From positions 1 to 64,000 of IMG/VR virus record IMGVR_UViG_3300021181_000008: a DNA stretch of 64,000 nt; one strand, 5' to 3'. Within the stretch, counting starts at the first letter, position 1, and each line of letters begins with the position of its first letter. The stretch is from a virus. Both the position numbers and the translations under genes were made by a program. The notes below the pieces were generated by a model. The model ran no database searches and was not told the DNA's origin. It saw only the letters and a program-made list of their open reading frames with translations. Shown piece by piece: positions 1 through 64,000 of the stretch.

Positions 1-227
1 TGAATCAATGTGCTTGCAAGCTGTTGCCAGGGCTACACACGAACAATCGGCCAGGAAACACTGTCTGACCAGCACGAATCCCTAACAGAAGTCGGTTGGA
101 TAGACAGTGGCTAACTGGCACTTGCTAGCCGCTATGGCGATTTGCAATCGAAAGACAATGTGATGAGTCATTTAGCTAGTTGCTTGCTACAGCTAGCACG
201 AAGCTAGTTCGATTGAGATCGTACTTT

Positions 228-276
228 CAGCTAATCCGCGGTTAACGGTCAGCCAGGCCGCAGCTAATCCGCGGTT
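228..276. repeat. 16-bp direct repeat pair
   Basis: CAGCTAATCCGCGGTT occurs at 228-243 and again at 261-276, 33 bp apart start to start. It contains the palindrome CCGCGG. A CGAT-rich run follows immediately. This could be a protein-binding pair, but the function is unknown. Confidence 0.75.
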
Positions 277-536
277 CGATCGATACGATCGATTCGATTC
301 GAACAGATTCGAATGTTGGCCGGCGAATTCGGAACTAGTGTTTGCTATACGTAGCTGACCTGGACGAACCGTTGATTAATTCGTATATGTCCGAATGTAC
401 ACTGTACAGTACAGACCTGTATACGTAGCTATACAGCAGCGGTTACTGTGTACTACATACACAGACATCCACTGTATGACTGTACTGTGTACGTGTACAC
501 GCTATAGGTATGACTACTGTATAGGTACTACACTGT

Positions 537-732
537 ACTGTGTATGTACTACACAGATACGTACACATAGACATCCACATACGTACTGTGTATGTACTAC
601 ACACATACAGCACACACCACTGTGTATGTACTACACAGTAGGTACTGCATACCACTGCACACATACCATTACCACCACTGTGTATGTACTACACACATAC
701 CATTACCACACCACTGTGTATGTACTACACAC
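537..732. repeat. Five-copy dyad repeat array (iteron-like)
   Basis: ACTGTGTATGTACTACACA is present five times in the same orientation, starting at 537, 585, 619, 677 and 713. Start-to-start spacings are 48, 34, 58 and 36 bp. Each copy carries an imperfect dyad, TGTGTA and TACACA arms around GTAC. Partial relatives lie upstream from about 440. Regularly oriented, dyad-bearing repeats in a gene-free zone resemble iterons or operator arrays. Function is inferred, not shown. Confidence 0.8.
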
Positions 733-852
733 ATACCACTGTGTGTGTATGCATACCACTAGCACAATGGCACGCATGCACACTAGCTATAGGCACACAC
801 GTACTAGTCAGTGAGGCAATGGCATAAGGCACTGACCTAGCGCGGGCAATGC

Positions 853-959
853 ACCATCCACCATCCACCATTCCCACCATCCACCATTCCCTTACCATCC
901 ACCATTCCCACCATCCCCCCATTGCCACCATCCCAGCAATCCACCATCCACCCATTCCC
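853..959. repeat. CCATCC/CCATTCCC pyrimidine-rich tandem tract
   Basis: About 105 bp of degenerate repeats of the form ACCATCCACCATTCCC, with the plus strand almost entirely A, C and T. Strand asymmetry is strong. Such tracts can be slippage products, or sites where DNA unwinds or proteins bind. No gene is seen. Confidence 0.75.
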
Positions 960-975
960 TATTGACCATTAAAGG

Positions 976-1027
976 GAATTACCATTAAATCATATATGAT
1001 TTATTAGGTAATTCGGGGGTGTTTTTT
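976..1027 (+). terminator. AT-rich hairpin followed by T-run (terminator or operator)
   Basis: An 18-bp perfect palindrome (986-1003) is nested in a longer inverted repeat with 8-bp arms GAATTACC (976-983) and GGTAATTC (1007-1014). G-rich sequence and a six-T run (1022-1027) follow. The shape suits a Rho-independent terminator isolating the repeat region from the first gene. The perfect AT-rich palindrome would also suit an operator. Confidence 0.5.
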
Positions 1028-1153
1028 AGCCATTGCCGGCGCAGGACAGTTCGGTCACCGATTTCCTGCCCCGGCCTCAAAAAGCCCAGGATGTAGCGCG
1101 CGACGTAGCACCTGACCTGCGGAAACGCGTCTAAGCGGAAAGCTGTTCCGGTC

Positions 1154-1462
1154 TTGACACGCCGTCTGAGATCTGGTGGACTGCTGTCCGTGGACGCTCG
1201 GTGGATCCGAACATGTGGCGGAGGATGCGGAAAAAGGCTCAAAATGGGCCGTTTTCGGGCCGATTCGCCCATTTGCCGTGCCTGCCGACGTCGGCGCAGC
1301 CTCCTGACCTGCGGTTGGTGCCATAAATCGTTCCGGTCGCTCGGCGGCCACCTCGAAGCCAGTTTCTGCTCGCGGCACTGCGCGATGCTCTGGCGAGGGC
1401 TAAATCGGCGCGATCCGGTCGATCCAGTTCCCGTCAGAACCCGTGGCTTCTTCGTGGATTGA
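1154..1462 (+). CDS. Small double zinc-finger-like protein
   Basis: First gene of the window, 102 residues from the TTG at 1154. A GTG at 1190, with GGTGGA about ten bases upstream, is a good alternative start giving 90 residues. Four cysteine pairs are visible: CGGGC and CRAC form one potential zinc site, CGWC and CSRHC a second. The second half, ending in FCSRHCAMLW, resembles the CxxC...FCSxxC zinc fingers common in small phage proteins. The protein is basic, which fits nucleic acid binding. Reverse-strand frames over the same bases lack any such motif. No specific function is recognised. Confidence 0.55.
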   Translation: MTRRLRSGGLLSVDARWIRTCGGGCGKRLKMGRFRADSPICRACRRRRSLLTCGWCHKSFRSLGGHLEASFCSRHCAMLWRGLNRRDPVDPVPVRTRGFFVD

Positions 1463-1590
1463 CGAGGTTTCGGCGGCTCTGGTGAACTTCCCCGGACTTC
1501 TGGCTGGTACGCTGGGGAGTCATGCCAGGGGCGGTACTTATGCCCCTTCGGGTGCGACGCCCGACACGGAGGCCGCTCCTGGCAGCGCTT

Positions 1591-1667
1591 GGGCCTGACC
1601 GGTATCGATCGGGGTAAATCCGCTTGCGGACGCTCGTGAGACTAGGGTTCGACTCCCTACAGGTCCA
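1591..1667 (+). ncRNA. tmRNA-like tRNA domain without an mRNA-like domain
   Basis: The 5' arm GGGCCTG (1591-1597) pairs with CAGGTCC (1660-1666) in seven base pairs, including a G3-U70 wobble, and is followed by discriminator A73. G3-U70 is the alanine identity element shared by tRNA-Ala and tmRNA. Bases after the 5' arm (ACCGGTATCGATC) match the conserved tmRNA 5' signature (CGGTTTCGA type), not a tRNA D-arm starting with T8. The T-arm is canonical: TAGGG, loop TTCGACT, CCCTA (1643-1659). Between the halves lie only about 32 nt with a TCCG-CTTG-CGGA hairpin (1619-1630), no valid anticodon arm and no tag reading frame. CCA is not encoded. It lies in a gap between two genes. A decayed tmRNA is an alternative. 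Confidence 0.55.
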
Positions 1668-1681
1668 CTTTTGGCCCTAAG

Positions 1682-2281
1682 ATGGCCTCCATGAGCGATC
1701 CAGTGAACCACCCGAGCCACTACCACAGCGAGTACTGGCACTCGACCTGCGGCAAGCCGATCGAGTGCATCGACATCGTGCGGCACATGGACTTCAACAC
1801 CGGCAACGCCGTCAAGTACGCCTGGCGGGCCGGCAAGAAGGGCGACGCGATCGAGGACCTGGAAAAGGCCGTTTGGTACCTGAATGACCGGATTTCGGAG
1901 CTAAAGAGGGTCCAGGAGGCCCAAAAAGAGGCCGAAAAGGAGGAGCTGGACCGGGCCGAGCTGCTGGAGGAACTGGCCGGCCGCGAGCCCAAGATCGAGA
2001 CCGTGACCGCCGTCGAGTGCGACTACAACACGGTTCGCGGCGGCCCGGGCGAGTTCTGGGTGCTGAACGTCTACGACCACTGGTCGGCCAACGAAGCCTG
2101 GGCGAAGTTCAACCAGGACGCGCTTTTCCTCAATCACCCTCAGCGGGAGGCCATTCGCAGCTCCCTGCTCGGCCTGATCACGCGCATCGCCAGCAGCGCG
2201 TACGATAGGCTGGCTCCCTGGGTCAGGGAAGCGGCCGAGGACTGGGCTTACGCCGAAAAGGCGCGAGAGGAGCACTGCTGA
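1682..2281 (+). CDS. DUF3310 (SaV-like) domain protein
   Basis: The N-terminal 70 residues match the DUF3310 family: VNHPSHY, then IECIDI, then GNAVKYAWRAGKKGD and EDLEKAVWYL. This family is widespread in phages, usually near nucleotide metabolism genes; its biochemical role is not established. A charged, probably coiled-coil stretch follows (about 72-103), then a C-terminal part of roughly 95 residues with no family I recognise. Start is ATG 1682 or, as in homologues that begin MSDPVNHP, ATG 1691. There is no strong ribosome site for either. The stop overlaps the next start (TGATG). Confidence 0.8.
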   Translation: MASMSDPVNHPSHYHSEYWHSTCGKPIECIDIVRHMDFNTGNAVKYAWRAGKKGDAIEDLEKAVWYLNDRISELKRVQEAQKEAEKEELDRAELLEELAGREPKIETVTAVECDYNTVRGGPGEFWVLNVYDHWSANEAWAKFNQDALFLNHPQREAIRSSLLGLITRIASSAYDRLAPWVREAAEDWAYAEKAREEHC

Positions 2282-2853
2282 TGTGGGGTAATCCGGAAGA
2301 CGACGAAGAATACGTCACCAGGGATTCGGGCGAAAAAGCGGTCCACAGCGACGGCGTGCAGCGCGACACCCAGAACGGCAAGACGCTGTTCACGCTGCTG
2401 TTCCCCAAGGGCGTGCCGATGGCCCAGCAGCTCATGGTCCGGGTGGCCAAGCTCTACACCCGCGGAGCTGAGAAGTACGGCGACCGCAACTGGGAGAACT
2501 CCAGGAGCGCGGACACGCTGGCCCACCATGAGGACGCTCTCTGGCGGCACTTCATGAACTTCTACTTCGGGATCCAGGACGGCGAGGACCACGCGGCTGC
2601 CATCGTGTGGAACATCAACGCCGTCGAGCTGAACCGGCGCAACCTCCAGGGCAGCGAGGTCAAGCAGGAGATCACGCCGGAGAACATCACCGACGAGCAG
2701 GCCGACGCCGCGTTCAAGGCCGCCGCCAAGGCGTACGGGCAGCCCCAGAGCGAGTCGGACATCGCGTTCCACAACGTGCGGCGGGCCTGCCAGGAGAACT
2801 TCAAGACGGCCGAGCCCACCGACCGCAACCCGAACGATCACAGGTACCACTGA
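2281..2853 (+). CDS. dATP/dGTP diphosphohydrolase-like protein (DUF5664)
   Basis: Residues 15-125 carry the DUF5664 signature: GKTLFTLLFPKGVP, a LYTRGAEKYGDRNWE block, LWRHFMNF and the acidic stretch DGEDHAAAIVWNINAVEL. Members include MazZ-type enzymes that split dGTP or dATP to the monophosphate, and some act in the 2-aminoadenine (Z) genome pathway. The histidine and acidic residues typical of all-alpha NTP pyrophosphohydrolases are present. The C-terminal 60 residues are charged and unassigned. Coupled by a TGATG overlap to the genes on both sides. No PurZ is present in this window, so a Z-genome role is only a possibility. It may simply adjust purine dNTP pools. Confidence 0.7.
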   Translation: MWGNPEDDEEYVTRDSGEKAVHSDGVQRDTQNGKTLFTLLFPKGVPMAQQLMVRVAKLYTRGAEKYGDRNWENSRSADTLAHHEDALWRHFMNFYFGIQDGEDHAAAIVWNINAVELNRRNLQGSEVKQEITPENITDEQADAAFKAAAKAYGQPQSESDIAFHNVRRACQENFKTAEPTDRNPNDHRYH

Positions 2854-3041
2854 TGGGACTAGACGACGAGGCCGAGAAGCTCCGGCAGGCCGAGGCTTGG
2901 TTCTACGACGGCACCCCTGACCAGCTTGAGGCGGCGCTGGATTACGTCGGGCATGTGATCGCCGTGTCCCAGCGCCCGGAGCTGCGGTCCAAAGCATGGA
3001 GACTGCTCCACCGGATGGAAGAAAAGGAAAAGGCGAAATGA
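2853..3041 (+). CDS. Hypothetical small protein, 62 aa
   Basis: ATG 2853 overlaps the upstream stop (TGATG) and the stop overlaps the next ATG (ATGA), so the gene is well framed by translational coupling. The product is helical and charged, begins MGLDDEAEKLRQAEAW and ends in a lysine-rich tail (MEEKEKAK). No family is recognised. Earlier in-frame starts would run back inside the upstream gene and are rejected. Confidence 0.7.
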   Translation: MGLDDEAEKLRQAEAWFYDGTPDQLEAALDYVGHVIAVSQRPELRSKAWRLLHRMEEKEKAK

Positions 3042-3532
3042 GTCACCGGCTGTACATCGCCAACAAGATGACGGAGATCCCGTACTTCAACGCGCCGTGG
3101 TTCGACATGGCCGAGCGGTCGCTGCTCGCGATCCCCACCGTCATCCAGGTGTTCAACCCGGCCGAGCACGACCGCAACATGGGCTTCGACCCGATGCTCT
3201 GCCCGCACGGCAGCAAGGAAGAGTCGCGGTCGGCCGGGTTCAACCTCCGTGAGGCGCTTTCGGCCGACTGGGAGTGGATCGCCAAGTACAGCACCGGGCT
3301 CATCGTCGGCCCGGACTGGATGTCGTCGCCGGGGGCCAAGAGCGAGGTCGCTTGTCACCAGGCGCTCACGCTGCCAGTCTGGGAGTATGGGACCTTCCTC
3401 AAGTACTGGAACTCGCCGCTCCTGTGGACGCCCGAGTTGATGGTGCCGCCGCTGCGGCCGGTGTTCATGCCCGCACCAGTGCTAGCCGAGGAGCCGGACG
3501 ACGGCGGCTTCTTCTGTGATTGCCACGGATGA
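3038..3532 (+). CDS. DUF4406-like protein (deoxyribosyltransferase fold)
   Basis: 164 residues starting at the ATG that overlaps the upstream stop. The pattern LYIANKMTEIPYFN at the N-terminus, FNPAEHDRNMGFDP in the middle, then DWEWIAKYSTGLIVGPDW and GAKSEVACHQALTLPVW matches the DUF4406 family, relatives of nucleoside 2-deoxyribosyltransferases. The SPGAKSEV segment corresponds to the Ser-x-Gly-A-x-x-E nucleotide-binding motif. Phage members often sit near nucleotide metabolism genes, as here. The substrate is not known. The C-terminus is a proline-rich tail ending in a CDC motif. Confidence 0.7.
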   Translation: MSHRLYIANKMTEIPYFNAPWFDMAERSLLAIPTVIQVFNPAEHDRNMGFDPMLCPHGSKEESRSAGFNLREALSADWEWIAKYSTGLIVGPDWMSSPGAKSEVACHQALTLPVWEYGTFLKYWNSPLLWTPELMVPPLRPVFMPAPVLAEEPDDGGFFCDCHG

Positions 3533-3729
3533 ACGACACCTACGACATCGAGCGGTTCGAGCACCACATCCGCGTCACCGAGAAGCGGAAGTTCGGGTGG
3601 TCCCGGTGCTTCTCGCTTAACGAGGCTTTCGAGCTTGCCACGAAACTTCCGGATATCATCGAAGAGATGCTGAAGGAAGGTGCCGAGGATGGCGACGGGC
3701 AAGTGGATCGAGGCCAAGCGGGCGGGTAA
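3529..3729 (+). CDS. Hypothetical protein, 66 aa
   Basis: Starts at ATG 3529 inside the upstream stop (ATGA overlap). The first 45 residues (MNDTYDIERFEHHIRVTEKR onward) look like a small mixed alpha/beta protein. The last 15 overlap the following gene by 41 bases and are glycine-rich. No recognised family. Its place in the coupled early operon supports that it is translated. Confidence 0.6.
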   Translation: MNDTYDIERFEHHIRVTEKRKFGWSRCFSLNEAFELATKLPDIIEEMLKEGAEDGDGQVDRGQAGG

Positions 3730-4117
3730 GTGCGCCAACTGCAAGAGCCAGATCAGCGAGGGCGATCAGATCTTCAACGCCCGTGGCGCTTGGCTGTGCA
3801 CTGCCTGCGGGCTGGTCGCCGAGAACACGCCTGATGACGTCGTGCAGGGCGGGCTGGAAGAGGCGGCGCTGAAGGATCTGTGCGCGTTCCCCGACGAGGC
3901 CCAGGACTCCACCATCGCCAAGGCGATCATCTTCATGGCCCACCAGCTCGACATGGGCTACATCGTCGGACCGCGCGACGTCTCGAACTACACCAAGGAA
4001 ATCCGCGTCAACATGCTGACGCTGCGCGACCTCTACCCGCCGGACGAGGACGACGACGCAACGGACATGGCCCGCAAGCAGCGCGAGCGCCGCAACCGGG
4101 AACAGAACGGCTACTAG
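3689..4117 (+). CDS. Zinc-ribbon protein, 142 aa
   Basis: ATG 3689 has a good ribosome site, AAGGAAGG, eight bases upstream; this favours it over the GTG at 3680. A zinc ribbon is formed by CANC (about 15-18) and CTAC (about 38-41), separated by a GDQIFNARGAWL strand-rich segment. A helical region follows and the C-terminus is highly acidic then basic (DEDDDATDMARKQRERRNRE). It probably binds nucleic acid or protein through the ribbon. No named family. Confidence 0.7.
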   Translation: MATGKWIEAKRAGKCANCKSQISEGDQIFNARGAWLCTACGLVAENTPDDVVQGGLEEAALKDLCAFPDEAQDSTIAKAIIFMAHQLDMGYIVGPRDVSNYTKEIRVNMLTLRDLYPPDEDDDATDMARKQRERRNREQNGY

Positions 4118-4133
4118 TGATGTTGGACGAGCC

Positions 4134-4397
4134 ATGGAAGATGAGTTCACACCCAGCAACCACGGTTGCATCAGAATCAACGGTGTCGGTCTGTTCGACT
4201 CGGAGTTCGTTTTCGGGAAAGGTTCGAACATATGCACATGCGGAGCGCTACCCGAGGGAACGCCGTGGAACCAGAGCCGGCTGACCCTCCACTCCCTGGA
4301 CTGCTCGTCGGTTCTGTGCCCGATGTGCTCGCTGGAGCCGCAGCCCGAGCAGCCTGGTGGCAGTGGCGGCACGACCACCCCGAGTACGGCTGGCTAG
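4134..4397 (+). CDS. Hypothetical Cys-rich protein, 87 aa
   Basis: Begins MEDEFTPSNHGCIRINGVGL. It carries CTCG near residue 34 and CPMC near residue 62, enough for one zinc site, with an HSLDC segment between. The C-terminus is a Gly/Thr/Pro tail and overlaps the next gene by 133 bases in another frame. The cysteine pattern and composition of the N-terminal 65 residues make it look real. Function unknown. Confidence 0.55.
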   Translation: MEDEFTPSNHGCIRINGVGLFDSEFVFGKGSNICTCGALPEGTPWNQSRLTLHSLDCSSVLCPMCSLEPQPEQPGGSGGTTTPSTAG

Positions 4398-4594
4398 CGC
4401 TCGGACTCCTCGTCGTCGCGGCCGACGTCACCGGCAGCAGGACCATGAGCGACGCGTTCCGCACCGCGAGCCGTAGTTCTGTCGGCCGCCCCGTCATGAT
4501 CGCCGGCTGGGGCATCCTGACCGCGCACCTGTTCGGGCTTATCCCGCCCGGAATCGATCCCATCAACCAACTCTGGAAGAAGTGTCATGGCTAA
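4265..4594 (+). CDS. Small membrane protein (DUF7427-like), 109 aa
   Basis: GTG 4265 with GAGGG just upstream is the preferred start. Earlier in-frame ATGs give an arginine-rich leader that reads like a shadow. The core ARAAWWQWRHDHPEYGWLAL followed by LLVVAADV, and later VMIAGWGILTAHLFGLIPPG, indicates two membrane segments. It resembles a small actinophage family with WWWRHRHPEW and PPRLDP motifs. Topology and role are unknown. Overlaps the upstream gene's 3' end and the next start. Confidence 0.6.
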   Translation: MEPEPADPPLPGLLVGSVPDVLAGAAARAAWWQWRHDHPEYGWLALGLLVVAADVTGSRTMSDAFRTASRSSVGRPVMIAGWGILTAHLFGLIPPGIDPINQLWKKCHG

Positions 4595-4886
4595 GGCTGA
4601 GAAGACCGACTGGATGAGCGCCAAGCAGTTCGTCGCGTACCTGGAAGACAACAAGATCCAGAGCCCGATATACGGCTGGAAGATGGTCGAGCTGCTGCGG
4701 ATGCACTCGGCGCAGAAGTTCGTCATGGAGACCGGCCACCCGATCCCGCCGCCCAGCAGCTTCGCTCCGTTCCGGCCCAACGACGGTCCCAAGCGCCCGG
4801 TCTACCGCTACGTCTTCCGCAAGATGGTCAAAGAGGGAACGGTCGGCGGCGTCTGCCTCTTCCAGGTCACCAAGAAGCTGCTGTGA
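4587..4886 (+). CDS. Hypothetical protein, 99 aa
   Basis: ATG 4587 overlaps the upstream stop by eight bases. The product is basic and helical (MAKAEKTDWMSAKQFVAYLE start). It contains PIPPPSSFAPFRPND and ends VTKKLL. The pattern of a tryptophan- and lysine-rich globular domain could suit DNA binding but matches nothing I can name. Coupled to the next gene by GTGA. Confidence 0.65.
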   Translation: MAKAEKTDWMSAKQFVAYLEDNKIQSPIYGWKMVELLRMHSAQKFVMETGHPIPPPSSFAPFRPNDGPKRPVYRYVFRKMVKEGTVGGVCLFQVTKKLL

Positions 4887-5227
4887 CCGCAGCCAAGTAC
4901 AGGAACGCCGGGTGGACCGAGGAGGAGCTGTCCTTCATTCGTGATCACCCCACGATGCCGCCAATTGAACTTGCCAAGTGGCTGCCCGGCCGCACGCTGA
5001 ACGCCTGTGCTCAGGCCCGCTTCCGACTCGACGGACGCAAGCCGCCCAAGCCGACCGAGTACGACAAGAAGCTGCCGGGCGACTACATTGAGCAGCTCAG
5101 TCTGTTTCTGGTGGAGGATTTCGAATGTATGGAGATCTGGGCGCGCTGGCATGGCTACGCTACCTGGGAGACGCTGGGGATCGACGAGCGCGGTTTCGTG
5201 CATGTGCGCTGCACCGCAAAGGGGTAG
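4883..5227 (+). CDS. Myb/SANT-like helix-turn-helix protein, 114 aa
   Basis: GTG 4883 overlaps the upstream stop. Residues about 10-48 (GWTEEELSFIRDHP, then IELAKWLPGRTLNACAQARF) have the tryptophan-anchored helix and the second helix with spaced R/A/F residues seen in SANT/Myb-like and phage terminase-linked HTH domains. The remainder contains a tryptophan-rich segment (MEIWARWHGYATW). Probably a DNA-binding accessory or regulator; the target is unknown. Confidence 0.6.
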   Translation: MTAAKYRNAGWTEEELSFIRDHPTMPPIELAKWLPGRTLNACAQARFRLDGRKPPKPTEYDKKLPGDYIEQLSLFLVEDFECMEIWARWHGYATWETLGIDERGFVHVRCTAKG

Positions 5228-5487
5228 CCACTCCCCTGCACCCCAACGCGTTCCGGCTCCAGATGGAGACCGATGCTCGCATAAACCTGGTGGCGGCGAA
5301 GCGCAAGAAGTTCTGGCGCTGGCCCGAGCGCCTGTGGTGCGCCTCCCTGGTTGCGGCTACGCTCGATGTGGTTGAGCACCACTCGTTCCTCGGCCTCCCC
5401 GCAGTCTGGGCGCTGGTCGGGCTGATGGTCGTCCGGATCCTCATAGCGGGGGTGCTCTGTTTTAGGGAGCTGTATGTCGGACAGTAG
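5125..5487 (+). CDS. Small membrane protein, 120 aa (start uncertain)
   Basis: The C-terminal 60 residues contain a basic segment (AAKRKKFWRWPERLW) followed by two probable membrane segments (LWCASLVAATLDVV and AVWALVGLMVVRILIAGVL). ATG 5125 has a strong GGTGGAGG eight bases upstream but would overlap the previous gene by 103 bases. ATG 5263 lacks a ribosome site. The ATPLHPNAFRLQ segment is echoed in the next gene (STPLHPKARHLQ), which suggests the true N-terminus lies close to it. Confidence 0.55.
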   Translation: MYGDLGALAWLRYLGDAGDRRARFRACALHRKGVATPLHPNAFRLQMETDARINLVAAKRKKFWRWPERLWCASLVAATLDVVEHHSFLGLPAVWALVGLMVVRILIAGVLCFRELYVGQ

Positions 5488-5698
5488 ATGGCCAATCAGC
5501 ACGCCGCTGCACCCCAAGGCCCGGCACTTGCAGGTGTGGCAGAGCTGGAAGAGGGTCCAGCGCAACGCCGCCCTCGTCCTGCTCCCAATCGCCGTCATCA
5601 CTTTCGTCTGGGGGAGACGTGCCGCTAAGGCTCAAGCAGTCCGCTTGGCAGGATCATCTCGACCTCACCCGCATGCCAAATCAGCGGCCCATCGGTGA
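5474..5698 (+). CDS. Small single-span membrane protein, 74 aa
   Basis: Begins MSDSRWPISTPLHPKARHLQ, then a basic stretch and one membrane helix (AALVLLPIAVITFVWG, about 32-47). The C-terminal tail is basic and histidine-rich and overlaps the next gene. It shares the TPLHPxAxxLQ motif and the basic-then-membrane order with its upstream neighbour, so the two may be diverged duplicates. Confidence 0.55.
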   Translation: MSDSRWPISTPLHPKARHLQVWQSWKRVQRNAALVLLPIAVITFVWGRRAAKAQAVRLAGSSRPHPHAKSAAHR

Positions 5699-5951
5699 CT
5701 ACCGGATCGACATCTTCCCGCTCAGTCAGGCGTACGAGATGGAGTACGGGCCGAGCTGCGACTGGTACTGGCGCGTCGAGCTGGGCGACATCCGCATCAA
5801 CGGCGGACTGACCTACGGAGTCAGCAGCGGGCGCGAGGCAGTGGACCGCGCCATCTACATGTACGAGTGGCAGGAGTTCAAAGAGGAGAACTACTGGGAT
5901 TCGGAAACATGTTCGTGGGTGAGGCGCGGTGACCTACCTCCGCTAGAATAG
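5619..5951 (+). CDS. Hypothetical protein, 110 aa
   Basis: GTG 5619 is preceded by GGGGGAG at a good distance. The product is aromatic and acidic (CDWYWRVELGDIRINGGLTY, then IYMYEWQEFKEENYW), soluble, with a predicted beta-rich core. No family is recognised. Its stop is followed by a leaderless-type promoter for the next small gene. Confidence 0.65.
   Translation: MPLRLKQSAWQDHLDLTRMPNQRPIGDYRIDIFPLSQAYEMEYGPSCDWYWRVELGDIRINGGLTYGVSSGREAVDRAIYMYEWQEFKEENYWDSETCSWVRRGDLPPLE
5944..5949 (+). promoter_or_regulatory. -10 box TAGAAT for a leaderless start
   Basis: TAGAAT lies six bases before GTG 5956. With an actinobacterial start site about seven bases after the -10, the transcript would begin at the start codon. 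No clear -35 is seen. One of eight sites with this geometry in the window. Confidence 0.45.
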
Positions 5952-5955
5952 CTAT

Positions 5956-6111
5956 GTGACATGGGCCGAAGTTGAGGAAGCAGTAGCACTCGCTATCACT
6001 GTCGAGTCTCCGCTGCTGCTGTCAGAAGCCATTGCGCTGACGCTGGCCCGAGCCGCGATTAAATCGATGCAGGAGCTAAGGCTGACCGCCGTGGTTCCCG
6101 ATGGTGGGTGA
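5956..6111 (+). CDS. Hypothetical small helical protein, 51 aa
   Basis: GTG 5956 opens a 51-residue frame: MTWAEVEEAVALAITVESPL then LLSEAIALTLARAAIKSMQE. The product is strongly amphipathic and helical. Its 3' end overlaps the terminase start by 11 bases. It has no ribosome site but a TAGAAT box six bases before the start. The position just before the large terminase could suit a small terminase-associated factor, but it is far shorter than known small terminases. Confidence 0.5.
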   Translation: MTWAEVEEAVALAITVESPLLLSEAIALTLARAAIKSMQELRLTAVVPDGG

Positions 6112-7771
6112 CGACGAGCCGGTAATCCTGCCCGATGGGTCTATTCTCCAGGGTGAGCTTCTAGGCCAGCAGGATCCCAGGTTCTTCACGGTCCCCGACC
6201 GGCATATCGAGCCCGTGGACGGGTGCCGATCATGTGCGTCGGACGTCCACAACACGGGCTGCGGCGAGTACGCGTCCGAAGAGGTTCTACCGTGGGCCGA
6301 GGCGCATGGCTACGAGATGGACCCGTGGCAGGACTGGTCGCTGCGGAACATTCTCGGGCTCAAGCCGTCCGGCCGCTGGGCAGCGGGAACCAACAAGCTG
6401 ATCGTCTCCCGCCAGAACGGCAAGGGCACGATTCTCGAAGTGCGCGAGCTGGGCGGCCTGTTCGTGACCGGCGAAGAGGTCATCGTGCACACCGCGCACG
6501 AGTACAAGACCGCCGTGGTGCACTTCAACAGGCTCAAGGAAACGCTGAGCCACTACCCCTCGCTGATGCGCCGCGTCCGGCGTATGCCCGCGTCCAACGT
6601 CGAGCACGCCATCGAGCTGAAGCCGCAGGCCACGCTCATCTTCGGCTCGGGCGGCAAGGAGATCCGCCGCAAGGTCGCCCCGGTGCTGGTGTTCCTGGCG
6701 CGGTCCAAGGGCTCCGGCCGAGGCTTCACAGGCGACACCATCGTCTACGACGAGGACATGTACCTCACCAGTGACCAGCTCGCCGCGTCGCTGCCTGCCA
6801 TGTCCGCCCGGGCCACCCGCATTCCGGGTCCGCAGGTCATCTACATGGGGTCGGCGGGCACCGAGGAGAGCGAGCAGGCGGGCAAGCTGCGCACTCGTAT
6901 CCTCAAGGACGACAAGAAGATGTTCGGGGCCGAGTGGTCGGTCAACCCGCACCTGGAGTCGTGCCCCCGCGACCTGGTGAACGGCCGGCGGGACAACTAC
7001 TACATCGTCTGCTCCGTGCACGACGACCGCGACGACCCGCGGAGCTGGGCCAAGGCCAACCCCGGCCTCAACTACCGGCTGACGTACCAGTACACCCGCG
7101 ACGAAGAGTTCATGAACCTCCCCGAGGAGGAGTTCGACAAGGAACGCCTATCAGTCGGCCGCTGGCCCTCGGAGGACGCCGCGTGGTCCGCCATCAGCGA
7201 GGACGCATGGCAGCATCTCACGAACGAGGACCCCGGCAAGCCCGCGCAGCCCATCGCGTTCGCGTTCGACATCGACGAGGACGGCCGGTCCGCAACCATC
7301 TGCGCGGCCTGGAAGCACCCCACCGGCCAGGTTGTGCTGGAGGTGCCGCGGAACTGCTCGCGCATGGGTTCCGACTGGGTTCTCGACGAGATGGACCGCA
7401 TCTACAAGCGCAACCACCCGGTGTGCATCGCCGTCCCCAAGAACGGCCCGGCCCAGGCTCTGATCGAGGACGGGAAGAAAATGTGGCGGGACCGGCTTAT
7501 AGAAGTCGGAACCCAGGACGAGGCAGCGGCTTACGCCTGGTTCATGCAGCAGGTGAGGGGCCAGAAGCTTTGGCACTTCGGCAAGACCAAGGCCCCCACC
7601 CTGTGGCATGCGGTGGGACACGCTGACACGCGAGTCGTCGGGGACGGAGGTAAGACGTTCAGCCGGCGGGACAGCGAGTCGGATATCACGCCCATCACAT
7701 CGGCTATGCTCGCTGCCTACGGACTGAACAAGATGGCGACGGGCTACGACCCGCTCAAGACGATTGGCTAG
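6101..7771 (+). CDS. terL: Terminase large subunit
   Basis: 556 residues, the DNA packaging motor. The ATPase domain has a Walker A-type loop SRQNGKGT at 103-110, the RQNGK form usual in actinophage terminases, and a Walker B strand TIVYDE ending in D217 E218. A segment GSGRGFTGD (about 203-211) precedes Walker B as in relatives. The nuclease domain begins near 380 (IAFAFDIDEDGRS), where the first catalytic aspartates are expected. It would work at the portal vertex, cutting concatemers and pumping DNA. No small terminase was recognised nearby; the HTH protein at 4883 is the only DNA-binding candidate. Confidence 0.9.
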   Translation: MVGDDEPVILPDGSILQGELLGQQDPRFFTVPDRHIEPVDGCRSCASDVHNTGCGEYASEEVLPWAEAHGYEMDPWQDWSLRNILGLKPSGRWAAGTNKLIVSRQNGKGTILEVRELGGLFVTGEEVIVHTAHEYKTAVVHFNRLKETLSHYPSLMRRVRRMPASNVEHAIELKPQATLIFGSGGKEIRRKVAPVLVFLARSKGSGRGFTGDTIVYDEDMYLTSDQLAASLPAMSARATRIPGPQVIYMGSAGTEESEQAGKLRTRILKDDKKMFGAEWSVNPHLESCPRDLVNGRRDNYYIVCSVHDDRDDPRSWAKANPGLNYRLTYQYTRDEEFMNLPEEEFDKERLSVGRWPSEDAAWSAISEDAWQHLTNEDPGKPAQPIAFAFDIDEDGRSATICAAWKHPTGQVVLEVPRNCSRMGSDWVLDEMDRIYKRNHPVCIAVPKNGPAQALIEDGKKMWRDRLIEVGTQDEAAAYAWFMQQVRGQKLWHFGKTKAPTLWHAVGHADTRVVGDGGKTFSRRDSESDITPITSAMLAAYGLNKMATGYDPLKTIG

Positions 7772-7773
7772 GC

Positions 7774-8598
7774 ATGCCAGACCCGATCAAGACCCCGATG
7801 CACCCCAAGCGCCCGCTGCCCGTGGGAACGAGGGTCCGCTACCACGGCTCCCACCCGGCGTACCACGGCATCTACATCGTCAGGCGCGTTGCCGACGCTG
7901 ACGCCCTGCGCGCGGTCGGCCGTAACCCGGAGCGCGACTACTTCATCGACCACGCTGGCTACGAGCTGTGGCCGGAGGGCGTCGAGGAGAGCTACCGAAA
8001 CGGCGACCAGTCGCTGCACTTCGTCCGGCGCGGCTCGATCACGGAGGAACCATTGCCACGTGAACTCTCACACCTGGAGATCCACAAGCACCAGGAGCGT
8101 GTGCTTGACCTGAACAAGGCCAAGGGCTGGTACGACGAGCCGGTGCCGTTCATTCAGGCGATGGGCCTGCTCGTCACGGAGATCGACGAGGCGCATGAGG
8201 CGTATCAGGAAAGCGGCGCGACGCACGACTTCAAGTCGGAGCTGGCCGACATCTACATCCGGCTCCTCGACGACTGCGCGCGGTTCCATGTGGACCTGTC
8301 CACTGCGGCAGACATCTACCGCTTCTCAATGGGCTCTGTCGCCGACCGTGAGCACGAAATCTCCGACGACCTGTGGCTGATCCTCAAGCCGGTCGTCAAG
8401 GCGATCGAGGAGTACCGGGTCTACGGGCTCGACTACGAGAACAAGGCCGGTCCGCAGATCGCCAAGGCGTTCGCCGGGATCTACGCCGCGCTGGAGTTCG
8501 TCTGCCGGAGCTACGGCGTCGAGCTGGCCAAGGCGTTCGACCTCAAGATGACCGTCAACTGGACGCGTCCCTACCGACACGGAGGCAAGCATGCCTGA
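7774..8598 (+). CDS. MazG-like nucleotide pyrophosphohydrolase
   Basis: 274 residues. The C-terminal half (about 95-274) carries MazG-like features: EIDEAHEAYQ, then ELADIYIRLLDDCA, and a terminal NWTRPYRHGG that typifies phage MazG-like proteins. These all-alpha enzymes hydrolyse (d)NTPs to monophosphates and pyrophosphate. The N-terminal 95 residues (KTPMHPKRPLPVGTRVRYHG onward) look like a small beta-barrel domain; this fusion is not standard. It starts two bases after terL stops and overlaps the next gene by eight bases. Confidence 0.75.
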   Translation: MPDPIKTPMHPKRPLPVGTRVRYHGSHPAYHGIYIVRRVADADALRAVGRNPERDYFIDHAGYELWPEGVEESYRNGDQSLHFVRRGSITEEPLPRELSHLEIHKHQERVLDLNKAKGWYDEPVPFIQAMGLLVTEIDEAHEAYQESGATHDFKSELADIYIRLLDDCARFHVDLSTAADIYRFSMGSVADREHEISDDLWLILKPVVKAIEEYRVYGLDYENKAGPQIAKAFAGIYAALEFVCRSYGVELAKAFDLKMTVNWTRPYRHGGKHA

Positions 8599-8974
8599 GA
8601 ACCTGATCACCCATCTGCTGCCGGGCGAGATCATCGTCGTCGGCACCAACGAGTTCGGCTTCCACGCCGGGGGCGCGGCGGCCTACGCCAACAAGCACTT
8701 CGGGCTCCGCTGGGGCGTCGGCGAGGGCCTGTCCGGCAAGACGTACGCGCTCCCCACGATGGAGGGCATCGCCGCGTTCGCGCAGGCCGCCATGAAGTTC
8801 CAGATGTACGCCGAGCTGTCGCCTGACCTGACGTTCCTGCTGACCAAGGTCGGCTGCGGCATCGCGGGCTACGACGAGAAGCTGATCATGGACCTGTTCG
8901 CTAACTCGCCGGCCAACGTCATCCTGCCGGAGGGCTGGGACCGCACGGGCGAGCTGGAGATCAAGGATGCCTGA
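8591..8974 (+). CDS. A1S_2505-like phage non-structural protein, 127 aa
   Basis: The order VVGTNEFGFHAGGAAAYANK, then GVGEGLSGKTYALPT, then FLLTKVGCGIAGYD and NVILPEGW matches a small phage family labelled A1S_2505. In that family the motif FGSNxxGxHGxGAA is followed by a GQSYAIPT strand. The fold may relate to macro domains. Biochemical role is not established. Embedded in the coupled gene string behind terL. Confidence 0.65.
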   Translation: MPENLITHLLPGEIIVVGTNEFGFHAGGAAAYANKHFGLRWGVGEGLSGKTYALPTMEGIAAFAQAAMKFQMYAELSPDLTFLLTKVGCGIAGYDEKLIMDLFANSPANVILPEGWDRTGELEIKDA

Positions 8975-9152
8975 CGCGCCGTACCACTACATCGTCTGCG
9001 AGGACAACGCAGGCCACCTGGAGCCCGGCCAGAAGCGGTTCAAGAACTTCGAGACCAGAGTCGTAGCTGACGCCATGGCCGTGTTCTCGGCCGCCATCGC
9101 CGAGGGCAAGACCGAGTACATCACGATCGAGGCACTGAGGGACCGTCCGTGA
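8967..9152 (+). CDS. Hypothetical protein, 61 aa
   Basis: Starts at ATG 8967 inside the 3' end of the upstream gene (eight-base overlap) and ends in a GTGA overlap with the next. Sequence begins MPDAPYHYIVCEDNAGHLEP and is a compact mixed alpha/beta domain. Not recognised. Confidence 0.65.
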   Translation: MPDAPYHYIVCEDNAGHLEPGQKRFKNFETRVVADAMAVFSAAIAEGKTEYITIEALRDRP

Positions 9153-9292
9153 AGCAGCGCGTGTGGATCGTGACCCAGACCGGCTGCTGCGGTCATGACG
9201 AGATCGTGGGCGTGTTCGCCGATGAGCAGGACGCCAAGGACAAGGCCGATTCCCTGGTCGAAGCCTCCTGGGACTCTTGGGAAGTGGACTGA
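9149..9292 (+). CDS. Hypothetical protein, 47 aa
   Basis: GTG 9149 (GTGA overlap) to TGA 9292 (TGATG overlap with the methyltransferase). The product begins MKQRVWIVTQTGCCGHDEIV and ends in an acidic tryptophan-rich tail. Overlaps at both ends argue that it is translated. It resembles its upstream neighbour in size and layout (strand, then helix). Function unknown. Confidence 0.6.
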   Translation: MKQRVWIVTQTGCCGHDEIVGVFADEQDAKDKADSLVEASWDSWEVD

Positions 9293-10299
9293 TGAAGCAC
9301 ATCGAGCTGTTCGCCGGCGCGGGCGGCATGGCGCTGGGCATCGCGCAGGCCGGGTTCGACCCGTTCATCTACGTCGAGAACGACAAGTACTGCGCCCGCA
9401 CGCTGCGGACCAACTATCCCGCGTTCGGCGGCAACATGTTCGTGGACGAGCGCGATGTCCGCACGATGAAGTTCGACGACCTACAGACCGACATCGCGCT
9501 GCTGAGCGGCGGCATCCCGTGCCAGCCATGGTCGGTCGGCGGTCTGGCGAAGGGGATCGAGGACTCGCGCAACCTCTGGCCGGAGTTCACCCGCGTGCTG
9601 GGCGAGTGCCTGCCGAGGGCGTTCATGATCGAGAACGTGCAGGGCATCCTCCGGCAGCAGTTCAAGCCGTACCTCGGCTACCTGCTCAACGCGCTCAGGA
9701 GCCCGACTGTGCGGCGCTGGGGCGACGAGCCGTGGGAGTCCCACGCCAAGGCTGTGCGGTACGCAGGCGGCAAGGGGAGCCTGCACTACGACATCCACAT
9801 CCTGATCGTCAACGCCAAGAACTACGGCGTGCCGCAGGAGCGCAAGCGCGTCTTCCTGGTGGGCTTCCGCAAGGACTTGGGCATTGACTTCAAGTTCGAG
9901 TACCAGTACCACTTCGGGACGTTCAACCACCTGTGGACGCTGCGCGAGGCCATCGGCCATATGCCGGACCCGCGTACTGCCGCCGCGCGTGAGTACCACG
10001 ACCACATCTTCGTGCCGGGGGCCAGCGTCTACCGTGGCCACACGCCCAACCTGCTCGACAAGCCCGCCAAGACCATCAAGGCGGGAGTTCACGGCATGCC
10101 CGGCGGCGAGGGCGTGGTGGAGCTGGACGACGGCAGCATCCGCTACCTGACGGTCAGGGAACTGGCCAGAATTCAGACCTTTCCGGATGACTATCGGTTC
10201 TCCGGCTCGCGCACGCAGCAAGTCAAGCAGATCGGGAATGCCGTGCCCGTCAAGCTTGCTGCATATGTCGCCAAGTCCATCGCAGTGCATCTTGGGTAG
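9292..10299 (+). CDS. DNA C5-cytosine methyltransferase
   Basis: 335 residues with the ordered motifs of C5 methyltransferases: motif I ELFAGAGGMALG (5-16), motif IV GGIPCQPWS with the catalytic Cys77, motif VI (MIENVQG), motif VIII (PQERKRVFLV) and motif X (QIGNAVPV) near the C-terminus. The target-recognition region between VIII and X is fairly short. It would methylate cytosines in phage DNA to evade restriction, or act as an orphan regulator; no partner nuclease is seen. Start ATG 9292 overlaps the previous stop. Confidence 0.92.
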   Translation: MKHIELFAGAGGMALGIAQAGFDPFIYVENDKYCARTLRTNYPAFGGNMFVDERDVRTMKFDDLQTDIALLSGGIPCQPWSVGGLAKGIEDSRNLWPEFTRVLGECLPRAFMIENVQGILRQQFKPYLGYLLNALRSPTVRRWGDEPWESHAKAVRYAGGKGSLHYDIHILIVNAKNYGVPQERKRVFLVGFRKDLGIDFKFEYQYHFGTFNHLWTLREAIGHMPDPRTAAAREYHDHIFVPGASVYRGHTPNLLDKPAKTIKAGVHGMPGGEGVVELDDGSIRYLTVRELARIQTFPDDYRFSGSRTQQVKQIGNAVPVKLAAYVAKSIAVHLG

Positions 10300-10507
10300 C
10301 AGGATCAAGCCCGAGGACTACATCCGCAGGGCCGTAACGTGCACTATGTGCGACACAACCGTGGATATGGTGGCGGAGCAGGGCAGCTTCCCGAACGTCT
10401 GCGAACCCTGCTCCGGCCAGCTCCACTCCGTCTTCTGGCAACTCTGGAGGGAAGCCAATGAAACTGACCGACTTGCTCAGCGCGACGCTCCTCAAGGAAA
10501 TGCTTGA
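10292..10507 (+). CDS. Zinc-finger protein, 71 aa
   Basis: TTG 10292 is the likely start, overlapping the methyltransferase end by eight bases. CTMC (about 17-20) and CEPC (about 37-40) form one zinc site. A tryptophan-containing helix follows (SVFWQLWREANETDR). The end overlaps the RNA ligase start by 50 bases. It probably is a small nucleic acid or protein binding module. Farther upstream starts read through the methyltransferase and are not credible. Confidence 0.6.
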   Translation: MGSRIKPEDYIRRAVTCTMCDTTVDMVAEQGSFPNVCEPCSGQLHSVFWQLWREANETDRLAQRDAPQGNA

Positions 10508-11585
10508 GCAGAAGTACGTCAAGGCGCAGAGCCACCCCGCGATCCCCGGCCTGACGATCTACAACTACACAGACCAGGCGATGTGGGACAAGGCGTGGAA
10601 CGACGTCACCACCCAGTGCCGGGGCCTGATCGTGGACAGCGACGGCCTGATCGTCGCGCGCCCGTGGGAGAAGTTCTTCAACTACGGCGAGTTCACGGGC
10701 GAGATCAACCCCGGCCGCGCCGCCGGCCCCGGTCAGCGGGTGCTCGACCTGAACTCGCTGGTGCACGTCACGGACAAGAAGGACGGCTCGCTCGGCATCC
10801 TGTACCCGACGCCGCAGGGCCACGCCATCGCCACCCGTGGCTCGTTCAAGTCGGAGCAGGCCGTGCGCGGCTCGTTCATCTGGTGGAAGCGGTACGCCGA
10901 GTTCCCCGTGCCCGATGGCTGGACGCTGATGTTCGAGATCGTGTATCCGGAGAACCGGATCGTGCTCGACTACGCGGGCCTCGACGACCTGATCCTGCTG
11001 GGCGCGCGGGAGATCGAGACGGGCGTGGTGGTTGGTCCCGACGACTTCCTCCTCATCCCGTGGCAAGGCCCGCGCACTGAGGTGTTCGAGGACCGGTCGC
11101 TCGCGCAGGCGCTATGCCGCCACCCGCGCCCGAACGCCGAGGGCGTTGTCGTGCGCTACGTGACCGGCCCCGACTCCGGCCTGATGGTGAAGATCAAGCA
11201 GGACGACTACGTGCTCATGCACCGGCTCATCACCGGCATGAACGCGCGGGTGGTCTGGGAGCGCCTGATGGCCAACGAGACGACCGCTGACATCTGCGCG
11301 GGCGTGCCCGAGGAGTTCTGGCCGTGGATCAACGAGGTCGGCTACGACCTGCTGGAGCAGCACGCCGAGATCTCCGGCCGGGCCTACCGCGAGTACAACT
11401 CCATCGTGGTCAACCTCGACCAGGGCTGGACCCGGAAGGACTTCGCGGCCAAGGCGGTAGAGTCCGACTGCAAGGCGCTGCTGTTCCTGCTGCTCGACGG
11501 CCGGGACATCGCAGAGCTGGTCTGGAAGCAAATCAAGCCATCGGGTGAGCGCTCGATGAAGTACATCTCGGAGGACGTGGCATGA
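10458..11585 (+). CDS. rnl1: RNA ligase, T4 Rnl1-like
   Basis: 375 residues, matching T4 Rnl1 (374). The nucleotidyl motif I is K107-K108-D109-G110 (TDKKDGSLG), with K107 as the adenylated lysine. The upstream block TQCRGLIVD and RPWEKFFNYGE is the Rnl1 hallmark. Later motifs are FEIVYPENRIV, EGVVVRY and MVKIKQDDYV, where motif V supplies two lysines. It seals RNA 5'-phosphate/3'-OH ends. With the kinase/phosphatase at 11976 it should repair tRNAs cut by host anticodon nucleases. Good start ATG 10458 (GGAGGGAAGCC before it). Confidence 0.92.
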   Translation: MKLTDLLSATLLKEMLEQKYVKAQSHPAIPGLTIYNYTDQAMWDKAWNDVTTQCRGLIVDSDGLIVARPWEKFFNYGEFTGEINPGRAAGPGQRVLDLNSLVHVTDKKDGSLGILYPTPQGHAIATRGSFKSEQAVRGSFIWWKRYAEFPVPDGWTLMFEIVYPENRIVLDYAGLDDLILLGAREIETGVVVGPDDFLLIPWQGPRTEVFEDRSLAQALCRHPRPNAEGVVVRYVTGPDSGLMVKIKQDDYVLMHRLITGMNARVVWERLMANETTADICAGVPEEFWPWINEVGYDLLEQHAEISGRAYREYNSIVVNLDQGWTRKDFAAKAVESDCKALLFLLLDGRDIAELVWKQIKPSGERSMKYISEDVA

Positions 11586-11788
11586 CTTACGGAGACGAGC
11601 CCAAGTACGCGACGCTGGAGGCGTTCAAGCACGCCAAGGACTCGGTGGGCGCGGTGCTCTACATCGACAACGACCAGATCGACGCCTACGACTCCGAGAC
11701 GGGCGAGGTGCTGCTTCTCCAGCTCCATCCCAGCGAGTTCATCCAGCAGGCGACCGAGCTGCTGGGGTTCTCCTACGAGCACGTGTGA
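11582..11788 (+). CDS. Hypothetical protein, 68 aa
   Basis: ATG 11582 overlaps the ligase stop (ATGA). Acidic product starting MTYGDEPKYATLEAFKHAKD; the middle (AVLYIDNDQIDAYDSETGEV) looks like a beta hairpin. It lies between the two RNA-repair enzymes. Not recognised; it could be an accessory of the repair pair or unrelated. Confidence 0.65.
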   Translation: MTYGDEPKYATLEAFKHAKDSVGAVLYIDNDQIDAYDSETGEVLLLQLHPSEFIQQATELLGFSYEHV

Positions 11789-11979
11789 TGGACGAGTTCC
11801 CCGAGGACGAAACCCGGCCGAGGATGGTGGGCGAGTGCACGGGGTGCCGGTGCCGGGGATCAGCGGAGCCGAAGAAGGTGCCGTTGGTCCTCGACCCGTT
11901 CACTCGGGAGATCTACGGCGAGGACGAGTACGTCTATCTGTGCGACGAGTGCTACCAGGAAAGGGCTGACGACATATGA
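11788..11979 (+). CDS. Zinc-ribbon protein, 63 aa
   Basis: ATG 11788 overlaps the preceding stop (TGATG). CTGCRC (about 15-20) and CDEC (about 54-57) make a zinc ribbon with a short strand region between (YGEDEYVYLCDEC). It overlaps the kinase start by four bases. Its position inside the RNA-repair operon hints at RNA binding. That is inference from position only. Confidence 0.65.
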   Translation: MDEFPEDETRPRMVGECTGCRCRGSAEPKKVPLVLDPFTREIYGEDEYVYLCDECYQERADDI

Positions 11980-12929
11980 CCGAGCTAGTGATCACGAGGG
12001 GCCTGCCGGCCTCCGGCAAAACGACGTTCGCCCGAATCTGGGTGGACCGGGACCGAGCGCACCGCGCCCGCGTCAACCGCGACGACCTGCGACGCATGGT
12101 GGACGACGGCGTGTTCGTCAAGGGCGAGACGGAGCAGCGGATCCAGGCGCTTCGCAACGCGGCCATCAAGAGCCTGCTCGACCGGGGCGTCAGCGTCGTG
12201 TGCGACGACACCAACCTGCCTAACCGCGTCGTGCGCGACCTGGTGACGCTGGCTGCGCGGGCCAAGGCCGAGTGGCGGATCGAGGACTTCACGACCGTCC
12301 AGCTCGACGTCTGCACGGCCCGCAACGCGGCTCGCACGGACAAGGACCCGGTGCCGCGCCATGTGATCGAGGACATGCACCTGCGGTACCTGCACGGCAA
12401 GGTACTGCCCCTGCCGTTCTACCCGTTCAGCGCCGAGGACCCGGCGGCGAGCCTGTATGAGCCCGACGCTTCCCTCCCCGACGCGTTCATCTGCGACATC
12501 GACGGCACCGTGGCGCTCAAGGGCGACCGTGGGCCGTTCGACGAGAGCCGCGTGCACGAGGACCGGCCCAACCCGCGCGTGATCGAGGTGGTGAACAACC
12601 ACATCAAGCTGGGCTACCAGCCGGTCTTCCTGTCCGGCCGCACCGAGGGGTGCTACAGCGAGACGCGCAAGTGGCTGGGCCAGTACCTGGAGTACGACTG
12701 GCCGGGCCACAGCAACGACTACGGCATCATCGAGAAGCCCTTCCGCCTGCTCATGCGACCGCTCGGCGACCACCGCAAGGACTCGATCGTCAAGCGCGAG
12801 CTGTTCGACAAGTACGTGCGCGCGGAGTACAACGTGCGCTTCGTGCTGGACGACCGCGACCAGGTGGTGAGGATGTGGCGCGAGGAGCTTGGCCTGACCT
12901 GCCTTCAGGTTGCGCCGGGCGACTTCTAG
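11976..12929 (+). CDS. pnkp: Polynucleotide 5'-kinase/3'-phosphatase, T4 Pnkp-like
   Basis: 317 residues (T4 enzyme 301). The kinase domain has the P-loop GLPASGKT at 9-16 and VNRDDLRRMV as in T4 Pnkp; the lid region contains CTARNAARTDKDPVPRHVI. The phosphatase domain carries the DxDGT motif D174-I175-D176-G177-T178, then LSGRTEG and FVLDDRDQVV. It phosphorylates 5'-OH and removes 2',3'-cyclic or 3'-phosphate ends, making substrates for the ligase at 10458. Start ATG 11976 overlaps the previous stop. Very secure. Confidence 0.93.
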   Translation: MTELVITRGLPASGKTTFARIWVDRDRAHRARVNRDDLRRMVDDGVFVKGETEQRIQALRNAAIKSLLDRGVSVVCDDTNLPNRVVRDLVTLAARAKAEWRIEDFTTVQLDVCTARNAARTDKDPVPRHVIEDMHLRYLHGKVLPLPFYPFSAEDPAASLYEPDASLPDAFICDIDGTVALKGDRGPFDESRVHEDRPNPRVIEVVNNHIKLGYQPVFLSGRTEGCYSETRKWLGQYLEYDWPGHSNDYGIIEKPFRLLMRPLGDHRKDSIVKRELFDKYVRAEYNVRFVLDDRDQVVRMWREELGLTCLQVAPGDF

Positions 12930-13030
12930 GCCATCCTGGCTACTGCTGGTGCCGGTGGGCGTGGGGAGGCCGAACGCGCTGGTCTCCCTGCGCTCGCACC
13001 GCCGATTCGCCGGAAGGTCCGCAAGATCCG

Positions 13031-13036
13031 TATGAT
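13031..13036 (+). promoter_or_regulatory. -10 box TATGAT for a leaderless start
   Basis: TATGAT ends seven bases before ATG 13044, in the 114-base gap after the kinase gene. There is no ribosome site before this start. Matches the other leaderless-type sites in the window. Nothing else is seen in the gap. Confidence 0.5.
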
Positions 13037-13043
13037 TGCGGGC

Positions 13044-13349
13044 ATGAGTGAAGTAGCAACCGTAGATCAACTGCGCGTTCAGGCGAACGAAATCGCCGCC
13101 AATAACCCGCCCCTGCGAGTTCTGGACACCGTGATCCTTGCGGTGTGCTTTTCGCTCGGGTGGGTTTTCGGCATTGTCTGGCGCTACCCGCTGGGCTACC
13201 TCGCATTCATGGCGCTGACCATCCGGCACGGTTACCGCAAGGCCAACCCGCCGAAGCCCAAGGCCCCCGCGCCGGTTGATCCCAAGGCCCCCAGGGCTCA
13301 GGAGACGATCTACGCCGCAGGCGGCGCTGTTGCGTATACCGAGCCGTGA
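13044..13349 (+). CDS. Small membrane protein, 101 aa
   Basis: ATG 13044 is chosen because a TATGAT box lies seven bases upstream; ATG 13032 would overlap that box. Two hydrophobic stretches (VLDTVILAVCFSLGWVFGIV and PLGYLAFMALTI) form a hairpin in the membrane. A proline/lysine-rich cytoplasmic tail follows (ANPPKPKAPAPVDPKAPRAQ). It lies just before the portal gene. No family assigned; small membrane proteins near the head genes are frequent in actinophages. Confidence 0.65.
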   Translation: MSEVATVDQLRVQANEIAANNPPLRVLDTVILAVCFSLGWVFGIVWRYPLGYLAFMALTIRHGYRKANPPKPKAPAPVDPKAPRAQETIYAAGGAVAYTEP

Positions 13350-13417
13350 CCGGTACCTTGGCGTTAGGAACACTGACACCCGAGGCTGAGTAACGACCAG
13401 AGCCGGGCTAGCTGCAC

Positions 13418-15268
13418 GTGGCTGCTCAAGTGAGCGGAGCTGTTGCAGGGAGGCTCGGTCTGATGGGGCTGCGCGAACAAGTTCAGGCAGGCGCTGTAGA
13501 GCAGCGTGTTATCGCTGGCGTGCCGTGGCGGCCTTGGGATTCGCCGTTCATGCGGTACGACGTCGGCGGGCCAGTTCACCCGACGCGCTCTATCTTCGGC
13601 GTTGACGAGTCACTCGGACTCCCCGCCCTGTACGCAGCGGTCAAGCTCCTGTCCGACAACGCTTCCTCCCTGCCGATCCACTGCTACCAGCACCTCGGCG
13701 GCGCGTCGTCTGTTAACGGCGGCATGAGCCGCACCCGCTGGTGGGGACCGACGATTTTCGACAAGCCCTCAGTCCTGCTCCGGCTCGGCGAGTGGATCTC
13801 GACCCTCATGACGTCCGTCCTGCTCCAGGGCAACGCCTGGGGGTTCATCACCGGCCGGGACGGCTACGGCTACCCCACCGGAATCGAGTGGATCCCGCCG
13901 CACGACATTCACGTCATCGAGCCCGAGGATCATTCCTCCTGGAATCCGCTCACCGCCGAGGTATTCGCCTATGGCCGTCAGGTGAAGTGGCACGGGCCGG
14001 ACTCGGAGATGTTCCACGTCAAGGGAATGCCGCTGGCCGGGCGCATTGAAGCAATTTCCCCCATGCGCGCATTCGCTCTCACAATTCTCGCGGGCCGCGA
14101 GGCTCAGCGCTTCGGCACCGACTGGTACCAGGCTGGCGGCTTCCCTCCGGGCACCTTCCAGAACGCCGAGATCGAGATCGACGTCAACCAGGCAGCCGAG
14201 ATCCGGGCCGAGCTGGTCAAGTCGCTGCGGCGCAGGGAGCCATTGGTCTACGGCCGAGACTGGGACTACAAGCCCGTCACCGTGCCGCCGTCCGAGGCCC
14301 AGTTCATCGACGCGATGCAGCTCAACGCCACCCAGATCGCGGCGGTGTACAACGTACCGCCAGACCGCATCGGCGGCACCCGCGGAGACTCCCTGACGTA
14401 CAACACCGTCGTCCAGGCTTCGCTGGAGATCATCGAGTCGCTGCGCCCGTGGCTGGTGCGCATGGAGCAGTCGTTCTTCGAGCTGCTGCCGAAGAACCGG
14501 ATGGCCGAGTTCTGGACTGACGCGCTGCTCAAGACTGACCTCCAGAGCCGCATGCAGATCTACTTGGACGCCCGCAACACCGGCCTCATGACGGTGAACG
14601 AGATCCGCCAGGAGCTGGGCCGCGAGCCGTTTGGACCCATCGGCGACGAGCAGCTACCGCTCACCACGATGAACGCCATGGGCACCCGTGCCGGCGTTAT
14701 CCCCAAGTCCTTCATGAAGGCTGTCGTGCTGGAGATGGACGTCGCCACCGACCGCCTCATCAAGCTGGAGAAGTACATCATCCCCCAGCTTGTGGCGCAG
14801 GGTTACCCGGTGCAGGGCGTCACCCCGCCTCCGGCCCCGCCCACACCGCCCGGCGGCGCTGCCAAGAAGCCCGCAGCGAGCAAGCCGAGCGCCAGTTCAG
14901 CTAATGGCGGCCGGGCATTCGGCGCTCCCGGCGGTGGCGTGCAGCCCGGCAACCAGACGTACCCCATCACGGTCAACGGCGTCACCGGCACCCCGATCGG
15001 AATGCCCAACGCCCCGCTCCCCCTCTCGCAGGACCCGGCGAGCTTCCTGGCGAGCCTGATCTCCGTGCAGCGGGACGCGAGCATGCCGTACGAGGCGCGG
15101 GTCGCGGCACAGGATTTCCTGGTCGCCATTGCCGAGCGAGCGGACAACATCCGCAAGCACGAGCCCGACGAGGAGATCTCCCAGGACAGCCTGTACGCCC
15201 CCAGCGTTCGGTCGCGGCCTGACCTTGAGGACCGCATCAACGACGACAGGCGACGCGGGCACCTGTGA
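13418..15268 (+). CDS. Portal protein, HK97 family
   Basis: 616 residues from GTG 13418. Typical portal features: LYAAVKLLSDNASSLPI near the N-terminus, GNAWGFITGRDG, then PPDRIGG in the NATQIAAVYNVPPDR stretch and TGLMTVNEIRQELG before the end of the core. The dodecamer forms the DNA entry vertex and binds terminase and connector. The family core ends near 450. About 150 further residues contain a proline-rich linker (PPPAPPTPPGGAAKK) and an unusual acidic tail. No strong ribosome site is seen. Confidence 0.92.
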   Translation: MAAQVSGAVAGRLGLMGLREQVQAGAVEQRVIAGVPWRPWDSPFMRYDVGGPVHPTRSIFGVDESLGLPALYAAVKLLSDNASSLPIHCYQHLGGASSVNGGMSRTRWWGPTIFDKPSVLLRLGEWISTLMTSVLLQGNAWGFITGRDGYGYPTGIEWIPPHDIHVIEPEDHSSWNPLTAEVFAYGRQVKWHGPDSEMFHVKGMPLAGRIEAISPMRAFALTILAGREAQRFGTDWYQAGGFPPGTFQNAEIEIDVNQAAEIRAELVKSLRRREPLVYGRDWDYKPVTVPPSEAQFIDAMQLNATQIAAVYNVPPDRIGGTRGDSLTYNTVVQASLEIIESLRPWLVRMEQSFFELLPKNRMAEFWTDALLKTDLQSRMQIYLDARNTGLMTVNEIRQELGREPFGPIGDEQLPLTTMNAMGTRAGVIPKSFMKAVVLEMDVATDRLIKLEKYIIPQLVAQGYPVQGVTPPPAPPTPPGGAAKKPAASKPSASSANGGRAFGAPGGGVQPGNQTYPITVNGVTGTPIGMPNAPLPLSQDPASFLASLISVQRDASMPYEARVAAQDFLVAIAERADNIRKHEPDEEISQDSLYAPSVRSRPDLEDRINDDRRRGHL

Positions 15269-15292
15269 TTCTGTTCGAGGTACCGTTGCACG

Positions 15293-15325
15293 TTGAGGTA
15301 GCACTACCTACCCTGAGCGTAGGAG
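15293..15325 (+). promoter_or_regulatory. Conserved promoter-like element before the protease gene
   Basis: A 33-base element starts TTGAGGTAGCACT and continues to a TACCCTGAG core and GTAGGAG. Nearly the same element recurs at 41785 before the tail-tube gene, and its 3' half at about 19901. TACCCT (15309-15314) could be the -10, with TTGCAC (15286-15291) at 17-base spacing as -35. It probably drives the late head genes. Confidence 0.5.
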
Positions 15326-15353
15326 CAATATGCCCTCGGGAGGGTGAACGTAG

Positions 15354-16544
15354 ATGGCAACACTGTCGGCCGCAGCTCGCAAGTCGCTGCCGGACTCTGC
15401 CTATGCGTACATCGACCCGCAGGGCGGACGGCACTTTCCGATACATGACAAGGCGCACGTCATCGCGGCGCTACGGCTCGGCCCGCGTTCTCCAATGTGG
15501 GCCAAGGCAAAGGGCAAGGTAATGGCTGCTGCTAAGAAGTTCGGCGTGGGCACCGAGTCCGACACGGGCCGGTCGCTTGAGTCTCTGTACCCCGAGATCC
15601 GGTTCTACCCGGACAAGGTGGAGCTGCGCTCCGTCGAGGACACGATCCACATCACCGGCTATGCGTCGGTGTTCGGCGCGGTCTCCCGTCGTCTCGGCGG
15701 ATTCCACGAGAAGGTTCTACCCACCGCGTTCAACCGCGCGATGGAAGAGAACTGGCCGAACGTGGTGTGCCGGTACAACCACAAGGACGACTACGTTCTA
15801 GGCACCACGGGCGCGGACACCTGCCGCCTGAGCATCGACGAGCGCGGACTGCACTACGACGTCCAGCCGCCGACCACCCGAGGTGACGTTACCGAGCTGG
15901 TTCAGCGCGGCGACGTTCGCTACTCCAGCTTCGCGTTCCGCTGCGTGGACGAGGAGAGCGACTCCTGGGAGAAGTCGGAGTACAACCTGCCGATGCGGTC
16001 GCTGCACAGCGTCGAGCTGGTGGATGTGGCTCCGGTCATGGACCCCGCTTACCGCGACACTACGGCGATGGCGCGCAACATCACGGGCGCGGTCGAGTCG
16101 CTGGCCCGCTGGGTGGACGAGGACCCGGTTCAGGTCCGCTCCATGATGGAGGCCGGCCAGGCCATCAAGTTCTTCAAGCGCACCGACCGTCCGAGCGTTC
16201 CGAAGCTGGACGCCGCGTCGGCCGAGCAGCGTCAGGCGTGCGATGACATCGCCGTTTCCCTGCGCTCGCGCTGGGCGAAGTTCGAGGAGAACGTCGCTGA
16301 CGAGGAGCGCGTCGCCAACCTGATCGACGACGACGGCAAGGTCACCAGCCTTGACGGCACCGAGACGGATGTGGAGACCCCGACCGTCACGGACATGCTG
16401 GACGAGGACGGCAAGCTCGACATCGGCGACCAGGAGACCCCTGCTGTCGAAGACGAGACCCCGGCCGAGCAGGACGACCTGGCTCTGGCTCGCCAGTTCC
16501 TCGACGAGTTCGAGGGCCGTGGCGAGCCGGACATGGACATCTGA
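15354..16544 (+). CDS. Prohead protease (HK97 type) with extended tails
   Basis: 396 residues. The N-terminal 65 residues (LSAAARKSLPDSAYAYIDPQ, then KAHVIAALRLG) form the DUF6582-like leader seen in some actinophage proteases. The protease core follows (about 75-240), with the catalytic histidine in CRYNHKDDYVLG and the serine in VRYSSFAF. It cleaves scaffold or delta-domain peptides during head maturation. The C-terminal 120 residues are acidic (DETPAEQDD) and may serve as a scaffold. GGGAGGG sits nine bases before ATG 15354. Confidence 0.88.
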   Translation: MATLSAAARKSLPDSAYAYIDPQGGRHFPIHDKAHVIAALRLGPRSPMWAKAKGKVMAAAKKFGVGTESDTGRSLESLYPEIRFYPDKVELRSVEDTIHITGYASVFGAVSRRLGGFHEKVLPTAFNRAMEENWPNVVCRYNHKDDYVLGTTGADTCRLSIDERGLHYDVQPPTTRGDVTELVQRGDVRYSSFAFRCVDEESDSWEKSEYNLPMRSLHSVELVDVAPVMDPAYRDTTAMARNITGAVESLARWVDEDPVQVRSMMEAGQAIKFFKRTDRPSVPKLDAASAEQRQACDDIAVSLRSRWAKFEENVADEERVANLIDDDGKVTSLDGTETDVETPTVTDMLDEDGKLDIGDQETPAVEDETPAEQDDLALARQFLDEFEGRGEPDMDI

Positions 16545-16554
16545 GGAGGCGATT

Positions 16555-16629
16555 ATGGCTCTTTGGCTGATCATCGTGATCATCGTGCTGGCTGTCCTAC
16601 TGGGCACCTTCCTGATTCGTCACCTCTGA
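16555..16629 (+). CDS. 24-aa transmembrane microprotein
   Basis: ATG 16555 is preceded by a near-perfect ribosome site, GAGGAGGCG. The whole product is one hydrophobic helix, MALWLIIVIIVLAVLLGTFL, plus a basic end (IRHL). It begins ten bases after the protease stop and precedes the capsid leader. A product this short with such a strong ribosome site is probably real. A holin-like, anchoring or leader role is possible; nothing shows which. Confidence 0.6.
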   Translation: MALWLIIVIIVLAVLLGTFLIRHL

Positions 16630-16758
16630 AAAGTTTTTAAGGCGGGCTATGCGAACACCGGTTCGTTGTGCTTTCCTGAAATAGAACCTCCCGTCGAGGC
16701 CGTGCGCTGATGCGCTCTGGAGCCGGCGATCAAGATGCCTCTTGAAGGGATTAACACC

Positions 16759-18210
16759 GTGGCATCGGAACTCGCCCAGTCGCTCAACGACACTCGGCTT
16801 CGCCTTGCGGAGGAGCTGAAGGGCCTCAACGCAACCGTCGCTGCTGAGAAGCGCAACGTCTTCACCACCGACGAGAAGATCAAGTACGAGAACCTCCACA
16901 ACGAGCTGGACTCGGTGGACACCCGCCTGCGCGGGATCCTCGCCGACGAGAAGCGCGACAAGGAGACCTCCGCAGCGTTCGACGACCTCGGCGGACGGCA
17001 GGCGACCAACCTGCGCAGCAAGAGCCAGACCGAGGACCCGTTCACGGAGCGCGCTCGCGCCTTCCTCGACCGGGACCGCGCCGACGTTCGCTCGCTGGAC
17101 ATCGGCGACTGGAAGTCCTCGCGACTGGTCAATCGCCTGATCGAGAACCGCTCGACCGGCCCGGCGACCCAGTTCCCCGGCGGCGGCCTGACTCCGTACG
17201 AGTCTCGTGTGCTGTACGACAACTACGTCGGCGGTGGCACCCCTGGATCGTTCACCAACGTCTCCGGTGCCGGCCTCGTGCCGATCGACTTCTACGACCA
17301 GATGATCTCGTACCTCATTGAGGTCTCCGGCCTCATGCAGTGCGGCCCCTCGGTCATCAACTCGCAGGGTGGAGAGCCCCTCCAGATCCCCTACGTCACC
17401 AACCAGACCGGCCAGACCACGGCCGGCGCGCAGGTGAACATCTCCGCTCAGCAGGGTGCGCCGCTTCCGGGCGCTGACCCCGGCTTCGGGCAGAAGACGC
17501 TCTCGTCGAACAAGTTCGGCATCCTCGTCCAGGTCGCTCGCGAGCTGATCGACGACTCCGGCATCAACCTGCTCCAGTACCTGGCGATGTCGGCCGGGCG
17601 CGCGGTGGGCAACATGCTCGGAACCTCGCTGGTCAACGGCACCAACGGAATGTCCGGCGGAATCGTCGCCGGTACCAACTCCGCTCCGGTGGCCGTGACC
17701 GGTGGCCTGTCCAACGTCATCTCGGCGCAGTACAACACGCCGGGCGGCACGGGCATCACCGGTGCTCCGACCTACAACAACCTGCTGGACCTTGAGTACA
17801 GCATCATCGCCCCGTACCGTCAGTCGCGCTCGTGCTACTGGCTGGCGGCGGACAAGACGCTGGGTCTGCTTCGCAAGATGGTGGACACCAACGCTCGTCC
17901 CGTCTGGGAGCCCTCGACGATCCTCGGGTCGCCGGACCTCCTGCTGGGCAAGCCGCTGGTCGCGGACCCGTTCATGCCGGCCTACGGGCAGACGGCGGGC
18001 ACCGGGAACAAGTCCATCGCGTTCGGCGACTTCTCGCAGTACTTCGTGCGCCTCATCGGCGGAGTGCGGTTCGAGCGGTCGGACGACTTCGCCTTCAACA
18101 CGGACCTGGTGACCTTCCGTGCCATCGTCCGTGCGGACGGGAACCTGATGAACCCGCCCACCTCGATCACCACGCAGCCGCTCCAGCTTTTCCAGGGCGG
18201 CGCGAGCTGA
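16759..18210 (+). CDS. Major capsid protein, HK97 fold
   Basis: 483 residues from GTG 16759, which has GAAGGGA eight bases upstream. ATG 16735, 24 bases earlier, is possible but has a weak site. The first 110 residues are coiled-coil (delta or scaffold-like domain: LAEELKGLNATVAAEKRNVF). The shell domain then starts near TGPATQFPGGGLTPYE. Blocks such as FGILVQVARELIDDSGINLL and RAVGNMLGTSLVNG are typical of HK97-type capsids. A probable cleavage site lies at the junction. It has its own leader (16630-16758) and a hairpin terminator after it. Confidence 0.92.
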   Translation: MASELAQSLNDTRLRLAEELKGLNATVAAEKRNVFTTDEKIKYENLHNELDSVDTRLRGILADEKRDKETSAAFDDLGGRQATNLRSKSQTEDPFTERARAFLDRDRADVRSLDIGDWKSSRLVNRLIENRSTGPATQFPGGGLTPYESRVLYDNYVGGGTPGSFTNVSGAGLVPIDFYDQMISYLIEVSGLMQCGPSVINSQGGEPLQIPYVTNQTGQTTAGAQVNISAQQGAPLPGADPGFGQKTLSSNKFGILVQVARELIDDSGINLLQYLAMSAGRAVGNMLGTSLVNGTNGMSGGIVAGTNSAPVAVTGGLSNVISAQYNTPGGTGITGAPTYNNLLDLEYSIIAPYRQSRSCYWLAADKTLGLLRKMVDTNARPVWEPSTILGSPDLLLGKPLVADPFMPAYGQTAGTGNKSIAFGDFSQYFVRLIGGVRFERSDDFAFNTDLVTFRAIVRADGNLMNPPTSITTQPLQLFQGGAS

Positions 18211-18224
18211 TCTAGCTCAACCGA

Positions 18225-18263
18225 AGAACGACCGTCATCAGCTATGCTGGTGGCGGTCGTTCT
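18225..18263 (+). terminator. 18-bp hairpin after the capsid gene
   Basis: Arms AGAACGACCG (18225-18234) and CGGTCGTTCT (18254-18263) extend inward through CATCAGC/GCTGGTG to an 18-bp stem with a three-base loop TAT. A T-poor tail (CGTTTCC) follows. It probably ends or processes the capsid transcript. The apex ATCAGCTAWGCTGGT is shared with the hairpin at 18733. Confidence 0.8.
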
Positions 18264-18286
18264 CGTTTCCGACGAAAGGAATCCCG

Positions 18287-18715
18287 ATGAGTACCGAATG
18301 GGCAATCCCGCAGCAGCTCCTCACTGATGCCTCCCTGCCGGCCGGGCCGGCTCCCAACCCGCCGACTGTGCCCGATCCTTCACCGGGTACGCCAGTCACC
18401 AGCGGCACCCAGGACTGGGAGCGTGTGATGTCCCAGCACGCACTCCAGCTCACCACCGCTGATTTCGCCGGATTCGGCAGCATCAACGTCGTACTCATGG
18501 GCTCCCTTGACGGGACGAACTGGTACACGATCCTGACGGCAAATCCCAATGACCTGACCGGTGGCGATCCGCCTACTGCCACTGACGGAACATTCATGGT
18601 CGTCGCTACAGGGATGCCTGCGCGGTACGTTCAGATCGTTGCAACGGCATACTCGTTCAGTTCTTCTGTCGCATCTGGGACGGTGGTAGCTGCCATCGTC
18701 ACTGCGCGGGAATAG
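18287..18715 (+). CDS. Hypothetical head-associated protein, 142 aa
   Basis: AAAGGA lies before ATG 18287. Threonine/serine/proline-rich N-terminus (PAGPAPNPPTVPDPSPGTPV), then a beta-rich domain of about 95 residues (GFGSINVVLMGSLDGTNWYT onward). Such domains are frequent in decoration and fibre proteins. Flanked on both sides by strong hairpins, so it is a separate transcription unit right after the capsid gene. A capsid decoration role is a reasonable guess. Confidence 0.6.
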   Translation: MSTEWAIPQQLLTDASLPAGPAPNPPTVPDPSPGTPVTSGTQDWERVMSQHALQLTTADFAGFGSINVVLMGSLDGTNWYTILTANPNDLTGGDPPTATDGTFMVVATGMPARYVQIVATAYSFSSSVASGTVVAAIVTARE

Positions 18716-18732
18716 CGTTAGCTCGGCGCAGC

Positions 18733-18767
18733 CGGAACCCCTATCAGCTAAGCTGGTAGGGGTTCCG
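18733..18767 (+). terminator. 16-bp hairpin with the same apex as 18225
   Basis: CGGAACCCCTA (18733-18743) pairs with TAGGGGTTCCG (18757-18767), and the stem continues through TCAGC/GCTGG to a TAA loop. The outer stem differs from the capsid hairpin but the apex is the same. Terminator or RNA processing element. Confidence 0.8.
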
Positions 18768-18785
18768 CCGTTCCTAGGAGATGAC

Positions 18786-19148
18786 ATGGCACTCACAAGC
18801 CTCAATGCGCCCCCGCCCGAGCCCCAGCCGCTCGGTCCCGTCCCGCAGGGCCACCGCCGAGTGATGTTCCTGAGTCCCTACAACATGTCTGACCTCAACG
18901 CGGGCAAGGATGAGGTCCGTGATGTGCCTACTGACCTCGCCCAGCAGTACGTGAGGAACGGCATGGCGATGATGTTCGATGACCTGCCGCCTGAGCCCGA
19001 GCCTGAGGTAGTCGAGGTCGAGCGACCGGCCATGAACGCACCCAAGGCCGCCTGGGTCGATTACGCCGTCTCGCAGGGCATGAACAAGCTGGACGCCCAG
19101 TGCATGACCAAGGCCGACCTCCAGAACGAGTACAACGAGCGGCTCTAG
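18786..19148 (+). CDS. Hypothetical head module protein, 120 aa
   Basis: CTAGGAG lies nine bases before ATG 18786. The N-terminus is proline-rich (NAPPPEPQPLGPVPQGHRRV). The middle (LAQQYVRNGMAMMFDD) resembles small head-tail joining or capsid-adjacent proteins. The C-terminal 35 residues (APKAAWVDYAVSQGMNKLDA) look like a SAP/HeH-like helix-extension-helix. The role is not known. The stop overlaps the 3' end of the convergent nucleotidyltransferase gene by four bases. Confidence 0.6.
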   Translation: MALTSLNAPPPEPQPLGPVPQGHRRVMFLSPYNMSDLNAGKDEVRDVPTDLAQQYVRNGMAMMFDDLPPEPEPEVVEVERPAMNAPKAAWVDYAVSQGMNKLDAQCMTKADLQNEYNERL

Positions 19149-19873
19149 AAGTCGTCCCAGTACTCGCGGCGGACGAACTGTAGCCACTGCTCGACGACGC
19201 CCTCGTCAGCGACATCGGGCAGTACGCCGGGAATGTCGAACTCGCCCTCGGCCCACTTGAGGTAGTCCACGGCCATGTCGAGGTTCCCGGCCGCCACCTC
19301 CTCGCCGAACAGGCGGCAGAGCCCTGCCTGACCGTCGCGCAGCCTGACCGTCAGCTTGCCTGTCCGGTGAAGTTCGACACCCTGCTCCAGCAGTCGCCAC
19401 AGGTGGCGTGCGTGCTTCTCGGTGCGCTTGCGGGTGTCGGAGCTGAACGAGCCGTCCTCCCTGTTCTTGATGCGGCGGAACTGCTGGCTGGCATAGCCGA
19501 AGTAGGCATCGCGGACGTACTTCTCCGACAGAAACGTCTTCCGGATGTCGATGAGCATCTCGCCCGCGTCCTGCGACACCTCGTACTCGTCCAGCCACAG
19601 CAGCTCGGTCACCGTGGGATTGCAGTGCAGCAGCAGGCCGGCCAGCTTGCCCGCTTCGTGGTAGGTGAAGTCGGGGGCGGTGCCGTGCCAGGTGGACGTC
19701 TTGACAGTGGGAGGATGCAGCCCGTGAAGCTGGGAAGTGGGCGCGACATAGCACCCGATCCGGTCAATGTCCGAGGCGGGAGTGGCAAGGCCATAGGCAG
19801 TCGAGCCGTTTATGCCACCGAGGATTAGTTCTCCGCGGGGATTGGGGTCTTCGAGAGGAAGCATGCGTGTCAT
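19145..19873 (-). CDS. RlaP-like nucleotidyltransferase
   Basis: 242 residues on the minus strand in an otherwise plus-strand module. The N-terminus has the minimal nucleotidyltransferase core GGINGSTAYGLATPASDIDR (GS motif plus a DxD-type pair), followed by LLLHCNPTVTELLW, the pattern of the RlaP/DNA polymerase beta superfamily linked to RNA repair operons. A second acidic residue should be in HEAG or nearby. Opposite orientation and insertion between head genes suggest separate acquisition. It could act with the ligase and kinase on broken RNA 3' ends. The alternative is an unrelated nucleotidyl transfer, for example toxin-like. Confidence 0.75.
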   Translation of the reverse strand: MTRMLPLEDPNPRGELILGGINGSTAYGLATPASDIDRIGCYVAPTSQLHGLHPPTVKTSTWHGTAPDFTYHEAGKLAGLLLHCNPTVTELLWLDEYEVSQDAGEMLIDIRKTFLSEKYVRDAYFGYASQQFRRIKNREDGSFSSDTRKRTEKHARHLWRLLEQGVELHRTGKLTVRLRDGQAGLCRLFGEEVAAGNLDMAVDYLKWAEGEFDIPGVLPDVADEGVVEQWLQFVRREYWDDF

Positions 19874-19899
19874 CCTACTATGCTCGCGCGGCGCAACTC

Positions 19900-19920
19900 T
19901 CTATCCTGGGGGTAGGACTA
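19900..19920 (+). promoter_or_regulatory. Promoter-like element CTATCCTGGGGGTAGGACT
   Basis: Same core as the elements at 15308 and 41800 (CTANNCTGGGNNTAGGAC), here without the TTGAGGTAGCACT half. It sits in the divergent gap between the reverse-strand nucleotidyltransferase and the gene at 19936. Confidence 0.45.
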
Positions 19921-19935
19921 CAGAGGAGAAGAACC

Positions 19936-20472
19936 ATGGCTACTGCACGCGACGGGTCGAACCCCGGCCGCACGGGCGTCCCTGCGCGGCAGGACCCGTC
20001 TCCCGCTCGCCACGGGCGGGCGTCGAGTCTTGACCCGACTGTTCAGGAAGGCCAGCTCCCCAGCGAGATCTTCGGCCTTCCCACCGACATCAAGTCGAGC
20101 GGAATGAAGGGGTCCAGCGCTGCCAAGCAGCCGGCGGACGTCACCCTGCACCCCGGCCAGCTCGACGACGACCTCGGCCACACCGCAGAGCAGTTCGTCA
20201 CGGACTCCGGCATGCCGGGCTCGGGCGGCGCTTCACCGCAGGCTGGCGGCGAGTCCGTCACCTACACCGACCCTTACGGGATCATCGGTGGCGTGAACCG
20301 CGACGTTCACACCAGCGGCGCGACCAGCGGCCCGGGCGACTGGACCACGTGGGGCGACGACAACGGCTTCAGCGGACCGACGCTGCCCGGCCTGGAGAAC
20401 AACCGGCCGACCGACTCCGGCATCGGCCACGGCCACGTGAGCGCTCACGCGCACCCCAACGCCGGGCAGTAA
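19936..20472 (+). CDS. Hypothetical disordered protein, 178 aa
   Basis: ATG 19936 follows GAGGAGAAG, a clear ribosome site; the upstream in-frame starts cross the promoter element and are rejected. The product is rich in Gly, Ser, Thr, Pro and Asp, with no obvious hydrophobic core (DPSPARHGRASSLDP; GDWTTWGDDNGFSGP). Probably a disordered virion or capsid-associated protein. Ends in a His/Gly-rich tail. Confidence 0.65.
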   Translation: MATARDGSNPGRTGVPARQDPSPARHGRASSLDPTVQEGQLPSEIFGLPTDIKSSGMKGSSAAKQPADVTLHPGQLDDDLGHTAEQFVTDSGMPGSGGASPQAGGESVTYTDPYGIIGGVNRDVHTSGATSGPGDWTTWGDDNGFSGPTLPGLENNRPTDSGIGHGHVSAHAHPNAGQ

Positions 20473-20475
20473 GTC

Positions 20476-20754
20476 ATGAGCTTCTGGGCGTCGGCCAACT
20501 CACCGAACCAGGGGTATGCACCCGGCGCGCAAGTCGGGTACATCCCTCGGGCAGATGCGCCGGCCGGCAGCCAGACAGCAGGAGCTTTCGGACCGATGGC
20601 GGGCGGGTTCGGCGAACGTGTGCCGGACCCGAACCCCGTACCCGAAGATGAGACACCAGAAGAGGAGGTGCCTGATGGCGAGCAAGGGCTTCACGAAGAA
20701 CAGCTCGGGGAAGTCGTTCGAGGAGATGTCGAACGGAGTGACGGACCTGAGTGA
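20476..20754 (+). CDS. Hypothetical protein, 92 aa
   Basis: Starts three bases after the previous stop. The N-terminal half is Gly/Ala/Pro-rich (ANSPNQGYAPGAQVGYIPRA). The C-terminal half is very acidic (EDETPEEEVPDGEQGLHEEQ) and overlaps the next gene by 80 bases. No ribosome site is seen. The acidic tail contains the next gene's own ribosome site. Moderate confidence that it is expressed. Confidence 0.5.
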   Translation: MSFWASANSPNQGYAPGAQVGYIPRADAPAGSQTAGAFGPMAGGFGERVPDPNPVPEDETPEEEVPDGEQGLHEEQLGEVVRGDVERSDGPE

Positions 20755-20959
20755 CCTGGCCAAGGGGTCGCTGATGTGCGGCGAGTCCATGAGTGGCGGC
20801 AACATGGTCACGGCCAAGGTCACGTCCGAGCAGCTTGCCGCGCCGGGCACCCCGTCCGAGCAGACCGCGACGAACATCCTCGGCGAGGATCTCAACGCCA
20901 ACCACATCCACGATCCGGCTGCGTGCCCGCAGACGAACGACCGTAAGGAAGTCCACTGA
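20675..20959 (+). CDS. Hypothetical protein, 94 aa
   Basis: ATG 20675 is preceded by GAGGAGG, and the frame ends in a TGATG overlap. Begins MASKGFTKNSSGKSFEEMSN. Small, Ser/Thr/Asn-rich, with a few cysteines and an HIHDPAACPQ segment near the end. Located in the string of small accessory genes after the capsid. Function unknown. Confidence 0.65.
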   Translation: MASKGFTKNSSGKSFEEMSNGVTDLSDLAKGSLMCGESMSGGNMVTAKVTSEQLAAPGTPSEQTATNILGEDLNANHIHDPAACPQTNDRKEVH

Positions 20960-21207
20960 TGGCCGAATCCTGGGGGCCGGTAGGCCACCCCACCACCGAG
21001 GGCAAGACCCCCGGCTCACCTGACGGCGAGGTTGTCGAGGCCGGTCACGGCGGCGTGAACTACAACGCCACCGATGGCCGCCACAGCAAGCCCGATCACG
21101 AGGGCTGGGTCTCCGTTGACCCCAAGTCCGGCTCGGTCAGCGACACCGACTGGGCCGACCAGACCGGGCGCTTCGCTGACGGGCCTGGACCGTGGCGTCA
21201 GACCTGA
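20959..21207 (+). CDS. Hypothetical protein, 82 aa
   Basis: ATG 20959 overlaps the previous stop. Hydrophilic, Gly/Asp/Ser-rich (MAESWGPVGHPTTEGKTPGS) with no hydrophobic core; it shares composition with its upstream neighbours. Possibly a virion surface or disordered linker protein. The end overlaps the next gene by 16 bases. Confidence 0.6.
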   Translation: MAESWGPVGHPTTEGKTPGSPDGEVVEAGHGGVNYNATDGRHSKPDHEGWVSVDPKSGSVSDTDWADQTGRFADGPGPWRQT

Positions 21208-21926
21208 GTTTCAAGCTTGGCAGGAACCCCGGCCATGTGCCCAACGGTCTACGCGACCTGACCTGGTACGTGGCCGGAGATCTGCCCGCGCCGCCTGTTC
21301 GCCGCCCTGTGCCGCCTCCGGGCAACGGCAACTGGGGCATGGACGGCAACGACGTCTACGGTGATTGCGGCGTCGCGGGCCTCCACCACGGGGACATGTG
21401 CGTCGAGTACGACACGGCCACGCCGGTTGTCCCGATCACCTCCGACCAGATCACCCAGTACTACCTGAGCTACACGGGCGGGCAAGACAACGGCGTGGTC
21501 CTCGCGGACTTCCTGGGCTACGTGCAGAAGACCGGCTTCTTCGGCCACTCGGTCGATGCGTACGCGCCGGTCAGCATCAGCGACATGAAGACGCTCCAGT
21601 TCGCCACCAACGCGTACGGCTTCTGCTACACGGGCATCCAGGTGACCGACCTGATGATGAACGCGTCGAGCGCCGGCCAGCCGTGGACCGCGGACACGTT
21701 CGCCAACGGCACCGTCGAGGGCGGCCACTGCGTGCCGATCATCGGCTACGGCACCGACAACCTGTACGTCGCCACCTGGGGCATGATGCAGGCCATCGAG
21801 TACAGCGCCTGGCACCTCATCGCCGAAGAGGCGTGGGCCGTGCTCATGAGCGAAGTGACGGCCAAGGGCAACCACGGCATCAACCTCGCCGCACTCAAGG
21901 CGGACATCTCCAAGCTCAAGGTGTGA
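21192..21926 (+). CDS. Papain-like (C39/C1-type) cysteine peptidase-like protein
   Basis: 244 residues from GTG 21192. A catalytic-type cysteine is Cys59 in NDVYGDCGVAGLHH, and a histidine His179 in TVEGGHCVPIIGYG followed by YVATWG, the order Cys-His-(Asn/Trp) of papain-fold enzymes. The part between (QITQYYLSYTGGQDNGVVLA, a KTGFFGHSV strand) fits the fold. The family is common in actinophage structural regions, where its target is unknown. A second, unrelated-looking papain-like domain occurs at 38050. Possible roles are virion protein processing or host-cell entry. Confidence 0.7.
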   Translation: MASDLSFKLGRNPGHVPNGLRDLTWYVAGDLPAPPVRRPVPPPGNGNWGMDGNDVYGDCGVAGLHHGDMCVEYDTATPVVPITSDQITQYYLSYTGGQDNGVVLADFLGYVQKTGFFGHSVDAYAPVSISDMKTLQFATNAYGFCYTGIQVTDLMMNASSAGQPWTADTFANGTVEGGHCVPIIGYGTDNLYVATWGMMQAIEYSAWHLIAEEAWAVLMSEVTAKGNHGINLAALKADISKLKV

Positions 21927-21929
21927 CCG

Positions 21930-22250
21930 ATGTGGTGGGCAGAGCTGATGACCTGGCTCTACGTGCACTTCGGCGTCAAGGGCTTCGGGCCTTACTACGG
22001 CTTCTGGTCGGGCGCGGGCTCTGACCTGGGCGAGGCGTCTCTCCTGATCGCCATTCTCGCGGCGATGTGGCACATGTTCCGCGTGCACAACTGCGAAGTT
22101 CATCACTGCTGGCGCATCGGCCGTCACAAGACCCTCGTCGGCCACTGCGTCTGCCGCAAGCATCACCCCGACATGCCCGACAAGCCGCCGACCGCGACGT
22201 GCGTTGCCGCAGAGCATGAGAGGGCCAAGGATGCGGCTGATCCTGGTTGA
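21930..22250 (+). CDS. Membrane protein with Cys/His cluster, 106 aa
   Basis: Begins MWWAELMTWLYVHFGVKGFG, with a membrane segment at about 36-50 (ASLLIAILAAMWHMF). It is followed by VHNCEVHHCWRIGRH and VGHCVCRKHHP, a Cys/His cluster suited to one or two zinc ions on the cytoplasmic side. Similar small proteins (VHNCxxxGCxRxGRH type) occur in many actinophages. Role unknown. Followed by a 30-residue membrane microprotein. Confidence 0.65.
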   Translation: MWWAELMTWLYVHFGVKGFGPYYGFWSGAGSDLGEASLLIAILAAMWHMFRVHNCEVHHCWRIGRHKTLVGHCVCRKHHPDMPDKPPTATCVAAEHERAKDAADPG

Positions 22251-22323
22251 GATCCTGGTACCTTTGATTCCGATCGTCGCGGGACTCACACTGCTCTGGC
22301 TAGCGAAGAGGTATCACTGGTGA
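22231..22323 (+). CDS. 30-aa transmembrane microprotein
   Basis: ATG 22231 has GAGAGGG seven bases upstream, overlaps the 3' end of the upstream membrane-protein gene by 20 bases and ends in a GTGA overlap with the next gene. The product is a single membrane helix, LVEILVPLIPIVAGLTLLWL, with basic ends. Overlap at both ends supports translation. It may serve mainly to couple translation of the glycosyltransferase gene. Confidence 0.55.
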   Translation: MRLILVEILVPLIPIVAGLTLLWLAKRYHW

Positions 22324-23036
22324 TTCACTTCTACCACCTGTGGCTGGGCGGCGACTGGAAGACTATCGCTGACGAGCATTTCGCTGCCCTGCGCGCGGCC
22401 GAGTTTCCCGGCGGCGTTCGCGTAGGGCTCGTCGGCTCTCCGGAAGCGCGCGATGAAGCGCAGAACTGGCTCGACCGACGCTGGAATTACGGCATCGCGG
22501 ATGAGGCCGACGAGGGCTTTGAGGAAGTGACCCTGCGCTCTCTGCACGACCTTGCCGGGGCGCTCCAGCCCAGCACGCCGATCCTCTACGCGCACAACAA
22601 GGGCTCGTTCCACCCTGTGAGCAAGGCGGGCATCGACGAGAACACGCCTTGGCGGCAGGAGATGACGCGCTACTTCGTGGACGCCTGGAGTTCTCGCGTA
22701 GCGGAGCTGTCCGGACATGACGTGGTGGCGTGGCACTGGCTCCCGGCCGGAATCATAGGCCCTACCGGCATCGCGCTCGACTGCACGGTTCCGGCGGGGA
22801 ACTTCTGGCTTGCCCGCGCGGGCTACCTCAAGAAGCTGCCGTTGCTGCCGCCGAAGCTGGTCGAGGACAACAGGATCGAGGCCGAGACCTGGCTTGCGGA
22901 GGGCAACCCGCGCGTGAAGTGCCTAAGCACCGAATGGCCGTCTGTGAGCATTGGCCACTGGGAGTTTCAGTACGCGATGCCCGGCTTCCCGCACACAGGC
23001 CGTTGGGTGCTCATTTCGGATAATCCTGTAGACTGA
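22320..23036 (+). CDS. Glycosyltransferase-like protein, 238 aa
   Basis: GTG 22320 overlaps the previous stop. Conserved features include MIHFYHLWLGGDW at the N-terminus, VGLVGSPEARDEAQ, the block TPILYAHNKGSFHPV, WRQEMTRYFVDAW and VPAGNFWLARAGYLKKLP. This is the pattern of a small family found in bacterial and phage sugar-modification clusters and usually annotated as glycosyltransferase-like. No classical DxD is obvious. It is the first gene of the sugar locus. Confidence is good for family, moderate for activity. Confidence 0.65.
   Translation: MIHFYHLWLGGDWKTIADEHFAALRAAEFPGGVRVGLVGSPEARDEAQNWLDRRWNYGIADEADEGFEEVTLRSLHDLAGALQPSTPILYAHNKGSFHPVSKAGIDENTPWRQEMTRYFVDAWSSRVAELSGHDVVAWHWLPAGIIGPTGIALDCTVPAGNFWLARAGYLKKLPLLPPKLVEDNRIEAETWLAEGNPRVKCLSTEWPSVSIGHWEFQYAMPGFPHTGRWVLISDNPVD
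23029..23034 (+). promoter_or_regulatory. -10 box TAGACT for a leaderless start
   Basis: TAGACT is seven bases before GTG 23042, and there is no ribosome site. It lies at the stop codon of the upstream gene (TAGACTGA). Same hexamer and spacing as 28706. Confidence 0.5.
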
Positions 23037-23041
23037 CCGGC

Positions 23042-24103
23042 GTGAAGATTCTCGCCTCGCACGACGGCGGTTCCGGCTGCGCCTGGTACCGGATGATACT
23101 CCCCCTTGAAGCGGTCGCTGAGTACGCCCCCGGCGTGGATGTCACCTTCCGCCGTGGCGGTATGGCGTCCATGGAGAACCCGCCGCCCCAGCTCCAGATA
23201 GATGATGTCGAGGGCATGGACGTGATGGTCGGCCAGCGGGTTAACGCGTACGAGGGGCTCGGGCTCTGGCGGCGCTGGAATACGCCGTGGCGTAGGACCG
23301 TCTACGAGAACGACGACGATGTTTTCAACATCACGCACGAGAACGTCGGTGCCTACGAGTCGTACAAGGAAGGATCCGAGCTGCGCGAAGCGGTCAAGCG
23401 CTACTGCGACACCGCCGCTCTGATTACCGTCTCCACTCCGCACCTGGGCGACCTGCACCGCGAGATGTCCCCCGGCGTGCCCGTGGAAGTCCTCCCCAAC
23501 TACATCCCTGCGTTCGTGCTCGACTTGCCCCGCGATGAGAAGCCCCGGCCGCGTATCGGCTGGATGGGCGGCTCCAGTCACGTGCGCGATCTCGAAGAGG
23601 CCGCAGGCTCGGTCAGGCGCTTCATGCAGCGGCACGGTGACTGGGACATGTACGTGGCCGGCGCGGACTACCGCCGATCTTTCAGGGTGCCCAAGGACCG
23701 CCTCTTCTACGTGCCGTGGCTGCACGTCAGCAATGACCCGAGGCTGTTCTACCGGATGATCGACTACGACATCGGCATCTGCCCGCTGCTGGACACCCAG
23801 TTCGCCCGGTCCAAGAGCGCGATCAAGGCGCTGGAATACTCGGCGAGGGGCATTCCGGTAATCGCCAGCGACGTCGAGCCCTACCGGCGGTTCATTCACG
23901 ACGGAGTGGACGGCTTCCTGGTTAAGACCCCGCACGAGTGGCTGAACCGACTCGAAACTCTCGCCAATGACGAAGACCTGCGGCTCATGATGGGCGCGGC
24001 GGCGAAAGAGAACGCCCGGAAGCACACGATCGAGGAGCACTGGCCTGAATGGGTGAACGCGTACAAGATGCTGTTCCCCGTGGACTGGGATTACCAGGGC
24101 TGA
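23042..24103 (+). CDS. Glycosyltransferase, GT-B fold (GT4-like)
   Basis: 353 residues. The first domain begins MKILASHDGGSGCAWYRM, and a central linker precedes PRIGWMGGSSHVRDLE. The C-terminal Rossmann domain has YDIGICPLLDTQFARSKSAI and KALEYSARGIPVIASDVEPY, the glutamate-bearing donor-binding region of GT4-type enzymes. It would transfer a nucleotide-sugar to a protein or other acceptor in the cytoplasm. Preceded by a TAGACT box, so it may be transcribed separately as well. Confidence 0.85.
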   Translation: MKILASHDGGSGCAWYRMILPLEAVAEYAPGVDVTFRRGGMASMENPPPQLQIDDVEGMDVMVGQRVNAYEGLGLWRRWNTPWRRTVYENDDDVFNITHENVGAYESYKEGSELREAVKRYCDTAALITVSTPHLGDLHREMSPGVPVEVLPNYIPAFVLDLPRDEKPRPRIGWMGGSSHVRDLEEAAGSVRRFMQRHGDWDMYVAGADYRRSFRVPKDRLFYVPWLHVSNDPRLFYRMIDYDIGICPLLDTQFARSKSAIKALEYSARGIPVIASDVEPYRRFIHDGVDGFLVKTPHEWLNRLETLANDEDLRLMMGAAAKENARKHTIEEHWPEWVNAYKMLFPVDWDYQG

Positions 24104-24139
24104 TGTAGACTATCCGCGTAACAGCGACCAGGAGGTCTG

Positions 24140-24982
24140 ATGAGGGTACTGGTAACCGGCAGCAGCGGTTTCATCGGCAGCGCGGTGCGCAAGGTGCTGG
24201 AGGCCATCGGCGACGAGGTAGTCCCGTTCGATATGCCCGAGCACGATGTCCGCGACGCCGCCGACCTGCACCACATGGTCATCTCCACGGGCGCTAGCGC
24301 GATCATCAACCTCGCCGGCATGCTCGGGACGCCCGAGCTGTTCGGGCACGAGGTCAAGGCCGCCGAGACGAACATCATCGGCGCGATCAACGTCTACGAC
24401 GTGGCCGCCGAGTTCCGCATCCCGGTCGTGCAGATCGGCACCGGGCACAAGGGCCAGCCGAACCCGTACGCCATCACCAAGGGCTGCGCAGAGGACATCG
24501 GACTGGCCCGCGCCCGGTTCCGGCAGGAAGAGATCGCGATCGTCCGCGCGTACCACGTCTACGGCCCCGGCCAGCCTGTCGGCCCGCCGCACGGCGACGC
24601 GCACGTCCACAAGTTCTTCCCCACGTTCGCCACCCGAGGGCTCACCGACATGGACCTGGAGCTGTGCGGCGGCGGCGAGCAGACCATCGACGCGGTGTAC
24701 GTGGACGACGTGGCCCAGGTGCTGGTGGAGTCGATCGAGGGACCGTACGGCAAGGTGCTGGAAGCGGGCACCGGCTTCGGGATGTCCGTCGCGGAGATCG
24801 CCTACGACATCCTGTCCTTCATGCAGAGCAGGTCGGTTGTGAGGACCGTCGAGGGCCGTGACGGCGAGCCGCATAACGCCGATGTCGTGGCCGGAGCGCC
24901 GTTGTGCCAGAACCTGTGGCCCTACAAGGCCGCCGAGACAGTGGAGTGGTACCGACAGTGGCTAGCAGCACACCCTCGCTAG
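24140..24982 (+). CDS. NAD-dependent epimerase/dehydratase (extended SDR)
   Basis: 280 residues. The N-terminus has VLVTGSSGFIGSAV, the GxxGFIG nucleotide-binding loop. A PYAITKG segment supplies the catalytic Tyr-x-x-x-Lys, and VRAYHVYGPGQPVGPP is the usual sugar-binding region. The product family interconverts or modifies NDP-sugars. A CAGGAGG ribosome site is before ATG 24140, and a TAGACT box lies about 30 bases farther up. It overlaps the next gene by 25 bases. Works with the dehydratase at 26171 to make the sugar donor. Confidence 0.85.
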   Translation: MRVLVTGSSGFIGSAVRKVLEAIGDEVVPFDMPEHDVRDAADLHHMVISTGASAIINLAGMLGTPELFGHEVKAAETNIIGAINVYDVAAEFRIPVVQIGTGHKGQPNPYAITKGCAEDIGLARARFRQEEIAIVRAYHVYGPGQPVGPPHGDAHVHKFFPTFATRGLTDMDLELCGGGEQTIDAVYVDDVAQVLVESIEGPYGKVLEAGTGFGMSVAEIAYDILSFMQSRSVVRTVEGRDGEPHNADVVAGAPLCQNLWPYKAAETVEWYRQWLAAHPR

Positions 24983-25608
24983 TATCGGTCGTAACGCCGA
25001 CCTGGAACCGGGACGAGTTCATCATGCGGGCGATCATGTCCGTTGCCATGCAAACGTACCGGCCCATTCAGCACATCGTCGTAGCGGACGGTCCTAATCC
25101 CGAGCTTGAACGCCTGCTCCGGTGCATCAGCCGTGATCATCCGGCCACAGGATACGAGTTCGTCTTTGAGTGCCTGCCGGAGCACGGAATGGGCGGCCGA
25201 TGGGGTCACACCGCACGGATGCGCGGGATCGATCTCGCCAAGGGCGAGTACATCGCCTATCTGGACGACGATGACGCGTACTGGCCGGAGCACGTGGCGA
25301 ACCTCGCCCAACTGCTTGACGACGACCCGGAGATCGGGTTCGCGCACGCCAGTCTCTGGATGCATGATCAGGGAGGCGATGCGGGCGGCTGGGTATGCGC
25401 TGCGCCGACTCCCTGCTTCGGCCGGATAACCACGTCGGCTATCATGCACCGGAGAGAGCTACTCGATGTAGCCACTTGGCGTGATGACGGCGTGCAGGAA
25501 ACTGTGGACTGGGATCTCATAAGCCGGTGGGTGGACAGCGGAGTGCGATCGGCGTTCAGCGAGCAGGTAAGCGCGCACGGGTACAGGGAATTCGGCGGTT
25601 CACGCTAA
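24958..25608 (+). CDS. Glycosyltransferase family 2 (GT-A)
   Basis: 216 residues from GTG 24958. The GT-A start SLVSVVTPTWNRDEFIMRAI, with the YRPIQHIVVADGPNP donor-binding strand, leads to GEYIAYLDDDDAYWPEHV, the DxD metal-binding motif of family 2. The C-terminal half (RRELLDVATWRDDGVQETVD) fits the acceptor region with an acidic catalytic base. Upstream starts in the same frame run inside the epimerase gene. Part of the sugar locus. Confidence 0.85.
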   Translation: MASSTPSLVSVVTPTWNRDEFIMRAIMSVAMQTYRPIQHIVVADGPNPELERLLRCISRDHPATGYEFVFECLPEHGMGGRWGHTARMRGIDLAKGEYIAYLDDDDAYWPEHVANLAQLLDDDPEIGFAHASLWMHDQGGDAGGWVCAAPTPCFGRITTSAIMHRRELLDVATWRDDGVQETVDWDLISRWVDSGVRSAFSEQVSAHGYREFGGSR

Positions 25609-25620
25609 AGAGGAGCACCA

Positions 25621-26178
25621 ATGCATTTGCCATGGCGAGACATCCTGCCGGTTCCGACAGCGACCAGGGCCGTCAACACGTCGATGACCGAGAACGAGGC
25701 CGCCGAGCTGGCCGCTCTCGCCGAGGGAAAGGACGTGCTGGAGATCGGCTCGGCCAACGGGTTCTCGGCGTGCGCCATGGCCCTCGGCGGCGCTGAGAGC
25801 GTTACCGCGATCGACCCGCACTCCTGGGTGCCCGGCTCCCTGCCCGCAATGCAGGCGAACCTGAGCGCGTACGGCGTCGAGGACAAGGTGGACGTTATCG
25901 AGGCCACGTTCTACGACGCGTTCGAGCCGCTCAAGCAGGCGGGCCGGAAGTTCGGCTTCATCTTCATCGACGGCGACCACACCGGCCCCGCCATCACGTT
26001 CGACGTGAACCACGCCTACGAACTCCTCGCGCCGGGCGGCGTCATCGCCTGCCACGACTACGGCGAGTGCTGCTGCATGGAAGTTCAGCCCGCGCTCGAC
26101 GCGCTGTTCCCCAACGGGCCGACGCGGCTGACCGACACCCTGTTCATCGTGTACACCGAGGAGCCGTCCGATGGCTAA
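25621..26178 (+). CDS. SAM-dependent methyltransferase (O-MT like)
   Basis: 185 residues, AGAGGAG just before ATG 25621. Class I fold: motif I VLEIGSANGFSACAMALGG, an acidic end of strand 2 (TAIDPHSW), then FGFIFIDGDHTGPAITFDV and LLAPGGVIACHDYG, as in family-24-type O-methyltransferases (metal-binding D and H residues). It probably methylates the sugar made by the neighbouring enzymes or the glycosylated acceptor. Overlaps the next gene by eight bases. Confidence 0.8.
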   Translation: MHLPWRDILPVPTATRAVNTSMTENEAAELAALAEGKDVLEIGSANGFSACAMALGGAESVTAIDPHSWVPGSLPAMQANLSAYGVEDKVDVIEATFYDAFEPLKQAGRKFGFIFIDGDHTGPAITFDVNHAYELLAPGGVIACHDYGECCCMEVQPALDALFPNGPTRLTDTLFIVYTEEPSDG

Positions 26179-27244
26179 GAAGATCCTCATCACCGGGGCC
26201 GGCGGGTTTGTCGGCCACCACTTCCTGGAGCACGTTCTCCAGCACACGAATATGGACGTCGTGTGCACCGACAGCTTCCGGCACAAGGGCCGCACCGACC
26301 GCATCCAGCAGGTGCTCGATAGCGAGCCGACCGACCTCAAGTTCGCGGTGATCAAGAGCTGGCGGGAGCGGCTGAGCGTCTTTACCCACGACATCAACGC
26401 GCCGTTCAGCGTCGGCCAGGTGGCGGATCTCGAAGACGTGGACTACATGGTCTGCTTCGCCTCTGAGAGCCACGTAGACAGGTCCATCTCCGATCCGGTC
26501 CCGTTCATCCGGAACAACGTCGAGGTGGCCCTGAACACGCTGGAGCTGGCCCGCAAGATCAAGCCGCAGGCGCTCGTCTGGATCAGCACCGACGAAGTGT
26601 ACGGCCCGGTGGACGAGATGGACCTGACCGGCCACCCCGAGTGGGATCCGATCCTGCCGTCCAACCCCTACAGCGGGAGCAAGGCGGCGCAGGAGGCCAT
26701 CGCGATCTCCTACTGGCGCACGTACGGCGTCCCGCTGATCATCACCAACTGCATGAACCTCATCGGCGAGCGCCAGGACCCGGAGAAGTTCGTGCCGATG
26801 GTGATCAGCAAGGTGCTCAAGGGCGAGACGGTCACGATCCACGGCACCGAGACGGACATCGGGACGCGGCACTACCTGCACGCGCGCAACCTCGCGGACG
26901 GCATCCTGCACATCCTCACCCACCAGGAGCCGGCCGTGTTCCCCGCGCACCAGACGCGGTGGGGCCAGCGAGTTCACGGTATGCCGGACAGGTTCAACGT
27001 GGCGTCGGCCGACCGGATCGACAACCTGACGATGGCGCAGATGATCGCCGAGTTCGTCGGCCAGCCGCTGCACTACAGGCTGGTGGACTTCCACAGCACG
27101 CGGCCGGGCCACGACCCGCACTACGGCCTGTCCCCCGAGAAGCTGGCCATGACCGGCTGGGAGCTGCCCGTGCCGCTGCGCGAGAGCCTGGAGAAGACCG
27201 TGCAGTGGACCATGAAGCACCCCGAATGGCTAAAGGGCGAATAG
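26171..27244 (+). CDS. dTDP-glucose 4,6-dehydratase-like (RmlB-type SDR)
   Basis: 357 residues. ILITGAGGFVGHHFLEHVL binds NAD. SESHVDRSISDP is the RmlB-like strand, and STDEVYG contains the Thr-Asp-Glu triad specific to 4,6-dehydratases. NPYSGSKAAQEAI supplies the Tyr-x-x-x-Lys. It would convert an NDP-hexose to the 4-keto-6-deoxy form, the entry step to deoxysugars. With the epimerase and three glycosyltransferases it forms the core of a sugar decoration pathway. Confidence 0.88.
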   Translation: MAKKILITGAGGFVGHHFLEHVLQHTNMDVVCTDSFRHKGRTDRIQQVLDSEPTDLKFAVIKSWRERLSVFTHDINAPFSVGQVADLEDVDYMVCFASESHVDRSISDPVPFIRNNVEVALNTLELARKIKPQALVWISTDEVYGPVDEMDLTGHPEWDPILPSNPYSGSKAAQEAIAISYWRTYGVPLIITNCMNLIGERQDPEKFVPMVISKVLKGETVTIHGTETDIGTRHYLHARNLADGILHILTHQEPAVFPAHQTRWGQRVHGMPDRFNVASADRIDNLTMAQMIAEFVGQPLHYRLVDFHSTRPGHDPHYGLSPEKLAMTGWELPVPLRESLEKTVQWTMKHPEWLKGE

Positions 27245-27262
27245 AGAGGTAGTGTGCGCACC

Positions 27263-27421
27263 ATGTGCGATAACAAGGCAGTAGACGAGTCCAACGCCGA
27301 GCCGGAGATCCGCGGAGGCGACAAGCCGACTGACTACATCAACGAGGCTCCGCTTCCGGTTCCGCCGACGTGGCCGCTGCGTGCAGACGCGATCGAGGAC
27401 GAGGACGACCTGCACGAGTAA
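27263..27421 (+). CDS. Hypothetical acidic protein, 52 aa
   Basis: ATG 27263 to TAA 27421, overlapping the next ATG (TAATG). MCDNKAVDESNAEPEIRGGD start, a proline-rich middle (APLPVPPTWP) and an acidic end (EDEDDLHE). Disordered in appearance. Translational coupling supports it. No function recognised. Confidence 0.55.
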   Translation: MCDNKAVDESNAEPEIRGGDKPTDYINEAPLPVPPTWPLRADAIEDEDDLHE

Positions 27422-27576
27422 TGGAAGACGAAGAGTTCGAATCGGACTGGATGAGCGTGGACGAGGCCACACAGCACCTCGTAGCCGTCACCAAGCCAAT
27501 GACCAAAGCGGAGATACGCGCTGTACTGAGCAGCGTGTACTCCCGAGGCTATGAGGACGCGGTGAAGGACCAATGA
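27421..27576 (+). CDS. Hypothetical protein, 51 aa
   Basis: ATG 27421 overlaps the previous stop (TAATG) and the stop overlaps the next ATG (ATGA). A small two-helix protein: MEDEEFESDWMSVDEATQHL, then MTKAEIRAVLSSVYSRGYED. It resembles short helical adaptor domains. Not recognised. Confidence 0.6.
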   Translation: MEDEEFESDWMSVDEATQHLVAVTKPMTKAEIRAVLSSVYSRGYEDAVKDQ

Positions 27577-28148
27577 TTCCAGAGCTGATCGGCCAGGAGA
27601 CGCAGGCCGGCAACATCCAGCGCATCATCCGGGGCGTCATGGACGAGGAGCACCGTCTCCTCATGCACGGTAACCGGCGCGGCGACGCTGAGTGCCTGCC
27701 GTTCATGCCATTCCAGCCGGCGGAGTTCATTGCCATCATGTTCGATGTGGTGGCAGAGACAGGCGGCCCGATCTTCCTGGACGTCGGCTGCGGCAGCGGC
27801 ACCAAGATGTCGCTCGCGCAGCAGATCTACGGGCTCACGCCGTGGGGCATCGAGATCGACTCGTCGATGGGAGAGCAGGCCGACACCAAGTTCCCCGACG
27901 CCGTGATCGTCGAGAGCGCCCTGTGGGGTGGCTGCAACACCTTCTACCGGCAGGCCGACATCGTGTGGATGTACCGCCCGTTCCGCGACCCGGACAAGCA
28001 GGCCGAGCTGGAGAAGACCGTCATGCAGGCCATGAAGCACGGCGCGATTCTAGCGGGCAGCAAGTGGCAGATGGACGACCCGCCGCCGTGGATCCCGATC
28101 GTGGACGACTGGGACGACACCAAGTCTGGAGCGTGGATGAAGCCGTGA
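27573..28148 (+). CDS. SAM-dependent methyltransferase-like protein
   Basis: 191 residues. Motif I is IFLDVGCGSGTKMSLAQQIY followed by the strand-2 acidic end WGIEID. The later strand IVWMYRPFRDP stands where motif IV would be. It lacks an NPPY or DPPY motif, so a nucleic-acid amino-methylase is unlikely. It lies between the sugar genes and the deaminase, so the substrate could be a sugar, a protein or a nucleotide derivative. The start overlaps the previous stop. Confidence 0.75.
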   Translation: MIPELIGQETQAGNIQRIIRGVMDEEHRLLMHGNRRGDAECLPFMPFQPAEFIAIMFDVVAETGGPIFLDVGCGSGTKMSLAQQIYGLTPWGIEIDSSMGEQADTKFPDAVIVESALWGGCNTFYRQADIVWMYRPFRDPDKQAELEKTVMQAMKHGAILAGSKWQMDDPPPWIPIVDDWDDTKSGAWMKP

Positions 28149-28708
28149 GGGCAAGCTGGCGCGACACCTACCTGGAGATGGCGCGCGTACTGGCCGAGAT
28201 GCGGGCTGACTGCACCCGGCGCAGGGTCGGCGCGATCGTCTTCGAGCCCGACAGCGGCTACCAGGTGTCCTCGGGGTACAACGGAGCGCCGCGCGGGATG
28301 CCAGGGTGCCTGAGCGACGGAGCGTGCCCGCGCGGCCAGCACTACGAAATCAGGGGCACGATCGTCCACAGCACGCGCAACCCTGAGGACATCGGCAAGA
28401 AGCGCGGCATGGGCGACTGCATCTGCGGCAACCGGTGGCCGTGCGAGGGCTCTGTCGAGCCCGGCTCCAGCTACGACACCGGCCCTGGCTCCTGCATCGC
28501 CATCCACGCTGAGGCCAACGCCCTGCTGCGGGCCGGCCCCAAGGCGCGGGGCATGGTGATGGTGGTCACCGAGAAGCCCTGCGACGGCTGCCTCAAGCTG
28601 TGCCGCGGAGCGGGGCTCGACTGCGTGATCTGGCCGTCCGGCAACCTCAATGCTCCCTTCGATTACGAACAGTTCCCCAAGCCTCCGATGAGGTCTGTGT
28701 TCGACTAG
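28145..28708 (+). CDS. dCMP/deoxycytidylate deaminase-like
   Basis: 187 residues from GTG 28145 (GTGA overlap). Zinc and catalytic motif CIAIHAEANALL gives His121-Ala-Glu123, and TEKPCDGCLKLC gives the two zinc cysteines Cys146 and Cys149. The N-terminal CTRRRVGAIVF is the family hallmark. An extra segment around CPRGQHYEIRG and GDCICGNRWPCEG adds five cysteines. These may form a second zinc site, as in some phage dCMP deaminases. The reaction gives dUMP for dTMP synthesis. Confidence 0.85.
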   Translation: MRASWRDTYLEMARVLAEMRADCTRRRVGAIVFEPDSGYQVSSGYNGAPRGMPGCLSDGACPRGQHYEIRGTIVHSTRNPEDIGKKRGMGDCICGNRWPCEGSVEPGSSYDTGPGSCIAIHAEANALLRAGPKARGMVMVVTEKPCDGCLKLCRGAGLDCVIWPSGNLNAPFDYEQFPKPPMRSVFD

Positions 28709-28711
28709 ACT
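28706..28711 (+). promoter_or_regulatory. -10 box TAGACT for a leaderless start
   Basis: TAGACT overlaps the deaminase stop and ends six bases before ATG 28718. No ribosome site is present. Identical hexamer and near-identical spacing to 23029. Confidence 0.5.
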
Positions 28712-28717
28712 GACCGC

Positions 28718-29296
28718 ATGACAACGGACGCCACGCTCCCCCTCGTCGGGACTATCGGGCTCACCACCATCTCGGGTGACGTGGGCAAGCTCATCAAGTT
28801 CGGCCAGTTCCTCAACGGGCAGGGCTTCAAGGACTTCGAGCACGCGTTCCTGCTCGGGCCGAACGGGAAGATCCTGGAAGCGGAGCCCGGCGGCGCGCGG
28901 CTCGGGAACGTCAGCGAGTACAGCAAGATCTACTGGTGCACGAACATCGCGGCCCAGTACACGGAAGTTCAGCTCCAGAGCATTTGGACCGGCGCGCAGA
29001 AGTACGTCGGGACCAAGTACAGCTTCCTGGACTACGACGCCATCGCGGCTCACCGGCTGCACATCCCGGTGCCGGGCCTCCAGCACTACATCGGTGACTC
29101 CGGCCACATGATCTGCTCCCAGCTTGTCGATCAGGCGTACTTCGACCAGGGCTGCCAGTTGTTCGCCGGGGTGTGGCAGGGCTACGTAACGCCGCTGGGC
29201 ATCTACAACCTGGACGAGCGCATCAAGAACGCCCCGAGAATCCCCCGGTCTACAGGCTGGCGTCCCATCGCCCGGCCTCGTACTGTGAAGATGTGA
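28718..29296 (+). CDS. Permuted NlpC/P60 (YiiX-like) cysteine amidase/peptidase
   Basis: 192 residues. The pattern His42 (FEHAFLLGP), Glu54/Glu56 (ILEAEPGG), a tyrosine-rich centre (KYSFLDYDAIAAHR) and Cys133 (GHMICSQLVDQAY) is that of circularly permuted NlpC/P60 papain-like proteins, where His precedes Cys. Such enzymes cleave peptidoglycan peptides or act on lipids. No other lysin candidate was recognised in this window, so it could be the endolysin, although a role in virion entry is equally possible. No signal peptide. Confidence 0.65.
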   Translation: MTTDATLPLVGTIGLTTISGDVGKLIKFGQFLNGQGFKDFEHAFLLGPNGKILEAEPGGARLGNVSEYSKIYWCTNIAAQYTEVQLQSIWTGAQKYVGTKYSFLDYDAIAAHRLHIPVPGLQHYIGDSGHMICSQLVDQAYFDQGCQLFAGVWQGYVTPLGIYNLDERIKNAPRIPRSTGWRPIARPRTVKM

Positions 29297-29505
29297 GAGC
29301 GTTTACCCACGACTTCGAGAGCGTGGCCCTGACTGACGACGAGTGCGTGGCCTTTAGCCAGCTCGTCACTGAGACGTGCCATACGTCCATTCAGGCGAGT
29401 ATCTCGGCGCAGCTCACGATGGTGACGCGCCCCTACCCGGAGACGACCATAGATGCCGTCCAGGGTCAAGCCCGCCGGATGTGGCGCACGGAGGTTAGGC
29501 TGTAG
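29293..29505 (+). CDS. Hypothetical protein, 70 aa
   Basis: GTG 29293 overlaps the previous stop (GTGA). A helical protein: VRAFTHDFESVALTDDECVA, then TETCHTSIQASISAQ, ending in RMWRTEVRL. No membrane segment. It may be an accessory of the peptidase-like gene, since the two are translationally coupled. Not recognised. Confidence 0.6.
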   Translation: MRAFTHDFESVALTDDECVAFSQLVTETCHTSIQASISAQLTMVTRPYPETTIDAVQGQARRMWRTEVRL

Positions 29506-29536
29506 CTCATAGACCCGAACTTGGGAGGTGGTCGCA

Positions 29537-29578
29537 ATGAACGAGCTGCGAGCGGCGTCCTGGGGGGTGGTCCTGTAA
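29537..29578 (+). CDS. 13-aa peptide before a hairpin (possible leader peptide)
   Basis: ATG 29537 with GGGAGGTGG upstream opens a 14-codon frame encoding MNELRAASWGVVL. The strong hairpin at 29587 follows at once, in the arrangement of an attenuator leader or of a terminal small gene. It could be fortuitous. Confidence 0.35.
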   Translation: MNELRAASWGVVL

Positions 29579-29579
29579 T

Positions 29580-30002
29580 CTACGCGGAAAGCCCGGTACC
29601 GTCGAGGGTATCGGGCTTTCGGTGTGTCCGGACACGGTGGCAGCAGGCGCATCGGACGTCGCACTTGTCCAGCTCGGCGAGCACTGCGGCCCACGGACTG
29701 CTCAGCATCTCGGCGATGCCGGAGAGCTTGAGTTCAGGGTCTCTGTGGTCGAAGTCGAGTGCCACGGCGTGCGCGTTGTAGCCGCAGTCGATGCAGCCCT
29801 TCTCCAGCTTGTAGGCGTTGAGCCAGAGGTGCCTCTTGAGTGCCTCGCGCTTGCGATTGGCCACGTTGCGCGCGTACGCCTTCTGGACAGCCTCAGGTGT
29901 GCGACACCTACCACGGTGATTTGGCGGCATACCACAAACGCCGCCGCGAGCCATCGGTTTATCGCACCGGCTGGCTATAAGGGGGACACCCCTGGCTGTC
30001 AC
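29580..30002 (-). CDS. HNH endonuclease
   Basis: 140 residues on the minus strand, from GTG 30002 with CTGGAG upstream. The N-terminal part has a Cys-rich segment (SRCDKPMARGGVCGMPPNHR). The nuclease part contains CIDCGYNAHAVALDFDHRDP and CDVRCACCHRVRTHR, with the DH of the first motif and the final H of the HNH motif plus two CxxC zinc pairs. It resembles free-standing homing endonucleases. Being reverse-strand and isolated, it is probably a mobile insertion. Its last codons overlap the plus-strand hairpin at 29587. Confidence 0.8.
   Translation of the reverse strand: MTARGVPLIASRCDKPMARGGVCGMPPNHRGRCRTPEAVQKAYARNVANRKREALKRHLWLNAYKLEKGCIDCGYNAHAVALDFDHRDPELKLSGIAEMLSSPWAAVLAELDKCDVRCACCHRVRTHRKPDTLDGTGLSA
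29587..29620. terminator. 14-bp hairpin in the HNH 3' end
   Basis: GAAAGCCCGGTACC (29587-29600) pairs with GGTATCGGGCTTTC (29607-29620), one G-U, loop GTCGAG. It ends plus-strand transcription from the sugar locus and lies inside the 3' end of the convergent HNH gene. GAAAGCCC/GGGCTTTC recurs in the hairpin at 42353. Confidence 0.8.
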
Positions 30003-30065
30003 GCTAAACTCCAGCTCACAAGCCCGAGGATATCTTGTGCGGACAACGTAAGACAAATGAGGGAC

Positions 30066-30071
30066 TAGTCT
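30066..30071 (+). promoter_or_regulatory. -10 box TAGTCT for a leaderless start
   Basis: TAGTCTGG ends seven bases before ATG 30079 (counting from the hexamer end). No ribosome site. It is the first plus-strand promoter after the HNH gene. Confidence 0.5.
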
Positions 30072-30078
30072 GGTCACC

Positions 30079-30384
30079 ATGACTATGCCCCAGCAGAACA
30101 ACATGCAGTTTCTGGACACCAACAACCCGCTCGTCGGCGGCGGCCCGGCGCGCATCGACACCGGCATCATCCAGCACCCCGAGTCGGGCCAGATGGGCGT
30201 GCTGACGATCCGGACTCCCTCGACGACGCTGACCGTGGTGATGAGCCCGGAGGATCTGCGCAACTGGGCCAACCACATCAACGGCCTCGCGGAAGCCATG
30301 GACAAGGGCGGCGGCACCAAGCTCGTCCCCGCCGGCATGGGAGATGTTGCGGCCATGGACGCTATGCGCCGAGCGGGCAGGTAA
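30079..30384 (+). CDS. Hypothetical protein, 101 aa
   Basis: Begins MTMPQQNNMQFLDTNNPLVG; contains beta strands (IIQHPESGQMGVLTIRTPST) and MSPEDLRNWANHINGLAEAM. Small proteins of this shape (SPED...W...I) are frequent beside structural genes in actinophages, usually with no known role. No ribosome site; a TAGTCT box suggests leaderless expression. Confidence 0.65.
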   Translation: MTMPQQNNMQFLDTNNPLVGGGPARIDTGIIQHPESGQMGVLTIRTPSTTLTVVMSPEDLRNWANHINGLAEAMDKGGGTKLVPAGMGDVAAMDAMRRAGR

Positions 30385-30385
30385 C

Positions 30386-30391
30386 TACTCT
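30386..30391 (+). promoter_or_regulatory. -10 box TACTCT for a leaderless start
   Basis: TACTCTGG ends six bases before ATG 30398, just past the previous stop. Same geometry as the other leaderless-type sites. No ribosome site. Confidence 0.45.
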
Positions 30392-30397
30392 GGTGGT

Positions 30398-30718
30398 ATG
30401 AGGTCCGAGCCCGTACTGCTGCACGTTCCAGTTCAGGATTGGTACTGCCCCAACTGTGGGACTACCGACCGGACTCCCGCCATGCCTCCGAACAGCTCGC
30501 AGTACCACAATTGCCCGCGCCTGCACTCGCTGAGCGCTCCCCTCGTCCGCGCCGGAGTCAAGGCCAAGGTCGAAGCGGTCGAGCGCGAGGACTACCTGTG
30601 CAAGGACACCCAGGCCACCGGGGATGACGGCAAGGTCTACATGCTCGTCCGCACTACCCGTGACGACGGCACTGATCTCAACGTCAACGCGCCCGTCGCT
30701 CGAATGAGGCTGACCTGA
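30398..30718 (+). CDS. Zinc-ribbon protein, 106 aa
   Basis: ATG 30398 is chosen because of the TACTCT box six bases before it. The upstream in-frame start overlaps the previous gene. WYCPNCGTTDRTPAMPP forms a CxxC, and YHNCPRLHSL supplies a third cysteine and a histidine for zinc. The remainder is a beta-rich domain (VEREDYLCKDTQATGDDGKV). Family unknown. Overlaps the next gene (TGATG). Confidence 0.65.
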   Translation: MRSEPVLLHVPVQDWYCPNCGTTDRTPAMPPNSSQYHNCPRLHSLSAPLVRAGVKAKVEAVEREDYLCKDTQATGDDGKVYMLVRTTRDDGTDLNVNAPVARMRLT

Positions 30719-30846
30719 TGGGCCGGGCGTCGCGCAGGAAGCGCGAGCAGCGTGAGTCTGAGACCGAAGAGAAGCCGGTCGAGTGGACTGACCTGGTAGT
30801 TCAAGCAGGTGTCGCCATGGCGACCGGTAAGGGGCACGATCAGTAA
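30718..30846 (+). CDS. Hypothetical basic protein, 42 aa
   Basis: ATG 30718 to TAA 30846, overlapped at both ends. The N-terminus is basic (MGRASRRKREQRESETEEKP), then a short hydrophobic helix (WTDLVVQAGVAMATG). Possibly a small nucleic-acid or membrane associated peptide. Supported by coupling only. Confidence 0.55.
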   Translation: MGRASRRKREQRESETEEKPVEWTDLVVQAGVAMATGKGHDQ

Positions 30847-31229
30847 TGTCAGATTTCAGCATCAGCAGCTCAGTTCCCGGCTTCCCCGCGCCCGCCCGCA
30901 AGGACATCCTGTTCGAGGGCCTAGTCACTCTGGATTCTTCGGGCAACTTCAAGACTCCGTGGTTCGACACGACCGGAGTTACCAGGGTCACAGCGCTGGC
31001 AAACTACGGCCCGCTCAGCTCGCCGCTCACGTCGATCTACATTCACGAAGCCTGGACCAACGACGGGGTTAACCCGATCGATGGCCGCAGCGTGGCTCTC
31101 GGTACGTTCGGGGCTGTGGGCGGCTACGGCGAAATGACCCTAGTGGCAGCCAGGTTCGTCAACGTAAACGGTGCTGGCGGTTCGGCCAACGCCAACGGGG
31201 AGTTCTTCCTCACGATCAGGGGGACCTGA
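30846..31229 (+). CDS. Probable virion beta-domain protein, 127 aa
   Basis: ATG 30846 overlaps the previous stop. A beta-rich domain typical of virion surface proteins: KDILFEGLVTLDSSGNFKTP, TGVTRVTALANYG and FVNVNGAGGSANANGEFF. No catalytic motif. The first of a run of five beta-rich genes ending with the large repeat protein, so it probably is a head decoration, neck or fibre component. Confidence 0.6.
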   Translation: MSDFSISSSVPGFPAPARKDILFEGLVTLDSSGNFKTPWFDTTGVTRVTALANYGPLSSPLTSIYIHEAWTNDGVNPIDGRSVALGTFGAVGGYGEMTLVAARFVNVNGAGGSANANGEFFLTIRGT

Positions 31230-31771
31230 TGTCTTGGTCATCTTCGGGTACTTCCAACATTTCGACGGCGGCGATGCTGTCGATCGTCAACGGAAACGCG
31301 AACACCTCGGGCGCACAGGTCCCGTTCTACACCGCATCAGGAACCACGTCGTTCCACGGCGACACGGTGAACGTCGCGCTGTACAACGGTAGCCCGACCT
31401 CGGCCACGGCCTCGTCCGACACGCTCGCGCACAACGTGTATCTAGCCGCAGGCGGCCAGTGGGTCACGGCCAACGAGATCACTGCTGCTGGCTACACGGC
31501 TGGCGGTCTAGCGATCACCGCGCCGTCCGGAGCTAAGACCGAAACGTTCTCCGGTAACGTCGTCACGTTCACCAGCACGGGCGCTCCGGCCTGGACTATC
31601 ACCTCCGGTGGCATCACCTCGTACGGCGGCCTGGTCTACGACAACACGATCGCGGCAGCCAAGTACGTCTACTGCTGGAACTACTTTGGCGGCGCGGCCT
31701 CGTTCGCAGGAGCCGGGACGTTCACGATCAACTGGAATGCGTCCGGAATCTTCGCCATTACGTGCACGTGA
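31229..31771 (+). CDS. Probable fibre/decoration protein, 180 aa
   Basis: ATG 31229 overlaps the previous stop. Ser/Thr/Gly/Ala-rich and beta-rich throughout (TASGTTSFHGDTVNVALYNG; GQWVTANEITAAGYTAGGLA). The layout (small ligand-like loops on a beta sandwich) is common for phage fibre domains, although no family can be named. Part of the beta-rich structural run. Confidence 0.6.
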   Translation: MSWSSSGTSNISTAAMLSIVNGNANTSGAQVPFYTASGTTSFHGDTVNVALYNGSPTSATASSDTLAHNVYLAAGGQWVTANEITAAGYTAGGLAITAPSGAKTETFSGNVVTFTSTGAPAWTITSGGITSYGGLVYDNTIAAAKYVYCWNYFGGAASFAGAGTFTINWNASGIFAITCT

Positions 31772-31779
31772 GGTGACGC

Positions 31780-32298
31780 ATGTCTGAAAACCTCTACTTC
31801 ATGGGCAACTTTGCTGCCCCTTCCACGGCTGTTCCCACACCCATTTCTTCGGGTACGGCAGGTTCCGCAAGCGTTATGCTCCAGCTCGCCACTCCGGCTT
31901 CTGGCACGCGGCAGTTCAGCATCGTCGAGTACGGCGTGTCCATGACTGGTGCGCCGGCCGGGGCGAACCTCCTGCTACGGCAGACGCCCACCGCCGCCAC
32001 CCTGGGCACAGCGGGCACCATCCTGCCCTACAGCAACATCAGCGCTCCTGCCTCGCTGGCTCCCAGCGCCGTCGCAACCTCGGCCTGGAACAGCGCTGGC
32101 ACGACGGTAGCACCCGCTGGCACGTCCGGCATGGTCTACGACTCGCAGCTCCTGACGACCAACACCTACATCAAGCAGTTTCCGCTCGGCCGCGAGCCTG
32201 TTGTCGGTCTATCGGGAACGCAGGAGTTCTGCCAGATTGTGCTCAACGTCCCGACCACTGCGGTCACGCTTCTTTGTTATCTCATCTGGCGCGAGTAA
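31780..32298 (+). CDS. Probable fibre/decoration protein, 172 aa
   Basis: ATG 31780 with GAGGTGACGC upstream. Beta-rich, with FSIVEYGVSMTGAPAGANLL and REPVVGLSGTQEFCQIVLNV near the end, and a terminal strand TLLCYLIWRE. It resembles small virion proteins with a conserved C-terminal tryptophan. No family named. Confidence 0.6.
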   Translation: MSENLYFMGNFAAPSTAVPTPISSGTAGSASVMLQLATPASGTRQFSIVEYGVSMTGAPAGANLLLRQTPTAATLGTAGTILPYSNISAPASLAPSAVATSAWNSAGTTVAPAGTSGMVYDSQLLTTNTYIKQFPLGREPVVGLSGTQEFCQIVLNVPTTAVTLLCYLIWRE

Positions 32299-32308
32299 GG
32301 GGTGACCT

Positions 32309-33070
32309 ATGGCCGTCGCATTCGACGCCGTATCGTCTGCCACCCCCACGTCGGGTACCACGTCACCGCACACCTGGACGCATACCGGAGTCGGTTCTAA
32401 CCTGGCGGTAGTTGCTGTTGTCTGCCTCGACGAGGCGACATCCAGCACCACCGTAGCCTGCACGTATAACGGCGTGAGTATGACACTGCTCGGCGCTATC
32501 CCGTCTGACGGTAATGTGCCAGGCAACGGCTACCTGTACTTCTTCGGCATCGCCAATCAGGCGTCCGGTGCGAAGACCGTCTCGTTTACGTTCTCCGGCA
32601 CGACTGATGTCTGCGTGGGCGCGTCTGTTAGCTGGACAGGCGCGGGCCAAGCGGTCGCCACGGCGTTCGGGAGCTTCCAGCCAGCCGTCTTGTCGAACGG
32701 CACCGGCTGGGGCAGTGCAGCTAACCCTGCGCTCAGCCCGGCGACCAATGTAGGCGGCAACGTGCTCTGCGCTATCGCCTGTGGTGCCAGCACCATCACG
32801 AGCCAGAGCGGCGGATCGCAGAAGTTCCTCTCCAACAACGGAAGCGCGGGCCTTTGCGGATCGCTTGTCGGCAGTACCGCAGCCGGAGTTGGCTCGGGCG
32901 GCACCATCAACTTCACCTCGTCCATCGCCAGCTCGACCTACGCGATCGGTGCGGTGTATGTTCAGCCTCTCGTCCCGCCATACGGTGTCGGCACTCCTCC
33001 GCTGGAGGACACCTCGACCGGGAAGTCCACCACTATCGGGCAGGCAGTAGCCCGCAGCTCGGTGTGGTGA
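32309..33070 (+). CDS. Probable virion protein, 253 aa
   Basis: AAGGGG lies before ATG 32309. The product looks like one large beta-sandwich (HTGVGSNLAVVAVVCLDEAT and YLYFFGIANQASGAKTVSFT) with the WTGAGQA block often seen in phage virion proteins related to immunoglobulin-like or lectin-like domains. The C-terminal 30 residues are a low-complexity tail. The same WTHTGVGSN-type module is also faintly echoed in the giant minor tail proteins. Confidence 0.6.
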   Translation: MAVAFDAVSSATPTSGTTSPHTWTHTGVGSNLAVVAVVCLDEATSSTTVACTYNGVSMTLLGAIPSDGNVPGNGYLYFFGIANQASGAKTVSFTFSGTTDVCVGASVSWTGAGQAVATAFGSFQPAVLSNGTGWGSAANPALSPATNVGGNVLCAIACGASTITSQSGGSQKFLSNNGSAGLCGSLVGSTAAGVGSGGTINFTSSIASSTYAIGAVYVQPLVPPYGVGTPPLEDTSTGKSTTIGQAVARSSVW

Positions 33071-33075
33071 TCTAG

Positions 33076-35799
33076 GTGCCAATTCTCGGCCGCGGCCAAC
33101 CGATAGCGCCGCACATACTTTACCGTGCCAAGTACGGCTCGCTGCAAGACAACTGGGCCTCCAACGACCTCTCGACGCTGTGGGGCACGTCGATCGGCAC
33201 GATCGTCTACTCGTCCGGCCAGATCACCATTCAGGTAGACACCAGCTACAGCTCGGCGCTGAACACCCCCAACATCTACGACCTCACCAAGTCGTACTTC
33301 TACCTCAAGATCGCGCCGTACCAGAACACCAGCGTGCAGACTAGCGTGTCGTTCGGCACCAGCACCACCGGCTTCTTCTTCGGGCTCAGCGGGACGAACT
33401 TCAACGTCACCAAGATCATCGCCGGGGTGCAGACGGCGATCTCCAACACCACCTACGTTCCGTCCACTATGGCCTGGTGGCGAGTTCACGAGGCCGGCGG
33501 AACCTTGTTCTTCGACACCGCGCCTGACTCCTCGGGCTCGCCCGGCACGTGGACTAACCAGTTCAACACCCCGGACACTACGTTCACGGGCACTAACTTC
33601 AAGGCGCTGCCACTCTCGATCTTCTGTGGTGACTTCGGCTCCGACCCGACCGGCACCACGACGATCTTCGCGATCAACACCTCTCAGGGGCCGGTCACCC
33701 TTACCGCGAATGCCGGGCTCGCCTCGGCCACCGGAGTTGCGTTCAACCCTGCCGTAGCGCTGACTATACCTGCGGGTGTCGCCTTGGCTACCGGTGTCGG
33801 TCTCGGCCCGACCCTCACCATCAAGCCTGTACCGGCCGCAGCGCTGAGCACGGGCGCAGCCCTGAACCCAGCCACCAACATCACCTTCCCTGCCGGACTG
33901 GCATCGGGCACGGGCGCAGCCAACGCGCCTCCACCGGGTGTCGGACCCACGCCGACCGCTGCCACTGCAACGGGTGCCGCGTTCAACGCCACGGGTGGAT
34001 CCACAGGAGTTACCGCTAGCGCTGGTCTGGCCTCGGCCACCGCTGCTGCGTTCAACGTGCTGCCCGGAGTCGGCCCCAAGCCGCCGCAGGCCGCCGCTAC
34101 CGGCGTTGCGAACAACGCCACAGTCAACCTCGTCGTCGTTGCCGGAGTCGCCCAGGCTACCGGCGCTGCGTCCAACCCTGCCGTCGTCCTGGGAGTTCCT
34201 GCTGGCGTCGCGCTGGCCACGGGCGCTGCGAACAACGCCACGGTCAACCTCACGGTCACGGCCGGAGTAGCGCAGGCTACTGGTGCCGCAAGCAACCCGA
34301 GCACGAACCTCACCTTCCCCGCTGGAGTAGCGCAGGCTACCGGTGCGGCCAACAATGTCACTCCGGGTGTCGGTCCCAAGCCGACTGCCGCGCTCGCCAC
34401 GGGTGCCGCGTTCAACCCGAGCACCAACATCACCTTCCCCGCAGGCGTGGCGCAGGCTACCGGTGCGGCCTCGAACCCCACCCCCGGCGTCGGCCCGACC
34501 CCCACGGTTGCTACGGCCACGGGCACGGCGTTCAACGCCTCGGCCAGCACCTCAAGCGGTGGCACCGGCAACGCCGGGCTCGCCTCGGCCACGGGCGCTG
34601 CGTTCAACCCGACGCCGGGTGTCGGTCCTACCCCGACTGCGGCCACCGCCTCCGGTGCTGCGTTCAACGCCACACAGACGCTCGGTGTAACACCCGCTGT
34701 AGCACAGGCTACGGGTGCTGCGTTCAATCCCAAGACCAACCTCGTCGTCACCGCAGGCGTGGCCCAGGCCACCGGAGCGGCCTCGAACGCCGGCACCGGC
34801 ATCACCGGCAAGCCCACGGCGGCCACGGCCACTGGTACCGCTTTTGGTACCACTATGGGCGTCGGACCCAAGCCGACTGCCGCGCTCGCCACAGGAACTT
34901 CCCAGACGCCCTCGATAGCTACAGTCGTGGGTGCAGGTGTAGCTTCTGCTGTAGGTTCTGCCTACAACCCCACGTTCGTCCTCCCGCCGCGGAGTCCCCT
35001 GGCCCTGGGCGGCAGCGCGGTGGGGCAGTTCCCGTACGGCGGCACCATCACGCCGGTCACCTACGACGGCACGGCAGCCACGGTTGCCAGCACCTACGGC
35101 GGCGGCATCACGCCCCTGACCTACGACGCCGTGTGCACTCCGGTGACGATCGACGGCACCGCCGCCACGGTGGCCAGCACCTACGGCGGCACGCTCACGC
35201 TGCTGAACTACGGCGGCGGCGCTGTGCCTGTGACCTACAACGGCACCATCACGCCGGTCACCATCGACGGCTCGGCCGTAACGGTGGCCAACACCTACGG
35301 CGGCACCCTCACGCTGCTGAACTACGGCGGCGGGGTCACTCCGGCGACCATCGACGGTTCGATCACGCTTCCGAACCTCGGTGGATCGTGCTCCTCGCAG
35401 GCGAACACCTACGGAGGTACTGTAGGAGTAGCCACGATTGACGGATCTTTGACGGGATGGACAATGCAGCAAATTGCCCTGACCCTCGCCGAAAACAACG
35501 ACGAGACGGTCAACGTCGCCATCACGTCTAGCGGCTCCCCGCTGAACCTGACCGGCGCGACGATCAACATGTACCTCAAGACCGCTGCCGGAACCCCGGA
35601 CGGGGGAGCCACGCTGCTCTCGTCTGCTGGCGGCAGCCCAGCGATCACGATCACCAGCCCCTCGGGCGGGCTGTGCACCGTGGCGATCCCGCGCGCTGAC
35701 CTGACGGCCGAGACGAACACCTTCTACCGCATCGACGTGGTGTTCTCGGGTCTACAGAACACTGCCATCTACGGCTCGATCACCTGGATCACGCTATGA
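33076..35799 (+). CDS. Large repeat fibre protein with BppU-like C-terminus, 907 aa
   Basis: GTG 33076. Residues 1-210 form a beta-rich, probably lectin-like domain (KYGSLQDNWASNDLSTLWGT). Residues 214-640 consist of about 21 imperfect repeats of 20 residues (consensus GVAQATGAASNPxxxxxxPA). Residues about 650-790 are a second beta-strand repeat (YGGTLTLLNYGGG / PVTIDGTA). The last 105 residues (LTLAENNDETVNVAITSSGS, then ITSPSGGLCTVAIPRADLTA) resemble the BppU-type baseplate upper protein domain. The C-terminus may attach to the virion, and the repeat rod extends outwards. Codon-level repetition has a 60-bp period. Confidence 0.7.
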   Translation: MPILGRGQPIAPHILYRAKYGSLQDNWASNDLSTLWGTSIGTIVYSSGQITIQVDTSYSSALNTPNIYDLTKSYFYLKIAPYQNTSVQTSVSFGTSTTGFFFGLSGTNFNVTKIIAGVQTAISNTTYVPSTMAWWRVHEAGGTLFFDTAPDSSGSPGTWTNQFNTPDTTFTGTNFKALPLSIFCGDFGSDPTGTTTIFAINTSQGPVTLTANAGLASATGVAFNPAVALTIPAGVALATGVGLGPTLTIKPVPAAALSTGAALNPATNITFPAGLASGTGAANAPPPGVGPTPTAATATGAAFNATGGSTGVTASAGLASATAAAFNVLPGVGPKPPQAAATGVANNATVNLVVVAGVAQATGAASNPAVVLGVPAGVALATGAANNATVNLTVTAGVAQATGAASNPSTNLTFPAGVAQATGAANNVTPGVGPKPTAALATGAAFNPSTNITFPAGVAQATGAASNPTPGVGPTPTVATATGTAFNASASTSSGGTGNAGLASATGAAFNPTPGVGPTPTAATASGAAFNATQTLGVTPAVAQATGAAFNPKTNLVVTAGVAQATGAASNAGTGITGKPTAATATGTAFGTTMGVGPKPTAALATGTSQTPSIATVVGAGVASAVGSAYNPTFVLPPRSPLALGGSAVGQFPYGGTITPVTYDGTAATVASTYGGGITPLTYDAVCTPVTIDGTAATVASTYGGTLTLLNYGGGAVPVTYNGTITPVTIDGSAVTVANTYGGTLTLLNYGGGVTPATIDGSITLPNLGGSCSSQANTYGGTVGVATIDGSLTGWTMQQIALTLAENNDETVNVAITSSGSPLNLTGATINMYLKTAAGTPDGGATLLSSAGGSPAITITSPSGGLCTVAIPRADLTAETNTFYRIDVVFSGLQNTAIYGSITWITL

Positions 35800-36836
35800 G
35801 CGCCACCGTCTACTACGACAACGCCGTGGACGCGGCTGCGGTCATCCCCGTGCAGTTCATCAACTACCTCACGGGCGTCGCGGCCGACCCGACTGCGATC
35901 TCCTGCGTGGTCACCGACCCGCTGGGCAACGTCACCACGTACACCTACGCGGCGGGCTCCGGCCTCAACGTCGTCACCCGCACGGGCACCGGCAACTACA
36001 GCCTGACGCTCGACGGCCTCACCTCGGCCGGGCTGTGGACGTTCGTGTGGATCGGCTCGGGCAACAGCGTCCAGCAGACCACGCCCGGCACCTTCCGCAT
36101 CGTCGCGCTGACCCAGGTCGGCCTCGGCATGCAGTACTGGTACGTGGGCAAGGAAGAACTCAAGTCGCGCCTGTCGATCCCGAACTCCGACACCGCGAAC
36201 GACTTCGAGATCCAGCTCGCCATCCAGTGCGTCACCAACTGGATCAACGAGTACTGCGGCGAGCACTTCTACCAGATCGCCGAGACGCGCACGTTCATGA
36301 ACGACAACATCTACACGCTGCCGATCGACGCCCTGGTGAGCACGCCCAGCATCGTTTCGAACACAGTGGTAAAGATCGACTACCAGGGCACGGGAGTCTT
36401 CTCGACCAACTGGGGCGCTCCCTCGTTCGCCGGCTCTCCTGGCGCGAACCCGACCTACACCCTCAAGCTGGGCACCGAGTCGCGGCGCGACAACTGGAAT
36501 GTCAACGCGGCGGGAGTTCCCCGTCCGTACCGGCAGCTCCAGGTGCTCACCGGCCTCAACAACGCCGCCGGAGGCCCTGGTCAGTGGCTGCCGTTCATCT
36601 GGCCGTTCACGTTCGAGGACCGGATCCAGATTCAGGGTACGTGGGGCTGGAATTTCGTCCCGCCGAATGTCCAGAACGCGGCCATGATGCTCGCGGTGGA
36701 CATGTTCAAGAGCAAGGACGCGCCGTGGGGCGTGGCGGGCATCGGAGACCTCGGCATCGTCAAGGTCCAATCTAACCCGTGGGTGGTGGAACTTCTTCGG
36801 CCGTACATCAACACCCGTCGAAAGGTAGGCGTTTGA
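35796..36836 (+). CDS. Head-tail connector (gp6-like) with N-terminal beta domain
   Basis: 346 residues. ATG 35796 overlaps the previous stop (ATGA). Residues 1-110 are a beta-sandwich (FINYLTGVAADPTAISCVVT and GTGNYSLTLDGLTSAGLW). From about 118 the HK97 gp6-like connector begins: ELKSRLSIPNSDTANDFEIQ and CVTNWINEYCGEHF, followed by LTGLNNAAGGP and FEDRIQIQGTWGW and a helical end. Such connectors stack under the portal. They are usually 100-230 residues, so the extra N-terminal domain is unusual. Confidence 0.75.
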   Translation: MSATVYYDNAVDAAAVIPVQFINYLTGVAADPTAISCVVTDPLGNVTTYTYAAGSGLNVVTRTGTGNYSLTLDGLTSAGLWTFVWIGSGNSVQQTTPGTFRIVALTQVGLGMQYWYVGKEELKSRLSIPNSDTANDFEIQLAIQCVTNWINEYCGEHFYQIAETRTFMNDNIYTLPIDALVSTPSIVSNTVVKIDYQGTGVFSTNWGAPSFAGSPGANPTYTLKLGTESRRDNWNVNAAGVPRPYRQLQVLTGLNNAAGGPGQWLPFIWPFTFEDRIQIQGTWGWNFVPPNVQNAAMMLAVDMFKSKDAPWGVAGIGDLGIVKVQSNPWVVELLRPYINTRRKVGV

Positions 36837-37030
36837 TGCAGGACGAGTGGAGTTGGGAAGTCTTCGCCGGTTACTGGCTGGGCGCTAGCAATCGCTCGAA
36901 TAAGGATGAGAACGACCGACTCAAGTTCAAACTAGATACGCATCGAGACGAGTGGATCTATGTCGGGGCTCATCTAGCAGACATTCGACAGTGCGCAGAC
37001 GGTAGGTACCAGGGGAGGCCGCATGCCTAG
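36836..37030 (+). CDS. Hypothetical protein, 64 aa
   Basis: ATG 36836 overlaps the connector stop. Begins MQDEWSWEVFAGYWLGASNR and is followed by a charged helix (KDENDRLKFKLDTHRDEW). Rich in aromatic residues. Overlaps the next gene by eight bases. Function unknown. Confidence 0.6.
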   Translation: MQDEWSWEVFAGYWLGASNRSNKDENDRLKFKLDTHRDEWIYVGAHLADIRQCADGRYQGRPHA

Positions 37031-37607
37031 TCCTAATGGCAACTCGGAAGTCGAGCGCCGCACGCTGGAGGCTCAGCGCAAGGCAATTCTGACCGAGACA
37101 AAGGGTCACCGCGGAACGTTCAATCCGTGGACGAACTGCAAGACGATCTACAAGGGCCTCAACCAGCCCAAGCCGCACCCGCAGACCGGGGACATGATCA
37201 ACCTCGGCGAGCGCGTCACCTGGCGCATCATGGGCATCTACCGCAAGTGGATCGTCTTCATCGCGCTCCAGGTGCTCACCATTGTCTGGTGGACTAACCC
37301 GCACCTGTTCCCCGGTGGCCTCGTCGGCTGGAATCTGCTGTGGTCCGACCTTGCGGTCATGGTGGAGATGATCGTCGGCATCGCTTTCATGGCCCAGTCC
37401 ATGCGAGACGCCAAGGTCATTCGCGCCGAGATGAAGGAACTCCAGGCAGCGCATTCCGAGACGCACGAGATGCTCCAGAACAGGGCTGAGGACTTCCAGA
37501 TGCTGCGCGAGATCCACGCTGCCCTGACCCCCGGTGGCGACACCCAGCTTGTGGTCGAGCACGAGGACGGCCAGTCGGTGCTCAAGATGCAGGCCGACGA
37601 CTCCTGA
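37023..37607 (+). CDS. Membrane protein, 194 aa
   Basis: Two membrane helices (about 73-90, RKWIVFIALQVLTIVWW; about 108-128, LAVMVEMIVGIAFMAQ) separated by a short loop. They are flanked by a basic N-terminus and a C-terminal coiled-coil (MKELQAAHSETHEMLQNRAE). This layout resembles phage membrane proteins near the head-tail genes, possibly with a lysis-timing or superinfection role. No family recognised. Translational coupling with the following membrane protein (overlap). Confidence 0.65.
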   Translation: MPSPNGNSEVERRTLEAQRKAILTETKGHRGTFNPWTNCKTIYKGLNQPKPHPQTGDMINLGERVTWRIMGIYRKWIVFIALQVLTIVWWTNPHLFPGGLVGWNLLWSDLAVMVEMIVGIAFMAQSMRDAKVIRAEMKELQAAHSETHEMLQNRAEDFQMLREIHAALTPGGDTQLVVEHEDGQSVLKMQADDS

Positions 37608-37912
37608 TGCACTGGCACGCCATCTACTTCTGGCTGGAAGACCAGGGCGCGCTCTGGAAAGCCGTCGTCGGCTGGTGCGTGCTCGGCATACTCGGCTGGC
37701 TGGTCGGTGTGCTACCGTGGCGACGCAGCCGAGAGACACAGCGGAAGATCGCGGATAGGCTGAACACAGAGACGCCTGGCGGCCTCACGGACCTCGTGAC
37801 GGCAGTGAACAAGCTCGTCGAGAGGGACGGTCATGAGGGTGATAGTCGAGATCCTGGGACGGGTAGTGGGCTTCGAGGCGAGTCTCCTGCACGTGAAGAT
37901 GGTGAGCAGTGA
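37607..37912 (+). CDS. Small membrane protein, 101 aa
   Basis: ATG 37607 overlaps the upstream stop. One membrane helix (AVVGWCVLGILGWLVGVLPW, about 20-39) followed by a basic segment and an acidic disordered tail. The two consecutive membrane proteins (37023 and 37607) could act together. The tail overlaps the next gene by 80 bases. Confidence 0.6.
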   Translation: MHWHAIYFWLEDQGALWKAVVGWCVLGILGWLVGVLPWRRSRETQRKIADRLNTETPGGLTDLVTAVNKLVERDGHEGDSRDPGTGSGLRGESPAREDGEQ

Positions 37913-38066
37913 CGACCAGCGTGAAGAGGTCGAGCAGCTAGGCCACGACCCGCACAGCACCGTCTGCTCCCAGGTCGAGCGCCGCAGCGACATGGAAGAC
38001 ATGTTCGGCAAGCAGAAGTTCGGCTTCGCCCACGTAACGGACACGCCCGATGGCAGCCAAGGCTAA
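37833..38066 (+). CDS. Hypothetical protein, 77 aa
   Basis: ATG 37833 has GAGAGGG about eight bases upstream. It begins MRVIVEILGRVVGFEASLLH, a beta-rich start, then a charged helix region (VSSDDQREEVEQLGHDPHST). Overlaps its neighbours on both sides. Small soluble protein of unknown role. Confidence 0.55.
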   Translation: MRVIVEILGRVVGFEASLLHVKMVSSDDQREEVEQLGHDPHSTVCSQVERRSDMEDMFGKQKFGFAHVTDTPDGSQG

Positions 38067-39231
38067 GGCCCCGGTCAAGGCGAAGGTAGCTCCCAAGGCC
38101 AAGGTCGCGACCAAGGTCAAGGCGAAGCCCAAGGGGCTCGTGCTCACCTCGGCGCAGTGGAAAGCGTACAACAAGGCGTACAACGCCACAGCTCGCGCCG
38201 CAGCCCTCGCCGCTGCCGCCCAGCGGTTCCGAAAGGGACGGCTACAGTCGGCGTACAGCACGATAAAGAAGGCGAACATAGCCACTAGCCACGCCCGGAC
38301 TGCGGCCATCGCCGCGTACGCCGCCAAGCAGAGCTTCCGGCAGTCCCAGCTCGGCCACCAGAACACCGCGCTCCGGACGCGGATCGAGCAGGACATGTTC
38401 AACCACGCCACGATCGCCGGCCGGAAGCAGTACATCCAGGGCGGCGTCAAGGGCTACGCGCACCGTGCCGTCATGCGCACCATGGACACAGCTCAGGCCA
38501 CCTCCTACGAGCAGGCGATATTCGCGGCTGCGGCCCGGGCCGCCAAGGCGGGCAAGTCCACCGGCAAGAAGCGCGGCAGGCCATCCAAGGGCGGGGCTGG
38601 GGCCGCGATCAACGCTCAGGCGGCGGCAGCCGGGCTCAGGGCGGCCAAGGCGGTCAAGGGCACGTCCAAGGTAGCCAAGGCCAAGGCGAAAAAGGCGGCA
38701 GCGGCCAAGCCAGCGGTCAAGGCGTCGGGCGGTAAGTCCACCAAGGCACCCGCAGCCAAGCCCAAGGCCCGCACCGCGCCCTACCTCGGCGTCATGCGGA
38801 CGGTGACGTTCGACGGCAACGGCTACTGGCACCACGGCAACAACGAGTGGTCCGGCACCTGCATCATGACCGCCGTGGCCAACGCCCTGCACCACCAGAC
38901 CAAGTGGCGGCTGCCCGACGAGGACATCGCCTACTGGACCGGGCGGGCCGGCAGGCGGCCGACCATCGGCGGAGTTCTCTTCATGCTGTACGCCCTCCAG
39001 CCGTGGCCCGAGGTGGAGATCGACGTGCCGATCGCCGGAGCTGTGGCCGGCCCGCGCATCCTCGGCTTCGAGAACCAGTTCGGCGACCACGCGGCGTACG
39101 CCCTCGGGGACGGCACGATGGTCAGCTACGGCGAGCTGGTCGATCAGGCCGAGAACGTCGAGGAAGCGTGGTCGATCCGGTTCACTGAAGTAGCTGGCGT
39201 GCCCACGACCGTAGAAGCTCCCGAAGAGTGA
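38050..39231 (+). CDS. Histone-H1-like/AT-hook protein fused to a papain-like domain
   Basis: 393 residues. Residues 1-30 are Lys/Ala/Pro-rich (AKAKAPVKAKVAPKAKVATK). Residues 30-165 are a helical Ala-rich basic region. KKRGRPSKG (173-181) is a canonical AT-hook, and more KAKKAAAAKPAVKA repeats follow to about 245. The C-terminal 145 residues form a papain-like domain with Cys271 (EWSGTCIMTAVANALHH) and His347 (NQFGDHAAYALGDG). DNA-binding tail plus peptidase-like head suggests a nucleoid or packaged-DNA associated protein that is processed or cleaves a partner. The active-site order Cys then His is right, but the third residue is not clear. Confidence 0.6.
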   Translation: MAAKAKAPVKAKVAPKAKVATKVKAKPKGLVLTSAQWKAYNKAYNATARAAALAAAAQRFRKGRLQSAYSTIKKANIATSHARTAAIAAYAAKQSFRQSQLGHQNTALRTRIEQDMFNHATIAGRKQYIQGGVKGYAHRAVMRTMDTAQATSYEQAIFAAAARAAKAGKSTGKKRGRPSKGGAGAAINAQAAAAGLRAAKAVKGTSKVAKAKAKKAAAAKPAVKASGGKSTKAPAAKPKARTAPYLGVMRTVTFDGNGYWHHGNNEWSGTCIMTAVANALHHQTKWRLPDEDIAYWTGRAGRRPTIGGVLFMLYALQPWPEVEIDVPIAGAVAGPRILGFENQFGDHAAYALGDGTMVSYGELVDQAENVEEAWSIRFTEVAGVPTTVEAPEE

Positions 39232-39409
39232 ACTGCACTGGCTCGTTACGCTTCGGCGGTGGGGCTTGCAGCGTCTTGTTGATCTCCTCCAGGGCGTCCG
39301 CGATGCGGGCGAGGGTAAGGTACCTGTCCTGCTCGGCCGCCCTGTTCTTCACGAGCCGTAGCTGAACTTCGGGGGGTAGCTTGTCCGCACTGTGCTTTTC
39401 TGCGCTCAT
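39182..39409 (-). CDS. Hypothetical protein, 75 aa (reverse strand)
   Basis: ATG 39409 on the minus strand, ending inside the 3' end of the plus-strand gene at 38050 (50-base overlap). The product is a charged coiled-coil (MSAEKHSADKLPPEVQLRLV, then YLTLARIADALEEINKTL) with normal amino acid balance. It fills an otherwise empty 200-base gap before a leaderless promoter. No partner recognised. Confidence 0.5.
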   Translation of the reverse strand: MSAEKHSADKLPPEVQLRLVKNRAAEQDRYLTLARIADALEEINKTLQAPPPKRNEPVQFTLRELLRSWARQLLQ

Positions 39410-39426
39410 GCCCGGCAGCTTACTGA

Positions 39427-39432
39427 TATCGT
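39427..39432 (+). promoter_or_regulatory. -10 box TATCGT for a leaderless start
   Basis: TATCGT ends six bases before GTG 39439, in the divergent gap after the reverse-strand gene. No ribosome site. Weaker match than the TAGACT sites. Confidence 0.4.
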
Positions 39433-39438
39433 TGTCAC

Positions 39439-39921
39439 GTGGCTAGTCTTGGTGCAGTGCGCGACGCCCTGGCAGCGTCTATTACCGCTAACGCGGTCCC
39501 CCAGCTCAACTGCGTCGCGCAGCCGCTCGACCAGATAACGCCGCCGTGCGCTCTCATCCTGCCGTCACGGTCCAACGTGGCCAAGTTCGGCATCTGCCTG
39601 GGTGAGGGCCTGGTCACTGACCAGGGAGTACCGTTCTCCCCGGCTGAGTTCAACCTGGACATCCTGATCATCGTGGCGCACGCCTCCACCACCGACCGCG
39701 TGCAGCAGATGCTCGACCAGTGGCTGGGGTTCGAGAACACTATGGACCCCGACACCGGCAACCAGACGGTCTCCGTGGCGTTCGCCATCGCGCAGGACCC
39801 CACCCTCGGCGGCTCTGTGGACTACGCCGAGTGCAACAACGTCATCAGTTACGGTCCGGTAGATTACAACGGCACGCCCTATTTCGGGGCACGGATCTCA
39901 GTGACGGTGAGCACGCAGTGA
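39439..39921 (+). CDS. Probable tail terminator/completion protein, 160 aa
   Basis: GTG 39439. Opens with MASLGAVRDALAASITANAV, the pattern of phage tail terminators (an N-terminal helix, then PPCALILPSRS beta strands), and contains FNLDILIIVAHASTTDRVQQ and a C-terminal GTPYFGARISVTV strand. It is placed exactly where the gpU/gp17-like gene stands, between connector and tail tube genes. It would cap the tail tube at the head end. Confidence 0.6.
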   Translation: MASLGAVRDALAASITANAVPQLNCVAQPLDQITPPCALILPSRSNVAKFGICLGEGLVTDQGVPFSPAEFNLDILIIVAHASTTDRVQQMLDQWLGFENTMDPDTGNQTVSVAFAIAQDPTLGGSVDYAECNNVISYGPVDYNGTPYFGARISVTVSTQ

Positions 39922-40178
39922 TGGACTACCCAGCACACGCCAAGGTCATCCTGACCGGCCCGGAAAGGGTGCGCACGACCTGCCTCGGCCTGGAGATCAA
40001 GACGCCGGGTGAGGAAGTGGAACTCGAACTCGTCGATTTCAACATCGACTACCGCGTCCCCCGCGTGGATGTCTCGTCCATCGGCGACGCCAATCTCGCC
40101 TGGGTTTCGAGCTACCCGGAGATCACCATCCGGGGCACCGGCTACCCCAAGATCAACAGGGATGGCACCTGGCGATGA
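39921..40178 (+). CDS. Truncated tail-tube-like protein A, 85 aa
   Basis: ATG 39921 overlaps the previous stop. Residues about 50-65 (RVDVSSIGDANLAWVSSYPE) are nearly the same as KVDVTALGDTNLVWVAGLPD in the tail-tube protein at 41887. An N-terminal block (ILTGPERVRTTCLGLEI) recurs in protein B (40175). Only 85 residues against 152 in the full-length relative. It may be an assembly minor tube protein or a decayed duplicate that stayed in frame. Confidence 0.65.
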   Translation: MDYPAHAKVILTGPERVRTTCLGLEIKTPGEEVELELVDFNIDYRVPRVDVSSIGDANLAWVSSYPEITIRGTGYPKINRDGTWR

Positions 40179-40423
40179 GCCGCATCCACAACAAGAACGC
40201 GAAGATCCTCTTCTACGGCCCGGAGAGGGAAACATGCCTCGGGCTCATAATCCCCGGCGAGAAGACTGAGATCGAAGTCTCGGGCCTGAACATGGACTTC
40301 TCCGACATCAAGTACTCATCAGGCATGCTCGCGGGACTCAAGGACGCGTCCGGTGAGTTCACCGGCTATTTCGATAAGGGTGATTTCGATGGCGAGGATT
40401 CTCCTAGTCCATCCGGGGCCTGA
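40175..40423 (+). CDS. Truncated tail-tube-like protein B, 82 aa
   Basis: ATG 40175 overlaps the previous stop. It starts MSRIHNKNAKILFYGPERET (compare MSRIHGRNG at 41887) and contains GLKDASGEFTGYFDKGDF (compare DASGDFTGFFD in the tail-tube protein). GPERETCLGLIIPGEKTEIE is related to protein A. Its end overlaps the glycosyltransferase start by 35 bases, which makes the tail (DGEDSPSPSGA) of doubtful value. Probably a tail-tube relative truncated at its C-terminus. Confidence 0.65.
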   Translation: MSRIHNKNAKILFYGPERETCLGLIIPGEKTEIEVSGLNMDFSDIKYSSGMLAGLKDASGEFTGYFDKGDFDGEDSPSPSGA

Positions 40424-41489
40424 CTTCTCCGTCGCCGACGTGCACAACGGCTGGTACAAGGCGTTCAAGAAGCTCGGCCACCAGGTGATGGTGTACAACA
40501 CCAACGAGCGGCTCACGTTCTATGGCAACGCGCTGATGCCGACGAACGATCCCAAGCCCTGCTCGCACGGCCGGATCGAGACCAAGCAGGCAATGCCCGA
40601 CCCGCTGCACGTCACCCAGCACGCCACGGCCGGCCTGATGGAGACCTGCTACCTGTTCTGGCCCGATGTCATCTTCTTCATCAGCGGGTTCTTCCAGAAT
40701 GCGGCGACGCTCCAGGTGCTGCGAGAGCGCAACCACAAGATCGTTATGCTGCACACCGAGAGCCCGTACCAGGATGACGAGCAGATGGTCCGCGGGCAGT
40801 TCGCCGACCTCAACCTGCTCAACGACCCGGCGAATATACAGGCGTGGCGCGACCTGGACATCCCGGTGAAGTACGCGCCGCATTCTTACGACCCGGACGT
40901 CCACTATCCGGATGCGCTCGGCCTCAAGAAGGAATCCGACTTCACGTTCATCGGCACGGCATTCAACTCGCGGCAGAAGTTCTTCCACGAAATGGACTTC
41001 ACCGGCCTGGAGGTGTCCTTCGGCGGCAACGGCTGGGACCACGTGCTGCCCGAGTACGCCGACATCCTCAAGTTCCTCCGGCACGAGCCCGACACCTGCG
41101 TGGACAACTCCGAGACGGCGCGCATCTATCGCATCAGCAAGACCGGGATCAACTTCTACCGGCGCGAGGGCGAGGCCGAGCACGTCGGCGAGGGCTGGGC
41201 GATGGGACCGCGTGAAGTTGAAATGGCCGCCTGCGGCCTGTTCTTCCTGCGCGACTCGCGCCCCGAGTCCGACGAGGTGTTCGGCGGCAACCCGGCGCTT
41301 GGTATACCTGATGTGCTACCCACGTTCTCCGGCCCTGGTGACGCGGCCGAGAAGATCAAGTGGTGGGTGGCGCACGACGAGCTGCGGACGAAGTGGGCGG
41401 GCATGGCCCGCGACCGCATTTACGACCGCACGTTCAGCTCCTCGGCGCGCAACGCCTGCAAGTGGATGGAAGAGGCCGGAGTACTGTGA
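40389..41489 (+). CDS. CgeB-like glycosyltransferase inserted in the tail module
   Basis: 366 residues from ATG 40389. N-terminal MARILLVHPGPDFSVADVHN and MVYNTNERLTFYG; middle IFFISGFFQNAATLQVLRER and VMLHTESPYQDD; then ESDFTFIGTAFNSRQKFF and TCVDNSETARIYRISKTGIN, followed by AMGPREVEMAACGLFFLRDS. This is the GT-B/CgeB-type group-1 pattern. It is separated from the sugar locus by 13 kb and lies between two tail-tube-like genes. It may glycosylate the tail tube itself. It starts inside the upstream gene. Confidence 0.8.
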   Translation: MARILLVHPGPDFSVADVHNGWYKAFKKLGHQVMVYNTNERLTFYGNALMPTNDPKPCSHGRIETKQAMPDPLHVTQHATAGLMETCYLFWPDVIFFISGFFQNAATLQVLRERNHKIVMLHTESPYQDDEQMVRGQFADLNLLNDPANIQAWRDLDIPVKYAPHSYDPDVHYPDALGLKKESDFTFIGTAFNSRQKFFHEMDFTGLEVSFGGNGWDHVLPEYADILKFLRHEPDTCVDNSETARIYRISKTGINFYRREGEAEHVGEGWAMGPREVEMAACGLFFLRDSRPESDEVFGGNPALGIPDVLPTFSGPGDAAEKIKWWVAHDELRTKWAGMARDRIYDRTFSSSARNACKWMEEAGVL

Positions 41490-41788
41490 TCTGCCTGCCC
41501 TGCCGTAAGGCCGCCGTGATGTGGCGGGTCGGCGTGTGCACCACCGAGGGCTTTCCTCACTCGTCCGGTGAGCTGATCACCGAATGCGAGCGCGTTGTCC
41601 GCCATGAGATCGAGCAGGCGGGCGGGGTTGGCCAGCTTCTGGTCGCCGCCAAGGACGCTCACCAGAAGCAGGAAGTCAATCGGGGACTGCTCTACCACGT
41701 CACCCAGCTTCACGGGCCGGAGTACTGCCCCGGCTACACATGGTGTGATTGCCAGCATCATGTTCTGGACAAGCCTCTTTCCCCTTGA
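41486..41788 (+). CDS. Cys-rich protein, 100 aa
   Basis: GTG 41486 overlaps the glycosyltransferase stop (GTGA). Cysteines in CLPCRKAAVMWRVGVC near the start and CPGYTWCDCQHH near the end could hold one zinc. The middle is helical (LLVAAKDAHQKQEVNRGLLY). Followed by the promoter-like element at 41785. Function unknown. Confidence 0.6.
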   Translation: MICLPCRKAAVMWRVGVCTTEGFPHSSGELITECERVVRHEIEQAGGVGQLLVAAKDAHQKQEVNRGLLYHVTQLHGPEYCPGYTWCDCQHHVLDKPLSP

Positions 41789-41815
41789 GGTAGCACTCCC
41801 TACACTGGGCATAGG
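41785..41815 (+). promoter_or_regulatory. Conserved promoter-like element before the tail-tube gene
   Basis: TTGAGGTAGCACTCCCTACA and onward, TACACTGGG core, CATAGGACC, almost identical to the element at 15293. Only four to five differences in 33 bases. It overlaps the upstream stop by four bases. It probably starts a late transcript for the tail genes. Confidence 0.55.
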
Positions 41816-41886
41816 ACCCCCGTCGTGGTCGTGCGCACAGTGCACGGAGCCGGCACAGGAACGAACCCCGGAAAGGGTGACTGTCC

Positions 41887-42345
41887 GTGTCGCGTATCCA
41901 TGGCCGTAACGGCATGGTCTACCTCGCTGCAACCGGCCCTGGAGGTGGAGCTGCCTCTGGTACTGCGGTGGCGTCCCCGCTGGCGTTCGTTAGCGACTGG
42001 ACCATCAACTTCACCGTCGCCAAGGTCGATGTGACCGCGCTCGGTGACACCAACCTCGTCTGGGTGGCGGGTCTTCCTGACGCGTCCGGCGACTTCACCG
42101 GCTTCTTCGACACCGCGACCGCGCAGACGTACACCGCGTCGGTTGACGGCCTGAGCCGAAACTTCTACCTGTACCCGTCGCTGCTTGGCGTGCAGGGTGC
42201 GTCTCCGGGCCAGTACTTCTTCGGAGCCATCCTCCCCGACTTCAGCACCGCTGGCGGCGTGGCCTCGGCCGTGACGTTCAAGAGCACGTGGAACGCGGCG
42301 ACTCAGGTTGCCCGCTACCCGGCTGTCGGTATCGTCGGTACCTGA
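41887..42345 (+). CDS. Major tail protein (tail-tube subunit)
   Basis: 152 residues from GTG 41887, GAAAGGG upstream. Phage tail-tube layout: MSRIHGRNGMVYLAATGPGG, then VSDWTINFTVAKVDVTALGD and DASGDFTGFFDTATAQTYTA, ending in strands around VASAVTFKSTWNAATQVARY. Two truncated relatives lie at 39921 and 40175. It has its own promoter-like element and a strong terminator after it, as expected for a highly expressed structural gene. The tube builds a hexameric ring stack. Confidence 0.75.
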   Translation: MSRIHGRNGMVYLAATGPGGGAASGTAVASPLAFVSDWTINFTVAKVDVTALGDTNLVWVAGLPDASGDFTGFFDTATAQTYTASVDGLSRNFYLYPSLLGVQGASPGQYFFGAILPDFSTAGGVASAVTFKSTWNAATQVARYPAVGIVGT

Positions 42346-42352
42346 TCAATGG

Positions 42353-42387
42353 CGAAAGCCCCTCGATTGGTCGTCGAGGGGCTTTCG
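42353..42387 (+). terminator. 14-bp hairpin after the tail-tube gene
   Basis: CGAAAGCCCCTCGA (42353-42366) pairs perfectly with TCGAGGGGCTTTCG (42374-42387), loop TTGGTCG. It is the strongest terminator-like stem in the tail region. It isolates the tail-tube transcript. A T-run is lacking, as usual in high-GC phages. Confidence 0.85.
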
Positions 42388-42454
42388 TGCCGGTCATCTG
42401 GGCCGGCGGCGTCACCAACGAGCGCTAGCCTACCAGATGATCGGAGCATGACAA

Positions 42455-42880
42455 GTGGCTTCCACGGAAACCCCCACCAAGCGTCAGCCTGCCGCGCGCA
42501 AGCCTCGCGTCAGCGAGTCCACCATGCAGCTCGCGGTGCAGGATCAGGACGCCCGCGTCCCCGAGGACGATCGCGCTGTCGAGACCAACGACGGCACCAA
42601 GGCCCCGCTGTGCGGCAAGCTGTTCAAGGTGGACACCGAGCAGGGTCTCATGCCCCTCATGGAGTGGGCTGCCGCGAACGACTCGGCCGACCCGCAGAAC
42701 GGCCCCCAGCTCGCCGCGCTGTTCTACATGCTCAAGGACATCGTGCACCCCGATGAGTGGGACGAGTTCCGCGTGCACGCCAAGGCGTCCAAGGCCAAGG
42801 GGCCGGACTTCCTGAAGTTCCAGGAGGCGGCGGCCGAGGTGATCGCGGCGGTCCCTACCGAGCAGCCAGAAACCTCCTGA
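42455..42880 (+). CDS. Tail assembly chaperone (G frame)
   Basis: 141 residues from GTG 42455. It is placed between tail tube and tape measure genes, as tail chaperone G always is. A basic N-terminus (STETPTKRQPAARKPR) is followed by a helical core (LMPLMEWAAANDSADPQNGP) and an end EVIAAVPTEQPETS. It binds tape measure protein before assembly. A -1 frameshift near its end would produce the longer GT product (next entry). Confidence 0.75.
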   Translation: MASTETPTKRQPAARKPRVSESTMQLAVQDQDARVPEDDRAVETNDGTKAPLCGKLFKVDTEQGLMPLMEWAAANDSADPQNGPQLAALFYMLKDIVHPDEWDEFRVHAKASKAKGPDFLKFQEAAAEVIAAVPTEQPETS

Positions 42881-43275
42881 GGTGGCTCCTCGCTTATTAC
42901 ACCCTGATCGACGGGCGGCTCCTGCTGTCCCACGGCCGAGGGCTGCACACTTTCACACCGCGCGAAGCGGTGAACATGGCCATCGCCTGGCAGACCGACG
43001 AGTTCCGGGCCGAGGACCGCGAGTTCCGCTGGTCTGGGAACAAGAAGGAAGCCGACGATCCGGTTGAGACCATCATCGAGCGCTGGCACGAGAAGATCGG
43101 GCTCAAGGTTGACCCGGCCGCGCAGGCGATGGAAGCGATGAAGGCGTTCTACAAGGCCACCGGCAAGGAGTGGGACGACACCCCCGTCACGGCCGACTGG
43201 CGTCAGAACGACGAGGAGATCCCAGGCAACTACATGGCCGGCCCGCGGGGCAAGCGCGGTGAGGGCGTCAAGTAG
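42455..43275 (+). CDS. Tail assembly chaperone GT fusion by -1 frameshift
   Basis: The frame one base behind G stays open across the G stop and ends at 43275. Its conserved-looking part after the G stop is NLLRWLLAYYTLIDGRLLL, then FTPREAVNMAIAWQTDEFRA, ending GPRGKRGEGVK. That segment has no own start codon or ribosome site, so it must be reached by slippage. No classical XXXYYYZ heptamer is seen near the stop. The nearest run of four identical bases is GGGG at 42799. Slippage position is therefore unknown, but the G/GT arrangement is the rule in siphoviruses. Confidence 0.65.
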
Positions 43276-43327
43276 CTGGCACATGGCGTAGCACCCGAAT
43301 AAGCTGTACGTAGACTGGAGGTGGGGC

Positions 43328-43699
43328 ATGGCCGTGCGCGTGGATATAGACGAGGCCGAGCTGGACGACATGCTTCACAGCCCGGACGGGCTCGTCGGGC
43401 ACTACATCCAGGGGCTCGGGATCCAGGCTGCCGCGATTGCCCGCGCCATGGCTCCCCGCAAGGATCTCAAGAACATGTCGTGGAGCCCGGCTAAGTCCAC
43501 GTCGTACCCCTCGATCGAATTTCCCGGCCTGACGCTGGTCAGCTCGATTAACGCCGCATTCGGCTACAACAAGGCCGGCAATATGTACGGCGGGGTGAAC
43601 GTGAACTACGGGCCGACGCTGTTCCTGACCAAGCCCGCCAAGCAGATCCATCACGAGTACGCGTTCATGACTGAGGCTCTGTACGGAGTGGCCCTGTAA
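43328..43699 (+). CDS. Tail assembly or neck protein, 123 aa
   Basis: ATG 43328 with GGAGGTGGGG upstream and a TAGACT box (43312-43317) before that. MAVRVDIDEAELDDMLHSPD, then a helical segment GLGIQAAAIARAMAPRKDLK and beta strands. It resembles small tail-completion/HK97 gp10-like proteins that join tube to head, though its position before the tape measure gene is later than usual. Overlaps the tape measure start (TAATG). Confidence 0.55.
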   Translation: MAVRVDIDEAELDDMLHSPDGLVGHYIQGLGIQAAAIARAMAPRKDLKNMSWSPAKSTSYPSIEFPGLTLVSSINAAFGYNKAGNMYGGVNVNYGPTLFLTKPAKQIHHEYAFMTEALYGVAL

Positions 43700-46600
43700 T
43701 GGCACGGCTACTCGGCGAAGCCTATATCGCGATCCTTCCCCAGACTGACCAGTTCGGGTCGCAACTGCGCGCTGCGGTAGACAAGGACGCCGCCGCCGTC
43801 CGGCCCGAGGTGAATGTCGGGGCGCAGCTCAACAAGGCCGACGTCGCCAAGATCGGCACGCAGCTCAAGGCGGTCAGCAAGGCCAACCCGATCAATGTCG
43901 GGGTCAACCTGGACAAGTCTTCGGCCGCCCGTATGGTGGCGCAGCTCGCGGCCTACACCAAGGCCCACACAATCGACGTCGGCACGCGGCTGGACTCGGC
44001 CTCGCTCGGCAAGATGCAGACGCAGCTCCAGGCGTTCCTGTCCGGCAAGGATATGGAAGTGGGGCTCCAGCTCAATCCTGCCCAGCTCGCCAAGGTCCAG
44101 GGCACCTACGACGCGTTCGTCAAGGAACTGAACGCCGAGAAGGTCTCGCCCAACTGGAACATCCTGCCCGCACTCGGCAAGATGCAGATGCTCAAGACGG
44201 CCAACGCCTCGCTCGGGCAGTTCATCCAGGAACAGAACGCGCGCAACGATGTCAACCTGAACATCATGCCGGCGCTGGCCAAGATCGTCGCGCTCAAGGC
44301 CGCCGAGTCCACGCTGGACACCCACAACACGGGCACGATCGACCTCGCCAGCGGCGCTGGCCTTGCCACGACCACGGCGGGCGTCAACAGCTTCATGCGC
44401 GCCCTGATGAACCTCTCCACAGTGGAGAGCGACAACGACACGATCACTACGCGGATGGGCCGCAGCTACGGCATCTGGGGCGCGGCGATTTCCGCGCTGC
44501 AAGTTCACATCCCGCTGTTCGGCGGCGCGCTGAGCGCCCTGCACTTCCCCAACGTCATCGCGCAGGCGTCCGGCTGGCACATCCTGGCTGAGGCCGTCAT
44601 CGAGACTGCCGCCGTGTGGGGTCCGGCCGCTATCGCCATGGGCATCTTCGCGGCGGCGAGCTTCCAGGACGCCAAGCAGGTTGTCGCGCAGTGGAAGACC
44701 GTCCAGGCGGTCATGAGCGCCACTAACACGCCCATGGACGGGCTCACTACCGGCCTGACCAAGCTGTCGCAGGCGCTCAAGCCGGAGATCTGGGACGCTT
44801 TCGGCGCTGGCCTGACCGCGATCGAGACCAGCTCGGGCAAGCTGACCCCTGTGCTTCAGGGCATTGGACACCTGTTCGATGTGCTCGGCGCTCACATTGA
44901 CCAGCTCGTTCAGGGCGGCGGAGGCGGCTTCGCGAAGTTCATTCAGGGCGGCGCGAACGACCTTCACGAGCTGGGCGAGGCGTTCGGGAACGTCGGCAAG
45001 ATCCTCGCGATCTTCTTCGAGTCGGTGCCCGGCTACGCCACGATCCTGCTGCACCTCGGCACGGACATCCTGGGCGCTGCGGCCGACGTGCTCCAGTTCC
45101 TCCAGCCGCTCCTCAAGATCGGCCTTGCAGTTCACGGCGCGATCTTCTACCTCGGCCTCGCGTCCACCCTCTTCCTGACCTTCGGGCGCAACGCGCTGTC
45201 CGCAGGTGCCACCGTCGCTGAGACCGGCGCAAAGGTAGAGGGCAGCGGATCCAAGATCGCCATGCTCGGCACCGGCCTCGGCAACCTGGTCGGCGGCTTC
45301 GTCAACAGCGCCAAGTCAGCGGTCAACTGGGGCCGTGACCTCTCCAACGCGGGCGGCGCGATCTCGGAAGTCACCGGCAGCAGCCGGGTCGCGGGCATGG
45401 GCATCAAGCTCCTCGGCGACGCCGGGGCCGTGCTCGCTGACGTGCCGATTGCAGGCTGGGCAATCGCGGCGGCTGCGGCTATCGGCGTCGGGCTGTACTT
45501 CGCGCTGCGCTCGACCACCGACGCGATCCAGAAGATGGGTCAGGCTCTGGTCCAGTCGATCCAGAACTCCAACCCCAACACCATCTTCACGAACACCACC
45601 AACGCCGTCATCAAGACCGGCCAGGCGATCGAGAACCTGACCAACACCTACAACAAGCTGGCCAAGGCCGAGACGAGCGCGGCTGCGGTCGGGCCGTACA
45701 CGCCGGTCAAGGGCGGCGGGGCTGTCGGGCCGTACGGCAGCGGCACCGGGGCGAACAAGGGCGCAGGACCCAACAGCCAGCCGGTCTACCAGCCGTTCCC
45801 GGCGGCGGCGGTCCAGGAGTACGTCACCAACCTCCAGGACATCGCCAAGGCCGCCACCCCGGCCGCGCAGAACGAGCTGGCCGTGGCCAAGGCCGCCGGG
45901 GGCATGGGCAACGCGATCAGCGTGGCCACCGCGCTCGGCATCAAGTGGAACACGGTCAACACGGCGACGCCCAAGCAGCTCGCGGTGATCGTGCAGGAGA
46001 TCGACAACTACACCAAGGCTATTGGCTTCATGAGCAATAGCCAGGGGCAGGCTGCCTCCAACATCGCCGCGATGAACTTCGCTGCCTCAAGCCAGCTCAA
46101 GAACGTCCAGGCCCTCAACAGCGCGTGGGGCACGTACATCAGCACCGTTGAGGGCGGCGAGGCCGCGTTCGTCCCGTTCGAGCAGGGCATCCAGACGTTC
46201 GCCAAGGACGCCAAGGTCGCGGGCGCTTCCATGACGGGCCTGAACGCCCAGAGCCTCACCCTGCGCGGCGACTTCCAGTCGGTGTTCAGCGGAGCCCAGG
46301 CACAGGTCAGCGCGCTTACCACCTACACCGCGGCCACGGGCGGCGCGACGCAGGCGCAGAAGAACCTGGCCAACCAGGGCATCAAGGCCGTTATCCAGCA
46401 GCTCGTCCCCATGGCGGGCGCGAACGAGTCGGCCCGGGCGGGCATCGTGGCGCTGGCCCAGCGTGCGGACGGCTCGGTCAACACGTGGCAGAAGCTCACC
46501 AAGTGGCTTGGCAAGGGCGGTGCCGCCGGAGCCGCGCAGACTCTCCAGCACGTCAACGGCACGCTCGCCAGCTCGATCCAGAACGTCGTCTCGGTGGCCA

Positions 46601-48774
46601 ACGCGCTGACCGGGGCCATGCAGGCTACTGCCATCGCCGCCCAGGACAAGCTGGTGTTCGCGCTCGACGGCGGCGCGCAGAAGATGACCGCGTTCGGGCA
46701 CGCTCTGGCCTCCGCCAACGGGCAGCTCACCAAGGCCACGGTGCTCACGGGCACCCAGTACTACGACGCGCTCGTGCGCTCCGGCGTTGGCGCTGAGACC
46801 GCCCGGCAGATGACGCTGAGCATGGCGCACGCCCTCGGCATGAGCAGCCAGAACCTCAACGTACTGAACGCCGACCTGATCGCCAACCAGAACAAGCTCG
46901 ATGCTCAGGCTGCCGCCTCCAACCGCGCGGGCGCTGCGGCCAAGGCCGCCGCCTCGGCGTTCATGAGCTTCGCGACCGGCGCGCTGAAGATGACTTCCCA
47001 GCAGGTGACCACGCTGTGGAACAACATCAAGCAGCAGGATCTCGACATGGTGTCGGGCAAGGCCAACAACTCCAAGGCCGCGTTCATCAACTTCGCCGAG
47101 AACGGCCTGCACCTCTCCACCACCAAGGCGCAGGAACTGTGGGGGATGCTGCGGCAGCAGGGCCTCGACGTCCTCGCGAACAAGGCAACCACCACCAAGG
47201 GCCAGTTCGTCAACCTCGCCATGAACGGCCTGCACCTCACCAGCCAGCAGGCGAACGCCCTGTGGGGCGAGCTGCGTCTTCAGTACCTCGACACGATCGC
47301 CCAGAAGGGCGACGCGGCCAAGGCCAGCTTCATCAACCTCGCCAAGCAGGGCCTCGACCTCACCACCTCGCAGGCCAACACCCTGTGGAACACGCTGCGC
47401 AACCAGTACCTCGACACCCTGTCCTCCAAGGCGGGCGAGACCGAGAGCGCATTCGAGAAGACGGCCCGCCAGTTCGGGCTGAACAAGAGCGCGGCCGACG
47501 CTCTGTGGGGATCGCTGAAGAACCTGGCCGGCGGCTCGCCCTACAACGTGGCCGTGCAGGAACTCCTGTCCGGATCGGGCTCCATCTCGGCCAAGATCTC
47601 CGCTGCGGGCATCGTGCTCGGCGGTGGTGGTGGCGTGCTCACGCCCAAGGGTGCTAACCCCAAGACCAACCCGGCCATCGGCATCTCCCAGGACATTCAC
47701 GCTGCGGCCGGCGCATGGATCTCGGGCAACCACAGCAACACCGACTCCGTGCACGTCATGGCCAAGCCGGGTGAGCTGATCGTCCCGCCGCAGCACGCGG
47801 CGTCCGTGGCTAACCACATGGCCGCAGGCGGCTACAAGGTGCCGGGCTTCGCCTCGGGCGGCCTCATCGGAGAGCAGCCCATCATCTCGTCGGGCAACGT
47901 CAACGCGACCAAGGGCGTCGAGAACGACGTCGTTCAGTTCGCCCAGGCGGTCAACGCCCAGTTCTCGAACGTCACCTCGTCTGCTCTCTCGGCAGCTCAG
48001 GCGTCGGCTGAGGGCGGACCCGATGGCGGACCGCTCGGGCCGGCCGGTGCTGGCGAGATGGCGAACGGCGCGGCGATCTTCAAGTACCTGGAGTCGTACG
48101 CCAAGATGACGCCGATCGCGGCGGCCGGAGCTATCGCCTCCATCTGGGGTGAGTCCACCTGGAACCCGATGGCACAGGGCACAGGCGGTCGTGGTCTGAT
48201 CGGCTGGACTCCGGCGGGCACGATTTCCAACGCGGCATTCCAGGGCGGCCTGTCCACCCAGCTCCCGATGATCATCAAGTTCATCTCGACGTCGGGTGAC
48301 TGGGGCGTCATCAGCGAGATGAACCGGGCGACCTCGGTTCTGGAGGCTGCGAACGAGTGGGGCAAGGGCGTCGAGCGCTACGGCATCAACGACGTGCACC
48401 CCGAGGGCCTCGCGCTGGCGACGTCCATTATGAACAGCAACGGCAAGGCCGCTCCCGCTCAGGCAGCAGCCAACGCCATCGGCAAGGCATCGCAGGTCAA
48501 GCCGTTCAGCGCGGGCGGCACGATCTCGGAGCCCGTCCTGGGATTCGGCGTCAACTCCGGCGTGCCGTACAGCTTCGCCGAGAACGGCCCCGAGATGGTC
48601 AGCCCCGGACACAACACCGGAGGCGACAACTTCATGCAGCCGATGACGCAGGCGCAGGGACAGCAGCTTATCGGACTGCTCCAGACGCTCGCCAACCAGG
48701 GACAGCAGCAGCCTTACAACCTCGCCAAGGCAATCAACGGCGGGGTGGGCGCTGGCATGCGATCGAAGCGGTGA
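43699..48774 (+). CDS. Tape measure protein with tail-lysozyme domain
   Basis: 1,691 residues; determines tail length (about 250 nm if 0.15 nm per residue) and is ejected into the cell. The N-terminal 180 residues contain repeated short units (INVGVNLDKSSAARMVAQLA / IDVGTRLDSASLGKMQTQL). Hydrophobic segments lie near 295-320, 480-497 and 586-605. Residues about 1085-1290 hold five 42-residue repeats ending in LW-type motifs (TSQQANALWGELRLQYLDTI). Residues about 1453-1580 are a phage tail lysozyme domain (PIAAAGAIASIWGESTWNPM, then GRGLIGWTP), with a probable catalytic Glu in WGEST. Confidence 0.88.
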   Translation: MARLLGEAYIAILPQTDQFGSQLRAAVDKDAAAVRPEVNVGAQLNKADVAKIGTQLKAVSKANPINVGVNLDKSSAARMVAQLAAYTKAHTIDVGTRLDSASLGKMQTQLQAFLSGKDMEVGLQLNPAQLAKVQGTYDAFVKELNAEKVSPNWNILPALGKMQMLKTANASLGQFIQEQNARNDVNLNIMPALAKIVALKAAESTLDTHNTGTIDLASGAGLATTTAGVNSFMRALMNLSTVESDNDTITTRMGRSYGIWGAAISALQVHIPLFGGALSALHFPNVIAQASGWHILAEAVIETAAVWGPAAIAMGIFAAASFQDAKQVVAQWKTVQAVMSATNTPMDGLTTGLTKLSQALKPEIWDAFGAGLTAIETSSGKLTPVLQGIGHLFDVLGAHIDQLVQGGGGGFAKFIQGGANDLHELGEAFGNVGKILAIFFESVPGYATILLHLGTDILGAAADVLQFLQPLLKIGLAVHGAIFYLGLASTLFLTFGRNALSAGATVAETGAKVEGSGSKIAMLGTGLGNLVGGFVNSAKSAVNWGRDLSNAGGAISEVTGSSRVAGMGIKLLGDAGAVLADVPIAGWAIAAAAAIGVGLYFALRSTTDAIQKMGQALVQSIQNSNPNTIFTNTTNAVIKTGQAIENLTNTYNKLAKAETSAAAVGPYTPVKGGGAVGPYGSGTGANKGAGPNSQPVYQPFPAAAVQEYVTNLQDIAKAATPAAQNELAVAKAAGGMGNAISVATALGIKWNTVNTATPKQLAVIVQEIDNYTKAIGFMSNSQGQAASNIAAMNFAASSQLKNVQALNSAWGTYISTVEGGEAAFVPFEQGIQTFAKDAKVAGASMTGLNAQSLTLRGDFQSVFSGAQAQVSALTTYTAATGGATQAQKNLANQGIKAVIQQLVPMAGANESARAGIVALAQRADGSVNTWQKLTKWLGKGGAAGAAQTLQHVNGTLASSIQNVVSVANALTGAMQATAIAAQDKLVFALDGGAQKMTAFGHALASANGQLTKATVLTGTQYYDALVRSGVGAETARQMTLSMAHALGMSSQNLNVLNADLIANQNKLDAQAAASNRAGAAAKAAASAFMSFATGALKMTSQQVTTLWNNIKQQDLDMVSGKANNSKAAFINFAENGLHLSTTKAQELWGMLRQQGLDVLANKATTTKGQFVNLAMNGLHLTSQQANALWGELRLQYLDTIAQKGDAAKASFINLAKQGLDLTTSQANTLWNTLRNQYLDTLSSKAGETESAFEKTARQFGLNKSAADALWGSLKNLAGGSPYNVAVQELLSGSGSISAKISAAGIVLGGGGGVLTPKGANPKTNPAIGISQDIHAAAGAWISGNHSNTDSVHVMAKPGELIVPPQHAASVANHMAAGGYKVPGFASGGLIGEQPIISSGNVNATKGVENDVVQFAQAVNAQFSNVTSSALSAAQASAEGGPDGGPLGPAGAGEMANGAAIFKYLESYAKMTPIAAAGAIASIWGESTWNPMAQGTGGRGLIGWTPAGTISNAAFQGGLSTQLPMIIKFISTSGDWGVISEMNRATSVLEAANEWGKGVERYGINDVHPEGLALATSIMNSNGKAAPAQAAANAIGKASQVKPFSAGGTISEPVLGFGVNSGVPYSFAENGPEMVSPGHNTGGDNFMQPMTQAQGQQLIGLLQTLANQGQQQPYNLAKAINGGVGAGMRSKR

Positions 48775-48864
48775 CCTTTACCCATTCGGGCTGAGCTAGT
48801 AGGCTGCGCGTGAAGGGAGCGCCCAGTTCGCTGAGGTTGGCCCAGGCAGGCATTTGGAGGCTTG

Positions 48865-51800
48865 GTGGCAGCGTACTCGGGCACGGGTAATTACCCGTAC
48901 TGGCTCAGCATTCAGGGCGATGGCGTCCATGCGAATCCTGGCATGCAGGGTGAGCAGATTCCCGTCACCGCTGGAGTTTCCTATACCGCGACGGCAGTTG
49001 CCGAGTTCCTCGCGCTGTTCAACGCTGGCATCAACCTCACCCTGACGTTCTTCTCGGCGACGAACACGCAGACCGGCACCGTCACCGCAAACTCGGGCTC
49101 GATGGCAGCCGGGGCGATGGTCACCTGGTCAACCGGGGCCACCGCAGCTCCGGCCTCTTCCGTCTACGCTGTCTGCACCGTCACCGCCGCCGGAACTCCG
49201 GCCGCCGCCAACACCTTCGCGGTCTTCCAGGCCCAGGTGATCGACCAGAACAACGTCTTCGTCAACTTCAACTACGCGTTCACCTACACCGCGTTCCCGT
49301 GGACGCCGACCAACACCACGAACACCGTCACCTGGCAGTACAGCCCGATCATCGCGCAGGACAGCGACTCGCTGGTGCTCAGCGACACGATCGAAGTCAT
49401 GGGCGGCGTGCAGGGCGTGCCCTCCCAGATCCCGTTCCTGCTCGACTCCAACGGCGTCGGCCCCACCTACCGCATCCTCGCGCCGCCGTCCATGAACTCC
49501 GCTGCGTTCGGCTACGAGGCATCGTACGACCTGAACGCGCCGCAGCCCACGCAGGACGTCGTGGCCTCCATGCTGCTCGACGGGGAGCGCCCGTTCGGCT
49601 ACCGCGCCAGCAACCGCACCATCAGCCTGCCCATCATCATCTTCGGCACGGTGGCCGGGGGCATGAACCAGGTGCTGGCCGCGCGTGAGTACCTGATGGC
49701 GCTCATCGACCAGCAGACGTGGCAGATCAAGTGGACCTCGGCCGACAGCGGCCTGCCCATGGTCTTCGACTGCTTCCGCGCGCTCCCCAGCACCCCGCTG
49801 TACGGCTTCAACTACAGCCAGGGTGGCAGCGCGAGCAACTCAGCCATCGGCAAGGCCAACTACCCGATCGCGATGATCACGCTCACGATCCAGGCGCTCC
49901 CGTACGGGCGCAGCGACGTGGACGGCATCCAGGATCTGGCGTTCGCGGCTCCGCTGCTCAACAAGGCGACGCCCGCTACCGCAGTGACGCTCGACAACTA
50001 CACCGTGAACACCGGGGGCATCCGCCGCGTCGCCACCGGCACCGTGAACTCCGCTACCTCCCTCGCCATCCCGCTCACCCTCGGCCCCGTGCCCAAGGGC
50101 GACGGAGTTGTGGTCGCGGTCACCGCCCCGAACGCCACGGGGCAGACGATTACCTGCGTGGACTCGCGGAACAACCCCTACACGCTGACCAAGACCGAGC
50201 AGAATGCCAGCGCCCCGGCCACCAGCCTGTGGGTCTTCACCTCCCCGGCCATCAAGAACGGCCTGACGCCCAGCGTTGACTCGTTCACGATCACGACGAA
50301 CAACAGCCAGAACATGGCCGCGAACGTCATGGGAGTGAACGGCCTTGCCAGCGTGGACGTGGCCGGCACCAACGGCACAACCGGCTCCAGCGCCTCGCCC
50401 GCAGTGTCCTCCAACAAGAGCGCCGAGTCCAGCACCTACTGCCTCGCCCTGTTCTCGAACAACAACACCAAGGTCGCGGGCACGCCCGCCGGATTCACCG
50501 CGTCGGTCGGTAACGCCATCAACGGCTCTGCGGAAGTGGCTGGCTTCTGGAATCTAGGCAACGGCACCAACACCCAGACCGCCACGTCCTCGTACTCCGG
50601 CAGCTCGCCGTACGCAGCCTGCATGCTGGTGATGGCCATCGCGCCGGGCTCGACGTGGAACCTGGAGTCCCAGTACGCAGCCGTCGCCGGCACGTCCGCC
50701 GCGCACTACGCCACGCCAATCCCGATGCACATGCCGTGGCCGGCCGCCAACTACACCGGCCTGTTCGCCACGCCCCAGTCGATCGTGGGCCTGAGCACCC
50801 TGTCCCTGTGGTTCGGGCAGGCGTACGACACGCAGTGGCCCAAGGACCCGAAGTTCATCTCGAACGTCACCCTGTCGTGGGTTCTGACCGACACCAGCGG
50901 GCGCACGCTCAAGTTCAGCTCGACCACCAAGAGCGTCACGTACGGCACGACCCCCACGACGCCCAAGTGGACGCAGATCAACACCACGATCCCGCAGGGC
51001 AGCCAGAAGTTCAGCTACGACTCCGTGCTGAGCTACACCCTGTCCGTCTCGAACTGGTCGGGCTCCGGCGCTACCGGCTACGTGCGCATGCACTGCTGGC
51101 TTAACCAGCTCGTCGCCAACCCGCAGACGGTGGCCAACCAGATCTCTCCGCGGGGAACCGTCTACAACCTGTTCGGCCTGCCGGGCTCGGCCCGCGCTCC
51201 CATCAACGTGCAGTGCCAGCTCCCGGCCGCGCAGCAGATGGTGCAGGAGATCACCAGCCCGGCAACTGGCAACTGGGTCACGCCGCCGGGCGTCTACCAG
51301 GTGCAGGCAGAGTGCTTCGCGGGCGGCGGCGCGGGCGGGTCGGCCCTGTCCTACGACGGCTTCATCGCCCTGTACCAGCCGCTCGGGTGGTGGAAGCTGT
51401 CCGCGAGCGCCGGCGACTCGTCCTCCGGCAACCACCCCGGCACCGGCACGTCCGTCACCTTCAGCCAGGTGAACTCTGCCGTCGTGGGCAACGACTCGAC
51501 GAGCTTCAACGGCACCTCGTCCGAGGTGAACATCCCCTTCCAGGTCTCCGGCCTCAAGCGGATGACCATCTCGGGCTGGATCAACTGCAACAACGTCTCG
51601 GAGGGCGCGTTCGCGTCGCTCATCGCCAACGCCAACAGCGCGAGCGGTGACAACTCCGGCTGGAACATGTACATCAGCAGCACCGCGCCATACACTCTCA
51701 CCGCAGCGGTCGGCAATGGCACCACGATCGGGTCGGCTAGCGCCGCGTCGGTCATCCCGGCCACCGGCTGGACGCACTGCGCGTTCACATGGGACGGCGC

Positions 51801-54800
51801 GACGGTGAGGCTGTACGTCAACGGCCTCCAGGTGGCCACGGCGGCGCTCACGGGCGCGCTCGGCCTCGGCAAGGCCAACAAGATCGGCATCGGGTACAAC
51901 CCTGAGTCCGTCTCGAACTTCTTCGCGGGGCTGATGCAGGAGTTCAGCATCCTGCCGACCGTGCTCAACGCCGCCCAGATGCTGGCTCTCGCGAACGCGG
52001 GCGCGGCCATCGGCGGCGGGGGCGGCGGCGGGGAGTACGCCTGCGAGCCCGTCCTGAACGTCATGCCCGGCATCGCGGTCCCGTGGTCGATCGGCGCGGG
52101 CGGCCAGCCGGCCCAGATCTCGAACACGGTGGTGCAGTTCACCAACCCCGGCCTGTCCCACTGGACCTGCCCGCCCAATGTCACCCAGGTACTCGCCGAG
52201 GTGTGGGGCGCGGGCGCGGCCGGAGCTGCCGGTGGCGGTGGCGGCGGCGGAGGCGGCTACAGCCAGATCCTCCAGACCGTCGTCCCCGGCACGACCTACA
52301 ACCTCTGGTGCGGCAACGGCGGCAAGCCGGACACCGGCACCTCGTCTGCCCAGGTGGCGTCCCGAGCTGGTCAGGGCTCTTGGTTCGGCCCGCCCGGATC
52401 CACGGTCGGCAGCCAGGCGTTCACGTCCACCCTCGGCGGCTCCAGCGGTATCACAGGTGGTACCAGCGGCGGCTACGGCGCGGTTGCTCCCGGCCATGAC
52501 GCCATCGGCAGCATCGTGTGGCCGGGCGGGCGCGGCGGCGGCTCTCCGGGTCCTGCGGGCGGCGGCGGCGGTGGCGCGGCGGGCCTGCTCGGTCCGGGCG
52601 GTGTCGGCGGCGCGAGTCCCGCGTCCTCGATCGGCGGCAAGTGGGTCGGCGCGGGCACGGGCGGCACAGGCACCGGCCAAGGGGGCAACGGCGGCGCTGG
52701 AGCGCCTGAGCCGGGCTTCCCGGTAGTCGGGCAGGCACCGGGCGGCGGTGGCGGTGGCGGCTACACCAGCGTCCCTCTGGTGACCACCACGGCTGCGTCC
52801 AAGGCCACCAGCTCAGCGGCCCAGGTGAACTACCTCGGCGCTGCCGGCGCTAACGGCATGGTGCAGCTCACCTACTCGGTCAACACCAACGCCGCGACCA
52901 ACGGCGGCGCTACCACCTTCGGCACCGTGCCCACCACCGGCACCATCGTGTCCGCGAATGGCGGCGTCGCGGCTGCGGCCAACTCGGCGGCGGGCGCGGC
53001 GGGCGGCTCGGGCAGCTCGAACTTTATCCACAACAACGGCGGCATGGGCGCGCTCGACCTGAACACCGCGCAGGGCTCCTGGATGAAGTCCCCGGCGGTC
53101 AGCGGCGTCGGCACCATGCAGTCCCTCGCGAGCACGACGTACACCACCAGCGTTGGCACCACCAGCGCGTCGTCGTCCTCGTGCGCCCTGGGCGCTGCGC
53201 TCGTGCTGATCGAGTCCAGCACGTTCGTCGGCGACATCCAGGTCACGGACAGCGCGGGCAACATCTACGACCTGGTGGACTCCGCTCAGGCCGGCGCGTC
53301 GGGCACGCAGTGCGCGGTGTACGCGTTCACGGCCAACATCGAGTTCCCGATCACGACCTCGACGACATTGACCGTCAGTTCGAATACCTCCCAGCAGTAC
53401 GGCGTGCTCTGGTTCGCATCTCCATTCATGCTGGCCGGCGCGGACACCGCGAACCTGAACCAGAACAACGGCAACGGCACCACGGCCAGCGGCCAGTTCG
53501 GCATCACGGACACGGAGTCGGTCGTCTACCAGGTGGCCGTCGCGGTGAACGACTCCACCTCGGCCTACACCGTCGCGAACAGCAACATCACCTGGTACCC
53601 GCTGGCCTCAACCAACACGGTGACCGCAGGCGTGATGCGCATGGACGCGTTCGTCATGCTCAACCAGGCTGGCGGCACGGGCGCGGCGAACTCCGGGGAC
53701 ACCTTCAGCGCCACGCTGACCACTGGCAACTGGGCCGTGCTGTGCGTCCCCATGCTGGCCGCCAACCAGGTAGACGCCATGGTCACCATGGACTGGAAGG
53801 CTGGGACTACTCCAGGTGCTACCACCTCCTGGACGAGCTTCGCCAACATGTCCGCCAACGGTATGATCGCCGTGCTCGGAGTCTGCGGCTCGGGCTCGAC
53901 CATCACTGGCGGCCCGTCTGCCATGTCGGACGCGGCGGGCAACACGTACACCCTCCAGGAGACGCTCACCCTACCGTCCAACCTGGGCGCGATGTTCGCG
54001 TTCACGGCTCCGGTGACGCACGCCGTCTCGGCTGGCACCACCGGCTCGATCGCCTGGGGCCACGCCTCGGCCGCGCCGGAGTACACGGTCTACATGTGGT
54101 GGCTGCCGAACGTGGTTGGCCTTGACGCGAACGGCGTCAGCGGAGTCACCGGAGCGGCGGCGACATCAGGGGCGGCCACTTACACTCCGCGGGCGGCCGG
54201 GGACATGGCCGTGTCGTTCGTCGGTAACGCGACTACCGCGACGCAGAACTTCAACGACCAGACCGGGCCGTGGAACTCCATGACCAAGGGCGGCCAGGCT
54301 TACCTCTGGGGTGCGACGTACGCCTCGCAGATGGTAGAGAACAACACCATGACCAGCTCGCCCTCATGGAGCGCGTCCGCACCGTTCGGGATCATCAACC
54401 TGGGCTTCACGAACGTCTCCATCGGTGGCGGCGGAGGAGCTGCGGGCGGTCCGTACGGCCCTGGCTACCCGGCGACCACGTGGCAGTTCGGCGGTCCCGC
54501 GTACGCAGGCGGCGGCAAGGGCGGACAGGGCGCGGGCAACGCTAACGCTCCTGGCGGCGGCGCTGGCCTACCTGGCGGCGGTGGTGCGGGCGGCTACTCC
54601 GGCAGCCTGTCCAGCACGCCTGAGATCGGCGGCACGGGCGGCGCTGGTATGGTCCGGCTAACCTGGGAACCGCCTCTCCAGGTGTTCAACTCCCTGATCG
54701 TGCACCGGCCGGGGCAGGGCGCTACGCCGAACCTGTGCCCCATCTGCCCGATCCCGATCACGGACATCCCGAACAACACCGAGTACGTCATGCCGTCACT

Positions 54801-55410
54801 CGTGCCGAACATGAACGCTGCTTTCAACAGCACGTACACGGTGATGCTGGCGAACTACTCCTGGGACAACCCCAACGGCACCGCAGCGCGGCAGATCACC
54901 GTCACCATCAACCAGTACGCGTACCCTGGCGGCCCGCAGTCCAGCGTGCAGGTGTCGCGGTCGCTCGTTCCGTCTACCGATGTGGTGAACGGCCTGATCG
55001 GCTTCGGCGAGGTGACGCTGCCCATCAACGAGTACGCGGGCTACAACGACCAGTCGTACTTCACGGTGTCGATCCAGGACACCGATCAGAGCGACCGGTT
55101 TATGGACGTGCTTTTCCTTGATACGACCGGGCAGACTATCATTACGAACATAGATCCGGGTCAGGCTGCCTACGGGCAGTACGTGAACTACTTCTACGAC
55201 GAGGCCACTGCGGACCGCGACCTCGGATTCATGGGCGCGAGCTTCCAGGACCGACAGCACAGCGTCAGCGTCCTGCCGTTCACCAGCATCAGCGGCGGCG
55301 CGCTCTACATCACGCCCGGTGACAACCTGTTCATGACCTACTCGCCATCGGGCGCTCCGAATCTCGGAGTTCAGTACGCTCCCCGGTGGTTCCTGGATCG
55401 GACTAGCTGA
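48865..55410 (+). CDS. Giant minor tail protein (distal-tail, LamG and Gly-rich domains)
   Basis: 2,181 residues; GTG 48865 follows TTGGAGG at a short spacing (TTG 48862 is the alternative). The first 400 residues or so include QDSDSLVLSDTIEVMGGVQG and DGERPFGYRASNRTISLPII and probably correspond to a distal tail protein. Residues about 830-1045 are a LamG/concanavalin-like fold (LGWWKLSASAGDSSSGNHPG; TWDGATVRLYVNGLQVATA). Glycine-rich blocks follow (GGGGGGGEYACEP near 1050; GGGGGGGYSQI near 1130; a further block near 1850-1930). A beta-rich C-terminus ends the protein. It probably forms much of the tail tip. Fusion of several normally separate tail proteins is likely. Confidence 0.75.
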   Translation: MAAYSGTGNYPYWLSIQGDGVHANPGMQGEQIPVTAGVSYTATAVAEFLALFNAGINLTLTFFSATNTQTGTVTANSGSMAAGAMVTWSTGATAAPASSVYAVCTVTAAGTPAAANTFAVFQAQVIDQNNVFVNFNYAFTYTAFPWTPTNTTNTVTWQYSPIIAQDSDSLVLSDTIEVMGGVQGVPSQIPFLLDSNGVGPTYRILAPPSMNSAAFGYEASYDLNAPQPTQDVVASMLLDGERPFGYRASNRTISLPIIIFGTVAGGMNQVLAAREYLMALIDQQTWQIKWTSADSGLPMVFDCFRALPSTPLYGFNYSQGGSASNSAIGKANYPIAMITLTIQALPYGRSDVDGIQDLAFAAPLLNKATPATAVTLDNYTVNTGGIRRVATGTVNSATSLAIPLTLGPVPKGDGVVVAVTAPNATGQTITCVDSRNNPYTLTKTEQNASAPATSLWVFTSPAIKNGLTPSVDSFTITTNNSQNMAANVMGVNGLASVDVAGTNGTTGSSASPAVSSNKSAESSTYCLALFSNNNTKVAGTPAGFTASVGNAINGSAEVAGFWNLGNGTNTQTATSSYSGSSPYAACMLVMAIAPGSTWNLESQYAAVAGTSAAHYATPIPMHMPWPAANYTGLFATPQSIVGLSTLSLWFGQAYDTQWPKDPKFISNVTLSWVLTDTSGRTLKFSSTTKSVTYGTTPTTPKWTQINTTIPQGSQKFSYDSVLSYTLSVSNWSGSGATGYVRMHCWLNQLVANPQTVANQISPRGTVYNLFGLPGSARAPINVQCQLPAAQQMVQEITSPATGNWVTPPGVYQVQAECFAGGGAGGSALSYDGFIALYQPLGWWKLSASAGDSSSGNHPGTGTSVTFSQVNSAVVGNDSTSFNGTSSEVNIPFQVSGLKRMTISGWINCNNVSEGAFASLIANANSASGDNSGWNMYISSTAPYTLTAAVGNGTTIGSASAASVIPATGWTHCAFTWDGATVRLYVNGLQVATAALTGALGLGKANKIGIGYNPESVSNFFAGLMQEFSILPTVLNAAQMLALANAGAAIGGGGGGGEYACEPVLNVMPGIAVPWSIGAGGQPAQISNTVVQFTNPGLSHWTCPPNVTQVLAEVWGAGAAGAAGGGGGGGGGYSQILQTVVPGTTYNLWCGNGGKPDTGTSSAQVASRAGQGSWFGPPGSTVGSQAFTSTLGGSSGITGGTSGGYGAVAPGHDAIGSIVWPGGRGGGSPGPAGGGGGGAAGLLGPGGVGGASPASSIGGKWVGAGTGGTGTGQGGNGGAGAPEPGFPVVGQAPGGGGGGGYTSVPLVTTTAASKATSSAAQVNYLGAAGANGMVQLTYSVNTNAATNGGATTFGTVPTTGTIVSANGGVAAAANSAAGAAGGSGSSNFIHNNGGMGALDLNTAQGSWMKSPAVSGVGTMQSLASTTYTTSVGTTSASSSSCALGAALVLIESSTFVGDIQVTDSAGNIYDLVDSAQAGASGTQCAVYAFTANIEFPITTSTTLTVSSNTSQQYGVLWFASPFMLAGADTANLNQNNGNGTTASGQFGITDTESVVYQVAVAVNDSTSAYTVANSNITWYPLASTNTVTAGVMRMDAFVMLNQAGGTGAANSGDTFSATLTTGNWAVLCVPMLAANQVDAMVTMDWKAGTTPGATTSWTSFANMSANGMIAVLGVCGSGSTITGGPSAMSDAAGNTYTLQETLTLPSNLGAMFAFTAPVTHAVSAGTTGSIAWGHASAAPEYTVYMWWLPNVVGLDANGVSGVTGAAATSGAATYTPRAAGDMAVSFVGNATTATQNFNDQTGPWNSMTKGGQAYLWGATYASQMVENNTMTSSPSWSASAPFGIINLGFTNVSIGGGGGAAGGPYGPGYPATTWQFGGPAYAGGGKGGQGAGNANAPGGGAGLPGGGGAGGYSGSLSSTPEIGGTGGAGMVRLTWEPPLQVFNSLIVHRPGQGATPNLCPICPIPITDIPNNTEYVMPSLVPNMNAAFNSTYTVMLANYSWDNPNGTAARQITVTINQYAYPGGPQSSVQVSRSLVPSTDVVNGLIGFGEVTLPINEYAGYNDQSYFTVSIQDTDQSDRFMDVLFLDTTGQTIITNIDPGQAAYGQYVNYFYDEATADRDLGFMGASFQDRQHSVSVLPFTSISGGALYITPGDNLFMTYSPSGAPNLGVQYAPRWFLDRTS

Positions 55411-58301
55411 TGGCCGCGCTTCCCCCGAAGAAGAATCTGGTCAAGAGCACGGCTCTCGCCAAGACGCAGAGCACGCTCGTCAGGCTGAACAACCTGATCC
55501 CGACCACCACCACAGTGCTGTCGCCGACCACGGTCTACCAGCCGGGCGCGAGCAGCGTGGGCAACGAGCTGTCCGGTCCTACCGCGTCGCTCCCGAACAT
55601 CGCTGGCTTCTACGGATCGTGGACCGCACCCGACCTGAACAACGGCTCGCCGTACCAGGTGCAGGTGGAGTGCTTCGGCCCGGGCGGCGGCGGCGGTGGC
55701 GGTATCTCCAGCACGGGCGGCGGCGGTGGCGGCGGTGGCGAGTACGCATGCGAGCCGTCCTACACCGTGTCGCCGGGCGTCACCTACACCTACCAGATCG
55801 GCCTGCCCGGCACCGGAGGCTGCAACAACTCCTCGACTACCGGCGCTCAGCAGGGCACAGCGGGCAGCCAGACGATCTTCGACCTCGCTGGGGTCGGTAT
55901 CCCTGGTGGCGTCGTCGCGAACCCAGGGTTGCCCGGAGACGCGGGCTCAACGGGTGCCGGCGGCCTTGGCGGCACGGGCTCGACGAACACCATGGCGTTC
56001 CCCGGCGGGCAGGGCGGCACCAACCTCTCCGGCCTAGGCTCTGACAACCCGATCGCCCTCGCCGAGACGTCCGGCATGTTCGCCGGCAACACCAAGAACG
56101 CGAACATCATCCGAGCCTGGTACATCTTCAACGACGGCCCGGATGAGACATTCGAGTTCAACGACTCGTCCACTTACCACCTGACCGGTACCGTCACGGA
56201 CTCCGGCAACGGCATCCACGTTTTGCAGTCGAACGCCCCCGCCCAGGTGCCCGCCTATACGCTTACTACTACCAACCCCCCTCACCAGCCTAACCCCACG
56301 CGGGCGGGGTGCTCCTCCCTGTGGAACGGCGCGGCCAACAACACGTACGCCGGCTACATGCAGGCCCCGACCTTCTCTTTTGCCCTCACCAAGCTGACGG
56401 TCTCCTGCTGGATCCAGTGCGACCCGACCGGTACCTGGGGCAACACTGCCGCCAACAGCATCGCAACTGTCGTGGCGAACTCCGCTAACTACGCGACGTT
56501 CGGGAACTTCAACGGCTACGGCATGTTCCTCAAGAACAACGGCAGTGCGTCCTCTCCGAACTGGACGCTGTACGTCAACTGGGGCAACGGCACCGCCGCC
56601 AACTTCACTGCGGTCGCGATGCCGCCGATCGTGGGCACCTGGTACTACATCGTCGCGACATTCAATAGCGGCACCATCACCCTGTACGTCAACGGCGTCA
56701 GCGTCGTCTCGGGATCAGCCGGATTCTCGTCGGTGCCCGCCGCATCATATGCCCAGCGCGTCGGAACTGACCCCACCGGCACCACCCAGTACTTCTTCGG
56801 CTACATCTCCAACCTGTGGTTCGCCCTCGACGCCGCTACCTCAGCGCTTCCGACTCAGGCATTCGGTTCCACGCCGGCCACAGGCGGTGCTGGTGGCGGG
56901 GCCTCTGGTTCGGCAGGCGGCGCGGGCGGGATAGGCGGCGCTCCGGCAGCCGGCGTAGGCGGGACAGGCGGCGCGGTCGTCGCGCTCCCCGCGCAGTACG
57001 CGTCCATCAGGGCACCAGGCAACGCCGGAGCCACCGGAGCGAATGCGGGAGCCTCCGGCAGCAACCTGACCTCTCTCGGATCGGGTGGCGCTGGCGGCGG
57101 GAACATGGCGGCGTCTCCTGCATCATTCTCACTGACCGTGCCGTTCGCGACTGCGGCCACCTACTGCGGCACCGACTCCAGCAGCCCCGGCGCGCTGTAC
57201 AACGCCAGCCAGCAGTCCGGCAACAGCGTGATCGTCACGGGCGGCCTCTCCAGCGACACGGCCTCAGGCTCAAAGAACACCCTCGTGCTGCTGCCCAAGG
57301 GAATCGCGACCTCGCTGGGCAACGGCAAGTGGACTATCCAGCAGATCACGCTGACGCTCACCAACTCCCTGCTGAGCCCTCTAGACACGGTGCTGGAGTT
57401 CGCCTACACCGCGGACACCACATTGCCGCAGAACTACACGGGCGTGAGCGCCGTCGAGTACGTGGGCGCTATCCCGCTCGACGCGGGCCAGAACACCGTC
57501 ACCTATGACCTGACCCAGAGCAATCTCGGCACGCTCATCCAGAACGGATCGTGCACCGCGCTGTGCTTCGGGCCGACCGACAACCCGACGTTCGACGCGT
57601 TCAACGCGAGCACCGGGGCTCAGTTCTACTGCCAGGTCTACGGCCCCGGTGCGGTGGACAACTTCGGCAACTCGCTCCAGCCGTACCTGACGATCGTGCT
57701 CCAGGAGACGCTCACCACCCAGCACGGAGGCAGGGGCGGCTCGGGCGGGATCAAGGTCACCTCGCTTACCAACGCCACGACTCCGGTTGCGGTAATCCAG
57801 CCCTTCGCCGGCACCGATGACGCAGGCAACGCATACACGACAGGCATCACTACCCAGGCAGTCGTGGCGTACAATCCAACAGCGGCAGCTCAGGTTCCGG
57901 GCAGCTTCACACCGGAGACTTGGCACAAGGTCACCACATTCGCCTCGGGCGTCGTTGCGTCAGGCAACGGGATCAACGGCTTCTACTACCGGCTGAACCC
58001 GGACGGATTCTGTGAAGCTGTGTTCGACTTGGCCTTGACCGCTATCGCCACGGCTACATCTATCATCGCCGCCTCAGTCATCCCAGCGCCTTACTGGCCG
58101 AACTCGTCCAACGGGGGCTACAACGCCGGCGCGATCAGCATGTACGGGACTGTGCCCTCCGGCACCCTGGGCGTACCGTACATAGAGGTCGGTAATACCG
58201 GAGCAATCGTCTACCGCTGGCAGGGTGCGGGTGCCGCCACGTGCGCCATCCTCGGGCACATCTGCTGGTGGCCAGGAACACTCGCTGACGGATCGCTTTA
58301 A
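55410..58301 (+). CDS. Minor tail protein with LamG inserted in a Gly-rich fold
   Basis: 963 residues; ATG 55410 overlaps the upstream stop (TGATG). A coiled N-terminus, then glycine-rich domain start (about 90-115) with GGGGGEYACEPSYTVSPGVT, closely matching the upstream protein. A LamG-like domain (about 230-490, SCWIQCDPTGTWGN and GTITLYVNGVSVVSGSAGFS) interrupts it, and the glycine-rich part resumes after (GGAGGGASGSAGGAGGIGGA). The C-terminal 150 residues are a beta-rich tip. A paralogue of the preceding gene. Probably a receptor-binding or tail tip component. Confidence 0.7.
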   Translation: MAALPPKKNLVKSTALAKTQSTLVRLNNLIPTTTTVLSPTTVYQPGASSVGNELSGPTASLPNIAGFYGSWTAPDLNNGSPYQVQVECFGPGGGGGGGISSTGGGGGGGGEYACEPSYTVSPGVTYTYQIGLPGTGGCNNSSTTGAQQGTAGSQTIFDLAGVGIPGGVVANPGLPGDAGSTGAGGLGGTGSTNTMAFPGGQGGTNLSGLGSDNPIALAETSGMFAGNTKNANIIRAWYIFNDGPDETFEFNDSSTYHLTGTVTDSGNGIHVLQSNAPAQVPAYTLTTTNPPHQPNPTRAGCSSLWNGAANNTYAGYMQAPTFSFALTKLTVSCWIQCDPTGTWGNTAANSIATVVANSANYATFGNFNGYGMFLKNNGSASSPNWTLYVNWGNGTAANFTAVAMPPIVGTWYYIVATFNSGTITLYVNGVSVVSGSAGFSSVPAASYAQRVGTDPTGTTQYFFGYISNLWFALDAATSALPTQAFGSTPATGGAGGGASGSAGGAGGIGGAPAAGVGGTGGAVVALPAQYASIRAPGNAGATGANAGASGSNLTSLGSGGAGGGNMAASPASFSLTVPFATAATYCGTDSSSPGALYNASQQSGNSVIVTGGLSSDTASGSKNTLVLLPKGIATSLGNGKWTIQQITLTLTNSLLSPLDTVLEFAYTADTTLPQNYTGVSAVEYVGAIPLDAGQNTVTYDLTQSNLGTLIQNGSCTALCFGPTDNPTFDAFNASTGAQFYCQVYGPGAVDNFGNSLQPYLTIVLQETLTTQHGGRGGSGGIKVTSLTNATTPVAVIQPFAGTDDAGNAYTTGITTQAVVAYNPTAAAQVPGSFTPETWHKVTTFASGVVASGNGINGFYYRLNPDGFCEAVFDLALTAIATATSIIAASVIPAPYWPNSSNGGYNAGAISMYGTVPSGTLGVPYIEVGNTGAIVYRWQGAGAATCAILGHICWWPGTLADGSL

Positions 58302-58313
58302 AGGAGAAATGAA

Positions 58314-58625
58314 ATGACCGCAGTCAACACCGGACTGAGCCCGGCGCAGGTGCAGGGCCTTATCATCTCGGCGCTTCAGCAGCACCGTAACGCCTTGGCC
58401 CTGATTCAGAACATCTACAAGTGGACCTCCGGCCTCGCGGCGGCGGACTTCGCAACTGCGTCAGGGCTCTCGTCATCCGATGCCGTGGCGTACCTGTCCG
58501 CCATTGCGGACGGCAACGCTGAGGCGAACCTGCACTACACCGGGCAGCCCGGCGGCAGCTATCCCGCGCCCGTCGCCGACTACATCTATTCGGCCACTCA
58601 GGCGCAGGTCATCGGCCCGCAGTAA
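58314..58625 (+). CDS. Small minor tail protein, 103 aa
   Basis: AAAGGAG lies before ATG 58314. Helical: MTAVNTGLSPAQVQGLIISA, then ALALIQNIYKWTSGLAAADF and LSSSDAVAYLSAIADGNAEA. Such small helical proteins frequently sit among tail tip genes and may act as adaptors for the receptor-binding protein. No family recognised. Confidence 0.6.
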   Translation: MTAVNTGLSPAQVQGLIISALQQHRNALALIQNIYKWTSGLAAADFATASGLSSSDAVAYLSAIADGNAEANLHYTGQPGGSYPAPVADYIYSATQAQVIGPQ

Positions 58626-58634
58626 GGAATAGTT

Positions 58635-60407
58635 GTGGCACTTGAACTTCTAAATGCAACACAGGTGTGCTCTTGGGCACCGCCGTTGCCGCAGCGCGCT
58701 TTCCAGATCACGAGCATCGGCGTGACCTCGGACAACATGCTGTTCGCCGGTTACAACACCAGCGGCAAGCGCTACAACTACGCGGTCCTCAACACCACGC
58801 AGTGGGGCACGGCCGAGGGATTCGCCACCCCGCCGATGACGCCTGGCGAGCAGTTCCAGCTCTGGACGGTGAATCCCTCGGGCTTTACCACATGGCCCGC
58901 GCCCCCGGCGTTCGGAACTGGCAGCGCGGTGCCGACCAACTCCAGTGCTGCCAGTGTGTGGTCGTACGCGCCCGAGCTGTTCAACGCCTACGGGCTGACG
59001 CAGAACCGAGAGGGTGAGGGCGCGAACACGCCGTTGGTCATGGCCGACTCCACGATGCAGTCCGTGGTGGCCGTCCAGCAGATCTCCAACGACTCCTGGT
59101 ACGTGTACTTCTCGCCGGGCACCAACGCCACCGTCCCGGCCAACACCAGCTCGATCGGCCTCGTCACCGTGCCCCGGCCCCACAGCCCCAAGTGGCTCGG
59201 GCAGATCGGCCACGTTAGCCAGGTTGACTACTCGTTCTCGATACCGGGCGGCCCCGACCAGTTCACCTGCATGCTGGCGGTCGAGCCGAACTACCGCACC
59301 GACGCGCTGAACCCCGGCCGGATCATCACCTGCCACCGCGGAGCGGCGTGCGTCTGGGAAGGGCAGCTCATCGAGCCGCAGGCAGCCGCCACCGGCTGGA
59401 CTCTCCAGGCCAACGGCGTCGGCACCTACGGCACGAACTTCGGTGCCTGGTGGCAGAGCAACGGCGGCAACACCAAGACCTCCAACGGCTGGACGGCCGA
59501 CGCCCCGATCGACTTCGCCATCGCCCGCGGGCTGCGCTGGACGAACTACGGCATCGGCAGCCCGGCGGGCATCTACCTCGGCCCGGTGCAGGACCCCGGC
59601 TCGTTGACGGTGACGGACTTCCTCAACCTGCTCTGCACGGGCGGCGCGCTCACCTGGGAGCTAGTGCAGCCTGCCGGCTCGGTGACCATGCCGCCCGCCC
59701 CGTGGGTGATCAAGGTCTACCCGCTGCCGACCGACTTCTCGGGCAACCCCCTCGTCGCGGGCACCACCTCGGTTGCGGCCTCCGGCGCTGCGGCTGCGGC
59801 CAACGGCAAGTGGGTGCGCACGGACACGATCGTCACCTCGACGCGGCGTCCGCCTGACCTGTACCTGGTCAACACGAGCCCGGTCAGCCGGACGATCAAC
59901 GAGGACATCAACACCGTCATCGTCTACTACGAGATCACGGCCGACAATACGGCCACCAGCAGCGCCACAGCGACCGCCGCGACCTTCGGCACGACCTTCG
60001 CGTCCATCCCCGGCTCCGTGTCCGCTCACGGGCGGCTGGAGTACTTCATCGACGTTTCCAACTCGGGCGCGATGACCAAGCAGGCGGCTGCCGCGATCGG
60101 GCAGAACATCCTCAACCAGTACATCCGCGCGAACTTCCAAGCCTCGTTCACCGTGCAGCCCGGCCAGCTCCTCAACATCGGCGGCCACCCGGTGGACCTC
60201 GGCTGCAACTGGAACGGCGCGATGTGCACGGTGCAGGTGGTCAACGAGGCGTTCGGCGGCGAGGTGGGGCAGGCTCCCATCACGTTCCTGATCGGGGAGT
60301 ACGAGTACAACGACGAGAGCCAGACCGCGCTCGTCACCCCGTACCAGAACGCCAAGACGGACATGGCATCGGTTGTCTCGGCGCTCTATCCGGGGCAGTT
60401 CGCGTAA
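58635..60407 (+). CDS. Minor tail protein, 590 aa
   Basis: AAGGA before GTG 58635. Beta-rich N-terminal domain (LFAGYNTSGKRYNYAVLNTT), then PHSPKWLGQIGHVSQVDYSF and GPDQFTCMLAVEPNYRTDAL, the pattern of phage baseplate hub or tail proteins related to gp27/Tal. A mid region resembles the phage tail protein fold (LNPGRIITCHRGAACVWEGQ). The C-terminal half is beta-rich (NQYIRANFQASFTVQPGQLL). Probably the tail hub or tip. A CACACT box follows it for the next gene. Confidence 0.7.
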   Translation: MALELLNATQVCSWAPPLPQRAFQITSIGVTSDNMLFAGYNTSGKRYNYAVLNTTQWGTAEGFATPPMTPGEQFQLWTVNPSGFTTWPAPPAFGTGSAVPTNSSAASVWSYAPELFNAYGLTQNREGEGANTPLVMADSTMQSVVAVQQISNDSWYVYFSPGTNATVPANTSSIGLVTVPRPHSPKWLGQIGHVSQVDYSFSIPGGPDQFTCMLAVEPNYRTDALNPGRIITCHRGAACVWEGQLIEPQAAATGWTLQANGVGTYGTNFGAWWQSNGGNTKTSNGWTADAPIDFAIARGLRWTNYGIGSPAGIYLGPVQDPGSLTVTDFLNLLCTGGALTWELVQPAGSVTMPPAPWVIKVYPLPTDFSGNPLVAGTTSVAASGAAAAANGKWVRTDTIVTSTRRPPDLYLVNTSPVSRTINEDINTVIVYYEITADNTATSSATATAATFGTTFASIPGSVSAHGRLEYFIDVSNSGAMTKQAAAAIGQNILNQYIRANFQASFTVQPGQLLNIGGHPVDLGCNWNGAMCTVQVVNEAFGGEVGQAPITFLIGEYEYNDESQTALVTPYQNAKTDMASVVSALYPGQFA

Positions 60408-60409
60408 GG

Positions 60410-60415
60410 CACACT
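60410..60415 (+). promoter_or_regulatory. -10-like box CACACT for a leaderless start
   Basis: CACACTGGG ends six bases before ATG 60422. First base deviates from TANNNT, so this is the weakest member of the set. Confidence 0.3.
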
Positions 60416-60421
60416 GGGAGT

Positions 60422-60727
60422 ATGAAACCCCCCTGGCGACGACCTCCTCGGGTCAGCCTACGGGCGCAAGTTGCCGCACTACAGAAGGAAGTAGCCAAGA
60501 TGGCCACTCAAGCAGACGTTGACGCTCTGACCGCTGCGGTCTCTGGCGTTTCCACCGACCTCGCCGCCGCCGTCACCAACATCCAGGCGGAAATCGCCGC
60601 GCTCCAGACCGCCAACCCGGCGCTGGACCTGTCCGCGCTTCAGACGGCAGTCTCCGGACTGGTCACCGTTCAGGGCACCGTGGACGCCCTGGAGACCCCT
60701 CCGCCGGCCGCGCCGCCCGCGAGCTGA
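60422..60727 (+). CDS. Coiled-coil protein, 101 aa
   Basis: ATG 60422; ATG 60500 is a shorter alternative. A basic proline-rich start (MKPPWRRPPRVSLRAQVAAL) is followed by heptad-like helices (ALTAAVSGVSTDLAAAVTNI). Ends in a Pro/Ala tail. Such proteins occur at the end of actinophage tail operons, sometimes with a structural or lysis-related role. No membrane segment. A strong hairpin follows. Confidence 0.55.
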   Translation: MKPPWRRPPRVSLRAQVAALQKEVAKMATQADVDALTAAVSGVSTDLAAAVTNIQAEIAALQTANPALDLSALQTAVSGLVTVQGTVDALETPPPAAPPAS

Positions 60728-60737
60728 CCCTAGCAGC

Positions 60738-60775
60738 ACGAAGCCCCGGCCACATGGTGTGGTGCGGGGCTTCGT
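60738..60775. terminator. Hairpin closing the tail operon
   Basis: ACGAAGCCCCG (60738-60748) pairs with CGGGGCTTCGT (60765-60775), enclosing a second stem GCCACA/TGTGGT. It ends the plus-strand operon and may also stop minus-strand transcription beyond the tRNA genes. Confidence 0.8.
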
Positions 60776-60781
60776 CATGTG

Positions 60782-60854
60782 CTGGCTAGGCTGGTCTCGA
60801 TCCAGCGACCTGCGGATTAACAGTCCGCTGCTCTGCCATCTGAGCTACTAGCCA
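60782..60854 (-). tRNA. tRNA-Asn (GUU)
   Basis: Read on the minus strand: acceptor TGGCTAG/CTAGCCA (7 bp) with discriminator G, the asparagine identity base. Anticodon stem GCGGA/TCCGC, loop CTGTTAA with anticodon GTT. T-arm GCTGG, loop ATCGAGA, CCAGC. All arms form. CCA is not encoded. Third of three tRNA genes. Confidence 0.92.
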
Positions 60855-60858
60855 CGGG

Positions 60859-60930
60859 AGACGGTACCCGGAATCGAACCGGGGTGACGAGGGTTGCAAT
60901 CTCGGGCCTCAGCCTCTCGGCCATACCGTC
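60859..60930 (-). tRNA. tRNA-Cys (GCA)
   Basis: Minus strand. Acceptor GACGGTA/TACCGTC, discriminator T as in tRNA-Cys. Anticodon loop TTGCAAC, anticodon GCA. The anticodon stem CGAGA/CCTCG has an A-C mismatch next to the loop. T-arm has the GTTCGATTCC core. CCA is not encoded. Confidence 0.88.
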
Positions 60931-60931
60931 G

Positions 60932-61002
60932 AGCGGGTAACAGGGGTCGAACCTGCGTAGCCTGCTTGGAAGGCAGGTGCCCATCCGTTAGGCCATACCC
61001 GC
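60932..61002 (-). tRNA. tRNA-Gly (UCC)
   Basis: Minus strand. Acceptor GCGGGTA/TACCCGC (7 bp), anticodon stem CCTGC/GCAGG with loop CTTCCAA, anticodon TCC. T-arm has the GTTCGACC core. Reads GGA/GGG codons. It is the first tRNA of the cluster. Confidence 0.92.
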
Positions 61003-61007
61003 GTGCG

Positions 61008-61616
61008 TCACTTCTTGGGGGTGACGTTGTGCACCGTCAGCTTACACCCGTCGCTGTGCTCCCACGACAGCAGCGCGATGTAGAACTCGTACGTCGTCTC
61101 GCGCGACGGGTTGGCGGCCGGGTCGGCGGGCTTGGGCACCGGCCTGCCGGTCAGCAGCTCCAGCGAGGAGCACTCGTGCTGCACAACCTGATTGGTGTAC
61201 GCCCTGTCCTGCGCGGCGAGCTGCTGGGTGGCCGCGACGTCGTTCCGGAGCTGGTTGGCCACCGGGTGCGTCAGGTTCTCGTAGCCCAGGTAGCCGACGA
61301 GCGCTGCGAGCACGAGGCAGATCGCGACGAGCGCGCGACCCCACCACCTCGGCACCGACTTGGACTTGATCAGGCGCTCGACTTCCTGCTCAGCCGCCTG
61401 GGCTAGCCGGGACTCGCCGATGGCACCCTGATCACCACGGACTCCCTTGAACCCCTGGTTGCCTTGGTTGCCCTTCTCGCCCTTCTCACCGGGGCTGCCC
61501 TTCTCGCCCTTCGGCCCGCGCTCGCCCTTGCCGGTGAAGAGAGCAGACATCTCCGGAATCACGGGCGAATCGCGGAAATCGGGTGCGGAATCCGGGGTCT
61601 CGGGCGTCTCACTCAT
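61008..61616 (-). CDS. Collagen-like membrane protein, 202 aa
   Basis: Residues about 30-65 hold eleven Gly-X-Y triplets (GERGPKGEKGSPGEKGEKGN onward), a collagen-like segment in front of a membrane helix (WWGRALVAICLVLAALVGYL, about 91-110). The C-terminal 95 residues (VAATQQLAAQDRAYTNQVVQ) would then face the outside of the cell, with two cysteines. The N-terminal tail is acidic. In phages, collagen-like stretches trimerise proteins. Here the membrane anchor suggests a host-membrane protein, possibly for lysis control or superinfection exclusion. Overlaps the upstream (minus-strand) gene by four bases. Confidence 0.65.
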   Translation of the reverse strand: MSETPETPDSAPDFRDSPVIPEMSALFTGKGERGPKGEKGSPGEKGEKGNQGNQGFKGVRGDQGAIGESRLAQAAEQEVERLIKSKSVPRWWGRALVAICLVLAALVGYLGYENLTHPVANQLRNDVAATQQLAAQDRAYTNQVVQHECSSLELLTGRPVPKPADPAANPSRETTYEFYIALLSWEHSDGCKLTVHNVTPKK

Positions 61617-62212
61617 GGGGTTTGCTCCTGGTTGCGGCGAATACGCGATAGTTCCATGGTACGCAACAGGATAGCGGCGTAGGTAGGTTCCCCATCGTAC
61701 ACCGTGAACCCTAGATCGACGCCGGGCCTCCAGGTCTTCACGGCGTTGAGGTAGCGGCGCAGTCTCAGGTCTTCGTCGGCGGTGAGCGTGTGCGCCATGA
61801 AGTGGTCGAGCAGCATGTCGAAGTCGGCGCGGTCAGGGTCGGGGTGGTGCAGGTTCTTGGCCATGTCCACGGCCAGCTCCTCAAGCGCTCGCCACACCGG
61901 GTCGATCTTGGTGTTCTGCATGACGAGCTGTGCTTCGATCGGCTTCAAGGCTCGGCCAATAAGTGAGTCGATGGTGACGGGCATCTGGTTGCACGTGGCT
62001 TCCAGAGCGAGGAGCCGGTTGTCCAGGGGCTGAAAGCCGTCCTTCACCGCCTGCGCTATCTCAATAGTACGCTCGGCCTTGGCTATGGCCTTGTCGTCCT
62101 TGTTGTGCGACCGTCGTGTCAGATGGACGCTGAACCACGCAGCCGCAGCCGCCGCAACCGTGCCTGAACCAAGGAAAATGTCGGTCCAGTTGATGCCGGC
62201 TGCGGCGGACAT
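61613..62212 (-). CDS. Membrane protein, 199 aa
   Basis: One N-terminal membrane helix (DIFLGSGTVAAAAAAWFSVH, about 11-30), then a basic loop, and a large helical cytoplasmic region (HNKDDKAIAKAERTIEIAQA). Such N-terminally anchored coiled-coil proteins beside lysis genes occur in actinophages. The following gene is the collagen-like membrane protein with overlapping start, so the two may work together. No family assigned. Confidence 0.65.
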   Translation of the reverse strand: MSAAAGINWTDIFLGSGTVAAAAAAWFSVHLTRRSHNKDDKAIAKAERTIEIAQAVKDGFQPLDNRLLALEATCNQMPVTIDSLIGRALKPIEAQLVMQNTKIDPVWRALEELAVDMAKNLHHPDPDRADFDMLLDHFMAHTLTADEDLRLRRYLNAVKTWRPGVDLGFTVYDGEPTYAAILLRTMELSRIRRNQEQTP

Positions 62213-62223
62213 GGTGCTCCAAA

Positions 62224-62251
62224 GTGGTAGACACGCTTACCACTCAGAGTA
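62224..62251 (-). promoter_or_regulatory. Promoter-like TACTCTGAG overlapping an inverted repeat
   Basis: On the minus strand TACTCTGAG (62243-62251) is followed by GTGGTAA, an eight-base spacer region and TTACCAC/TACCAC (62224-62243), a seven-base inverted repeat. This could be a promoter plus operator for the membrane-protein gene (start 62212), or a small terminator of the gene at 62262. Confidence 0.45.
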
Positions 62252-62261
62252 CCGACACAGG

Positions 62262-63503
62262 TTAGGCAGGGAAACCGCGCATTCCCCTGACCAGCTCCTC
62301 GGCGGTGGCCCCGCGCTCGACGATGATGCGTTCAACTGTCTTGCGCTCATTGTTGAGCAGCTCGTACGACGTCTGGAGGTAACTGTGCTCCTCGGTCAGG
62401 GCCTCCTGGGAAGACGCGGCCTCGGTGCCGTACAGCGTGGGCGTGACGTAGTGGATCCGGTCGGTGAGCTTGCCGAGGTGGAGCTGGATGGCGTCCTGGA
62501 CCCCGGTGAGGAACCACGAGTAGACGGCTAGCGTCTTGTTGTCGTGCCGGGCGATCTCCGGGTAGCGAGCGGCCAGCGTGCCGTAGGTCGGGTCGGTGCC
62601 GACGCCATCGCGCAGCTCCTCCACCGTGCCGAAGACGGGCGCGTCGAGCAGCCACATGCGGGAGAACTTGCGCAGCCGTGCTGCGGTCTGGTCGTCCACC
62701 GGGCTGTCCGGGGCGAGGCCGACCACCTTGACGTACTGGCTGCGGAAGCCCTTCTGCCCGATGACCACGCGGCCGGTGCCCTCAACGCCGATCGTGACGT
62801 TGATCGAGCCCATGCCACCGTCGCCGCCGTGCTTCTGCGCCTCCTCGGGAGCCCAGTACGCCCACCAGCCGCAGCCGCAGCCGTTGTCGGCGGGAACTTC
62901 CTCGGGCGGGTGCTTGGTGCCGCCTGCGTGGCAGCTAGCCTTGCGCCGGCCGTCCGACGCCATCGCGTGGTCGAGGAAGTTCTTGCCGTAGCTGCCCTTG
63001 AGCACCTGGTCGGGCTCGTCCGCCATGTTCGGCGGCAAGATGGACCACTTGCGGAAGCCCTTGATCTGGCCGATGGCCATGTCCCAGTCTTCCGGCGCGG
63101 CCTCCTCGGAGAAGCCCCGCATGCCCGAGGTGGTGATGTTGCTCGGGGTCTTCTTCTGCTTCCGCTCCTCCTCTTCCTTGGCGCGGGCGGCGAACAGGCC
63201 CTTGTAGTACTCGTCGGCGGTGGACGCCACGGAGTTCGTCGCCGTCTCGTTCAGCGCCATCCGGGTCCAGCCGGCGCACATCGCCCGGATGAACAGCTCC
63301 GGGTCGATCTGGGCGGCCACCCGGTCGCGGCAGGTCATGGCAGAGCTGATGGAAGCCAGCTTGTCGAACGCCTGCTTGCCGTCCTCGTTGTAGGTCAGGT
63401 ATCCGATGACGCCGGAACGCTCTAGTACCTCAGTGATGGGCTGGGGTAGCGTGCCGTAGCCGTCGCCGCCGAGGTACGACGGCACCATCGGGAACTCGCT
63501 CAT
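62262..63503 (-). CDS. Unknown protein with CxCG motif, 413 aa
   Basis: ATG 63503 with AGGAGG just upstream (minus strand). A helical N-terminal half (ITEVLERSGVIGYLTYNEDG). Near residues 190-240 lies ASCHAGGTKHPPEEVPADNG followed by CGCGWWAYWAPEE and VTIGVEGTGRVVIGQKGFRS. That is a Cys/His pattern (C..H..P...C.CG.. then V.G.G.V..G..G.R) seen in many actinobacterial and phage unknown proteins, presumably zinc-binding. C-terminal half helical (ARHDNKTLAVYSWFLTGVQD). No named family. Its gene size and minus-strand position suggest a non-structural role. Confidence 0.65.
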   Translation of the reverse strand: MSEFPMVPSYLGGDGYGTLPQPITEVLERSGVIGYLTYNEDGKQAFDKLASISSAMTCRDRVAAQIDPELFIRAMCAGWTRMALNETATNSVASTADEYYKGLFAARAKEEEERKQKKTPSNITTSGMRGFSEEAAPEDWDMAIGQIKGFRKWSILPPNMADEPDQVLKGSYGKNFLDHAMASDGRRKASCHAGGTKHPPEEVPADNGCGCGWWAYWAPEEAQKHGGDGGMGSINVTIGVEGTGRVVIGQKGFRSQYVKVVGLAPDSPVDDQTAARLRKFSRMWLLDAPVFGTVEELRDGVGTDPTYGTLAARYPEIARHDNKTLAVYSWFLTGVQDAIQLHLGKLTDRIHYVTPTLYGTEAASSQEALTEEHSYLQTSYELLNNERKTVERIIVERGATAEELVRGMRGFPA

Positions 63504-63640
63504 CAATCCTCCTCAAGTGCTTCGATGCGGCAGACGAGGACGCCCATTGGTACTTCGAACATCCCTCCGGGGAGGAACTCGACGTCCAATGAGCGCCGCT
63601 CGCCTGTGTCTAGCGTCAGACCGTGCACGCGAATCTTCAC
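63503..63640 (-). CDS. Hypothetical small protein, 45 aa
   Basis: GTG 63640 overlaps the preceding minus-strand stop (GTGA) and its TGA overlaps the next ATG. Beta-rich: VKIRVHGLTLDTGERRSLDV, then LPGGMFEVPMGVLVCRIEAL. Coupling at both ends supports it. Its C-terminal codons contain the ribosome site of the next gene. Function unknown. Confidence 0.65.
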   Translation of the reverse strand: MKIRVHGLTLDTGERRSLDVEFLPGGMFEVPMGVLVCRIEALEED

Positions 63641-63759
63641 GCAGGCACGGACTCCGGAACGACTTCCGGCGCGGGCTCCGGCGACGGCTCCTGAATCGGC
63701 ATCGTCTCGGGCATGGGCTCAAGCACGCGCTTGGTGTGTTCCTTGCCGATGTCTCCCAT
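63637..63759 (-). CDS. Hypothetical proline/glutamate-rich protein, 40 aa
   Basis: ATG 63759 follows a strong ribosome site, GAGGAGGT. MGDIGKEHTKRVLEPMPETM is followed by a Pro/Glu-rich disordered tail (EPSPEPAPEVVPESVPA). It overlaps the next gene by four bases. Likely translated; role unknown. Confidence 0.65.
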   Translation of the reverse strand: MGDIGKEHTKRVLEPMPETMPIQEPSPEPAPEVVPESVPA

Positions 63760-63787
63760 TTGGGTACCTCCTCTCGTTCCTTACAGA

Positions 63788-64000
63788 CTAGTCGGTGAGT
63801 GTCTTGAGGAAGCTAACGGCGGTGTTCAGGGCGTCGGCCGCGCCGTTGAAAGCCTCGACCGCCGTGACGACGCGCGGGTCCGGCGTCGGGTACTCGTCGG
63901 CGTCGTCATCGTCGGGCTCGGCCGCGTAGGCACCGACGCCGACGAAGTTGTCCTCGGGCGCGGCGTACTCCGGCACCGGCTCGGGCTCGACCAGCTCGCG
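63788..64000 (-). CDS. Acidic protein, C-terminal part (runs off the window)
   Basis: The minus-strand frame ending at 63788 is open to the window edge, so the start lies beyond 64000. At least 70 residues are visible: VEPEPVPEYAAPEDNFVGVG, a stretch of aspartates (EPDDDDADEYPTPDP) and a final amphipathic helix (RVVTAVEAFNGAADALNTAV, ending LKTLTD). A GTG in the frame at 63976 is a possible internal start but not necessary. Probably a disordered acidic protein with a C-terminal helix. Confidence 0.55.
   Translation of the reverse strand, partial: RELVEPEPVPEYAAPEDNFVGVGAYAAEPDDDDADEYPTPDPRVVTAVEAFNGAADALNTAVSFLKTLTD

Follow-up and report, generated by a model that had tools for sequence, protein, structure and literature searches.

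A compact phage RNA, very probably a tmRNA reduced to its tRNA-like domain, and its relatives in many phages

Described tmRNAs without an mRNA-like domain

The closest described system is the tmRNA of mycobacteriophage DS6A, which is listed as "TLD only" (tRNA-like domain only) (Hudson et al. 2014, PMC4131195). According to the accounts given in two later papers, tmRNA is strongly inhibited by a similar TLD-only molecule, in both chargeable and unchargeable form, and titration of SmpB is perhaps the cause (Mao 2009, via PMC4131195 and PMC11915505). The 2025 tmRNA database contains two CDS-less tmRNAs of ~65 bp from plastids, and its phage tmRNA sequences total 79 (PMC11915505). In jakobid mitochondrial tmRNAs the tag region is missing (PMC3985003), and a continued role in dealing with incomplete mRNAs is proposed for the mitochondrial forms that have no tag frame (PMC11915505). 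Fragments of the TLD together with SmpB form a tRNA mimic (PMC3929946), and SmpB-bound TLD fragments are cited as supporting the in vitro formation of poly-alanine with no mRNA present (Shimizu and Ueda 2006, via PMC3929946). These reports from DS6A, jakobid mitochondria, and two plastids contradict the statement, made in a preliminary description of the present locus, that no known tmRNA is without an mRNA-like domain. No paper on a family of TLD-only phage RNAs was found in the literature searched, which lay largely outside the subscription journals. A TLD-only phage tmRNA is a kind already known, from one named phage, DS6A, and the family reported here is far larger than the reachable literature had shown; its breadth, its near-invariant alanine signal, and its capped H2 hairpin appear to be undescribed in the searchable papers.

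The RNA studied here is encoded in the window, i.e., the entire 64,000-nt stretch of viral DNA that was analyzed (positions 1 to 64,000 of IMG/VR record IMGVR_UViG_3300021181_000008), which also contains phage terminase, portal, protease, and capsid genes. It resembles the DS6A molecule, as described, in being phage encoded and in having the TLD of tmRNA with the mRNA-like domain absent. For DS6A there is one phage example in the papers found, whereas the present RNA belongs to a family in which covariation was measured and whose members have an H2 cap and a nearly invariant alanine pair. With one-piece tmRNA (RF00023) it has in common the G3-U70/A73 acceptor, the deformed D-part, a GGAC-type junction, the T-arm, and a full-length model alignment, but it is without the mRNA-like domain, the pseudoknots, and most of H2. 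The CDS-less tmRNAs of jakobid mitochondria and Mallomonadaceae plastids likewise have no mRNA-like region; these, however, are organellar and the mitochondrial ones are usually permuted, whereas the present RNA is encoded by a phage and has the normal order. Unlike organellar tmRNAs, the phage TLD-only genes presumably must use the SmpB of the host. Engineered TLD fragments, such as the T. thermophilus construct in which 25 nt of the 5' end and 34 nt of the 3' end are joined by UUCG (PDB 2CZJ), have the same architecture but were designed, whereas the phage RNAs are natural and selected. The sequence TTCG occurs in the hairpin region of 9 of 145 natural sequences among the matches listed, e.g., in L016 of the short class. 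Phage tRNAs are sometimes clustered with elements of the window type, but the latter are without a D-stem or anticodon loop and receive no call from ARAGORN.

Fold and detection of the 77-nt RNA

The 77-nt RNA at positions 1591 to 1667 of the plus strand folds as a complete TLD and reads GGGCCTG-ACC-GGTATCGA-hairpin-GAC-TAGGGTTCGACTCCCTA-CAGGTCC-A (Table 1). The preliminary description had placed it correctly to the base and had interpreted it as the tRNA-like half of a tmRNA with no tag frame, which is supported by the covariance models, the compensatory changes, and the conservation in relatives presented below. The acceptor with alanine signals, the tmRNA-type 5' signature, and the perfect T-arm that it had named were all recovered, the alanine identity signals being the pair G1593-U1664 (G3-U70) and A1667 (A73).

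Table 1. Positions of the parts of the compact RNA and of its putative leader in the window
Feature	Positions	Strand	Remarks
Candidate -10 box TACGCT	1508..1513	+	TACGMT in window, L381, and L080; weak
Probable leader hairpin GCCAGGGGCGG...CCGCTCCTGGC	1523..1584	+	Strong inverted repeat just 5' of the element; folds
Acceptor stem, 5' strand GGGCCTG	1591..1597	+	7/7 pairs with 1660-1666; G1593 = G3
Linker and tmRNA-type D-part ACC-GGTATCGA	1598..1608	+	No D-stem; GGTATCGA = 1601-1608
H2-like hairpin, in place of the whole mRNA-like domain	1609..1639	+	Covariance-model alignment
Junction GAC, 5' of the T-arm	1640..1642	+	tmRNA consensus GGAC
T-arm TAGGG-TTCGACT-CCCTA	1643..1659	+	5/5 pairs; loop TTCGACT
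Acceptor stem, 3' strand CAGGTCC, and discriminator A73 (A1667)	1660..1667	+	U1664 = U70

In the RF00023 alignment the D-part was aligned to the Rfam tmRNA 5' end GAucuGGaUUCGA, and in relatives it was found as GGTTTCGA, GGATTCGA, or GGTATCGA. Among the matches listed, 83 of the 145 distinct relatives have GGAC at the junction and 17 have AGAC. The distance from the D-part to the T-arm is 34 nt, consistent with the short join originally noted. The hairpin in this join had been called tiny, but its outer stem (1609-1615/1632-1639) has ~7 bp with a bulged G1636 and an internal loop above, and is followed by the cap CCG-CTTG-CGG (1620-1629), consisting of 3 bp and a tetraloop. CCA is not encoded, as A-C-T-T comes next. 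By sequence, Rfam alignment, and ARAGORN, the element has neither pseudoknots nor an mRNA-like domain containing a resume codon, a tag frame, and a stop. It also differs from a tRNA in having no D-stem and no 7-nt anticodon loop, the tetraloop cap being present instead, and from a permuted two-piece tmRNA in its normal order and single closed acceptor stem. Judged from sequence and fold, the element is almost certainly a real TLD-only tmRNA.

This assignment was compared with the output of covariance models and of standard annotation. Model R1 was built from 20 relatives, a cleaner subset of 60 MAFFT-aligned sequences, with the window left out. In a search of the 64 kb it gave the element 68.2 bits (E = 2e-15), and the runner-up was a genuine tRNA at 16.5 bits. 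The Rfam tmRNA model RF00023, used with permissive settings, aligned end to end (model positions 1 to 374; 33.0 bits; E = 2.3e-12), 324 model positions shrinking to 31 nt. Over the whole record the same model gave 41.5 bits (E = 1.1e-16) for the element and no tmRNA-like match other than that at 1591 to 1667. Both scores miss the gathering cutoff of 47 bits, which several relatives clear with 51 to 74 bits. ARAGORN reported no tmRNA in the window, only three tRNAs at 60.8 to 61.0 kb, and Rfam at gathering thresholds reported only those three tRNAs. It is the RF00023 score below the cutoff that causes default Rfam and ARAGORN to overlook the element.

Relatives, covariation, and genomic setting

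Relatives were sought with three pattern scans in which the D-part and T-arm were the only fixed parts, and the acceptors were examined afterwards by script. With the acceptor thus left free, at least 148 distinct elements with a 7/7-paired acceptor were obtained; among the matches listed, G3-U70 was present in 145 and A73 in 146 of the 148. The 145 elements represent at least 42 different acceptor stems, at least 33 T-stems, and at least 187 contigs, and the three without G3-U70 look like chance or mis-framed matches. One first-pattern match (L006), with an acceptor lacking G3-U70 and with unclear pairing, was set aside. A long class of 73 to 86 nt (mostly 77 to 80) and a short class of 60 to 71 nt were distinguished. 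Two compact elements were observed on a single viral contig (L062, 5-81 and 1317-1392), and a tRNA was found within 1 kb in 30 of 187 contigs (on the same strand in 29) among the matches listed. The pattern GGGCCNG...CNGGTCCA, applied with spacing to viral contigs, gave no match because the acceptors are too variable.

In a 20-sequence alignment, two-sided changes were observed at 16 of 23 pairs and G3-U70 in all 20 sequences. For 98 distinct sequences (alignment A4, which was model fitted, includes a few tRNAs, and consists mostly of loci initially picked with G3-U70 required), standard pairs filled 96.7% of cells compared to 65.2% when shuffled, and the covariation score was 0.707 (shuffled, 0.143; slid controls, no more than 0.12). 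The covarying pairs in these 98 sequences were distributed over the acceptor (4/7), helix 2 (8/8), helix 3 (3/3), and the T-stem (4/5). A fairer measure than A4 is the pattern census with free acceptor (145/148 among the matches listed).

The preliminary description had suggested looking for the same compact element, and for covarying stems, in related phages. Both were found, the element being 76/77 identical (99%) in L381, whose terminase is 95% identical, and 71/77 identical (92%) in L080, where the 100-nt flanks are 49 to 56% identical and the gene directly 3' of the element is a different one. Two more distant relatives reached via a DUF4406 gene (L158 and L159) do not have the element, from which it follows that it was gained or lost. 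These comparisons indicate that the window element is maintained by selection and that the compact RNA is a member of a large, almost unnoticed family in many unrelated phages.

In the window the element ends 14 nt upstream of the first ATG of a DUF3310 gene (start 1682 or 1694). The stem base of the hairpin that precedes it is kept in L381 and L080 while the inside is altered, and this hairpin is possibly a leader or processing signal. Neither a terminator nor a sigma-70-like promoter was detected, and the candidate -10 box had no match in the sigma-70 scan. A small peptide encoded across the element from an ATG at 1522 was rejected, as it is not conserved in L080. Further upstream, an intergenic lower-GC stretch at 445 to 731 contains seven copies of the near-palindromic 19-mer ACTGTGTATGTACTACACA, which look like iterons or binding sites; similar sequence is present in L080 at 213 to 288. 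An array of CCACCATCCACCATTC-type repeats (852 to 961) directly precedes the first coding region, and a small Cys-rich open reading frame of 102 amino acids with a TTG start and CxxC motifs (1154 to 1462) is conserved in L080 (913 to 1185) and has no Pfam match. Adjacent genes for a T4 Rnl1-type RNA ligase and a polynucleotide kinase-phosphatase, an RNA repair pair used against anticodon nucleases, were located at 10458 to 12929; in the Streptomyces phage carriers, too, RNA ligase adjoins the tRNA cluster.

Among cultured phages, the element lies within tRNA clusters in the Streptomyces phages GiJojo, LuckySocke, pSt2308, and BRock, where it is unannotated in the last three and lies beneath a hypothetical protein in GiJojo. 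Streptomyces phage Riptide has a TLD-only RNA plus an annotated full tmRNA with the tag ANSKFAFALAA, and the acceptor stems of the two (loci L141 2976-3052 and L389 263-529) differ. In Pontimonas phage phiPsal1 the element is upstream of the major capsid gene. Microbacterium phages of the Dismas and Armstrong groups (L002, L003, and L385 to L388) have a variant of 88 to 90 nt beside tRNA genes, with a different, two-part covarying hairpin, a changed D-part (GGTTCGCC, GGAATGCC), and the same G3-U70. It is possibly a separate subfamily, and its assignment is less sure since R1 gives it only 26 to 31 bits. The matches in Cyanophage, Vibrio, Gordonia, and Pseudomonas isolates are uncertain, at only 19 to 34 bits. 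In Gordonia phage Yeezy (L376, 944-1032), a weak tmRNA-like 3' end adjoins a tyrosine integrase; this piece is probably an attP in ssrA, in contrast to the complete elements.

The element is regarded as phage specific and host dependent, and bacterial sequences yielded few examples. When R1 was applied to 296 Actinomycetota genomes, only the seeded Cellulosimicrobium genome matched (0 of 295 others), and with a stricter pattern nine matches were obtained from ~85,000 genomes of bacteria and archaea, four of them true compact elements (L130, L131, L134, and L135). The matches L133 and L127 were rejected as they overlap permuted tmRNAs, and L128, L129, and L132, which score like permuted tmRNAs (30 to 36 bits), were excluded from the count. 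A full-length match was not found in plasmids. In Cellulosimicrobium cellulans MP1 (G004) the compact element (C17:128568-128646) is ~29 kb from the host ssrA (157140-157506) and smpB (158171-158599), and it perhaps sits in a prophage integrated near ssrA. SmpB was absent from all 17 virus records tested and present in 4 of 4 bacterial hosts searched.

Predicted action on host trans-translation

The best explanation overall, which we consider reasonably probable, is that the phage TLD-only tmRNA competes with host tmRNA. The phage RNA probably borrows the SmpB and alanine of the host and interferes with the clearance of jammed ribosomes; that this interference is its main mode of action is favored only slightly. 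The RNA would have a short transcription unit of its own, and the transcript would be trimmed and given its CCA. It would then be charged with alanine by host AlaRS and be bound by host SmpB and EF-Tu, after which it would either reach the A site of non-stop (stalled) ribosomes or do no more than occupy SmpB. As it has neither a resume codon nor a tag, it could not finish trans-translation and so would compete with host tmRNA, the net effect being that tagging is dampened during infection. Competition is the most economical outcome. The preliminary description had offered as functions an alanyl-accepting RNA that enters stalled ribosomes and an SmpB or AlaRS decoy, and published work on similar molecules points to inhibition of tmRNA. 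In favor of this explanation, besides the model matches, the covariation, the retained G3-U70, and the conservation in relatives, are the lack of SmpB in the 17 virus records, its presence in the four hosts, the reported inhibition of tmRNA by a TLD-only molecule, and the SmpB binding and poly-alanine synthesis cited for TLD fragments. Against it, the window copy scores below the Rfam gathering cutoff and L158 and L159 are without the element; a TLD-only RNA whose sole action is to block trans-translation would also be odd in Riptide, which has a full tmRNA as well. Furthermore, titration of SmpB needs no charging and the alanine pair is near-invariant, so a simple decoy may not be the whole story. 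The same pair and the Riptide co-existence keep alive the reading in which charged RNA acts on the ribosome.

One form of that reading, rather unlikely in our estimate, is rescue without a tag. The charged RNA would enter non-stop ribosomes with host SmpB and accept the nascent chain, perhaps in repeated rounds that add alanines without a template, and drop-off and peptidyl-tRNA hydrolase would release the chain; ribosomes would be freed and phage proteins would not be tagged for proteolysis. The near-invariant G3-U70 and A73 suggest that charging is important, and the mRNA-free poly-alanine synthesis and the role proposed for tag-less mitochondrial tmRNAs, both cited above, agree with this. 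The lack of a resume or stop codon means, however, that an extra step is needed for release, and inhibition of tmRNA, as relayed in PMC4131195 and PMC11915505, is the one in vivo effect of a TLD-only RNA that was found in the literature. It is likewise conceivable, at a level we regard as low, that the alanylated, SmpB-bound RNA of this family is a template-free alanine donor on stalled ribosomes, accepting or lengthening the nascent chain with no tag and so rewiring rescue for the phage beyond mere titration of SmpB. This would explain the near-invariant G3-U70, as charging is reportedly unneeded for inhibition.

Improbable, too, is a pure SmpB (or AlaRS) sponge, for which ribosome entry is never needed and charging is incidental: a similar molecule, according to the account in PMC4131195, inhibits tmRNA charged or not, but G3-U70 is kept over at least 42 acceptor stems and would be unneeded unless AlaRS itself is the target. 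The short distance to the DUF3310 gene could suggest a structured cis element in its leader, e.g., a tRNA-like processing or regulatory site with no free RNA; this is very doubtful, since the neighbors differ elsewhere (another gene in L080, tRNA clusters, a capsid gene) and the acceptor end with A73 is typical of a charged RNA. An attachment-site remnant or a decaying former tmRNA, both raised in the preliminary description, can practically be dismissed: tmRNA 3' ends are common att sites and Yeezy has such a piece by its integrase, but here both halves are complete and covarying, the element is better conserved than its flanks, and no match to tyrosine integrase (PF00589) or serine recombinase (PF00239) was found in the window's record (G000).

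The function is directly testable because several cultured carriers exist, including LuckySocke (Streptomyces lividans) and Dismas-type phages (Microbacterium foliorum). The natural phage RNAs also match the fragments that structural biologists made for SmpB-TLD crystals. Trans-translation is near-universal in bacteria and is a drug target. Should a minimal tmRNA that escapes standard annotation prove to be present in many phages, manipulation of host ribosome rescue would be a common phage strategy, and the TLD-only RNA would be more than a curiosity of one mycobacteriophage.
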